The position numbers were made by a program, and so were the translations under genes. The notes under the pieces were generated by a model. It did not search any database. It saw only the letters and a list, made by a program, of their open reading frames with translations, and was not told the DNA's origin. Of a stretch of DNA of 39,303 nt, positions 1-39,303 are shown piece after piece (position 1 is the first letter of the stretch; every line of letters starts with the position of its first letter). The DNA comes from Planctomycetota bacterium (lineage in GTDB: Bacteria; Planctomycetota; Phycisphaerae; WQYP01), in assembly GCA_021818445.1 (NCBI GenBank), contig JAKAEB010000034.1, forward strand, positions 1 through 39,303, in the 5' to 3' direction.

Positions 1-1266
1 CACCCTCCGGGCGGCACCGCTTTCGCCCGGCCTCTGCGGCGCGGCTTCCTCGGCGTATCATCCTCGCCAGATACGCCCTCGTCGCCGCTTCTTGATGCCC
101 GCCAAAATCCATGCCGTCGCAGTCCCTGCTATTACTCGGACAGGCTCCTAGCACGGGCGCGCAGGCGTGGAGGCGCATTTACTCTCATCGAACTCCTTGT
201 GGTGATATCAATTATTGCGTTGCTCATTTCCATATTGCTGCCGGCGCTGGCCATGGCGAAAAAGGAAGCCGAAACGGTGGCCTGTGCGGCAAATCTGCAC
301 TCCATCGGACAAGCCATGATGGAGTATGCTGAAAGCTGGCAGGGTGACATTGTCGGCAGCCCGCTTACGAGCGGAGCAGCCATGTGGCAGGATGTGATGC
401 AGAGCAGCACGCTGAGCACCGGCAACGTGGGCGGGATCAGCATTCCCTACGGCAATGCGTATTGTCCCAATATAGTACAGAATTATGATTGGGTGACGCC
501 ACTGGCCAATGAAATGGGACTCCATTATAAACCCAAAAATTTAAACGATCCCGAGGGTGCGCTGCTGGCCGACCGCATCGGACGCCTTGAGTATGACACT
601 TCACTTCCGGCCTTCACGTGTCCGGCCAATCCGTTTCTTGCGTCGCCGGCCACCCCCGGCATGCCAGTCATGCAGATGCCATCATATTGTGCCGCCGGAT
701 TGTTTCTGACCGCATCACCTTCGCTGTGTTCCAACTATGATGCCACCTTCGACCCGGACTATGCGGATGTCCCGGCCACCTACACGCCGAAAATTACCAA
801 TGTGGGAGAACCTTCCGAGAAGATCTTTGCGGCTGACGGTGCCAAAGCCAGCACCACGTTTTACAAACCGCGTCTCGACGATACTGTCGCTACAAACCTT
901 GTTTCCTCACCGGGGCGCAGTGACGGCGGCACCACGGATTTTCCGGACTTTGCCGACGAGGGCGCATTTTCATATTACAGCTACGCCTGGAACCGGGACG
1001 GCGCGCCGGGCAATTCCTCCAGCAAGGATGGAATTATTACAACGGGCTTTGACAACCGTGCCTATGCCTTTCGGCACGGCATCGGGCAGGGCACCTACGA
1101 CTTTAATGCCCTGTTCTTTGATGGCCATGTGCAGACACTCAACGATTTGCAGGGTGCCAATCCGGGTTACTGGTCACCACCCGGAACCGTTATTCCACGA
1201 AGCGAATGCACACAGGATGTATTGAATAAGTATTTCGGATCGCGAAGCACATACACCTCTCCATAG
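1..1266 (+). CDS. pseudopilin-like secreted protein, 5' end unresolved
   Basis: The frame encodes a prepilin-type N-terminal helix ([17 protein letters not shown], codons from 178) followed by a Cys-containing globular domain, and ends in the RH...FFDGHV segment typical of the planctomycete H-X9-DG/DUF1559-type pseudopilins. These proteins are processed by prepilin peptidase and are usually exported through a type II secretion or type IV pilus-like machine; their individual roles are mostly unknown. A basic stretch (ARRRGGA) precedes the cleavage site, as expected. No ATG, GTG or TTG occurs in this frame between base 1 and 198, and the frame stays open to the window edge. The start therefore lies outside the window, or an indel separates it from the body. 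The first GTG (199) lies inside the hydrophobic helix and cannot be the true start. Stop TAG at 1264-1266. Confidence 0.75.
   Translation, partial: HPPGGTAFARPLRRGFLGVSSSPDTPSSPLLDARQNPCRRSPCYYSDRLLARARRRGGAFTLIELLVVISIIALLISILLPALAMAKKEAETVACAANLHSIGQAMMEYAESWQGDIVGSPLTSGAAMWQDVMQSSTLSTGNVGGISIPYGNAYCPNIVQNYDWVTPLANEMGLHYKPKNLNDPEGALLADRIGRLEYDTSLPAFTCPANPFLASPATPGMPVMQMPSYCAAGLFLTASPSLCSNYDATFDPDYADVPATYTPKITNVGEPSEKIFAADGAKASTTFYKPRLDDTVATNLVSSPGRSDGGTTDFPDFADEGAFSYYSYAWNRDGAPGNSSSKDGIITTGFDNRAYAFRHGIGQGTYDFNALFFDGHVQTLNDLQGANPGYWSPPGTVIPRSECTQDVLNKYFGSRSTYTSP
52..77. other. perfect 8-bp stem-loop
   Basis: GGCGTATC (52-59) and GATACGCC (70-77) are exact reverse complements around a 10-base loop. 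No T-run follows, so it does not look like an intrinsic terminator. Its presence inside the open frame of the first gene is one reason to suspect that this stretch may be untranslated leader rather than coding sequence. Confidence 0.4.
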
Positions 1267-1589
1267 AAGCCGCCTGTCGTGAACCCAATACTGCTGTTGC
1301 CGCAGCGACGGCAGCAGGGCATTGGCGGCACGGTCTAACGGTGGTTGTCACATTGGCGGATGGCGGATGTGCCGCGATATATCGTGGCGCGTGTTGTCGA
1401 TGACCTACGCCAATAATTTGCACCGCCGGGACAAGCCCGCAGCTATCTATTTTTATTTGGTGTTTCTTGCAAGCTGCAGGATGATATATGGTCGGGGGTG
1501 GCCGTTGCCTTACCAGATATCCGCTGGCCGACAAGGAAACCTTAACAGCTATATAATCCGATCTGGATTGCGTCTACGTATGAACGGAC
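1267..1589. other. intergenic region with degenerate dispersed repeat
   Basis: This is a 323-base stretch without a credible gene. Bases about 1340-1390 (GGTGGTTG..., GATGGCGGATGTGCCGCGAT) closely resemble 30437-30485 and 31723-31765. Bases about 1419-1450 (TTGCACCGCCGGGACAAGCCCG) look like a decayed version of the CCGGGCAAGCCCGG repeat of the 30.5-31.6 kb array. No clear promoter for msrA was recognised. Confidence 0.5.
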
Positions 1590-2186
1590 ATGACCATGCA
1601 GCATTTGAAGACCGCGTTTCCTGATCCAATGAAAGACACCCCGCTGGTGCCGGGGAATGAAAGCATTGTTCTCGCTGGTGGGTGCTTCTGGTGTGTGGAG
1701 GCTGTTTATCGTCCGCTGCGGGGGGTACTTTCAGTGGTGCCCGGTTATGCCGGCGACACGGCGCAGAATGCGAACTACAAAACTGTCTGCACCGGCCGTA
1801 CTCGTCACGCGGAGGCGGTAAAGATTGAATTTGATTCTGCGGAGATCACCTTGGGACGCCTGCTGAAGGTATTCTTCTCGGTGGCGCACGATCCGACGCA
1901 AGTTGACGGCCAGGGAAATGACATCGGGCCTCAATATCGGTCGGCCATTTTTTATCGCGATGGACAGCAACGCGAGATTGCGGCCGCTTACATGGAACAA
2001 TTGCAGCGGTTGGGGCTGTTTGACGCGCCACTGGCCACGCAGCTTGAACCGCTGACAGATTTTTTCCCCGCCGAGGCCTATCATCGCAACTATGCCGAAG
2101 AAAACCCCGATCAACCGTATATTGCCTGTGTCGCCATGCCGAAGGTGGAGGCGTTGCGGCGGCTTTATCCATCGATGCTGAATTAG
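1590..2186 (+). CDS. msrA: peptide-methionine (S)-S-oxide reductase MsrA
   Basis: This enzyme reduces the S-epimer of methionine sulfoxide in proteins or as free amino acid, using thioredoxin, to repair oxidative damage in the cytoplasm. The family signature GGCFWCVE is at residues 30-37, giving Cys32 as the nucleophile. Later family landmarks are PGYAGD, the HAEAV segment, GNDIGPQYRSAIFY and the AEAYHRNY region. At 198 residues the length is normal. The start is uncertain: ATG at 1590, 1596 and 1629 are all in frame and none has a strong ribosome binding site. The stop is 9 bases before msrB, so the two stereospecific reductases probably form an operon. Confidence 0.95.
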   Translation: MTMQHLKTAFPDPMKDTPLVPGNESIVLAGGCFWCVEAVYRPLRGVLSVVPGYAGDTAQNANYKTVCTGRTRHAEAVKIEFDSAEITLGRLLKVFFSVAHDPTQVDGQGNDIGPQYRSAIFYRDGQQREIAAAYMEQLQRLGLFDAPLATQLEPLTDFFPAEAYHRNYAEENPDQPYIACVAMPKVEALRRLYPSMLN

Positions 2187-2195
2187 GAGCGAACC

Positions 2196-2639
2196 ATGGC
2201 GGTTTCCCCATCTCCGTACAACTTAACACCCTTGACGCAGGAACAGATTAAGGTTTTGGCGCAAAAGCTTACCCCCGAGGAGCGCGAGGTTATATTATTT
2301 CAAGGTACGGAGCGGCCGTTTTGCGGGGGACTGCTTAACAATAAAACCGACGGCGTGTATGTGTGCCGCCTTTGCACCCTGCCGCTTTTTGCCTCCACCA
2401 GCAAGTTTGAATCGGGCACGGGTTGGCCCAGCTTTTATCAGCCCTACCACGCCGACCATATTAAAGAATTAACCGATGACAGCCATGGGATGGTGCGAAC
2501 GGAAATTCGCTGCGCACGCTGCGGCGGGCATCTGGGTCATGTATTTGAAGATGGACCACGGCCCACGGGCTTGAGGTATTGCCTCAATTCGGCGTCTTTG
2601 GAGTTCCGCACCGCCCCACCAGATCCGCAATCTGCGTAA
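2196..2639 (+). CDS. msrB: peptide-methionine (R)-S-oxide reductase MsrB
   Basis: This enzyme reduces the R-epimer of protein methionine sulfoxide, complementing the adjacent MsrA. It has the SelR fold with two zinc CxxC pairs (CRLC and CARC), GTGWPSF, and the catalytic cysteine in [11 protein letters not shown], Cys129 at bases 2580-2582. The start ATG follows TAGGAGC, and the 147-residue length is usual. The last 56 bases overlap the convergent pyrD gene, and the conserved LNSASLEF segment lies within that overlap, so the overlap is a real property of both genes and not a start or stop miscall. Confidence 0.95.
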
Positions 2640-3573
2640 GCCCTTTTCTGGCCATGTAGGCGGAAAGCCCACGGCAGATATCAACATGCACGGCTGGGTT
2701 GACGAATAATGCCGTACCAACGGCTACGGCTGACGCCCCGGCCAAAATAAACTCTGCAGCATCCTGCCACGTTTGCACGCCACCCATCGCAATGATGGGT
2801 ATATGGTTTTTGGCGGCCACCTGCCGATAAACGCGGTTGACCATAAATACGGCAATCGGCTTGATTGCGGGGCCGCTTAGCCCGCCGGTTTCATTTGCCA
2901 GTACCGGCTTTTGAGTTTCAATATCAATTGCCATGGCGGTAAAGGTATTCACCAAAGACAGGGCATCGGCCCCGGCATCTATGGCGGCCTTGGCGGTGAT
3001 GGCAATGTCGGCAACGTTGGGCGAGAGCTTTACAATCAGGACGGTGCGCTGCACACGCTTGCGCACCGCGGCAACAAGCTCTCCAAGGCGCAGCGGGTCG
3101 GTTCCAAAACTCAGACCATTTTTGACGTTGGGGCAACTGACATTAAGCTCAATACCACGCACCACCGGTACATGCTCGTCCAAGTATGCCGCCACATCGA
3201 CATAATCTTCAATCGACCAGCCGGGTACATTGACAATGGCGGGGATATTCATGGCGGCAAGCCGGGGGACTTTTTCCTTAACGAAGCGTTCCAAACCGAT
3301 GTTGGCCAAACCAATGGCATTGAGCATGCCGGCGCGGGTTTCAACAACGCGGTAGCTTTCGTTTCCAAGGCGTGGTTGGCGACTGATGGATTTGGTGACA
3401 AAAGCCCCCAATTGGGAAAGTGGAGCAAAATCGGCGTATTCGTCGGCGTAGCCACAGGTACCCGAGGCGGTCATTACAGGATTAGCCAATTCCAGCTTGC
3501 CAACTAGCGTTTTGAGGCTGGGCGTGGTGCCAACCGGGGACGGTGCAATTGCAGAAGGGGTATGTTGTTCCAT
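2584..3573 (-). CDS. pyrD: dihydroorotate dehydrogenase, class 1B (PyrD)
   Basis: This FMN enzyme oxidises dihydroorotate to orotate in pyrimidine synthesis. Family features are [12 protein letters not shown], the active-site loop [10 protein letters not shown] with the catalytic Cys of class 1 enzymes (class 2 has Ser), [19 protein letters not shown] and the FMN phosphate site [13 protein letters not shown]. The NVSCPN...NG form matches class 1B, which normally pairs with an electron-transfer subunit PyrK; no pyrK is visible next to it. The frame is open upstream to a TTG at 3681, but ATG 3573 (329 residues) fits the family length better. Neither start has a clear ribosome binding site. It converges on msrB with a 56-base overlap. 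Confidence 0.93.
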
Positions 3574-3831
3574 AGGTAAGAGTTTCGCCGTTGACGGGAA
3601 CAAAGTAAAGCCGGGCACTTCATGAGCCTCCCGCGCTGTTGCGTGTATGCCGGGGTAGGATTGTAAAAGACGCGAAATCAAAACTTGGGCACCCCGGCGC
3701 GGCTAAGATTAAATGGCGGCCGGGGTTGATCCGTTGTAAAGAATGCCGCTATGCGTTATTTACGCATGAGGAAGCCTGACGCGATGATGTTAATCGCGGC
3801 GATTGCCGGGTGAGGCTCTCAGGAGATAGTT

Positions 3832-5157
3832 ATGCGCCGTACTGTTTTTGCATTTGGACTTATTCTGCTGGCGACGTGTCAGATGGCATGGGCATGGCGG
3901 CCGGTATTCAACCCCAACAATTTGCGCGACACGATCACCGTGCAAATTATCAAACATTGCCGCCCGGCGATTGTCAGCATTACGGCCCATCGGCTCATCA
4001 GGCAGGAAGTCAACCCGTTTGGCAATATGTTTCCGCTACCTATGGGCATGGGGACAGTGGAACAGGAGCCGGCCGACTTCCTCGGCAGCGGATTTATCAT
4101 TCAAAAAGACGGGTATATCGTCACCAATAATCATGTGGTGGATCAGGCGCGCAGTATCCATGTGAAGTTAGCCAATGGAGAAAAGCTCGCCGCTACCGTG
4201 GTCAACAGCGATCCGAGTGCGGATCTGGCGATACTGAAAATTTCCAAGCCGGGCACGTATCCCACGCTGCAACTCGGCAGTTCCAAGGGATTGATGATCG
4301 GTGAGCCTACCATTGCGGTGGGCAACCCGTTCGGATATTCGCAGAGTGTAAGTTCCGGCATTGTTTCCGCAACAGGCCGCACCATCCATGAGCCGAACAA
4401 TCCGCATCCACTGAAAAATTTGATTCAGACCGATGCGGCCATTAACCCGGGTAACAGCGGGGGACCACTGCTGGATGCTTACGGGCGGGTGATTGGTATC
4501 AACACCGCCATTCGCGGCAATGCACAGGAAATCGGTTTCGCGATTGGAATTGACCGACTCAAAGAACTGATTCCCACACTGATGAACCCGGCGGTGGTGG
4601 ACGGACACACCGTGGATGTGAAATTTGCATTGTGTCCCGGCCACCAGGGCATAGCCGGGCCGCACGAACATGTGGTGATCGCCGGCACCCTGGCACCGAG
4701 GGTGATCGCCGTCAATGGCCAGCGTGTGAATACCCTGCAGGGAGCATATGCGGCACTTCTGGCCGTCGGTGCCAATCAGCCGCAAGTGAGTGTTAAATTT
4801 TCCAACGGTACCACGCGGCAGTATGCGGTAAAGGCGGTACCTCCGTCCCCCATCGTACTGAAAACCAGAAAGCTTCTGGGCATGGTGGTAAAGCAGCTTA
4901 CGCCTGCGATGGCAGGGCGAATGAAGCTAAGTGTGAATAGTGGCCTGCTCATTACGCAGATTTTTCGGCATTCGATCGCCGACAAGGCCGGATTGCAACC
5001 CGGCGATGTGATTATTCAAATTGGGCCTTATCGTGTGCGCAATTTAGACTTCCTCGGCAAGCTGTTGCCGGCCATCGCCAAGGCCCAGCGGGTTGAGGTG
5101 CTGGTGCTGCGCAACGGGCGGGTGGGTGCCGGCTATCTGCAAATAAAAGCACAATGA
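3832..5157 (+). CDS. HtrA/Deg-family periplasmic serine protease with PDZ domains
   Basis: This is a trypsin-like envelope protease or chaperone of the DegP/DegQ/DegS type, likely acting on misfolded exported proteins. A signal peptide is visible (MRRTVFAFGLILLATCQMAWA). The catalytic triad is His101 (TNNHVV), Asp131 (SADLAIL) and Ser209 (GNSGGPL). A degenerate PDZ-like region (about 255-335, APRVIAVNGQRV) is followed by a clear C-terminal PDZ domain (about 345-440, HSIADKAGLQPGDVIIQIG). The start is well supported by CAGGAG seven bases upstream. The stop overlaps an upstream in-frame ATG of the next gene, so they may be cotranscribed. Confidence 0.93.
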   Translation: MRRTVFAFGLILLATCQMAWAWRPVFNPNNLRDTITVQIIKHCRPAIVSITAHRLIRQEVNPFGNMFPLPMGMGTVEQEPADFLGSGFIIQKDGYIVTNNHVVDQARSIHVKLANGEKLAATVVNSDPSADLAILKISKPGTYPTLQLGSSKGLMIGEPTIAVGNPFGYSQSVSSGIVSATGRTIHEPNNPHPLKNLIQTDAAINPGNSGGPLLDAYGRVIGINTAIRGNAQEIGFAIGIDRLKELIPTLMNPAVVDGHTVDVKFALCPGHQGIAGPHEHVVIAGTLAPRVIAVNGQRVNTLQGAYAALLAVGANQPQVSVKFSNGTTRQYAVKAVPPSPIVLKTRKLLGMVVKQLTPAMAGRMKLSVNSGLLITQIFRHSIADKAGLQPGDVIIQIGPYRVRNLDFLGKLLPAIAKAQRVEVLVLRNGRVGAGYLQIKAQ

Positions 5158-5207
5158 TTCAGCGTGAAGGGATGATGAGTATTTCCGTGAAAGGAGGCAT
5201 TATTAAT

Positions 5208-6215
5208 ATGAATGACACAATGGCGACCACTCCGCCCCCCTACAATCGCACGGGGGTAAATTACCATGATGTTCCGCGCCGCGCTGTAGCCGGGACGGTG
5301 ATTGACGTACACACGCATACGCAAAAGCCCCATTTGACAGCCGAATTTTTGCGCGCCGCCGATGCGTACGGCATTGGGCGTATTTTCACCATGGCCCCAC
5401 TGGAGGATGTTGACCCGCTGCGAGCGGCCTTCCCCGGTCGTTTTGAATTCATTGCCATTCCGCGCTGGCAGGACGCCTCCTCGCGGGAGGATTTTTTCCG
5501 CATCTGGCATAAGCGGATTGACTCGTTTTATGAAAAAGGGTCGAGAATTATTAAATTCCATATGGCACCCGGCAGCCAGAAACGCTTTGGTGCCACGCTC
5601 GACAGCCCCGAGGTGCGGGAAATTATCGAACACGCATACAACCTCGGCTATCATTTCATGAGCCATGTGGGCGACCCCAAAGCATGGTTTGGGGAAAACG
5701 CCAAATACAAGCCATCGGAAGGACACAAGGCGTATCATGAGCAGTTTGCCATGCTGGATCGCATGCTGGAAAAATATCCCGACCGCATCCACATGGGTGC
5801 CCATATGGGCGGCTCGCTGGAGGACATTGAAAGTCTCGCGCGGCGACTGGACCGCTTCCCCCATTACATTATTGATTCCAGTGCGACCAAATGGATGGTG
5901 CGGGCGGTAGCGGAACAACCCATCGAACCGCTGCGTGAATTTTTCATCCGTTATGCCGACCGCATTCTTTTCGGCAGCGATCTGGTGGTTAATGAAAAAT
6001 TTAATTACGAACACTACCTGAGCCGGTACTGGGTGCATCTTAAACTGTGGGAATCGGATTTTGACGGCGAATGCCCAATTGATGACCCTGACGCCAGGGA
6101 CGGTCGGCCCATGCTGCGCGGATTGCACCTGCCGTCGGCGGTACTGGAAAAAATGTATCGCACGAATGCACTGGAATGGCTCGGTGCCAAGGTGCTTAAA
6201 CAGCCGTTGGAATAG
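5208..6215 (+). CDS. amidohydrolase family 2 (TIM-barrel metal-dependent hydrolase)
   Basis: This is a probable Zn-dependent hydrolase or decarboxylase of the amidohydrolase-2 superfamily; the substrate is unknown. The N-terminal metal motif VIDVHTHT (His35, His37) is present, followed by KFHMAPGS, a second metal-site region HFMSHVGD, HMGAHMGG and the late FGSDLV aspartate motif. The frame is open from ATG 5154, overlapping the protease stop. ATG 5208 is chosen because AAGGAGG (5191-5197) lies ten bases upstream. The length of 335 residues is typical. Probably cotranscribed with the upstream protease. Confidence 0.85.
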   Translation: MNDTMATTPPPYNRTGVNYHDVPRRAVAGTVIDVHTHTQKPHLTAEFLRAADAYGIGRIFTMAPLEDVDPLRAAFPGRFEFIAIPRWQDASSREDFFRIWHKRIDSFYEKGSRIIKFHMAPGSQKRFGATLDSPEVREIIEHAYNLGYHFMSHVGDPKAWFGENAKYKPSEGHKAYHEQFAMLDRMLEKYPDRIHMGAHMGGSLEDIESLARRLDRFPHYIIDSSATKWMVRAVAEQPIEPLREFFIRYADRILFGSDLVVNEKFNYEHYLSRYWVHLKLWESDFDGECPIDDPDARDGRPMLRGLHLPSAVLEKMYRTNALEWLGAKVLKQPLE

Positions 6216-6261
6216 CCGCGGCGCGGCGTGTGGCTGCCGGGGCGGATAAGGATGGAACCCG

Positions 6262-7044
6262 ATGGATAAAGTGGTATTAATCACCGGGGCCTCATCGGGG
6301 ATCGGTGCGGCGCTGGCCAGGGAACTGGCCAGTCGTGGGGCGAAACTGGTGCTCGCTGCCCGGCGTGTGGATCGCCTTGAAGAGCTGGCGGCCGATATTC
6401 GTCGGCAATCGCCGCCAACCCCACCCCCGCTGGTGCAGCGTTGCGACGTAAGCGTGGGTTCTGAGGTTGAGGCGCTCTTCACTGCAGCGGTGGCCCAGTT
6501 CGGCCACGTGGATGTAGCAGTGGCCAATGCGGGCTACGGTCTTAATGCGCCCGTGCATGCCATAAGCGAGGAACAGATGCAGGCCATCTGGCAGACCAAC
6601 CTGATGGGATCGTGGTATGTGATGGTGCAGGCGGCGCGGGTCATGATGCCCCGCAAAAGCGGACACATCATGCTGGTTTCATCCGCGATTGCCCGCCGAT
6701 CATTGCCGCTTATGGGTGCCTATGCCATGACTAAAGCGGCGCAGCTTTCATTGGCTCAATCGCAACGGCTGGAACTTGCTCCCCACGGCATTTATGTCAG
6801 TTCCGTTCATCCCGCGTCTACCGAAACCGAATTTTTCCGGGAAGCCAGCCGCCGCAGCGGCCGACCTGTCGGGATGGTTGGCCAATCGCAGACGGCTGCT
6901 GCCGTGGCCCGTAAAATGGTGCATCTCATGGAGCATCCGCGGCCGGAATTATGGCCGGCGACGGGGTCGCGCCTGGGGCTGTGGCTGGCAAGTGCCCTGC
7001 CCGGCCTGACCGACCGTATACTTTCGCGGAAAGGCACGAGGTGA
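6262..7044 (+). CDS. short-chain dehydrogenase/reductase (classical SDR)
   Basis: NAD(P)-dependent oxidoreductase of unknown substrate. The Rossmann motif TGASSGIG (residues 9-15), NAG (89-91), active-site Ser140/141 and the YAMTK catalytic pair Tyr154/Lys158 are all present. The basic residues after strand 2 (AARRVDR) suggest NADP(H) preference. The C-terminus is hydrophobic (GLWLASALPGLTDRIL), as in SDRs that touch membranes. A purine-rich AAGGATGG lies upstream of ATG. It is 46 bases after the amidohydrolase and 16 before the next gene, consistent with an operon. Confidence 0.88.
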   Translation: MDKVVLITGASSGIGAALARELASRGAKLVLAARRVDRLEELAADIRRQSPPTPPPLVQRCDVSVGSEVEALFTAAVAQFGHVDVAVANAGYGLNAPVHAISEEQMQAIWQTNLMGSWYVMVQAARVMMPRKSGHIMLVSSAIARRSLPLMGAYAMTKAAQLSLAQSQRLELAPHGIYVSSVHPASTETEFFREASRRSGRPVGMVGQSQTAAAVARKMVHLMEHPRPELWPATGSRLGLWLASALPGLTDRILSRKGTR

Positions 7045-7060
7045 TTGGAGCCTCCTATCG

Positions 7061-8035
7061 ATGAGACGTATTTTTTTCATTATAACCGTGCAGGCAGTGG
7101 TGGCGTTTTTGCTGGCGGCCATCATCTGGCTGCTGGTTTCACCATCACCGAAATTTCCGGATCATGCGGACAGATCAAGCATCCCGAAACCCGCCCATCG
7201 CTATCTGAAAATTATGACGGTAAATATCAGTTTTGCCGCCCTTAATCCGCCGGCATACCGCTGGCGGAAACGCCGCGCTTTACTGGTGAACATATTACTC
7301 CACCATGCCCCGGATATTATTGGCACGCAGGAATCTTCCGCCCCGCAGACCGCCTACATGGCCACCCGCATGACCGGTTATTCGCACGTACCTGGCTACG
7401 GCATGGGGGGCATCGACGGGTTACCGGTGGGCATCGGGTTAAGTGGCGTGAATAATATATTGTTTAACAAGCGGCGGCTAAAACTCATTTATCAGCAGCA
7501 CGGCCTGCTGCGGCCGCACCATTTGCAGTCGAACCCCACCGAAAATGCGTATTACACGCTGGCGGTGTTTCATGACCGGGCGCACATCTTCCCGCCGTTA
7601 ATTGTGGTCGACACCCAACTGCGTCACGGCAACGCCAACGCCGCGCAAAGTGCCCGGCGTCTTTCGCAGCAGTTGCGGCGTGTGTGGCGAAAATACCCGA
7701 CGGCAGACGCCATCGTGATGGGAGATATCAACCACCCGAAGACCGATCTGCCCGTGTATGACTCGCTGACAGGCGTGCGGTATAAAAACACTACACAGGG
7801 CCGCCTGCGCGACACATTCGATTATGCCGCCCGGCCCAAGGGGGTTCTATGGGGTACATGGCAGCAATTTATCGGCAAGCCGATCATTAAATTACCAACA
7901 GATCTGATTTTTGTCAGCAGGAACCTGCGATATTCCCCGGCCAAAATTCTGCGCGACCATTCGCCGTCCGGCCGCTATCCCACCGATCACTACATGGTGG
8001 AAACGCGAATCTGGCCGCGAAAAACGCATCTTTGA
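7061..8035 (+). CDS. membrane-anchored endonuclease/exonuclease/phosphatase-fold protein
   Basis: A hydrophobic N-terminal segment (about residues 4-26) is an uncleaved anchor or signal peptide, so the domain should face the periplasm. The EEP-fold active-site pattern is recognisable: KIMTVNI (Asn55), GTQES (Glu91), VVDTQLRHGN in place of the common NTHL..H, VMGDIN (Asp222, Asn224), PTDLIFVS (Asp281) and TDHYMV (Asp309, His310). Members cleave phosphodiesters in nucleic acids, phospholipids or inositol phosphates; the substrate here cannot be told. GGAG lies about 11 bases before the ATG. It ends 38 bases before a convergent SDR gene. Confidence 0.8.
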   Translation: MRRIFFIITVQAVVAFLLAAIIWLLVSPSPKFPDHADRSSIPKPAHRYLKIMTVNISFAALNPPAYRWRKRRALLVNILLHHAPDIIGTQESSAPQTAYMATRMTGYSHVPGYGMGGIDGLPVGIGLSGVNNILFNKRRLKLIYQQHGLLRPHHLQSNPTENAYYTLAVFHDRAHIFPPLIVVDTQLRHGNANAAQSARRLSQQLRRVWRKYPTADAIVMGDINHPKTDLPVYDSLTGVRYKNTTQGRLRDTFDYAARPKGVLWGTWQQFIGKPIIKLPTDLIFVSRNLRYSPAKILRDHSPSGRYPTDHYMVETRIWPRKTHL

Positions 8036-8045
8036 ACTGGCCGGC

Positions 8046-8062
8046 ATCGCCACGGTGGCGAT
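8046..8062. terminator. possible bidirectional stem-loop between convergent genes
   Basis: ATCGCCAC and GTGGCGAT are perfect complements separated by one base, placed in the 38-base gap between two convergent genes. There is no T-run on either side, so function as a terminator is only suggested by position. Confidence 0.3.
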
Positions 8063-8073
8063 CGTGGCGCAAG

Positions 8074-8841
8074 TTACAAACTGCCGGCCTGGCGCAACAT
8101 GCCGCCATCAACAAAAAATGTGGAACCGGTGCAGTAGGCCCCTTCATCGCTGGCAAGAAACGCCGCCATTGCAGCTATATCCTGTGGCTTACCCCAGCGG
8201 CCGAGGGGGATTTCCGCCATCAGTGCCTTTTCCAGTTCAGGATTGGCTTCCACATCGGCGTCGATGGGCGTAAAGATGGCACCCGGCCCGATGTTGTTGA
8301 CGGTAATCTGGTGCGGTGCCAATTCCACCGCAATGGTCCGGGTAAGCATGCGCAAACCGCCTTTGGTGGCACAGTACGGAGCATTGGTGGGCATGGGAAG
8401 GTCTTCATGCACCGACGAAATATTAATAATCCGCCCACCGCCGCCCTGTTTAATCATCTGCCGGGCGGCCGCCTGTGAGCATAAAAACGGGCCAATGAGG
8501 TTTACCGCGATTATTTTTTGAAATTGCTCCACCGGAAATTCGGTAAACGGGTGCTTGAATTCAATGCCAGCGTTATTGACAAAAATATCCAGCTTGCCAA
8601 ACGTCTTCACCGTGGTGTCGATGAGCTGCTGCACGGCCGCCGGATTGGATATGTCAGATTCCACAGCGATCGCCTTGCCGCCCGCCTGTTTGATCAGATT
8701 CAGCGTCTGATCTGCAGCCCCCGGCTTACCCACATAATCGACAACCACGGCCGCCCCCTCGCTGGCGAAGCGCACCGCGATACCCTGCCCGATACCGGTA
8801 GCCGAACCGGTGATGATGGCAACTTTGTTCTGCAGTTTCAT
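8074..8841 (-). CDS. short-chain dehydrogenase (glucose 1-dehydrogenase-like SDR)
   Basis: Classical SDR with TGSATGIG cofactor motif (residues 11-18), NNAG (89-92), Ser142/143 and YCATK (Tyr156, Lys160). The closest recognisable group is the sugar or alcohol dehydrogenases often labelled glucose 1-dehydrogenase, with the C-terminal segment CTGSTFFVDGGM, but the substrate is not established. The frame extends upstream to 8916; ATG 8841 is chosen because it gives the usual N-terminus MKLQNKVAIITG and has GGAAGAAAA just upstream. It is transcribed away from gcvT. Confidence 0.88.
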   Translation of the reverse strand: MKLQNKVAIITGSATGIGQGIAVRFASEGAAVVVDYVGKPGAADQTLNLIKQAGGKAIAVESDISNPAAVQQLIDTTVKTFGKLDIFVNNAGIEFKHPFTEFPVEQFQKIIAVNLIGPFLCSQAAARQMIKQGGGGRIINISSVHEDLPMPTNAPYCATKGGLRMLTRTIAVELAPHQITVNNIGPGAIFTPIDADVEANPELEKALMAEIPLGRWGKPQDIAAMAAFLASDEGAYCTGSTFFVDGGMLRQAGSL

Positions 8842-9088
8842 ATTTTCTTCCCTATCATAAACAGTCTCATGGCGGCTTTGAATTGTAGGGTCGTGGCCGG
8901 GCCGCTGCAATGGCACCCGAATTTATGCTGTCCGCCCAATCTGCCGGAAAAAACAAATGAGAGTTGCAGTCGGCGGGCGAGTTGATTACGGTGGATGGCA
9001 CCACCGGCGAAAGGGCAATGGGTATGGGTGGGAGGCGGGGCAGGAACCTGCCTGTATGTTTCAAAATGGTAAGATCAAGGATGTGTAA
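8842..9088. promoter_or_regulatory. divergent intergenic region upstream of gcvT
   Basis: These 247 bases separate the SDR gene from gcvT and must hold both promoters, although no convincing -35/-10 pair was identified. A tight hairpin GGCAGG-AA-CCTGCC sits at 9039-9052, about 37 bases before the gcvT start. A GAGAG and a CCGGCGAAAGGGCAA stretch are reminiscent of a glycine aptamer, but the closing CTCTC partner is missing, so no riboswitch is called. Confidence 0.35.
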
Positions 9089-10198
9089 GTGAATCAGCAA
9101 ATGCGGACGATATTAAAAACCTGTTTTTACGATTACCACCGGCAGCATGGTGCGAAAATGGTCGATTTTGCCGGCTGGGAAATGCCACTGCATTATTCCG
9201 CCGGTATTGTGGCTGAACACCAGCATACCCGGCAGGCGATATCTATTTTTGATGTGAGCCATATGGGGCGACTGAAAATCTCGGGCAAAGGTGCACAGAA
9301 CCTGCTCGAGCATGTGTGCACCCGCAAGATCGGTGGCTTTACGCCTGGCCGATCCGGTTATTCTCTGCTGTGCAGGCAGGACGGCGGCGTGATTGATGAT
9401 GTAATCGTTTCGCGCTTTGACCGGCATTGGTTGATGGTCTGTAATGCGTCGAATCGGGAAAAGGTGATTCAATGGTTAACCACGCATGCGGCGGCATTCG
9501 ATGCCAAAATTGAGGATGAGACTTTCTCGACGGCTATGGTTTCCGTGCAGGGACCGAAAGCGATCGAATATCTCGACGGCGTGTTACCGGAGCCTCCATC
9601 GGAAATCAAACGCTATCATTTCCAGATTCAAAACTATCTCATCGCATCCTTTTCGGTCTTCCGCACTGGTTATACGGGGGAAGATGGGGTGGAGATTATC
9701 TGCGGCAAAAATGTCGCGCAGATGGCGGTTAATTTCCTCTCCAAGTCGGGCGACGATAAACCGGACAGCCTCAAACCTGCTGGTCTCGGTGCACGGGACA
9801 CCCTGCGGCTTGAAGCGGGAATGCCCCTCTATGGACATGAATTAACTGAATCCATCGATCCGATTACCGCCGGTTTGGACTGGGCCGTGGCCCGAGATAA
9901 GCCGTTTATCGGCAGCGAGGCCATTGAAAATGTCCGTTTGCGTGGGCCGGAACGCCTGCGCATCGGCCTGGAAATTACGGGCCAGCGCATCGCCCGCCAA
10001 GGTGCCAAGATCAAAAATGAAAATGGCGAGGAGATCGGCGAAATCACCAGCGGAACGCTAAGCCCCACGTTGCAAAAAGTAATTGCGATGGGATATGTGC
10101 AGACGCCATATGTGGCCGTTGGTACGCAGGTGCTGGTGGATATTCGCGGTATCGACACGCCAGCGGTCGTAGTGGCACTGCCGTTTTATCGGCGGTAG
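9089..10198 (+). CDS. gcvT: glycine cleavage system T protein (aminomethyltransferase)
   Basis: Tetrahydrofolate-dependent aminomethyltransferase of the glycine cleavage system: it takes the aminomethyl group from lipoyl GcvH, releasing ammonia and 5,10-methylene-THF. Family features are the N-terminal MVDFAGWEMPLHY, the FDVSHMG motif, YSLLC...GGVIDDVI, FRTGYTGEDGVEI, LGARDTLRLEAGMPLYGHEL and the C-terminal barrel. Its 369 residues are normal. The frame begins at GTG 9089, eight bases after AAGG; ATG 9101 is an alternative four codons later. It is followed after 37 bases by gcvH. No P-protein gene is present in the window. Confidence 0.95.
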   Translation: MNQQMRTILKTCFYDYHRQHGAKMVDFAGWEMPLHYSAGIVAEHQHTRQAISIFDVSHMGRLKISGKGAQNLLEHVCTRKIGGFTPGRSGYSLLCRQDGGVIDDVIVSRFDRHWLMVCNASNREKVIQWLTTHAAAFDAKIEDETFSTAMVSVQGPKAIEYLDGVLPEPPSEIKRYHFQIQNYLIASFSVFRTGYTGEDGVEIICGKNVAQMAVNFLSKSGDDKPDSLKPAGLGARDTLRLEAGMPLYGHELTESIDPITAGLDWAVARDKPFIGSEAIENVRLRGPERLRIGLEITGQRIARQGAKIKNENGEEIGEITSGTLSPTLQKVIAMGYVQTPYVAVGTQVLVDIRGIDTPAVVVALPFYRR

Positions 10199-10235
10199 GA
10201 TTCCGGTTTGTTTTGGTTAGATGTTAAGGATGATT

Positions 10236-10613
10236 ATGCCCAGTCCATCGGATCGTCAATATACCGAAAGCCACGAGTGGATGAAGCCCAGCGGCGACGA
10301 GTTGGTCATCGGCGTGACGCAATTTGCGGTCAACGCCCTTTCAGATGTCACCTACGTTGCCTTGCCACCGGTTGGCAAAAACTATGCGGCGGGCGACGTC
10401 TTCGGCGAGGTGGAATCTGTCAAAGCAACCAGCGAACTGTATCTGCCGGTGGCGGGTGTCATCACTGCCGTGAATATGGAATTGCAAAAAGACCCGGCCA
10501 TATTGAACGCCGATCCGTATGAGGCGGGATGGTTGGTGAAAATTAAATCATCGCAAACCGGCGGGGATGGGTTTATGGATGCCGCCACCTACGATGCCAG
10601 CAACCCAGTTTAG
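10236..10613 (+). CDS. gcvH: glycine cleavage system H protein
   Basis: Lipoyl carrier protein that shuttles the aminomethyl intermediate among the P, T and L proteins. The lipoylation motif VESVKATSELYLPVAG places the modified lysine at residue 63, the usual position. SHEWM near the N-terminus and NADPYEAGWLVKI near the end are family hallmarks. In-frame ATGs occur at 10221, 10230 and 10236; the last is preferred because TTAAGGATG ends just upstream and it gives the standard N-terminus. It is an operon with gcvT and converges on the carbonic anhydrase gene 44 bases downstream. Confidence 0.95.
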   Translation: MPSPSDRQYTESHEWMKPSGDELVIGVTQFAVNALSDVTYVALPPVGKNYAAGDVFGEVESVKATSELYLPVAGVITAVNMELQKDPAILNADPYEAGWLVKIKSSQTGGDGFMDAATYDASNPV

Positions 10614-10657
10614 GATGCCCCGTCGGCCCGCGGCTTGGAATGCCACTGGCCAGCGTG

Positions 10658-11248
10658 CTACGAGGCGTGAGGCTCGGCGGACTTATAGCCGGAGCATATC
10701 AGATCAAGTTTTCCGGTTACCGGGCTGATGACAAGCCCATGCACGGGGAGTTGGTCGGGCAAAAGGGGGTGGCGGCGGATCATATCCACGCTTTTCCGCA
10801 CACCGTCCTCGGGGCGGTCAAAACCGCGAAGCCAGTTTTCAAAATCGATACCAGCGTTTTTCAGCGTGTTTAAGGTGATTTCGGATATACCGTAGTCAGA
10901 CGCCTTGGCGAGAAAGTCGGTGGAATTCAGACCGGTTACGCCACAATCATGATGCCCAACTACGGCAATTTCCCGCACATTTAATTTGTACACGCCTACC
11001 AGAATGCTGCGCATTACCGAGCCGAAGGGATGAGTGACGAGTGCCCCGGCATTTTTAATGATTTTAACATCGCCGTTGTGGACATTCATGGCATGGGGAA
11101 GCAGTTCAACGAGGCGGGAATCCATACAGGTAAGGATTAATAGGTTTTTATTTGGCAAGGTGCCCGTGCGGTACGGCTCATAATGCCGATCGCGGACAAA
11201 TGCGTCGTTGAAGGCAAGGATTTCGTCAAGCAGTGTCATGGGGTGCAT
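10658..11248 (-). CDS. beta-class carbonic anhydrase
   Basis: Zinc enzyme interconverting CO2 and bicarbonate. The zinc and dyad residues are Cys41-x-Asp43-x-Arg45 (TCMDSR) and His99-x-x-Cys102 (GHHDCG); the IKNAGA segment is also typical. Its 196 residues match the short prokaryotic beta class. GAGATGG precedes ATG 11248; ATG 11239 is possible. It lies 38 bases after fabF in the same direction, as the last gene of the fatty acid operon. This suggests, as an inference, supply of bicarbonate for acetyl-CoA carboxylase. Confidence 0.92.
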   Translation of the reverse strand: MHPMTLLDEILAFNDAFVRDRHYEPYRTGTLPNKNLLILTCMDSRLVELLPHAMNVHNGDVKIIKNAGALVTHPFGSVMRSILVGVYKLNVREIAVVGHHDCGVTGLNSTDFLAKASDYGISEITLNTLKNAGIDFENWLRGFDRPEDGVRKSVDMIRRHPLLPDQLPVHGLVISPVTGKLDLICSGYKSAEPHAS

Positions 11249-11286
11249 TCCATCTCACTGTGTTTTCCGATCCTCGTCGGCGGCCT

Positions 11287-12531
11287 TTACACCTTGCCGA
11301 TGAGGATTGAGGTGTTGTGTCCGCCAAAACCGAAGCTGTTACTCATAGCATACTGAACCTTGGCTTCGCGTGCATGATTGGGTACGTAATCAAGATCGCA
11401 AAGTGGATCGGGCTCGTCATAGTTGATCGTCGGCGGCAGAACGCCGTGATACATCGCCAAGCACGTAATGGCCAATTCAACCCCGCCCGACGCCCCCAAA
11501 CTATGACCCAAAGCCCCTTTAGTGGAACTTACCGGTACTTTTCCGGCAGCGGCACCGAAGGATTTATGCACCGCACGGGTTTCAGCGAGATCGCCAAGTT
11601 CGGTGCTGGTGCCATGGGCATTGATGTAATTAACCTGATCGGGGTTGATGCGGGCCTCTGCAAGGGCCTTATTCATGGCCTTGGCGGCACCGGTGCCGTT
11701 TTCATCGGGGGCGGTGATATGGCACGCGTCGCCGGTGGCACCGCAGGCAATGATTTCCCCATAGATGCGGGCACCCCGTTTTTTGGCCAACTCATATTCT
11801 TCCAGCACCACAACGCCGGCACCTTCAGACATGACAAAACCGTCGCGATTTTTGGAAAATGGGCGTGAGGCCTTTTCCGGCGCGTCGTTACGGGTGGAAA
11901 GTGCGCGCAGGGCACAAAATGCGGCCATACCCAGTTTGGTCATGGCGGCCTCGGCCCCACCGGCCAGCATCACATCAGATTCGCCATAGGTAATGGAATG
12001 AAAGGCATCAGCGATGGCATTACCGGAGGTAGCGCACGCGGTGGCGGTGGCGGAAACCGGCCCGCTGAGTCCAAACTGGATGGACAAATTCCCAGCGGCG
12101 GCGTTCACCATCAAACGCGGTACGGTGAAAGGCGAAACCCGCCCCACACCTTTAGCGAGCATTTTATCGTATTGCTGTTCCATCTCCTCGATGCCACCAA
12201 TGCCTGACCCCACGATGACACCGCATCGGTCTCGATCAAGAGTGGAGAAATCGATACCGGAATCCATTACGCCGCGGATTCCAGCCGCCATGCCGTAAAG
12301 GGCAAAGCGGTCGAGGCGTTTGGCCTCTTTGTGTCCGATGATGTCATCGTAATGGAAATCTTCGGGCTGAATTTCGCCACCAATCTGCGCGGAATATGCA
12401 CTCACGTCGAAACGTGTAAGTTTGCGTATGCCGCAATCACCGGCGATCAATCGTGCCCAGAAGGGATCGAGGATGTCGCCGAGGGGTGTGACAACCCCCA
12501 ACCCAGTAATCACGACTCGACGTTTAGTCAT
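11287..12531 (-). CDS. fabF: beta-ketoacyl-ACP synthase II (FabF)
   Basis: Condensing enzyme of type II fatty acid synthesis that elongates acyl-ACP with malonyl-ACP. The thiolase-fold Cys-His-His triad is Cys166 (TACATSGNAI), His306 (NAHGTST) and His343 (ALGHSLGASG). NSFGFGGHN near the C-terminus is the KAS glycine-rich motif. Its 414 residues are standard. It sits 101 bases after acpP, the very common acpP-fabF order, and is followed by the carbonic anhydrase. Confidence 0.97.
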   Translation of the reverse strand: MTKRRVVITGLGVVTPLGDILDPFWARLIAGDCGIRKLTRFDVSAYSAQIGGEIQPEDFHYDDIIGHKEAKRLDRFALYGMAAGIRGVMDSGIDFSTLDRDRCGVIVGSGIGGIEEMEQQYDKMLAKGVGRVSPFTVPRLMVNAAAGNLSIQFGLSGPVSATATACATSGNAIADAFHSITYGESDVMLAGGAEAAMTKLGMAAFCALRALSTRNDAPEKASRPFSKNRDGFVMSEGAGVVVLEEYELAKKRGARIYGEIIACGATGDACHITAPDENGTGAAKAMNKALAEARINPDQVNYINAHGTSTELGDLAETRAVHKSFGAAAGKVPVSSTKGALGHSLGASGGVELAITCLAMYHGVLPPTINYDEPDPLCDLDYVPNHAREAKVQYAMSNSFGFGGHNTSILIGKV

Positions 12532-12632
12532 AGGCGGGACGAATCTCCGTGGAAAATGCAGGCCCGTTCATTTTGGCATGAGACGGGCCCGCAAATGTTT
12601 GCAGGATGGTAATGGTGCCCAAACAGGATGCC

Positions 12633-12896
12633 TCAGGCTTCCGGTTTTTGTTTGGCGGCGATTACCTTGATGTAATCAATCGCCTGGCCCACGGTTTGAA
12701 TTTTTTCCGCCTCTTCGTCCGGAATGGACATTTCAAACTCATCCTCAAATTCCATGACGAGTTCAACGGTGTCGAGGCTGTCGGCATTGAGATCGTTGAC
12801 GAAGTTGGTTTCGCGGGTAATTTCCGCTTTATCCACCCCCATTTGCTCCGCCACAATGTCGATTACCTTTTGTTCAATTTCATCCATATCAGCCAT
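12633..12896 (-). CDS. acpP: acyl carrier protein
   Basis: Carrier of growing acyl chains on 4'-phosphopantetheine. The attachment Ser40 is in the [14 protein letters not shown] motif, and the protein is small (87 residues) and highly acidic as expected. The frame is open upstream to 12953, but ATG 12896 has a strong GGAGG nine bases before it and gives the canonical N-terminus. A 148-base gap to fabG upstream could hold an extra promoter, which is common for acpP because it is needed in high amounts; none was identified. Confidence 0.97.
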
Positions 12897-13044
12897 ACCA
12901 AACGGCCTCCAAATAAAAAACTGGCATACACCGGGATTCGACGTTTGCTTCACAAACCGTCGAGACGATTAAGTTAGCCTGACTCTGAAAATTTATCAAC
13001 ATCCACCGTACCGCACCGTGCGGCACCGGGAAATATTTGGGCTG

Positions 13045-13791
13045 TTACATCGACATACCACCATCAACGGCGACCACCTGTCCGGTGATATACCCGGCAT
13101 TTTCGCTGGCGAGAAAGGCCACCGCATGGGCCACATCCGCCGGAGTGCCAAAGCGGCGTAGAGGGATCATCTCGACAACCTTTTCTTTAATTTGTGGCGG
13201 CAGTACATCGGTCATATCGGTGGTGGTAAAACCGGGAGCCACGCAATTGGCGGTAACCTGTTTACCCGCCAATTCACGAGCGATGGATTTGGTCATGCCA
13301 ATGAGCCCAGCTTTTGACGCGGAATAATTTACCTGTCCGGCGTTGCCGATGATGCCGGATACCGATGCAATGTTGATGATCCGTCCCCATTTGGCCCGAA
13401 TCATGGATCGTGCCGCCGCCCGGCAGGCGACGAACGCCGCGCGCAGATTGACGTTGATCACATCGTCAAAATCTTTGTCTTCCATCCGCATAAAAAGACC
13501 ATCTCGTGTAATACCGGCGTTGTTCACCAGCACATCGAGTCGCCCATGTTTTTCAATAACGGCTTCGATACTGGCGGCCAAGGCGGCGCTGTCGCCAACA
13601 TCAACCGAAACGGATTCGACAGAATGCCCTGCAGCCGTAAGAGCGGCGACCAAACCGGCGAGCTTTTCAGAGTTACGTGCGACGGCTACTACGTGTATAG
13701 AATCAGCGGCCAGCCGCTGCACAATCGCTTCGCCGATGCCGCGCGAACCCCCGGTGACAAATGCAATTCTTTTATTTGGCGTGGTGGACAT
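13045..13791 (-). CDS. fabG: 3-oxoacyl-ACP reductase (FabG)
   Basis: NADPH-dependent SDR that performs the first reduction of the fatty acid elongation cycle. TGGSRGIG (13-20), NNAG (90-93), Ser143 and YSASK (Tyr156, Lys160) are present, with the FabG-like ITRDGLFMRM segment and the C-terminal ITGQVVAVDGGM. Its 248 residues match the family. GAGGT lies six bases upstream of ATG. Twenty bases separate it from fabD. Confidence 0.96.
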   Translation of the reverse strand: MSTTPNKRIAFVTGGSRGIGEAIVQRLAADSIHVVAVARNSEKLAGLVAALTAAGHSVESVSVDVGDSAALAASIEAVIEKHGRLDVLVNNAGITRDGLFMRMEDKDFDDVINVNLRAAFVACRAAARSMIRAKWGRIINIASVSGIIGNAGQVNYSASKAGLIGMTKSIARELAGKQVTANCVAPGFTTTDMTDVLPPQIKEKVVEMIPLRRFGTPADVAHAVAFLASENAGYITGQVVAVDGGMSM

Positions 13792-13811
13792 ATCGATACC
13801 TCAGAAACAAT

Positions 13812-14741
13812 TTACACCAGTGCTTCAACATCAGCGACAGTGGAGACATTGGTGACTTTGGCCTTGCGATTGATTTTCCGCATCAGGCCAGAAAGGGTGC
13901 GGCCGGGGCCAATTTCTAGAAATTCTTCAAACCCGTCGTTCAAAAGTGCTTCCATGCTTTGTTGCCAGCGCACGGGTGCAACGATCTGGTTCACCAGTTG
14001 CAATTTTATCTCCAACGAGCTTTCACCGTGGGCGGTGGCGGAGACATTGCTGATTACCGGTGCAGTGGGGGGTTGAAATTCAATCGGTTCAAGAACGACG
14101 CTCATGGCGTCGGCGGCTTTTTGCATCAAGGGGGAATGAAACGCCCCGGCAACATTCAGCGGTACGCTGCGCAGGCCCATCGCGCTGGCAATTTCCGCGG
14201 CCTTGGCGCACGCATCGATGCCACCCGAGAGGACAATTTGCCCCGGTGCATTAAAATTCGCCGCCACAATCACGCCTTGGCTTTTGGCCTGTTCGCAAAT
14301 TTTTGCCGCCGCGGCCTCGTCCGCACCCACCAAGGCCAACATGGTGCTGGGATTGGCTTCGGCAGCTTCCTGCATCAGTTGCCCGCGTGATTTGACCACC
14401 TTCAGGGCAGACTCAAAGTTTAGCGCAGCCGCCAGATGCAAGGCCGTATATTCACCCAGCGAAAGCCCCGCATAGACCGATGGCTGTGTGGATACTTTGC
14501 CCAAGGATTCTAACACGCGATAAATCGCCACGCTGGTTACAAAAATGGCTGCCTGAGCGTTGTCGGTGGCCTGCAAATCGGCCTCTGGGCCTTTGAAACA
14601 GATTTGCGAAATACTTTGTTTGAGAATGTCATCAGCGGCATCGTAAACTTGGGCAGCGACTGGGAATTGCGCGTAAAAATCGGCTCCCATGCCCACACTC
14701 TGGGCACCTTGTCCAGGACATAACAATGCAAAACGCTTCAA
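13812..14741 (-). CDS. fabD: malonyl-CoA:ACP transacylase (FabD)
   Basis: Loads malonyl groups onto ACP. The nucleophile Ser93 is in GLSLGE and the partner His201 in GAFHS; the N-terminal LLCPGQGAQ and C-terminal EIGPGRTLSGL are family motifs. The frame is open upstream to 14837, where it would overlap fabH. The TTG at 14741 is preferred as start: it has GGAG eight bases upstream, avoids the overlap and gives 310 residues, the usual FabD length. The shortness of the gap to fabH (32 bases) fits operon organisation. Confidence 0.93.
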   Translation of the reverse strand: MKRFALLCPGQGAQSVGMGADFYAQFPVAAQVYDAADDILKQSISQICFKGPEADLQATDNAQAAIFVTSVAIYRVLESLGKVSTQPSVYAGLSLGEYTALHLAAALNFESALKVVKSRGQLMQEAAEANPSTMLALVGADEAAAAKICEQAKSQGVIVAANFNAPGQIVLSGGIDACAKAAEIASAMGLRSVPLNVAGAFHSPLMQKAADAMSVVLEPIEFQPPTAPVISNVSATAHGESSLEIKLQLVNQIVAPVRWQQSMEALLNDGFEEFLEIGPGRTLSGLMRKINRKAKVTNVSTVADVEALV

Positions 14742-14773
14742 ATTCGGTGCTCCGTTGCCGCAATGGCTATCAA

Positions 14774-15766
14774 TTAAAGTTTTACAGTGACGGTGGCCCA
14801 CGTTAGCCCCCCGCCAATACCAATGATGACCACCCAATCTCCGGGGCCGCAGCGCCCGGCTCGAATCGCTTCGTCGAGCGCAATGGCCACCGACGCCGCC
14901 GACGTATTGCCGTAGCGGTCGATGTTGATGAACATGCGGTCGGCGGTAAGCCCGATTTTGCTCGCCGCACTGTCGATGATCCGGGCGTTGGATTGATGTG
15001 GAATGACAAGTTTAATTTGATCGGGTGTCAGGCTGCAGGCATTCATGGCTTTTTGAATACTTTCCGACATCTGGGCGACGGCAAATTTAAAGACCTCCCG
15101 GCCACTCATTCTGAGCGTGTGGAGCTTTTCACTGACGCTTTCAAGGGTGGCGGGCTGGCGCGATCCACCAGCGGGCACATGCAGCAGCATGGCACCGGTG
15201 CCGTCCGAGCCGAGTTCAAAAGCCTGCACACCGACGCTTCGATCCGGCGTTTGCTTCAGCACCGCAGCCCCGGCACCATCACCAAAGAGGATGCAGGTGG
15301 AACGGTCGGTGTAATCGGTGATACGAGATAGCGTTTCCGCCCCCACGACGAGAACGGTTTTCGCGGAGCCGGTCTTGATAAAGTTGGTGGCCGTTACCAA
15401 GGCATACACAAAACCCGAACAGGCGGCATTGAGGTCCATCGCACCGATGCCCCGGCGACAGCCCAAGGCGTGCTGGATGAGGCAGGCATTTGACGGCGTG
15501 GGCATATCCGGTGTGATGGTGGCGCAGATGATCAGATCGATTTCTTCCGGCGATGTCTTGGCGGCAGCCAGCGCGCGCTGGGCGGCAGCTATCGCCAAGG
15601 ATCCGCTGGATTCGTCAGCCGATGCTATGCGGCGTTCACGGATGCCGGTGCGTTGTACAATCCAGTCGTCTGAGGTGTCGACCAGTTTTTCGAGATCAAA
15701 GTTGGTGAGCTTGCGTTCCGGTACGCAACTTCCAGTACCGGCGATTAGAGCGCCATGTAGGGTCAT
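14774..15766 (-). CDS. fabH: beta-ketoacyl-ACP synthase III (FabH)
   Basis: Initiates fatty acid synthesis by condensing an acyl-CoA primer with malonyl-ACP. The catalytic triad is Cys116 (NAACSGF), His257 (IPHQSN) and Asn287 (YGNTSAAS). DDWIVQRTGIRERR near the N-terminus is diagnostic. Its 330 residues are normal. It lies between plsX and fabD, the conventional order. Confidence 0.97.
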   Translation of the reverse strand: MTLHGALIAGTGSCVPERKLTNFDLEKLVDTSDDWIVQRTGIRERRIASADESSGSLAIAAAQRALAAAKTSPEEIDLIICATITPDMPTPSNACLIQHALGCRRGIGAMDLNAACSGFVYALVTATNFIKTGSAKTVLVVGAETLSRITDYTDRSTCILFGDGAGAAVLKQTPDRSVGVQAFELGSDGTGAMLLHVPAGGSRQPATLESVSEKLHTLRMSGREVFKFAVAQMSESIQKAMNACSLTPDQIKLVIPHQSNARIIDSAASKIGLTADRMFINIDRYGNTSAASVAIALDEAIRAGRCGPGDWVVIIGIGGGLTWATVTVKL

Positions 15767-15863
15767 TTGCGGGAATACTCCAAAAGCAATTCAGGTCCAG
15801 TAGGTCCAGCGGCCAACCGAGTGCTCAGAGGATACCGTCACCCTCCTTGCAACGCCAATGGCG

Positions 15864-16859
15864 TTATTGGACATTGTTCGCCGCGAGCCGCTCGACGATG
15901 CGTCGGTTCACATCCAGATCAACGGCCTGTTTGGCGGTTTTGACGGCATTTCGTATGGCCCGCGCCCCGCCCGAGCCATGAACCTTCAAAAATACGCGCG
16001 AAAGCCCCAAAAGCAGGGCGCCGCCGTATTCTTCATGATCAAACCTAGCCATCACCGATTTTAGCACCGGACCGAGGGCGGAAAGTGCCTCGGGTGAGTG
16101 CGCCTTCGCCGCCGACTTGAATTGCCCCAAAAGCGACATCGACAACCCTTCCACCACCTTCAACACCATGTTGCCGGTAAAGCCATCGGTTATCACCACA
16201 TCGCAGCAGTCGGAGAAGATATCGCGGCCTTCAACATAACCCACAAAATTTAACGTTTTATCCGCCACCAGCAGGGCTTTGGTTTCCTTCACTAAGGGGG
16301 TGCCCTTCTCATCTTCGGTACCAATGTTCAAAAGGCCGACCCGCGGTTTGGTTTTGGCGAAGAGCACCTCGCTGTAGATGGCAGCCAGATGAGCATATTG
16401 GTGTAGATGAACCGGTTTGGCCTGCACATTGGAGCCGGCATCGCACAACAGGCAATAGCCGGTGGAGGTGGGCAGGGTGACAGCAATGCCGGGCCGTTCC
16501 ACACCGGGCAGGGGCTTGATGAATAGCACGCCGGCGGCGGTGAGGGCACCGGTGTTGCCGGCAGAGATGACGGCATCCACTTTTCCGTCGGCGGCCAGCC
16601 GCACCATCTTGACGATGGAACTGTCGCGTTTTTGGCGGACGGCCTCAACGGGTGAATCGTTCATTCCGATTACTTGGGAGGCGTCGACAATTTCAATACG
16701 CGGATCAGGATGGGGGCCCAGATGCGACTGGATTACATCCTTAGCACCAACTAGAATTAGTTGATCATTGCTGCCGAGTAGAGCCAACGATTCAACGGCT
16801 CCGGCTACGATCGGTTGCGGAGCGTTGTCTCCACCCATGGCATCCACGGCGATGCGCAT
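15864..16859 (-). CDS. plsX: phosphate acyltransferase PlsX
   Basis: Converts acyl-ACP to acyl-phosphate for phospholipid synthesis. The N-terminal IAVDAMGGDNAP, the SAGNTGAL motif, LLNIGTEDEKGT and the C-terminal HGSGGARAI segment identify it. ATG 16859 with GAAGGGA upstream is preferred over the TTG one codon earlier (16862). It follows rpmF by 56 bases and precedes fabH by 97, the widespread rpmF-plsX-fab arrangement that couples ribosome and lipid synthesis. Confidence 0.96.
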   Translation of the reverse strand: MRIAVDAMGGDNAPQPIVAGAVESLALLGSNDQLILVGAKDVIQSHLGPHPDPRIEIVDASQVIGMNDSPVEAVRQKRDSSIVKMVRLAADGKVDAVISAGNTGALTAAGVLFIKPLPGVERPGIAVTLPTSTGYCLLCDAGSNVQAKPVHLHQYAHLAAIYSEVLFAKTKPRVGLLNIGTEDEKGTPLVKETKALLVADKTLNFVGYVEGRDIFSDCCDVVITDGFTGNMVLKVVEGLSMSLLGQFKSAAKAHSPEALSALGPVLKSVMARFDHEEYGGALLLGLSRVFLKVHGSGGARAIRNAVKTAKQAVDLDVNRRIVERLAANNVQ

Positions 16860-16915
16860 CAATTCCCTTCACATGGCGATAACGATTGACGATCTGCTAT
16901 GGCACGCACCGAGCG

Positions 16916-17110
16916 TCACTGGGACTTGGTTTTCTTTTCAGCAACAATCAAACCCAGGTCGGCGCGAACGTACCCACAGTGGCTGCACATGCGGTGCGGC
17001 AAGCGATCCTGCCCGCACTTGGGACAGGACTGATATCCGACGGGCGTCAATGCATGGTGCGCACGACGCATACCCTTGCGAGATTTGCTGGTTCTGGCGA
17101 CTGGAAGCAT
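16916..17110 (-). CDS. rpmF: 50S ribosomal protein L32
   Basis: Small zinc-ribbon ribosomal protein. It begins MLPVARTSKSRKGMRRAHH, close to the canonical L32 N-terminus, and has two CxxC pairs (CPKC and CSHC) for zinc. ATG 17110 follows GGAG by nine bases; the open frame upstream to 17161 is not needed. Its 64 residues are normal. First gene of the fatty acid operon. Confidence 0.95.
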   Translation of the reverse strand: MLPVARTSKSRKGMRRAHHALTPVGYQSCPKCGQDRLPHRMCSHCGYVRADLGLIVAEKKTKSQ

Positions 17111-17259
17111 CACTACACTCCACACAAAAAGAAGCCGGGAGCACGATTTATTCGCACTCACCAGCGAAAAAATTCATAAGCAACCGAATCAAGCGGCTAC
17201 CAAAAGACCGGCTGAAACGTTTACCACCCAAGGCGTCTGTGGCACCTTTAGGAGCCGAA

Positions 17260-17288
17260 AGCGTACGAAAAAAGGCCTAAAAAGTCAA
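17260..17288 (-). promoter_or_regulatory. candidate promoter of the rpmF-plsX-fab operon
   Basis: Reading the minus strand, TTGACT (17288-17283) is followed after 17 bases by TACGCT (17265-17260), about 150 bases before the rpmF start. The -35 is a near match to consensus; the -10 matches only three of six positions, so this is tentative. Confidence 0.35.
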
Positions 17289-17300
17289 GACACCACTGCC

Positions 17301-17317
17301 CGCCTGCGGCACAGGCG
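17301..17317 (-). terminator. stem-loop just after the rhamnosidase stop
   Basis: CGCCTG (17301-17306) and CAGGCG (17312-17317) form a 6-bp stem with a 5-base loop, directly downstream of the minus-strand rhamnosidase stop (17319). A T-rich stretch follows only some 20 bases later, so it is a weak terminator candidate. Confidence 0.35.
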
Positions 17318-17318
17318 A

Positions 17319-20300
17319 TCATTTCCGCATGATGGAGGTAAAATGGTAATCGCCAGAGGGAACAAGGCAAATGACCTCTACTTTATCGGACGCATGACGA
17401 TGGACAATCTTCAATCCACTGGCCGAGAGTGGTTTTCCGTTAACCCTAACTGACGCGAAATTGTTTGCAGGGATATAGACTCGAGCCACCACATTGGGGG
17501 GAATGACAATGTGCAATGCCAAGTGCCATCCTGTACGCCGCCAATGGCAGAGAATGGGGCCCAAGATGGATTGATACCTGACCTTTACCCATTTGAGGTT
17601 GCCGACGATGGTGGGACGTATTTGCAGTCGGCGGCTCGGTCGCCGAGCCAAATTGAGGTGAATGCCACCTAAACCTTGAAAAAACCATTGTTCTATGTGT
17701 CCGAGCATAAAGTGATCTTGGGAAGAGGATGGATTGGCGTTCCACGCCTCGGTAAGTGAGGTGGCACCTTGGGCTATCTGGTACGCATAGCTGGGTGGAG
17801 TTGTTTGCGTTGCCATACGATAAAGCAACTCTGATTGTCCGGCATTTGTCAAAGCCTGCACCACATAATGAAATCCAATATCCCCCGCTGTGGTGTGGAA
17901 GGCATGCTTCCGGATGTTGGCTATCAGATTTGCGAGCACCTTCTGGCGGTCTGCCTTTTTGACCAATCCGGTAGCCAGTGCCATGGCGTTGGCACATTGG
18001 CTCCCTCGATCGTACTGGGCGGTTTTGGGATGGTAGAATTTGCGGTTGAACGCGGCGCGTACCACCTTGGCTTGCCGCGCGTAACGCCTTGCCAAGGCGG
18101 GGTGCCCAAGCAGCTTCGCTATTTTCACCATGAGGGTCAGATCCCGATACCAGGTGGCCGTAGCCGTGACACCTAGGCTTGTCAGTTGCTCGAACCCTGG
18201 CGGGTTGGGCCCGAGGTCATACCAATCCCCCAAGCCAAAGGCGAGAATATCATTATTTGCCTTAGTTTTCAGAAAGTGCATATAGCGGGTCATCATCGAG
18301 AAATTCTCGGCCAATACCCGCCTATCTCCAAAATAGGTGTAAGTAAGCCACGGATCAATCACACAGGCACTGCCCCACTCGGGAGAATCTATGAATCCGG
18401 CCTGGTAGTTGAAATATTGCGGCGCAAAGTCTGGAACCATGCCATCCGGCCACTGCGCATCGCGCATGTTGGCAGCCGTTTGCTCATAGAGTTTCGGCAC
18501 AAAATAATTATCCATTATTCCCGGACCGACCAGATATGTGTCTTCCAACCATCCGGTCTTTTCCCGCGTGGGGCAATCGGTGATGATGCTGACCATGTTA
18601 TTAACCATGGCCATGGTAATAAGATGGTGGATTTTATTAATCAGAGGATTGCTGCATGCAAAAGTGCCAATGACTGGTGACGACGTGTGGGTGGCCTGCC
18701 CCACGACACTTAAAACCACCGGCACAGCAAGTGGACTGGTGTGGGGTGCCGCAAAGGCATCAATCTGGATGTAACGAAACCCGAAATACGAGAATAAGGG
18801 GTGGAAGGTTTCCACTCCTTTTCCGTCGAGGGTGTAGGTGCACCAGATGGGACCAGCACAAGATTGCCATTGAGTTCCATTGGGGTGGAGCAATTCCGAA
18901 GGATAGACCACCAGTTTAGAACCGGGCGGCCCCTTGGCCCTGATGATGAATCGCCCCGCGATGTTCTGCCCCAGATCATAGACCGAAACATGGGGACCGG
19001 GATGTGTAACGCGCACAGGTGTATATGTTTTGATCACCTTTACCGGCAGGGCGATTTGCGGCCTAAGCCTGCCGCCGGGGCCATGAACATTGATTGCATG
19101 TTTCCAATGGCTGTCGTTGAAGCTGGGTGTGTTCCAAGCGGGGACGCGGTCGAGCGCGTTGTAATCCTCACCCCCGTAGATGTTGCAAAACGTGACAGGG
19201 CCGGTGGCCGTGCGCCATCGGGCATCGCTGACGATATTCCGCTCCGCGCCATCCTTAAAAGTCAGGTGCATTTGCAGGATGAGTTTCGGCGACCCGAAAC
19301 TGGCCGGGGCGTGATTATAGCGTCCGGTGTACATGGCGCTGTCATACATGCCGGTGCCCAGCATGACGGCTAAAACGTTACGACCTCTTCGCAGCAAGGG
19401 CGTAACATCATAGGTGTTGTAGTCGACGGTCTTGCGATAATCCGTCCAGGCAGGTTGCATAAGATCGTGGCTCACCTTCCGGCCATTGATAAACAGGTCG
19501 TATTGGCCAAGGCCTGATACATACACAACTGCATGGGAGACGTGTTTGTCGAGGGTGAAGGCTCTGCGAAACAGAGGCAACCCTTGGGATGGAATTTCGA
19601 CGGGCCCCCACGGACCAGCGCCCCACCTTGCGATTCGACCAGCGCGCGCCCAGTGAACATCATTGAATTGTGATGTCTTCCATCTGGACATGTCGCGATT
19701 AGAGACTTTCCACGACTTATCGACGGGTACGGTCAGTAAGCGCCCATTTGAGTAGCGGATGCGCAGCATACCCAAGAGGCCTGCGGGGTTGGGTGCATTC
19801 CCTCGATTGGTTGCCACTACCGCAAACACGTTGAGCCCAGACCGTAGAAAAGGGGTGACGTTGAGTCGTTGGATGGTTCGCCAGTTCGTGCCCGAGCCGG
19901 CAGGCCGTCCGTTGACGAATAATTGAAATTCATTATCCGCCGTCAGATAAAAAACGGCTGCAACAATCTTTTGGGCGGCGTGGATATCCAGCGACCGCCG
20001 AAAGTACGCGCCGCCAACTGGTGCGCTGGTGCCCACACCGGGGAGCCAATACCAAGAGAGACGATGTAAGGCCGTGCTCGCCTCCGTCGCCGGCGCTTTG
20101 ATCCAATGCGCCCGCCAATCGCTTTGTTTCAACAAACCCATTGACCAGAACGCCGGTTTGCTCCACGGCGAGGCCTCCCCAGATTTGCCCCACACGCGAA
20201 CCATCCACCAGCAGCGCTCGCCGGAAGCCAGCTTTCGCCCCGCGTAGAGGACTTCAAGGGTTTTATCTGATGTGACCTTTCCGGTGTTCCAGAGGCTTCC

Positions 20301-20558
20301 ACGGCCGGCGGCCAAATCCGCCCGCGTCGAAGCCACTATTATCTGATACGCGGACTCAAGCAATCTCTTCGCACCAGGCCGCTCGGCTTTAAGTTGCCAG
20401 GAGAGGCTTGGTGTCCGACCAATTCCCAACGGGCGGCTAACCAGATTGCATTGCAAGTGCATCGGCAGAATGCTCGACGCGGCAGCTACGGTGGATGCCG
20501 TGTAAGTGATAAGGAAGATGGTGGAGTAGGCGATGGTCGATAAAAAACTTTTCATCAT
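17319..20558 (-). CDS. secreted alpha-L-rhamnosidase, family GH78
   Basis: This glycosidase should release terminal alpha-L-rhamnose from polysaccharides or glycosides. A signal peptide (about residues 1-26, ending TVAAA) exports it. The domains are in GH78 order: an N-terminal fibronectin-like part (NLVSRPLGIGRTPSLSWQL), a carbohydrate-binding jelly-roll region with two beta-sandwich repeats (GLGQYDLFINGRKV), and an (alpha/alpha)6 barrel. The barrel carries the signature TDCPTREKTGWLED; Asp661 begins the signature and Glu666 is the likely general acid. A C-terminal beta domain follows. Its 1079 residues are typical. No clear ribosome binding site is visible before ATG 20558/20555. It is the last gene in a series with a pseudopilin and a PEP-CTERM protein. 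Confidence 0.92.
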   Translation of the reverse strand: MMKSFLSTIAYSTIFLITYTASTVAAASSILPMHLQCNLVSRPLGIGRTPSLSWQLKAERPGAKRLLESAYQIIVASTRADLAAGRGSLWNTGKVTSDKTLEVLYAGRKLASGERCWWMVRVWGKSGEASPWSKPAFWSMGLLKQSDWRAHWIKAPATEASTALHRLSWYWLPGVGTSAPVGGAYFRRSLDIHAAQKIVAAVFYLTADNEFQLFVNGRPAGSGTNWRTIQRLNVTPFLRSGLNVFAVVATNRGNAPNPAGLLGMLRIRYSNGRLLTVPVDKSWKVSNRDMSRWKTSQFNDVHWARAGRIARWGAGPWGPVEIPSQGLPLFRRAFTLDKHVSHAVVYVSGLGQYDLFINGRKVSHDLMQPAWTDYRKTVDYNTYDVTPLLRRGRNVLAVMLGTGMYDSAMYTGRYNHAPASFGSPKLILQMHLTFKDGAERNIVSDARWRTATGPVTFCNIYGGEDYNALDRVPAWNTPSFNDSHWKHAINVHGPGGRLRPQIALPVKVIKTYTPVRVTHPGPHVSVYDLGQNIAGRFIIRAKGPPGSKLVVYPSELLHPNGTQWQSCAGPIWCTYTLDGKGVETFHPLFSYFGFRYIQIDAFAAPHTSPLAVPVVLSVVGQATHTSSPVIGTFACSNPLINKIHHLITMAMVNNMVSIITDCPTREKTGWLEDTYLVGPGIMDNYFVPKLYEQTAANMRDAQWPDGMVPDFAPQYFNYQAGFIDSPEWGSACVIDPWLTYTYFGDRRVLAENFSMMTRYMHFLKTKANNDILAFGLGDWYDLGPNPPGFEQLTSLGVTATATWYRDLTLMVKIAKLLGHPALARRYARQAKVVRAAFNRKFYHPKTAQYDRGSQCANAMALATGLVKKADRQKVLANLIANIRKHAFHTTAGDIGFHYVVQALTNAGQSELLYRMATQTTPPSYAYQIAQGATSLTEAWNANPSSSQDHFMLGHIEQWFFQGLGGIHLNLARRPSRRLQIRPTIVGNLKWVKVRYQSILGPILCHWRRTGWHLALHIVIPPNVVARVYIPANNFASVRVNGKPLSASGLKIVHRHASDKVEVICLVPSGDYHFTSIMRK

Positions 20559-20681
20559 CTTGGTGGAGGTCCCGTAAAAGGATACACGCAGGCCTCCACA
20601 AAAAAGCCGTTAGCGGCGGCCACGAGTGTTGGCACACAGGATCGCCCTAACCGAAGCCGGAACCGGACGGCCGCGGTTGCG

Positions 20682-21626
20682 TTAGCGATAGAAGTTCACC
20701 TTAGCGCCATAAACTTCGTATGCGTAGCCGGGAGTCATTGCTCCTATCTGCTTCCAAGCGACCGACCCGTCATTGTAACCAATGTTGGCCCCGCTTGGGA
20801 CTCCATTTGACCCCATATGATTGCTGTAAAAACCAGGAGCCCATACCGGCGAGGCAATATCCCAAGTGCCGCTCTGCGACGCAACGACATCACTGATTAG
20901 AATGCGGCCGGTGGGATCGGTCGGCGTTTGGGCGTAAAGCCCGCCGGAAGCATCTTGGTAATTGTGAATGGAGCGGACCTTTGTAATGGGATTCGTCCAG
21001 CCGCCGTACTGGCTTACCGGGTCGTCCCTTTCGTCGAATGGAGCATTATAATTCCAACTCGTCTGGATACCGTTTGGTCGTTGGTACCAGTAGGCATAGC
21101 TGGAGTACACCGCATACCAGTAATTGACGCCGCCGACATCGCCGAGTTCGTTTCGCCAATTTTGAGAGAAGGTTGGCGATTGGCTTTTTATTGACGAGCT
21201 ATTTTCCAGCGATGCGAGCAATGACGGCAAATAGCCCGGTGCCCCCGGTATGCTACCAACACCGATTGCCCCATTGAGGCTCGTAGGTGCAAGAGCGGGC
21301 GCTGGATCCGGGCAGTACATAAAAGCTGGGTCGTTTAGAATTTTCTCAGAGTAAAGAAGGGCGAAACCCCACTGCTGGTTAGCTTGGTAGCTGCCAAGAC
21401 CGCCGATAGGGTAATTACCCTGGTAAGAGGGGGGAAATTGATTGCGTTGGTCGGATGCGTAGATGAGCACACCTTGTAGGAGCGATCGGATATTTGATGA
21501 GCAAACCACCCGCAGCGCCAACTTATGGGCCTTCGCCAAAGCTGGGAGCAGCATCGCGATAAGTAGTGCAATGATGGAAATGACCACCAGCAACTCAACA
21601 AGTGTAAACGCACGTCTGGACTTCAT
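20682..21626 (-). CDS. pseudopilin-like protein (H-X9-DG/DUF1559 type)
   Basis: A short basic leader MKSRRA precedes [17 protein letters not shown], the prepilin peptidase recognition helix. The rest is a Tyr- and Asn-rich globular domain ending with a HMG...YNDGSV segment that corresponds to the H...DG motif. ATG 21626 is chosen because it places the leader correctly and has AAGGGG eight bases upstream; the frame runs on to 21647. Probably exported by a type II or pilus-like system. It lies 123 bases upstream of the rhamnosidase start and downstream of the PEP-CTERM gene, so a role in the same surface process is likely but unproven. Confidence 0.88.
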   Translation of the reverse strand: MKSRRAFTLVELLVVISIIALLIAMLLPALAKAHKLALRVVCSSNIRSLLQGVLIYASDQRNQFPPSYQGNYPIGGLGSYQANQQWGFALLYSEKILNDPAFMYCPDPAPALAPTSLNGAIGVGSIPGAPGYLPSLLASLENSSSIKSQSPTFSQNWRNELGDVGGVNYWYAVYSSYAYWYQRPNGIQTSWNYNAPFDERDDPVSQYGGWTNPITKVRSIHNYQDASGGLYAQTPTDPTGRILISDVVASQSGTWDIASPVWAPGFYSNHMGSNGVPSGANIGYNDGSVAWKQIGAMTPGYAYEVYGAKVNFYR

Positions 21627-21802
21627 GGCGAGCCCCTTCAAAAACAAAACTTAATTCCCTCTCGTCCTCGCCACCCCGTCGGCCGCAATCACCGACCCTA
21701 CCCGCGGGCGGGGCGAGGATTGCAGCAGCCAGTCGGGCCCGCCTAGAGTAGCGGGCGGCCCCGTTCAAAGCCGCCCGCTCCAAAAAGACAAATCCCAAAG
21801 GG
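21627..21802 (-). other. intergenic region with two stem-loops
   Basis: Between the PEP-CTERM gene and the pseudopilin gene, AGCGGGCGGC (21750-21759) pairs perfectly with GCCGCCCGCT (21770-21779). A second 8-bp pair, TCCTCGCC near 21666-21673 with GGCGAGGA near 21712-21719, lies downstream in the minus direction. Neither is followed by a T-run on the minus strand. They may act as mRNA-stabilising or attenuating structures that separate expression of the two genes. Confidence 0.45.
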
Positions 21803-22582
21803 TTACCTGGCAACACGCTTCTTAAGCAGAAGCATGCCTCCCAAACCGAGGCCAGCGAGAGCAAAACTAGCGGGCTCCGGTGTGGCGGTCAGACTGATCG
21901 ACCCAACCGACCCCTGCATGCTTTTGTAAGAGAGGAACCCGACGCCAAGCGATGCAGACGGGTTGGTTGTGTAAGTGTAGGTACCAAGCGAAGTTCCGCC
22001 GTAAGAAAAACTGGCAGTCCAATTGGTGCCTTCGGTGTTGAGAACAACCGTAGCCGTGCCGCCCAACGAATAGGGTCCCGCACCGTTGCCAGCGTTACCG
22101 GTGTTGAAGGATGCAGCCTCGCTTAGGGGCCCGCCAAACGCTTGGATTTCACCGTTATCACGCAGCAACATAAATGGACCCTGCGTGGTGCTACCGAGGA
22201 TGAAGTTATTGCTGGTCGAGTTGAAGAAGCCTACGGCAAGCCAGTTGCCTGTCGTGCCGGTTACCGGCGTAAGGGCGCCAACACTTAGCGTATAAATGTT
22301 CCCGCTGGCGACCGTCAATGGCAAATATTCCGCGGCGGTTAGGTAGCCTCCTCCAGATGAAGTTGGCGCCACACCGCTGGCACTCCAATCATCACCAGTG
22401 GCACCTGCCAGTTGCCAAGTGGCACCACCATTATCCACGGTGGGTGCTGTACCGGTGAGGACACCAGAGGCCCCGCTCGAGAAAGTTTGACTATAGATGG
22501 TTGACGCATTGGCCGCGGATGCGGTTGCCAAGAGAACGCTGGCACCGATCAGTGCGACACTCGTTTTGAACATGATACCCAT
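21803..22582 (-). CDS. PEP-CTERM sorting-domain surface protein
   Basis: An N-terminal signal peptide (cleavage near SAANA-ST) is followed by a Gly/Ser/Thr-rich beta domain of about 200 residues resembling lectin or concanavalin-like extracellular domains. The C-terminus has the sorting signal TPEPASFALAGLG, a hydrophobic stretch and a basic tail LLLKKRVAR. Proteins with this tail are processed by exosortase and placed on the cell surface or in extracellular polymer. AAGGGG lies eight bases before ATG 22582. It is the first gene downstream of the candidate promoter and operator shared with the divergent AraC regulator. Confidence 0.88.
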   Translation of the reverse strand: MGIMFKTSVALIGASVLLATASAANASTIYSQTFSSGASGVLTGTAPTVDNGGATWQLAGATGDDWSASGVAPTSSGGGYLTAAEYLPLTVASGNIYTLSVGALTPVTGTTGNWLAVGFFNSTSNNFILGSTTQGPFMLLRDNGEIQAFGGPLSEAASFNTGNAGNGAGPYSLGGTATVVLNTEGTNWTASFSYGGTSLGTYTYTTNPSASLGVGFLSYKSMQGSVGSISLTATPEPASFALAGLGLGGMLLLKKRVAR

Positions 22583-22805
22583 AAACCATACCCCTTATTA
22601 GCCAGAGATTAATCCAGCACTTAGACGCCATTCCGGGCGCCAACGGCTCCACGCAACGTGCGATGGAGTGGTCATTTTCAGCAAGGACGTCGGCCACACT
22701 ATGTTCGACAACCGTTAGCTCGGGCGCCTTCGGCATGCGTCACTAATGCTGCTCTCGCCTAATTGCCCATCGCGGCTAGCCACCGCCAAAAATGCATTAC
22801 TCAAA

Positions 22806-22833
22806 AGTTTAGTTTATGGGGATAAAAAGTCAA
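22806..22833 (-). promoter_or_regulatory. candidate promoter for the PEP-CTERM/pseudopilin/rhamnosidase series
   Basis: On the minus strand TTGACT (22833-22828) is followed after 16 bases by TAAACT (22811-22806). The spacer contains the 11-bp half-site ATGGGGATAAA (plus strand 22816-22826), whose exact reverse complement occurs at 22882-22892. A regulator bound there would directly affect RNA polymerase. Confidence 0.45.
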
Positions 22834-22880
22834 GGTTTTTAATTAGGAATCAATATCGTTTTTGCGACACGCCGTACTGA

Positions 22881-22908
22881 ATTTATCCCCATTGCAATGG
22901 GGTAAAAT
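22881..22908. promoter_or_regulatory. near-palindromic operator candidate
   Basis: Two 14-base arms meet at 22894/22895 with two mismatches; the core is CCCCATTG-CAATGGGG flanked by TTTA/TAAA-type ends. The left arm includes TTTATCCCCAT, the reverse complement of the half-site at 22816-22826. It lies 10 bases before ATG 22918 of the AraC-family gene, suggesting autoregulation. Confidence 0.6.
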
Positions 22909-22917
22909 GCGCGTAAT

Positions 22918-23886
22918 ATGGTTATAAGGAGTTATGACGTGTTAAAAAGCGACACCAAGTTTAACTACTGTTTTGTTAATGAGCGGGCCATTCAGGCCGG
23001 CTTCTATCTGACCGGAGCTGGCGTTGAGCGTGTAATCCCCCACGACTCTTATCCAATCCCCACCCACCCAGAAATGTATGACTTTTCTTGGAATATTGGC
23101 CGCACCTTACCCGAGTATCAGTTCATTCTCATCACTTCGGGACAAGGCGAATTTGAATCCCGGGCCACCGGATTGGTGCCTGTGAGGCATGGTACCGGGA
23201 TATTTCTGCTTCCGGACACGTGGCACCGTTATCGCCCTCTCTCTGCGATTGGTTGGGCATGCTACTGGATTTCGTTCAATGGAAGTATTGCACATCTTTG
23301 GCAGCAATCGGCCATGCTGTCTCCGAGCCGGGCCATTCAAAAGATACCGCAGGCCGACGATGTAATCAAAACACTCGCCGACGTGCACCGGATGGTTTTG
23401 GAGTCACCGGAGAGCCCGGCACCAGCATCCCTACTGGCACTTGGAATGCTCGCTGGCATATTCGCAAGCGGAAGTAACCCGCATGCACAGGAGGCCATAC
23501 CTGAGACGCAACCGACGGCTATTGAAAGTGACCCGCTGTTGCAAAGGGCCTTGGAAATCATTTGGAACCACAGCCACCGACATATATCGACCAAGGTTAT
23601 TGCCAAACAGCTTGGCGTGAGCGGACGGACGTTGGAGAGACATTTCAGGCAACTTCGAAGGCGGAGCGTCTTGCAGGAAATAACCGAGTGCCGCATATCC
23701 CGCGCCCGGCTTATGCTTGAAAGCACGCACCTGCCGATAAAACACGTCGCCTACGCCGCCGGATTCAGGTCGGCAAATCATCTGATCGCCACGTTTCGCC
23801 GCAACCTTAAGGCCACTCCGGGTCAAGTGCGCAACCGAACTGCGGGGTTAGGGAGGGCATCGACTGGATATAAGTCAGCGGTTTAA
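22918..23886 (+). CDS. AraC-family transcriptional regulator
   Basis: This is a regulator with an N-terminal cupin-like sensor domain (about residues 20-150, LPEYQFILITSGQGEFE... IFLLPDTWHRYRP) and a C-terminal double helix-turn-helix. The first HTH is around TKVIAKQLGVSGRTLERHF; the second is IKHVAYAAGFRSANHLIATF, followed by the family PGQVR ending. ATG 22918 is given as start, but GTG 22939 has AAGGAG seven bases upstream and may be the real one. It is divergent from the PEP-CTERM, pseudopilin and rhamnosidase genes, so it is the likely regulator of that set in response to a sugar such as rhamnose; the ligand is inferred from context only. Confidence 0.9.
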   Translation: MVIRSYDVLKSDTKFNYCFVNERAIQAGFYLTGAGVERVIPHDSYPIPTHPEMYDFSWNIGRTLPEYQFILITSGQGEFESRATGLVPVRHGTGIFLLPDTWHRYRPLSAIGWACYWISFNGSIAHLWQQSAMLSPSRAIQKIPQADDVIKTLADVHRMVLESPESPAPASLLALGMLAGIFASGSNPHAQEAIPETQPTAIESDPLLQRALEIIWNHSHRHISTKVIAKQLGVSGRTLERHFRQLRRRSVLQEITECRISRARLMLESTHLPIKHVAYAAGFRSANHLIATFRRNLKATPGQVRNRTAGLGRASTGYKSAV

Positions 23887-24094
23887 TCGTACTGCGATTC
23901 GGTCGCCTGCCACGCGCCAAAGAATGGATGGATGTTGCCAGATACTGCAGCGCGCACCGGTCTATGCACGCGGTAATTTCTAACCGACCCGGATTCTGCA
24001 CCATGCGGCAATTGCATTACGCCGGTCGAAGCTTGCCGACGAATATCATAGTTAGGTTCTCGCTGGTCTGGCGGAGGGACACGACCCCGGAAAC

Positions 24095-24643
24095 CTATCC
24101 ATTATGCATCGCCATGAAAAACTGTGTGGCGGCGGCGTGGAACTGCGGATTACCCGACACCAAAGAATGGGCGATGAATCCAGGGGCATGCTGGGCGAAG
24201 CCACCCGGCCCCCAGCCATGATGCGGCCCTTTGGATGCGCCGGCGGCCTTACCCCGTTTGGCCCATTTGGCGTGCATTTTTCGCATCATGCGGAAACGGG
24301 CCTTGGCCTGTTCAACAATTTCATGCTGAACCGCAGGTGATGCTTTGGCAAACTCAAGAAGAAATGCCTCAAAGTGTACGCGCATTCGCTCGTGGAACGC
24401 TCGACGCTGTGCCGGGGTCATCTTCCGCCAGTTGACCCGATGGAATCCACCGGCCGGTGGATGGAAAAAAGGAAACTGCGGAATTTTGCCATTGTCGGCC
24501 GCCACCAATTTTGCGACGGCGGCATTTTCCGATGCCGGGCTACGGGCCCCCGCTCGGCCGACAAAATCCCAGCCAAAAACGGCGGCAACCAGCACCAAAA
24601 GCGTGGTAAGCAGAATGACATTGCGTTTTTGCTTTTTTTCCAT
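24095..24643 (-). CDS. membrane-anchored hypothetical protein
   Basis: I do not recognise this protein family. It starts MEKKQKRN followed by a single hydrophobic segment (about residues 9-27), so it is probably anchored with its body outside the cytoplasm. The body is rich in Met, His, Phe and basic residues, with a predicted helical part (RKMTPAQRRAFHERMRVHF, and AKARFRMMRKMHAKWAKR) and a Gly/His-rich stretch (KGPHHGWGPGG). The helical Met/His-rich make-up recalls small periplasmic metal- or stress-related proteins, but this is only a resemblance. ATG 24643 has AAGGAATAGGAAC upstream. It is downstream of a pseudopilin gene in the same direction (68 bases). Confidence 0.7.
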   Translation of the reverse strand: MEKKQKRNVILLTTLLVLVAAVFGWDFVGRAGARSPASENAAVAKLVAADNGKIPQFPFFHPPAGGFHRVNWRKMTPAQRRAFHERMRVHFEAFLLEFAKASPAVQHEIVEQAKARFRMMRKMHAKWAKRGKAAGASKGPHHGWGPGGFAQHAPGFIAHSLVSGNPQFHAAATQFFMAMHNG

Positions 24644-24711
24644 GTTCCTATTCCTTAAGTAAGGCGTTTCCAATCAGGCAACAGCCATTAATATGCCTCT
24701 GGCCGAAGACA

Positions 24712-25356
24712 TTAATGCCACGTCGGCATTCCGCTCGTGGAGGAAATGTCTGTTACATTGCCGACATGCCAGTCGGCGAAAAGGATGTTCTCGCTATCCG
24801 GTTTACCCCGCGGGCCGTGGAAATTGCTGAAGTCTGCCAATACCCACGTGCCCGATGCGTGAAGAATGGGGTAAAGCAGGAGGGGATGATCTTTGGGGCC
24901 GATTTTCCAATTCTGAATGCGCTCGCCGGCCAAACTCATGTTGTATTGATAGCTGGTTCCTTCGGCGGCAAAGTAAGATTGGTAGGTTTGCCCGGTAAGG
25001 GCATTGACAAACCCTTGATCGTCGGCGGGACAGGCCCAAGCGGCGGGGTTGGTCACATCGGTTTTAAGCACTTCCATGATGGTGGGTGCAGGTGCCACCA
25101 CCGCGTTGGGGGTGATCACTTCGCTATTGATGGTGGGCATCATGGCGGCCGCCGGCATAATGCCATTGCTGTCTTCCTGCAGATAGGCTTCAAAACCGAC
25201 ACCGATATCTTTTAGCTGGGCCGCGCAAGCGGTGCGTTCCGCATCTTGACGGGCGGTTTTCAGGGCTGGCAAAAGCAGGCCGATGAGAAGGGCGATGATG
25301 CTGATCACCACCAGTAATTCAACCAAGGTAAACCCGGGGCGTTGGACAGAACGCAT
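24712..25356 (-). CDS. pseudopilin-like protein (prepilin-type N-terminal domain)
   Basis: The leader MRSVQRPG precedes [17 protein letters not shown], the standard prepilin peptidase site and helix. The body is short (215 residues in all), with paired cysteines ([15 protein letters not shown]) and a C-terminal [12 protein letters not shown]. This corresponds to the H...DG segment of the planctomycete family but with DW in place of DG. ATG 25356 has AGGAG seven bases upstream; the upstream frame to 25437 is not needed. Followed by the small anchored hypothetical gene. Divergent from uvrA. Confidence 0.88.
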
Positions 25357-25613
25357 ATTGAACTCCTGAGTTTGTTCACTGTTTGTGTCAAACGGCCCAA
25401 AATCGGGAATGTTGCAGATTTCAGTCAAGTATTCCATTCCCGCGCCACGGTGTGACGTGCAGCCTGGCGGGTCGGTTATCGGCCCATCCCGATCTTAGAT
25501 GCCGTGCGGCACGGCCCCATGCTATTTGGATTACGGGGCGATGATGATATATGATCCAGAGTTCGGCTTGGGCCGGGAGAAGGTACCGGCAAAGCCACCT
25601 CTGGAGTGAATCA

Positions 25614-28448
25614 ATGGCGTCAAAGCACATCCGTATCGTCGGTGCCCGAGAGCACAACTTGAAAAATGTCAGTTTGGATATTCCGCGTGACCAGATGGTT
25701 GTCATCACGGGGCTTTCCGGATCGGGTAAAAGTTCGCTGGCGTTTGACACCATTTATGCCGAGGGGCAGAGAAAATACGTTGAATCGCTTTCGGCGTATG
25801 CCCGCCAATTTTTGGAACAGATGCAAAAGCCCGATTGCGATGAAATTGAGGGTCTCCCCCCCACCATCGCCATTGAACAGCGCAGCGGATCGAGCAACCC
25901 CCGGTCCACAGTTGCAACCACAACTGAAATTTATGATTACATGCGTGTGCTATGCGCCCGCGTCGGATTGCCGCACTGCTGGGTGTGCGGCACCCCGATT
26001 GCCAGTCAAAGTTCCACGCAGATTGTGGATAACATCTTGGGTTGGCCGGAAGGCACCCGCATGATGGTGCTGTCTCCCCTGGTGCGGGGCCAGAAAGGCT
26101 CGCATCGCGAAGTGCTCGATGCGATGACCCGCCAGGGATTTGTGCGCTGCCGAATTGACGGCAACATTTATGAAATAAAGGCCGCTCCGGCGCTGGATAA
26201 AAAGTTCAAGCACTCCATTGATGCCGTTGTAGATCGGCTGGTGATTAAACCGGAAATCCGCACCCGTCTCGCGGATTCTGTTGAACTGTCACTTAAACTG
26301 GCCGACGGCGTGGTGGTGATTGCCCGCGAAAAGGATGGCCAATGGACCGACCATACCTATTCGAGCAAATATGCGTGTCCGAAGCATCCGGAGTCGTCGC
26401 TTTCTGAACTTTCGCCCCGGCTTTTTTCTTTTAACAGCCCTTACGGTGCCTGCCCGGGTTGCGACGGGCTGGGAACCATTCTGGAATTTGATCCCGAACT
26501 GATCGTGCCCGACCCGTCACTGCCCGTGGCCGATGGAGCCATCGAGCCGCTGCGCCGTAACGGCAAACGCATGAATATTTATTACAACCGGATGATGCGG
26601 CAGTTTTGCGAAAACTTTGATGTTGACGGCAGCACCCCGTTTCAGGATTTGGACAAAAAAATTGCCCAGATACTTATGCACGGTACCACGGCCAAGGATA
26701 AGGTGAAATATGGCCATTCATTTGAAGGCATTTTGCCGCACCTGGATAAGCGGTTTCATCATACCGAGAGTGAATTTGTCAAATCGCGGTTGCATCAGTA
26801 TTTAAGCGAGCAACCGTGCGAGCAATGCGGCGGTGCGCGGCTTAAGCCGCAGGCATTGGGTGTGCGTGTGGCGGGCAAAAACATTCGTGAGATGGCGTCG
26901 ATGACGGTGGCCGAGGCGCTGGAGTTTTTCAAAAACACGCAGTTCAAGGGCGAACAGGAAATTATTGCCGCCCCCATTCTCAAGGAAATCATCTCCCGGC
27001 TGGGTTTTATGAATAATGTGGGACTGGGCTATCTGACACTGGATCGGCAGACGGGCACGCTTTCAGGTGGAGAGGCCCAGCGCATCCGGCTGGCGACGCA
27101 GGTGGGTTCCGGACTGGTGGGCGTCTGTTACGTGCTCGATGAGCCGACCATCGGCCTGCACCAACGCGACAACGAAAGGCTGATAAAGACGCTTCGACAT
27201 CTCACGGACATCGGCAACACCACGATTGTGGTGGAACATGACGAGGATACCATTCGCGCTGCCGACTGGCTGATTGATGTCGGCCCGGGGGCGGGGTCGC
27301 ATGGCGGGCGGATCATGGCGCAAGGGCCGGTGGAAGAGGTGCTCAAATCGCGCGAGAGCATGACCGCCAAATATCTCACCGGGGAATATCAGATCACGGT
27401 GCCGACGGAACGCCGCCCCGTCAATCCGGCCGGGGTGCTAAAGGTGGTGGGTGCGGCGGAAAACAACCTGCGCAACATCGACGTGTCGTTTCCGCTGGGC
27501 GTCATGGTGTGCGTGACCGGGGTATCGGGATCGGGCAAATCTTCGCTGGTAAACCATGTACTGCTGCGGGCGCTCAAGCGGCACTTTTATTCCAGCCGCG
27601 AACATCCCGGCAAACATCGCCGCATCCAGGGGCTGGACAATATTGACAAGGTAATTGAGATAGATCAATCGCCCATCGGACGGACCCCGCGCAGCAATCC
27701 GGCAACCTACACGGGGGTATTTGATCTGATCCGCCAGCTTTACGCCCAGACGCGTGAGGCCCGCATGCGGGGTTATGCGCTGGGTCGATTCAGTTTTAAT
27801 GTTACTGGCGGGCGGTGCGAAAGCTGCATGGGGCAGGGCGTTAAACGCATTGAGATGCACTTTCTGCCGGATGTGTTTGTGGTCTGCGATGAATGCCACG
27901 GCACACGCTACAACCGGGAAACATTGGAAATTAAATACCGTGGAAAATCCATCGCCGATGTATTGGCCATGCGGGTGGAGGAGGCGTTGCAGTTTTTTGA
28001 TAACTTTTCGCACATCCGGGCCATGCTCGGAGCACTTAATGATGTGGGCCTTTCATATGTGCAACTGGGGCAATCGAGCACGACGCTTTCCGGCGGCGAA
28101 GCCCAGCGGATCAAACTTGCCAGTGAACTGGGCAAGCCAGCCACCGGCCATACGGTTTACATTCTCGATGAGCCGACCACCGGACTGCATTTTGCCGATA
28201 TTCATAATCTGCTTAATGTGCTCAATCGATTGACCAACGCAGGCAACACGGTAATTGTGATTGAACATAATCTGGATGTAATTAAATGCGCCGATTGGAT
28301 CATTGATATGGGCCCCGAAGGGGGTGCTGGGGGCGGATCGGTCGTGGCCACCGGCACACCGGAAGATATTGCCGCCCATCCGCACAGCCATACCGGGCGG
28401 TTTCTTAAGAGCAAACTGGCGGCTCCATCCTTGGCGGAGGCGGTGTGA
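25614..28448 (+). CDS. uvrA: excinuclease ABC subunit UvrA
   Basis: DNA damage recognition ATPase of nucleotide excision repair, acting with UvrB and UvrC. Two ABC modules are visible: the first Walker A GLSGSGKSS at residues 33-41 and the second GVSGSGKSS near 636. Both have signature motifs (LSGGEAQRIRLATQ and LSGGEAQRIKLASE) and Walker B segments (YVLDEPTIGLHQRDN and YILDEPTTGLHFADI). Zinc-binding CxxC pairs include CPGC, CEQC, CESC and CDEC. Its 944 residues match the family. ATG 25614 has GGAG eight bases upstream. The stop overlaps the next gene's GTG, indicating translational coupling. Confidence 0.97.
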   Translation: MASKHIRIVGAREHNLKNVSLDIPRDQMVVITGLSGSGKSSLAFDTIYAEGQRKYVESLSAYARQFLEQMQKPDCDEIEGLPPTIAIEQRSGSSNPRSTVATTTEIYDYMRVLCARVGLPHCWVCGTPIASQSSTQIVDNILGWPEGTRMMVLSPLVRGQKGSHREVLDAMTRQGFVRCRIDGNIYEIKAAPALDKKFKHSIDAVVDRLVIKPEIRTRLADSVELSLKLADGVVVIAREKDGQWTDHTYSSKYACPKHPESSLSELSPRLFSFNSPYGACPGCDGLGTILEFDPELIVPDPSLPVADGAIEPLRRNGKRMNIYYNRMMRQFCENFDVDGSTPFQDLDKKIAQILMHGTTAKDKVKYGHSFEGILPHLDKRFHHTESEFVKSRLHQYLSEQPCEQCGGARLKPQALGVRVAGKNIREMASMTVAEALEFFKNTQFKGEQEIIAAPILKEIISRLGFMNNVGLGYLTLDRQTGTLSGGEAQRIRLATQVGSGLVGVCYVLDEPTIGLHQRDNERLIKTLRHLTDIGNTTIVVEHDEDTIRAADWLIDVGPGAGSHGGRIMAQGPVEEVLKSRESMTAKYLTGEYQITVPTERRPVNPAGVLKVVGAAENNLRNIDVSFPLGVMVCVTGVSGSGKSSLVNHVLLRALKRHFYSSREHPGKHRRIQGLDNIDKVIEIDQSPIGRTPRSNPATYTGVFDLIRQLYAQTREARMRGYALGRFSFNVTGGRCESCMGQGVKRIEMHFLPDVFVVCDECHGTRYNRETLEIKYRGKSIADVLAMRVEEALQFFDNFSHIRAMLGALNDVGLSYVQLGQSSTTLSGGEAQRIKLASELGKPATGHTVYILDEPTTGLHFADIHNLLNVLNRLTNAGNTVIVIEHNLDVIKCADWIIDMGPEGGAGGGSVVATGTPEDIAAHPHSHTGRFLKSKLAAPSLAEAV

Positions 28449-29155
28449 GTATGGAATGGAAGCCTGCCGAGGCACTGTGGTTTTCACGCGACGCCCTGCG
28501 GCAAATTGACACCCGTGCGGCGGCGGACTACGGCCTTGAGCCGGCGGTGCTGATGGAAAATGCCGGTCGAGAACTGGCCCTCATCACCCGGAAATACGCC
28601 GAGCCGACTTCGCAAATATTAATTTTGACCGGCAAGGGAAATAATGGTGGCGACGGGATGGTGGCCGCCCGGCATCTGACTAACGCTGGCCATGATGTGC
28701 GACTGGCGTCGCCGTGGACGGCCGCAGAGCTTTCGACGCTTGCAGCCGGGCAGTTGAAAACGACGCGGGCCATGGGGATACCACTGCAGGAAGGATTTGG
28801 TGCGGCAGCCATGGCGGCGTGGCGCGATAACAGTGCCGTGCATGATGTGGTAATCGATTGCCTGTTTGGAAGCGGTTTACGACGCCCCATGGATACCACC
28901 ATCTGTGAACTGATCGCAGCCGTCAATGATTCAATGCGACGCGTGATCAGTTGTGATATCCCCTCCGGTCTGGATTGCGACACCGGCACAACGTGGGGTG
29001 CGTGCATTTGCGCCGCCCACACCGTGAGTTACTGCGGCATGAAAATGGGGTTTCATCATCCGACGGCCATGGCATCACTGGGGCAGTTGTCCATCGGCGA
29101 TATTGGCGTGCCGCGGCCGTTGTTAATCGAGCTGGCGTCACCCGAACCGGATTGA
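28445..29155 (+). CDS. nnrE: NAD(P)H-hydrate epimerase (YjeF N-terminal domain)
   Basis: Epimerises damaged R-NAD(P)HX to the S form so that a dehydratase can repair it. Typical features are the VLMENAGRELA stretch, ILTGKGNNGGDGMVAARHL (the nucleotide-binding loop) and DCLFGSGLRRP with SCDIPSGLDCDTG. Only the N-terminal epimerase domain is present; the C-terminal kinase-like dehydratase domain of bifunctional NnrED proteins is absent. The start is GTG 28445, overlapping the uvrA stop, or ATG 28451; GGAGG at 28435-28439 serves either. Confidence 0.9.
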   Translation: MSMEWKPAEALWFSRDALRQIDTRAAADYGLEPAVLMENAGRELALITRKYAEPTSQILILTGKGNNGGDGMVAARHLTNAGHDVRLASPWTAAELSTLAAGQLKTTRAMGIPLQEGFGAAAMAAWRDNSAVHDVVIDCLFGSGLRRPMDTTICELIAAVNDSMRRVISCDIPSGLDCDTGTTWGACICAAHTVSYCGMKMGFHHPTAMASLGQLSIGDIGVPRPLLIELASPEPD

Positions 29156-29237
29156 GTCATCGCAAGCATCGAATAAAGAAAGCTACCGCGACCGGGCGCT
29201 AGCGATCAATTTTGCAGCATTAACGGAAAGCACCCAC

Positions 29238-30422
29238 ATGACATGGTCAAAAGCCGACGGCAAAGCCGCACCCGCGTCCAGTACCACCATTCGGGTTCTC
29301 ACACCGCATGGAGTAGGAGCCATTGCCGTGATTGAAATCAGCGGTGCGGATGCTGGCAAGGTCATCAAAGCCGTGGCGAGCGATAGTCCCCGGTTGGCGA
29401 CGTTGCGGTCGATACATGCGGATGGCGGCGTAATTGACGAAGTACTGATTGTACCGCGCGGCCCTGATTGCTTTGAGTTGCACAGCCATGGCGGATTGCT
29501 GGTGGTGGAAAAATTGGTGCGGTGGATTGCGCATACGTTGGGTGATGACGATATGGCTCATGCGGTGCTGGATAAATGGCGGCACCCGGAGGCGGATTTA
29601 CCGCAAGTGGAAACCCTTTGGGGATTGCGAATGCTGGCACAAGCCCACCGCCGTGGCCCGGCGGATTGGGCCCGCCAGCAGATGCAGAATTTGGAAGGTG
29701 GCGGCAGCGCTAGCGACGTAAAGCAGCAAGCACAATGGTTGCTGGCGGCATCTGCCGACCTGCCTCGCCTGCTGGGAGGGCAAGTGCGCATCGCGCTGGT
29801 CGGCCCGCCCAATGCCGGTAAATCGTCACTGGCGAACTTCTGGCTGGGCCACCCGATGAGTGTCACCAGCGACATCCCGGGAACCACCCGGGACTGGGTG
29901 GAGCAAACCGTACGAATTCATGCAGGTGAATTGGAAATGACCGCACGTCTGACCGACACTGCCGGGATGCGGCAAACGACGGACGAACTGGAACAACTGG
30001 CGATTGCCGGCGGGCTAAGTACGCTATGCCAAACGCAGGTGATTGTGTTGGTGATGGATGTGACGCAAATATCCAACCCGCAGCATCTGCGCTTGGAGGC
30101 TTGGCGGTGGGCGCGGGAGCATGGGCTGGAAAACCAATTGGATAGGGTGCCATGGATTGCCGCCGGCAACAAGTGTGATTTATTGCCACCAATGGCGTTG
30201 TCGGGCGAAGGGGCGGACGGTTTGTCGGTGTGGATCAGCGCGCGACATGGAATGGGGATTACCACCCTGCAGGAAAAGGTAATGCAGGTTTTGGCGGTAC
30301 CGGAAATATTGCGACACCCGGTGATCGACTCGGCGCAGCGTGCGAGGCTGGAGCGGCTGGTTTTAAGTCGCCATTCGGACGATCTGCGGATGCGGCTGCG
30401 TGAAATCGCAGTTGCTATATAG
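29238..30422 (+). CDS. MnmE/TrmE-like GTPase lacking the C-terminal cysteine motif
   Basis: MnmE, with MnmG, modifies the wobble uridine of certain tRNAs. This protein keeps the N-terminal folate-domain start (TTIRVLTPHGVGAIAVIEISG) and a G domain with GPPNAGKSS (residues 189-197), GTTRD, DTAGMR and NKCD. At 394 residues it is shorter than canonical MnmE (about 450). It stops at LRMRLREIAVAI, without the C-terminal FC[IV]GK motif whose cysteine is needed for tRNA modification. The N domain is also poorly conserved. It is therefore a divergent paralogue or a GTPase of altered function; a second, canonical mnmE may exist elsewhere. 82 bases separate it from nnrE. Confidence 0.82.
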   Translation: MTWSKADGKAAPASSTTIRVLTPHGVGAIAVIEISGADAGKVIKAVASDSPRLATLRSIHADGGVIDEVLIVPRGPDCFELHSHGGLLVVEKLVRWIAHTLGDDDMAHAVLDKWRHPEADLPQVETLWGLRMLAQAHRRGPADWARQQMQNLEGGGSASDVKQQAQWLLAASADLPRLLGGQVRIALVGPPNAGKSSLANFWLGHPMSVTSDIPGTTRDWVEQTVRIHAGELEMTARLTDTAGMRQTTDELEQLAIAGGLSTLCQTQVIVLVMDVTQISNPQHLRLEAWRWAREHGLENQLDRVPWIAAGNKCDLLPPMALSGEGADGLSVWISARHGMGITTLQEKVMQVLAVPEILRHPVIDSAQRARLERLVLSRHSDDLRMRLREIAVAI

Positions 30423-30440
30423 CCACCGGCCTGCCGGTGG
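30423..30440. repeat. palindromic repeat CCACCGGC-CT-GCCGGTGG
   Basis: An exact 8-bp inverted repeat with a 2-base centre, starting directly after the GTPase stop. A second copy with TT centre is at 31709-31726. Both are followed by the same GGTGGNTGG...GATGGCGGATG sequence, so they belong to one dispersed element. Confidence 0.6.
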
Positions 30441-30650
30441 TTGGTGCGTTCGCAGATGGCGGATGCGCCGCGATTTACGGTAGCGAGTTTCGCGTGTGTA
30501 CGAACGCCGGGCAAGCCCGGTGCTAAGTACGGGCGGCGGGAATCCCCGCCACCATTGCGGTGAGGAAAACGATTTTGCACCGCGGAGAGCGCCAGGATCG
30601 CGAAGACTTGCGTATTTGATGATTTCGTATTTTTTTAGTTTTCTACGCGG

Positions 30651-30988
30651 CCTTTGCGGTGAATCAGCGTAATTATTTGCACCGCCAAGAGCGCCAAGAG
30701 CGCGAAGACCGGGCGCGGTGTCATTTCGTAGTTTTTTAATTCTCTCCGTGGCTCTGCGCGAGGTAATAAACGCTCTCTGCGAGGCATAAGGCTTCATGCC
30801 GGTGGCATGACGAAAAGAGTCTTTTTTAGCGCGCAGAGAAAGAGAGCCACAGAGGTTAAGTTATAAAATCAAACGCGATTCGTTGGCCGAATCTTGAACT
30901 TTAAGCAACACCGGGCAAGCCCGGCGCTATGTACTATTATTATTAGTTAATGTTTGCGTTGCTTGGCGTTTCTTGGCGTCCTCCGAGG
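30651..30988. repeat. tandem composite repeat, unit 1 (338 bp)
   Basis: The unit begins CCTTTGCGGTGAATCAG, followed by TTATTTGCACCGCCAAGAGCG. It contains a distant inverted pair CTCCGTGGCTCTGCGCG ... GCGCGCAGAG...GAGCCACAGAGG, an inner palindrome around TCATGCCGGTGGCATGA, CCGGGCAAGCCCGG (30911-30924) and TTGCTTGGCGTTTCTTGGCG. A decayed partial copy precedes it at about 30575-30645. Confidence 0.85.
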
Positions 30989-31328
30989 CCTTTGCGGTGA
31001 ATCAGGGTAATTATTTGCACCGCCAAGAGCGCCAAGAGCGCGAAGACTGGGCGCGGCGTGAATTAGTGTTGTATTATTTTTTCTCTGTGGCTCTGCGCGA
31101 GATCGTAACCCTTCTCTGTGCGAGTTAAGGTATCATGCCGATGGCATGATGATGTTTGTTTTTTTTTAGCGCGCGGAGAAAGAGAGCCACAGAGGTTAAG
31201 CCATAGAATCACACGCGATTCATTGGCCGGATATTGAACTTTAAGCAACACCGGGCAAGCCCGGTGCTATGTACTATTATTATTAGTTAATGTTTGCGTT
31301 GCTTGGCGTTTCTTGGCGTCCTCTGCGA
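30989..31328. repeat. tandem composite repeat, unit 2 (340 bp)
   Basis: This is nearly identical in order to unit 1, with CCTTTGCGGTGAATCAGGG, the GCCACAGAGG inverted pair, the TCATGCCGATGGCATGA palindrome, and CCGGGCAAGCCCGG at 31251-31264. Confidence 0.85.
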
Positions 31329-31657
31329 CCTTTGCGGTGAACCAGGGTAATTATTTGCACCGCCAAGAGCGCGAAGACTGGGCGCGGCGTTATTTCGTAG
31401 TTTTTTAATTCCCTCCGTGGCTCTGCGCGAAACCATATTTTTTCCCTGTGCGAGTTAAGGTATCATGCCGGTGGAATGATGAAAGTAGTCTTTTTTGGCG
31501 CGCAGAGAAAAGGAGCCACAGAGGTTAAGTTATAAAATCAAACGCGATTCATTGGCCGAATCTTGAACTTTAAGCAACACCGGGCAAGCCCGGTGCTATG
31601 TACTATTATTATTAGTTAATATTTGCGTTGCTTGGCGTTTCTTGGCGTCCTCCGAGG
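31329..31657. repeat. tandem composite repeat, unit 3 (329 bp)
   Basis: Same landmarks as units 1 and 2, with one of the two AAGAGCGCC repeats missing and CCGGGCAAGCCCGG at 31580-31593. A fourth copy begins at 31658 (CCTTTGCGGTGAACCA) and breaks off after about 40 bases at the CACCGCAGCGGGCG junction. Confidence 0.85.
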
Positions 31658-31708
31658 CCTTTGCGGTGAACCAAAGTACCTATCTGCACCGCAGCGGGCG
31701 TTATATGG

Positions 31709-31726
31709 CCACCGGCTTGCCGGTGG
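31709..31726. repeat. palindromic repeat CCACCGGC-TT-GCCGGTGG
   Basis: This exact 8-bp inverted repeat matches the one at 30423-30440 and is followed by the shared GTTCGCGGATGGCGGATGCG sequence (to about 31760). It ends about 30 bases before the glycosidase stop. Confidence 0.6.
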
Positions 31727-31792
31727 ATGGTGTGTTCGCGGATGGCGGATGCGCCGCGAGAGGCCGACGCAACAATAACTTTGGCAACCGGG

Positions 31793-33286
31793 CTATTTTC
31801 CCAATTCGATGTGAGCAATTTCCCAGGCGGATCCCCGCTGGCGGCCACCGATATTAAGTTCCATCGTGCAGCGACTTCCCGATGGGTGATTGGAAATCTC
31901 CACCGGCAAGGCTGCCACACGCGCCGGCCCGATATCCAGATGGGCGTCATCGGCCCAGAGCACACGTGCTTTTATTATTTTCACATTGTTCCGGCCGACA
32001 ATCCAAACAGGTAGTTTTAAATGGTGTTCCGGCCCGGCTGCAATAAAAATGGAAGTTTGCCCACCTCGCCCGCGTGCCGCTATCGCCCGGGCCTCTGAAC
32101 CGTGCGTAACCGTTTGCAATACGCGCCCGTGAAAACCATCAGATAGCCAGCGCATCATCTGTCCGTCCGCATCCGGGATATAGCCCGGCTCGTCGGCGAG
32201 AAGGGTTACGCGGTTCGGCTGCGGGATATGCCGCCCGGGCATAACCGACGGCCAGTAGGCCGCACTCGCCACGCCAGCTTGGGCAAATTGCCCCATGATC
32301 TGCATCATATACGCAGCATTCTTAATGCCACCATAATGATCGTTGTTATTAAGCGCGGCCATCCATTCAGACGCATAAACCCGGCTGATACCCGTCAAAT
32401 GCTGCAAGAGTGCAATGCGCGGTGCGATTTCGTCGATGGATGGTGCCGTATAGTACTTTCGCTTTTTGGGTGCAAAGCCGGAATAGGCATGAATATTAAA
32501 TCCGTCGATTTGTGACCACACACCTGGCGGAATCACCTTTCGCATGACGGTTACATCGTGCGGTTGCGCCCAATTGAGAGATATGTAAAGATGGATGCGA
32601 TGGCCCGCAAGCGTGGCGGCGCGACGAACAATCGGCACAAAATGAGCCACCAGACGGGCGTAGCGTCTCAGAAACGCATCGTAGTGTTTGACCACGCCGC
32701 CAAGGTGATACCATTCGTTGCCAATTTCCCAATCGTGCACCTCAGCCCCGTACTGGGTGACGAGATCGGCGGCGATATTGGCCCAATGATTAAAGGCCGC
32801 AGGTGTATTGGCCCGGAATGCATCAACCGTGCGCAGAACAAAGCTGACATTACCTGCCCCCATGGCCGCGATGGCCTGTTGAGGCGTGGCCCCGGGATGT
32901 TTGGGAAAGTGCCGATACCGGGGGTTAAGCGTGTTGCTTCCCCAGTTATAACTCTCAGATTCAAAACCACCGGGATAGCGCAGGAGGGTGACGCCCGCAT
33001 GACGGCGAAGGCTGCGGCAGAACGCACCGAATTGTTCAGATGTCACAAAGCACCAGGCATTGTTCGCCCCGAAAAGGTGCGGGTGAATGGCCATACCCAA
33101 CTCATTGAGCACGGCGATATGGCCGCCGCGCTGATCGATTTCCACTTTGCGATTTGTCACGGCAACGTTGCGCTGTTGGTTGGCCATTGCACGGGTCGCC
33201 CGGCGGTACACCATCATGCTTCCCGCCAATGCTGCAATCTTGCTGTTGAGCACGCGCCGATTTAACGGCGTTGATTTTTGTGCCAT
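31793..33286 (-). CDS. clan GH-A glycosidase, GH51/GH39-like
   Basis: This is a probable (beta/alpha)8 retaining glycosidase acting on plant- or bacterial-type polysaccharides; the closest impression is alpha-L-arabinofuranosidase or xylosidase-like families. Supporting motifs are LRYPGGFESESYNW, the acid/base DWEIGNEW (Glu191) and the probable nucleophile in YASEWMA (Glu307), with a C-terminal beta domain. ATG 33286 is used; the frame is open to a GTG at 33319. No clear signal peptide is seen, though residues 17-26 are mildly hydrophobic. It stands alone, with the repeat array downstream. The exact family is uncertain. Confidence 0.72.
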   Translation of the reverse strand: MAQKSTPLNRRVLNSKIAALAGSMMVYRRATRAMANQQRNVAVTNRKVEIDQRGGHIAVLNELGMAIHPHLFGANNAWCFVTSEQFGAFCRSLRRHAGVTLLRYPGGFESESYNWGSNTLNPRYRHFPKHPGATPQQAIAAMGAGNVSFVLRTVDAFRANTPAAFNHWANIAADLVTQYGAEVHDWEIGNEWYHLGGVVKHYDAFLRRYARLVAHFVPIVRRAATLAGHRIHLYISLNWAQPHDVTVMRKVIPPGVWSQIDGFNIHAYSGFAPKKRKYYTAPSIDEIAPRIALLQHLTGISRVYASEWMAALNNNDHYGGIKNAAYMMQIMGQFAQAGVASAAYWPSVMPGRHIPQPNRVTLLADEPGYIPDADGQMMRWLSDGFHGRVLQTVTHGSEARAIAARGRGGQTSIFIAAGPEHHLKLPVWIVGRNNVKIIKARVLWADDAHLDIGPARVAALPVEISNHPSGSRCTMELNIGGRQRGSAWEIAHIELGK

Positions 33287-33509
33287 TGCTTCTATTCCAT
33301 GGATAACATTTTGCCACACCCAATTGCCATCTTACCGCCGAATGGATGTCATCGCGCAGCGGAAATGAAAACACATGCATACTTCTGCCGCCATGGAGTG
33401 TTTCAATTTGGCCAATTTGGCAGGGTAAATTTACCCGTCTATCATTGCGGAACACCGCCTTCGGCCGCGAACGAAAATGGCCGAAGGCATTATCAGCGGA
33501 AAGGGCATC

Positions 33510-34208
33510 ATGCGTCGCACCACCGTCTTACGCCATGTGCATTTTGAAGACCTTGGGTCGTTGAGCCTTCCCCTTGCCGAGAGAAATTATCAGGTTCATT
33601 ATGTGGATGTTGGCTTGGACGATATCGATGCGCAAGTCGGCATGGACACAGAACTGCTGATCGTGCTTGGTGGGCCGATAGGCGTTTATGAGCACACCAT
33701 TTATCCGTTTCTGGACCAAGAACTGGCCGTTCTGAAGCGTAGGATGGCAGCCAATCGCGCGACGTTGGGTATCTGCCTTGGGGCCCAGCTTATGGCGTGG
33801 GCGCTGGGGGCTGACGTTCGCCCCGGGCCACAGAAGGAAATCGGCTGGGCACGCGTTGAGCTTTCAGACGCTGGGCGCGATGGGCCGCTTCGGCATCTTT
33901 CCGACGTACCCGTGCTTCATTGGCATGGGGATATGCTTGATCTGCCTGCGGGTGCCGTACGCCTTGCCTCTACAAACATCTGCCCCAATCAGGCGTTTGC
34001 CGTGGGAAGGAATTTATTAGGGTTTCAATTTCACCCGGAGAACGATGGAGCCGGATTTGAACGGTGGCTCATCGGGCATGCTGCGGAAATATCCCACGCG
34101 CCGGGTGTGACGGTTCCGCAACTTCGCGATCAATGCGCGAAATACGCGGCAGCGGCAGGTGCGGCCGGCCAGAAATGCCTCCGCGAATGGCTCGATGGGC
34201 TACGGTAA
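33510..34208 (+). CDS. GMP-synthase-like class I glutamine amidotransferase
   Basis: A stand-alone class I glutamine amidotransferase domain that hydrolyses glutamine to supply ammonia or acts on a small amide. The triad is Cys89 (LGICLGAQ), His175 and Glu177 (FQFHPEND). The start MRRTTVLRHVHFEDLG matches the usual N-terminus of this subgroup, often labelled glutamine amidotransferase with GuaA-like domain, so ATG 33510 (GGAAAGGG upstream) is preferred over the in-frame start at 33477. No ATP pyrophosphatase domain is attached. It lies at the edge of the accessory region. Confidence 0.88.
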   Translation: MRRTTVLRHVHFEDLGSLSLPLAERNYQVHYVDVGLDDIDAQVGMDTELLIVLGGPIGVYEHTIYPFLDQELAVLKRRMAANRATLGICLGAQLMAWALGADVRPGPQKEIGWARVELSDAGRDGPLRHLSDVPVLHWHGDMLDLPAGAVRLASTNICPNQAFAVGRNLLGFQFHPENDGAGFERWLIGHAAEISHAPGVTVPQLRDQCAKYAAAAGAAGQKCLREWLDGLR

Positions 34209-34213
34209 GGCCG

Positions 34214-34248
34214 CAATGCCGGAAGCGGTGCATTGATATTAATTTTTT
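34214..34248 (+). terminator. possible terminator after the amidotransferase
   Basis: CAATGC (34214-34219) pairs with GCATTG (34230-34235), followed after eight bases by a run of six T. The distance to the T-run makes it a weak intrinsic terminator. Confidence 0.3.
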
Positions 34249-34321
34249 ATGGCAGAATCATGGCCTAACCGGACGCTTGGGGCGCAGCATCCCGCACCCG
34301 TCCTGCCTTGGAGGAAGTTTT

Positions 34322-34369
34322 ATGCGCTTGAGGCATTGCCAAAAGCGATTGTGTACTGGTTCGGCCTGA
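34322..34369 (+). CDS. 15-codon leader-type ORF
   Basis: ATG 34322 follows GGAGGAAG by six bases and encodes MRLRHCQKRLCTGSA before a TGA at 34367-34369. It ends just before the AGGAGG that serves the next frame at 34388. It may be a leader peptide or a chance frame; no homology is recognised. Confidence 0.25.
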   Translation: MRLRHCQKRLCTGSA

Positions 34370-34387
34370 ACAGGAGGAATAGTCCCG

Positions 34388-34729
34388 GTGCCTAAGGGAC
34401 TACGGGCTTTTGAAGCCTGCGCTTTTTTGAGGCATGGGGAAGACGCTCTGAATCAGCGGCTTGCCGGTTCGTCGCGTATCCAGCCGGTTGTCCCTGGCGA
34501 GTTCGACGCCTCCATCGCTCGCGTCTGTTTCACCGGTCAATTGGATTATGCACTTGGAGTCGGCATCCCGCAGGATACCGGTGGTTTGGCTGATTCTGCG
34601 GCTTTGTCGATTTTCACTGCATCGGCGCGTCGCTGGCGACGCAGTTCTCTCGCGGCGGCCAGTTTCTGGTCCCGCTTCTGGAATATCACCTCCTGCCTGC
34701 CGGCCAATTTATTGGCCGGTGTCACATAG
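34388..34729 (+). CDS. hypothetical protein, possibly frame-broken
   Basis: GTG 34388 has AGGAGG ten bases upstream, which is the main support. The 113-residue product is not recognised. Its first 75 residues look protein-like (EDALNQRLAGSSRIQPVV, FTGQLDYALGVGIPQDTGG). The end is Arg/Ser/Ala-rich, whereas the overlapping +1 frame from 34594 reads LATQFSRGGQFLVPLLEYH. This suggests the frame is broken near 34594-34700 and continues into the frame ending at 35049. Confidence 0.3.
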   Translation: MPKGLRAFEACAFLRHGEDALNQRLAGSSRIQPVVPGEFDASIARVCFTGQLDYALGVGIPQDTGGLADSAALSIFTASARRWRRSSLAAASFWSRFWNITSCLPANLLAGVT

Positions 34730-34740
34730 CCGATGACACT

Positions 34741-35049
34741 GTGCAGATCCCGACCGAGGCAGACGGTTCACCCTCAGAGCAACCGGGTGATTCCGCCACG
34801 GAATCCACCACAACACAGCGGTCAGGTCCGCCGAGCCACGGCAAGGCGGCACCAAATGGCGCGGCGATCCCGTCCAACGGTGGTAAGGACGATTCGAGGC
34901 CGTTGCCGAATGGGTGCCATCGGGCCGCCACCCGACAGCATGGGGCCGACATTGAGGTCCCGGCATTGTTCCCGGATGCGGCGACCGATGATCCTTATGA
35001 TTCGCAGCGATCCACACACCGATCCAGCCAAACAGGAGAATACGAATGA
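34741..35049 (+). CDS. hypothetical hydrophilic ORF overlapping trbB start
   Basis: This frame is open from 34594, but its first start codon is GTG 34741 without a ribosome binding site. The product is Ser/Pro/Gly/Thr-rich and probably disordered. It ends GEYE with TGA inside an ATGA overlap with the trbB start at 35046, the arrangement expected of a coupled upstream gene. It may be the tail of a conjugation protein whose front part has decayed; no family is recognised. Confidence 0.35.
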   Translation: MQIPTEADGSPSEQPGDSATESTTTQRSGPPSHGKAAPNGAAIPSNGGKDDSRPLPNGCHRAATRQHGADIEVPALFPDAATDDPYDSQRSTHRSSQTGEYE

Positions 35050-35273
35050 TTAATATCGTCCAGCAGCGCCACAGCGACAGTCTGAATCATGCCTTGGACC
35101 CGGTGATTGCCGTGGCGTTGGCAGGTCCCGACGTGGCCGAGATCATGGCCAACCCAGACGGCAGCTTGTGGGTGGATGTGATTGTCAAAGGGCGTCAGCG
35201 ACTGGGCCAGATTGCCGCCACCGCCGCCGAAACGGTGGTCCGGTTGTTGGCTTCACACATGAATGAAACGTAA
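35046..35273 (+). pseudogene. trbB: TrbB conjugal transfer ATPase, N-terminal fragment
   Basis: ATG 35046 has AGGAG seven bases upstream. The 75-residue product LNHALDPVIAVALAGPDVAE...MANPDGSLWVD...VRLLASHMNET matches the start of TrbB, the VirB11-type ATPase that drives type IV secretion in IncP-like conjugation. The frame ends at TAA 35271-35273. The -1 frame continues at once with VSPDYPALAGVLPQSGERF, which is the expected next part of TrbB with no loss of residues. A single missing base near 35270 therefore splits the gene. It is likely inactive unless the shift is programmed or a sequence error. Confidence 0.75.
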
Positions 35274-35968
35274 GCCCAGATTACCCAGCCCTTGCCGGTG
35301 TTCTGCCGCAATCCGGCGAACGGTTCCAGGGGTTATTGCCGCCGCTGGTGGACAAGCCGACGTTTTCCATCCGTGAAAGGCCCACGGTCATCTTCACGCT
35401 CGATGATTACGGGGCCAGCGGCGTATTGGCGGCAGAATGGGCACAGACTATTCGCAACGCCCTTGCCCAGCGAAAAAATATTCTTGTCGCCGGTGGCGCT
35501 GGCTCCGGCAAGACCACACTGGTCAACGCCATCCTGCACGAACCGGAATTTCAATGTCAGCGTGTCGTGCTCATCGAAGATACACGGGAACTGCAATGCT
35601 CGGCTCCAGACCGCGTGGAACTGCTGACCAAGAACACCGAGCCCAAAGTGACGATGAATGACTTATTACGCATGACGCTGCGCCTGCGGCCGGACCGCAT
35701 CGTCATAGGTGAAGTCCGTGGCGGCGAAGCCCTGGCCATGCTTAAGGCTTGGAACACCGGTCATCCCGGTGGTGTCGCCACCATTCACGCCAACAGCGCC
35801 CAGGATGCGCTGCACCGGCTGGAAGATTTGATCGGCGAGGTTTCCCAGACAATTCCCCATCGCTCCATCGCATCGGCGATCAATCCGGTAGTTTTCATTG
35901 AACGCATTGCCGGCACCCCAGGGAGGCGGGTATCGCAGATCGTGGAGAACGCTTCAATTGCCCCATGA
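35274..35968 (+). pseudogene. trbB: TrbB conjugal transfer ATPase, C-terminal ATPase fragment
   Basis: The frame opens after 35266 and covers most of TrbB. From the TTG at 35336 the motifs are Walker A GGAGSGKTT (residues 53-61), the Asp box LIEDTREL, Walker B RPDRIVIGEVRGGEA (118-132) and the His box TGHPGGVATIHANS (141-154). These are complete for a VirB11/TrbB hexameric ATPase, but the fragment has no good start of its own. No trbC or later tra/trb gene follows; the next gene is an HTH regulator. It reads as the remnant of a conjugative element. Confidence 0.8.
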
Positions 35969-36018
35969 GGTACTCTGATATGTGGCTAATTTCGTAACTG
36001 GACAGCTTTTGTGGATAA

Positions 36019-36039
36019 GTCTATCATATTTCGATAGAC
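36019..36039. promoter_or_regulatory. inverted repeat upstream of HTH gene, candidate operator
   Basis: GTCTATC (36019-36025) and GATAGAC (36033-36039) are perfect 7-bp arms with a 7-base AT-rich centre, 29 bases upstream of the HTH gene start. Position and form suit autoregulation by the encoded DNA-binding protein. Confidence 0.5.
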
Positions 36040-36067
36040 AATATGCGGTACCGAAGGAGGCCCCGCA

Positions 36068-36337
36068 ATGCTGTATCAACGGTCCTTAAAGATCGAAAAG
36101 CGGCTAGAAACTGTGCTGCGGCTGATTCGCACGGGCGACTATTCCACCCCGAAAATCGCCGAGCAACTTGGTGTTTCTATTCCGACAGTGTCGCGCGACG
36201 TGACGGCTTTGCGCGAGCGAGGAAACAATATCCGATCCAAGCGAATGTCCGATGGATGGCGATACGTTCTGGCCACCAATGGTTCTTCTCGGAGCGGAGG
36301 TTCCACTCGCGTGCAATTGTCAGATGCGAGGCAATGA
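36068..36337 (+). CDS. winged helix-turn-helix regulator (HTH_11/DeoR-like)
   Basis: A small 89-residue DNA-binding protein. The HTH lies at about residues 14-52 (RLETVLRLIRTGDYSTPKIAEQLGVSIPTVSRDVTAL), similar to the N-terminal winged HTH of DeoR-type repressors, followed by a short wing (NIRSKRMSDGWRY) and a Ser/Gly-rich tail with no ligand domain. GGAGG lies eight bases before ATG. The TGA overlaps the ATG of a 17-codon frame, so translation is coupled to what follows. It probably controls the AAA-protease operon through the nearby inverted repeat. Confidence 0.8.
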   Translation: MLYQRSLKIEKRLETVLRLIRTGDYSTPKIAEQLGVSIPTVSRDVTALRERGNNIRSKRMSDGWRYVLATNGSSRSGGSTRVQLSDARQ

Positions 36338-36387
36338 GCGCCTATAACGACGTGTTTTTGAAGGTCAGAAAGGCAAGGAACCCATGA
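36334..36387 (+). CDS. 17-codon bridging ORF with ATGA overlaps at both ends
   Basis: ATG 36334 overlaps the HTH stop (ATGA) and its own TGA 36385-36387 overlaps the ATG of the AAA gene (ATGA). It encodes MSAYNDVFLKVRKARNP, with a purine-rich GAGG just upstream. It may be a real micro-protein or only a coupling device that carries ribosomes from the regulator to the ATPase gene. No homology is recognised. Confidence 0.35.
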   Translation: MSAYNDVFLKVRKARNP

Positions 36388-37391
36388 ACGCCGGCATACT
36401 CAAGAGGGTTGTGCGTGCCATCGCCGATGGTTCCCAGAGCGACCTTGACCAGCTTGCCCAGAAAATTATTGAGGCCGAACGTCGAACGGGACACGGTAAA
36501 CTCGCGGACCAGCTACAGGTAATCCTTAGCCGCTCGCGTAGCCGTAAGCCTACTACCCCGGCTGCTATCCGCGATGATCGGAGCCTCAAGGAGCTCCCCC
36601 TCAGCCGACGGCATGGCGAATCCCTTGCCGAGATTTTCCCGCGAGAATCGTTGGAGCATTACATGGTGCTGCCTCCCGACACCGAGACTCGGTTCGCACG
36701 CATTGAGTGCGAGTTCGCGGCCAGGGAGCGGCTCGGCGTCTATGGCTTACGTCCCCGCAAGACCATCTTATTGTATGGGCCACCGGGATGCGGTAAGTCG
36801 TTGGGGGCCAAACGTTTAGCGTGGAATACTGGCCTGCCACTGATGAAAGTGCGGTTTGACACTTTAATTTCATCGTACTTTGGCGAATCGGCCGCGAATT
36901 TACGGTCCGTTTTCACCGCCGCGAGGGAGCTTACTTGTGTGCTCCTGATTGATGAGTGCGATTTCATCGCCCGTTCACGCCTCAACACCAAGGATGTCGG
37001 CGAAGCCGCACGCATCGTCAATTCGCTGCTGCAATTGATGGAGGAATATGACGCCCCCGGTTTGCTTGTCGCGACCACCAACGTCGAGTCCTCCTTGGAC
37101 CCGGCCATCTTCCGCCGTTTCGATGATGTTTTTCACGTCCCGTTGCCAGGGCCGACAGAAGTTGAGAAACTCTTACGTACGACGCTTTCGGCTTTGCAAG
37201 TGGCGGAGCCACTCGATTGGACAATGCTGGTAGAGGAGTTAACGGGGGCATCGGCCGCGATGGTCGTTAAAGCCGCTCAAGATGCAGCCAAAGCGGCTGT
37301 ACTCCACGGCCCCAAGATAATCACTGAAGACCTATTGCGGCAGGCGATTATTGAACAGCGAAGGCACGATGAGCAGCCGAAGGGAGTCTAG
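36384..37391 (+). CDS. AAA+ ATPase paired with a subtilisin-like protease
   Basis: A 335-residue protein with a helical N-terminal part (about 1-85) and one AAA+ module. Walker A is GPPGCGKS (132-139), Walker B VLLIDECD (Asp190, Glu191), sensor 1 ATTN (Asn233), and the arginine-finger region FRRFDD (Arg244/245); a C-terminal helical lid follows. The sequence type resembles the FtsH/CDC48/spastin side of AAA ATPases, which remodel or unfold proteins. AAGGAA precedes ATG. Only three bases separate its stop from the protease gene, so the two are surely coexpressed, and the ATPase probably regulates or feeds the protease. Confidence 0.88.
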   Translation: MNAGILKRVVRAIADGSQSDLDQLAQKIIEAERRTGHGKLADQLQVILSRSRSRKPTTPAAIRDDRSLKELPLSRRHGESLAEIFPRESLEHYMVLPPDTETRFARIECEFAARERLGVYGLRPRKTILLYGPPGCGKSLGAKRLAWNTGLPLMKVRFDTLISSYFGESAANLRSVFTAARELTCVLLIDECDFIARSRLNTKDVGEAARIVNSLLQLMEEYDAPGLLVATTNVESSLDPAIFRRFDDVFHVPLPGPTEVEKLLRTTLSALQVAEPLDWTMLVEELTGASAAMVVKAAQDAAKAAVLHGPKIITEDLLRQAIIEQRRHDEQPKGV

Positions 37392-37394
37392 CCA

Positions 37395-39303
37395 ATGCCT
37401 GGCGCGCACAATTTTGAGCATCTTCTTTTGCTCCTACGTTATCAGGGCAGAGCACGTCTTCATGGAAGAGGCACTACTTCCCCGCAAACTCTGGCAAACA
37501 AGAACGCACGGCAGGCACACTGCACGGCGCTTCGCGCCGCTGGGCAATCATTAACGGATAGCTGGCAGGCGCGCAAAGCTCAAAGGCAAAGTCAGAATCT
37601 CCCTGTAATCCCCGAAGGCATCCCGATTCTTCTTAAAGTCGATCCGAGTCTTGAACTTGACGCTTTGCGCGACATGTTCAATTTTGAGATAGTCGCGGAG
37701 CAGGAGGAAGGCTATGTCATCGTGGCATCCGAGGACATCCAGCTTGGGCTGTTTCTCAAGATGGTTCAAGGGTTTGCCGTTCAGGTGCATGGTTCGGCAA
37801 CTGTAGCATCAGTACACAAGCTCTTTGATGATCCAAGCCAGATTGATCGCCTTCGTCGCATTCTTTCGGAACACCTTTTCAGCATGTGGCCGACTATTGA
37901 CGACGGTCAAATTTACGTCGTCGATATAGGGATCAGCTGCACGGGTATTCAAGAGATACCCCCATATCCCATAAGAGGCAAACGCGATACGGATGCTGAT
38001 TGGGCCAATAAGGAAAGCGCATGGTCGCAGGCCCGTGCCCAGGCGTATACCGCTTGGGAGCAAATCAGAATCAGCCGAGAAAAGGGGATTCTGGCGTTTG
38101 CCGAGTTCTACCACGCTGAAATCATGCGCATCATTGACGGCCAGCCGTATAACGCTGCCGCCTTATCCGATAGCTTCACAATCCGCATCAAGACCAGCGG
38201 GAAAGGCCTCAAGGATTTCATCCTCAATTATGCGTACATCTTTGAGGTTGTGGAACCGGAAGATATTGTGCTTCCGCAGGGTTCTGGAAAAGCAGGTGCT
38301 CAACCTGCACGAATGGCCGCACCAACACCCCCGGATGCAAATGCGCCAGCGGTTTGCGTGATCGACAGCGGGATTCAAGAGGGGCACGTTCTGTTGCAAC
38401 CAGCCGTTGACCAAGCCACGTCCCATTGTTTCCTGCCGGGCAAAACGGCCGACGATATTGGCGACTTTGTCTCCCCAGCGGGCCACGGGACACGGGTAGC
38501 AGGTGCAGTTCTATACGGAGAAACAGTGGCGAAGGGCGGTACGCCACAACTCCCGTTTTGGATTCAAAATGCCCGTGTCCTTGACGAGCATAATCGCATG
38601 CCCGTTGAATTGTTCCCGCCAGCAGCGGTTCGCGCCGCTGTTGAGCGTTTTCATAAAGGGCCGCGTCACACGCGCATTTTCAACCATTCCATTAACGCCG
38701 ACGGCTGTTCCCGGACCCGCTATATGTCCTCATGGGCGGCGGAAATCGACTCGCTTTGTGCCGCGTATGACGTGCTGGTGATACAGAGTACTGGTAACCT
38801 TCAAGTGACCGGCACGCCTCCCTATTTGGGGTTCAAGGATCACCTTGCCGCTGGACGCACATACCCCGCGTATTTATCCGAACCCTCATCCCGCATCGCC
38901 AATCCGGGTCAGAGTTTGCAGGCTCTTACAGTAGGTTCGGTTGCTTACGGGTCGTTGGAAAGCGGAGGTTGGCAGACCTTCGCCAAAGCAGCGGGGCACC
39001 CGTCTGCGTTTTCACGTTCCGGCCTTGCCATCTGGAGCATAATCAAACCAGAAGTTGTCGAGTACGGTGGTGACGCCATCCATTCAGGTGCCGCCAACCC
39101 GGATATCCAAATCGGCGGCCGCATTCCGGCGGCTTGTCCTGAGTTAGTCCGTTCCACCATGTTCCCGCCAGGCCCCGCGTATGACCGCGACCAGGCTGGC
39201 ACATCCTTCGCCGCTCCCAAAGTCACGCGTATTGCCGCCCAGTTACAACGATTGTTTCCCGACGAACCCGCATTGCTGTATCGCGCCCTGGTGGTTCAGT
39301 CCG
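37395..39303 (+). CDS. S8 subtilisin-like serine protease with large N-terminal region (3' end beyond window)
   Basis: The frame is open from ATG 37395 to the window edge (636 codons). No signal peptide is seen, so it is probably cytoplasmic. Residues about 70-310 form an N-terminal region (PVIPEGIPILLKVDPSL, GYVIVASEDIQLGLFLK, and a helical AWSQARAQAYTAWEQIRISR part) before the peptidase. The catalytic triad is Asp324 (VCVIDSGI), His364 (AGHGTRVAG) and Ser604 (GTSFAAPK), with an oxyanion Asn in the STGN segment. All catalytic residues are intact. Its cytoplasmic location and coupling to an AAA+ ATPase suggest a regulated intracellular protease, possibly in defence; that role is inference. 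Confidence 0.88.
   Translation, partial: MPGAHNFEHLLLLLRYQGRARLHGRGTTSPQTLANKNARQAHCTALRAAGQSLTDSWQARKAQRQSQNLPVIPEGIPILLKVDPSLELDALRDMFNFEIVAEQEEGYVIVASEDIQLGLFLKMVQGFAVQVHGSATVASVHKLFDDPSQIDRLRRILSEHLFSMWPTIDDGQIYVVDIGISCTGIQEIPPYPIRGKRDTDADWANKESAWSQARAQAYTAWEQIRISREKGILAFAEFYHAEIMRIIDGQPYNAAALSDSFTIRIKTSGKGLKDFILNYAYIFEVVEPEDIVLPQGSGKAGAQPARMAAPTPPDANAPAVCVIDSGIQEGHVLLQPAVDQATSHCFLPGKTADDIGDFVSPAGHGTRVAGAVLYGETVAKGGTPQLPFWIQNARVLDEHNRMPVELFPPAAVRAAVERFHKGPRHTRIFNHSINADGCSRTRYMSSWAAEIDSLCAAYDVLVIQSTGNLQVTGTPPYLGFKDHLAAGRTYPAYLSEPSSRIANPGQSLQALTVGSVAYGSLESGGWQTFAKAAGHPSAFSRSGLAIWSIIKPEVVEYGGDAIHSGAANPDIQIGGRIPAACPELVRSTMFPPGPAYDRDQAGTSFAAPKVTRIAAQLQRLFPDEPALLYRALVVQS

Follow-up and report, generated by a model that had tools for sequence, protein, structure and literature searches.

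A probable portable winged-helix autorepressor heads an ietAS-type operon in a Planctomycetota bacterium

Our analysis of a 39,303-nt stretch of DNA (hereafter, the window; contig JAKAEB010000034.1, assembly GCA_021818445.1, Planctomycetota bacterium, Phycisphaerae; WQYP01) reveals an ietAS-type operon headed by an 89-residue winged-helix protein that is probably a portable autorepressor, with an operator common to unrelated restriction-modification operons. The operon is a predicted anti-phage operon, and its ATPase-protease pair is not itself new; the new part seems to be the small HTH gene.

RESULTS

Organization of the locus

The operon comprises an operator and promoter-like sequence, followed by genes for a winged-HTH regulator, an AAA+ ATPase, and an S8 protease (Table 1). 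All the parts named in a preliminary description of this DNA (the repeat, the HTH gene, the ATPase, the protease with its catalytic triad, and the 3-nt spacing between ATPase and protease genes) were recovered by search, as was the conjugation remnant beside the operon, a TrbB-like C-terminal piece at 35336-35968 (TIGR02782, 1.7e-80, profile positions 91-295 of 303). The ATPase contains Walker A (132-139), Walker B (VLLIDE, 186-191), and RRFD (244-247) motifs, and the protease contains all three residues of the catalytic triad, D324, H364, and S604. A crude hydropathy scan detected no export-like segment in the protease. The contig end, which the preliminary description does not mention, cuts the protease coding frame at residue 636, the length of most full-length relatives listed being ~890 residues, and the remaining piece was not found elsewhere in the window's genome. 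Short ORFs bridging the HTH and ATPase genes carry no evidential weight here: every open frame that ends in ATGA yields one.

Table 1. Features of the operon and its upstream region
Feature	Position	Strand	Basis or comment
Promoter-like TGGACA-17-TATCAT	35999..36027	+	Consensus match only
Operator, inverted repeat GTCTATC-N7-GATAGAC	36019..36039	.	Repeat search and conservation upstream of HTH homologues
Winged-HTH regulator, 89 aa, single-domain, likely autorepressor	36068..36337	+	HTH_11, 5.9e-08
17-codon ORF across HTH stop and ATPase start	36334..36387	+	Possible translational coupling, weak evidence
IetA-like AAA+ ATPase, 335 aa	36384..37391	+	Pfam AAA, 2.2e-30; PADLOC
IetS-like S8 protease, first 636 residues	37395..39302	+	Pfam S8, 3.4e-27; PADLOC

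The ATPase-protease pair is of ietAS type

The defence-database search envisaged in the preliminary description returned ietAS models for both proteins: PADLOC IetA for the ATPase (PDLC02196, 8.7e-70, residues 6-329) and PADLOC IetS for the protease (PDLC02198, 5.7e-43). A full-length relative of the protease, P0001, matches IetS at 1.1e-58 over residues 263-856, with its N-terminal 260 residues outside the match. Like ietAS, the window has an adjacent AAA+ ATPase and S8 protease on one strand, both with PADLOC matches. Differences include scores far below the NCBIfam equivalog cut-offs for IteA and IteS (201.1 of 510 and 100.4 of 900 bits, respectively; 96.1 of 900 bits for P0001 against IteS), the ~890-aa length of the relatives versus a 747-position model, and the HTH-operator at the head of the window operon. 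The ietAS system was reportedly described by Gao et al. 2020.

Among the best 80 of 244 relatives, the ATPase gene adjoins and precedes the protease gene at 77 of the 80 genome loci. At the other three, the start is 92-128 nt from a contig end, leaving no room for an ATPase gene. The ATPase gene is also beside the protease gene in all nine viral-contig loci, and two remote S8 matches (L024 and L025) have no IetA alongside within their short flanks. The conserved partnership proposed in the preliminary description thus stands, but the pair is not unusual, as had been supposed, being the anti-phage system already named ietAS.

The predicted operator overlaps the promoter

The operator sequence matches once in the window and in 0 of 100 dinucleotide shuffles; in the 3.7-Mb genome, it has an exact match at this site only and one near-match, on contig C64. 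The second hexamer of the promoter-like sequence, of a kind that shuffles match 0.6 times on average, sits inside the operator left arm. We infer from where the operator lies that the HTH protein would act by repression.

The 25 Pfam matches listed for the 89-aa protein comprise HTH, sigma-factor, and other DNA-binding domains, and one short domain of unknown function; no sensing, WYL, or STAS domain is among them. This bears on the full model of the preliminary description, in which the HTH protein itself responds to phage infection and the infected cell is killed by the ATPase and protease together. The listing of ietAS as an anti-phage system and the placement of the operon under a dedicated regulator are consistent with that model, but the HTH protein has no sensing domain in Pfam, and the mechanism of ietAS is stated as unknown in PMC11878078 and PMC9958689; we consider the full model rather unlikely.

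The HTH gene and the operator occur together

Of 85 ietAS loci, 19 have the HTH gene, 16 of them with the operator core; among the 66 without the gene, 1 has the core. The three HTH-bearing misses are two loci without upstream sequence and a third with 13 of 14 operator positions. Since 66 of 85 loci, including the two closest relatives (protease identity 90% and 85%), are without the HTH gene, it appears to be dispensable. At least 13 of 14 operator positions are present in 25 of 30 HTH loci having upstream sequence, and a hexamer starting TTGAC is located exactly 17 nt before the right-arm hexamer in 20 of 30 (the 30 rows include the window and the near copies L044 and L108, and leave out L035 and L110, in which the HTH gene is at the contig end with no upstream sequence). 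The window is without a TTGAC hexamer at this position, and, at L242, the operator is matched equally well by 6 of 200 shuffles. This conservation across HTH loci favours the earlier proposal that the HTH protein and operator may be the switch of the operon.

HTH proteins from ietAS loci do not appear to form one clade (p-AU 0.017), in a tree in which most forks are weak. The HTH tree left out L035 and L108, the clade test also left out L242 and L302, and HTH matches of 4.7e-9 and worse were left out. In the protease tree, L052, L062, and L105 carry no regulator state.

The same unit precedes other operons

The preliminary description did not foresee that the switch extends beyond the ATPase-protease pair. 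Defence-type operons follow the HTH-operator unit at 9 of 10 readable non-ietAS loci (L300 assigned by identity only, its partial gene alone giving no PADLOC match, and L298 by partial helicase matches). The non-ietAS operons headed by the unit encode type III and IIG restriction systems, DrmD-like helicases, and an OLD nuclease, with restriction-modification-type genes at 8 of 10 readable loci; at L302, the HTH-linked operon is a Na+/H+ antiporter operon, not a defence operon. Across 343 genomes, the operator-promoter pattern, which was defined once three of its four sites were already known, has 4 sites, every one before this HTH gene, and one of the 4, which lies in the window's own genome, has decayed. 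In viral contigs, the operator pattern has 114 stretches (80 listed), a number estimated from the specified bases to be near chance in so large a collection. The presence of the unit before unrelated operons argues that the HTH protein is likely a portable autorepressor of defence genes.

Delayed restriction-modification expression shields a new host. The HTH protein could be an activator or timing protein like restriction-modification controller proteins, its binding to the dyad raising transcription after a delay, as the restriction-modification-type genes and the missing TTGAC hexamer of the window might suggest. However, the dyad covers the predicted -35/-10 spacer and the -10 element, and is not upstream of the -35 element, and the downstream genes are kept at loci that lost the HTH gene, making activation unlikely.

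Alternatively, the HTH protein could be a substrate or antitoxin-like partner that licensed IetS cuts, freeing the promoter, as CapP cuts CapH. The protease gene is in the same operon, and PMC13373217 supplies CapH+CapP as precedent, but the HTH gene and operator also accompany operons whose scanned genes gave no match to a protease model, and we give this reading little credence.

Structure of the protease and distribution of the pair

A structure model of the protease from 80 rows has a pLDDT of 89.3 (built from 25 close rows, an earlier model reached 44.7, a poor value, and was discarded). The best Foldseek match is pro-domain subtilisin 3afg, and S8-type proteases are among the matches listed. 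The 3afg alignment begins at model residue 153, the N-terminal part being barely covered by the fold search. With respect to the I9-type prodomain fold of pro-domain subtilisins, the model has beta-alpha-beta-beta-alpha-beta orders at 76-143 and 173-286, and Pfam gives no match except S8. The protein resembles Tk-SP pro-subtilisin (3afg, a pro-form) and KP-43 (1wmd) in having an S8 domain followed by a beta domain, but its N-terminal part is longer than theirs, and it has an ATPase partner and shows no export-like segment. The model points to a protease that would stay latent until the ATPase licenses it.

The AAA part is closest, among solved structures, to CDC48/p97, as might be expected of a housekeeping protein-quality pair with an incidental HTH link, but the distribution is patchy (absence from the three other genomes of the genus, any match in 14 of 150 relatives, and clade profile E 1e-60 reached by 7 of 392 phylum genomes, own genome included in the last two), making that reading highly improbable. 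The HTH protein has no match in plasmids and is present, among 297 genomes of another phylum, in the centre genome only. The protease has no match in phage records and matches 414 plasmid records, of which 10 cover at least 80% and just one exceeds 60% identity. Co-occurrence of the pair with defence islands, as had been anticipated, gives a weak signal in a small test. This covered 67 flanking ORFs, each at least 200 aa long, out of 172 collected; few match defence models, with three matching PDC-S28 models and every other family listed (25 of 70) having one member.

DISCUSSION

Autorepression could operate as follows. Bound as a dimer to the 21-bp dyad, which overlies the promoter, the HTH protein would block transcription of its own gene and of the defence genes. 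Expression would rise where the protein is absent or diluted, as when the operon reaches a new cell or a phage shuts off host synthesis; we propose absence or dilution as the trigger because the HTH protein has no recognisable sensor domain. Prodomain-like units at its N-terminus would keep newly made IetS latent, and IetA, whose translation comes immediately ahead of that of IetS, would remodel IetS or an IetS substrate to allow cutting.

The best reading of the sequences is that the HTH protein is separate from CapW/BrxR, CapH, CapS, and RptR, as set apart by their descriptions. CapW/BrxR, which are WYL regulators, are likewise described as repressors before diverse defence operons (CBASS, BREX, and others), with inverted-repeat binding sites that cover the -10 element or lie near it; in contrast, the window protein is of a kind with a single winged-helix domain of ~76-89 aa and no WYL domain, and its GTCTATC-N7-GATAGAC operator is common to different operons. 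RptR is similarly described as a ~9-kDa product of a first gene, binding over the -10 element and controlling restriction genes (type I restriction-modification), but as alpha-helical and binding TAGCTA repeats, whereas the window protein has an HTH_11 match and its dyad is 21 bp long; TAGCTA is absent from 35980-36067. CapH+CapP and CapK+CapS also have repressors before several kinds of immune operon, but CapH and CapS are described as having a sensor partner (an ssDNA-activated protease or kinase), and none is seen in the window operon. In particular, no CapP-like metallopeptidase is among the next genes (AAA+, S8) up to the contig end, no CapK-type kinase gene lies between the HTH and protease genes, and the STAS domain expected of a CapS repressor is not among the 25 Pfam matches listed for the window protein.

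We tentatively propose a further class of defence-operon controller: a sensorless 76-89-aa winged-helix repressor that would travel with its 21-bp operator-promoter before ietAS, type III/IIG restriction, helicase, and OLD-nuclease operons, permit a defence burst in a naive cell, and be able to link several systems within the same genome. The intact HTH protein of the window could control in trans the second operator of its genome, on another contig, where the accompanying HTH gene has decayed.

For only a few regulator families is it known how they keep defence operons silent before these are required. Exchangeable control could be studied in a simple and testable form with such a minimal regulator, whose well conserved operator is common to mechanistically unrelated systems, and the operator word could be used to search for undescribed defence operons. 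The HTH-operator unit may also provide a handle on ietAS itself, given the mechanism stated as unknown in those two sources.

Assignment of the ATPase–protease pair to ietAS

Profile comparison assigns the AAA+ ATPase and S8 protease of the window to ietAS, an anti-phage system that is itself already known, reportedly from Gao et al. 2020. In particular, the ATPase matches the PADLOC model of IetA (8.7e-70) and the protease that of IetS (5.7e-43). Both NCBIfam equivalog models also match the pair, but with scores far under their cut-offs, and because of these scores the pair is a distant branch of the broad system. The preliminary description had proposed a coupled regulator, ATPase, and protease operon, and the defence-database matches agree with the ATPase–protease coupling, as does gene order: in the best 80 of 244 genome-contig loci, the ATPase lies upstream of the protease on the same strand in 77, with an ATPase–protease gap of at most 60 nt in 75 and of exactly 3 nt in 30, and the 3 loci without an upstream ATPase begin 92–128 nt from a contig end; an upstream ATPase is also present in 9 of 9 viral-contig loci.

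The window protease is broken off by the contig end at residue 636, most homologues among the 120 matches listed having ~890 residues (the search scored 7992 candidates and accepted 2327); a second piece was looked for in the window's genome and not found. Residues D324, H364, N468, and S604 are present in all 80 rows of a diverse alignment. Full-length relatives carry a C-terminal acidic tail: 61 of 70 rows have a net acidic charge of at least 3 over the final 20 residues, and this tail might serve to dock the ATPase. The TrbB-like conjugation ATPase is present as its C-terminal part only (profile 91–295 of 303); a frame ahead of it resembles, by eye, the N-terminal part in another frame, and the gene therefore seems broken.

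The presence of ietAS across relatives is patchy. Any match occurs in 14 of 150 relatives (own genome counted), among which the close branch comprises the window's genome and two others only; three further genomes of the genus were searched and none has the system; and with the clade profile, 7 of the 392 genomes searched in the phylum (own counted) reach E 1e-60. The best 80 of 244 genome-contig loci include Planctomycetota, Acidobacteria, Betaproteobacteria, Syntrophobacteraceae, cyanobacteria, Clostridia, and others.

Features of the window, and genes behind the HTH at compared loci (L-numbers)
Sequence	Position	Feature
Window	30416 and 31702	58-nt repeat
Window	30503-31692	Direct repeats (three to four copies), spaced 329-340 nt apart, identity over 300 nt as high as 90%
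Window	35046-35273	Frame ahead of TrbB-like piece
Window	35336-35968	TrbB-like conjugation ATPase
Window	36019-36039	Operator (inverted repeat)
Window	36068-36337	HTH gene
Window	36384-37391	AAA+ ATPase
Window	37395 to contig end	S8 protease
L239		DrmD-like helicase, type III methylase
L240		DrmD-like helicase, type III methylase, OLD/TOPRIM ATPase
L296		DrmD-like helicase, type III methylase, type III restriction enzyme
L241, L275, L300, L301		Type IIG enzymes
L273		Type III methylase
L298		AAA_11/AAA_12 helicase, partial matches to PADLOC candidates
L302	3897-5956	Remote HTH family member ahead of a Na+/H+ antiporter, not a defence gene, without PADLOC match

Regulator and operator at ietAS loci

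A homologue of the window's winged-helix regulator (HTH) lies upstream in 19 of 89 ietAS loci (16/80 genome, the best 80 of 244; 3/9 viral). Among 85 loci with at least 250 nt of sequence before the estimated ATPase start, 16 of the 19 that have the HTH contain the operator core CTATC-N7-GATAG, vs 1 of the 66 that lack it. Two of the misses (L035 and L110) have no sequence ahead of the HTH, and the third (L056) matches 13 of 14 operator positions. At the single core site without the HTH, L027 (upstream of 4613), the dyad is a relict operator directly 5′ of the ATPase, the HTH gene having been lost.

Across 30 HTH loci with upstream sequence (the window counted; L044 and L108, near copies of each other, are non-independent), at least 13 of 14 operator positions are matched in 25, 11–12 in four, and 10 in one. 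None of 200 shuffles equals the observed match in 27 of the 30; 2, 3, and 6 shuffles do so for L061, L301, and L242, respectively. L241, L300, and L301 have a changed arm, GTTAG for GATAG, with both arms changed in L301, and these operators accompany a different recognition-helix sequence; protein and site possibly co-change there.

A TTGAC-starting hexamer stands exactly 17 nt 5′ of a right-arm hexamer, mostly TAGACA or TAGACT, in 20 of the 30 loci. The window is without that TTGAC-type −35; a promoter scan proposes TGGACA-17-TATCAT, with the second hexamer inside the left arm (0.6 such sites expected). Under either placement, the dyad covers the predicted promoter elements.

Mapping the states HTH, XRE-type, and neither onto the protease tree (63 rows, 60 with regulator state) takes 9 changes, and the HTH is scattered through one supported 32-row branch. 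Eight ietAS loci of mixed origin (L037, L041, L042, L045, L047, L055, L069, and L107) have a related small gene in place of the window's HTH, two scanned examples of which match HTH_3 (1.8e-07 and 3e-07). The gap 5′ of the ATPase in these eight is fairly constant (~121–126 nt) and seems, by eye, to contain a similar ~40-codon open frame ending at the ATPase start.

The HTH before other operons

Searches of 392 genomes of the phylum, viral contigs, and 20 genomes holding ietAS loci yielded 12 HTH loci outside the clade's ietAS. With L242 (HTH preceding a divergent ietAS) and L274 (ending at a contig end) set aside, defence-type genes lie behind the HTH in 9 of the remaining 10 (table). The L296 helicase was typed through 78% identity to the L240 helicase and an SNF2 domain, and the partial L300 gene through 57% identity to the L241 gene, with no match of its own when scanned against PADLOC. 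The HTH of L302 is a remote family member, and its operator is degenerate.

The HTH tree, with weak support at most forks, requires at least 6 (30 rows) or at least 5 (28 rows) changes between ietAS and other partners, and a single clade of ietAS HTHs is rejected at p-AU 0.017, for groups defined by partner gene with the tree already seen. From these sequence comparisons, the HTH–operator switch appears to be portable between operons. The parts compared of the open-licence literature on ietAS and defence regulators (PMC12255303, PMC13373217, PMC9122601, PMC9122588, PMC11878078, PMC9958689, PMC9090908) cover WYL regulators, RptR, CapH, and CapS; a single-domain winged helix with this operator was not found among the matches listed, and a paper elsewhere is possible.

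A second operator in the same genome

Scanning 343 genomes of the phylum for TTGACNNGTCTATCAN6GATAG with at most 1 mismatch gave four sites vs one for the reversed control; three of the four (L239, L240, and L241) were known before the pattern was written. The window operator misses the pattern because its −35 is absent. The fourth site, on contig C64 of the window's own genome, is new; it is followed by an apparent frame-broken remnant (by eye) of the same HTH, an HKD+SNF2 helicase (2.5e-123 against C3a139), and a type III methylase (1.9e-232). All four pattern sites therefore precede a restriction-like operon headed by this HTH family. The window's intact HTH might act in trans on this second operator.
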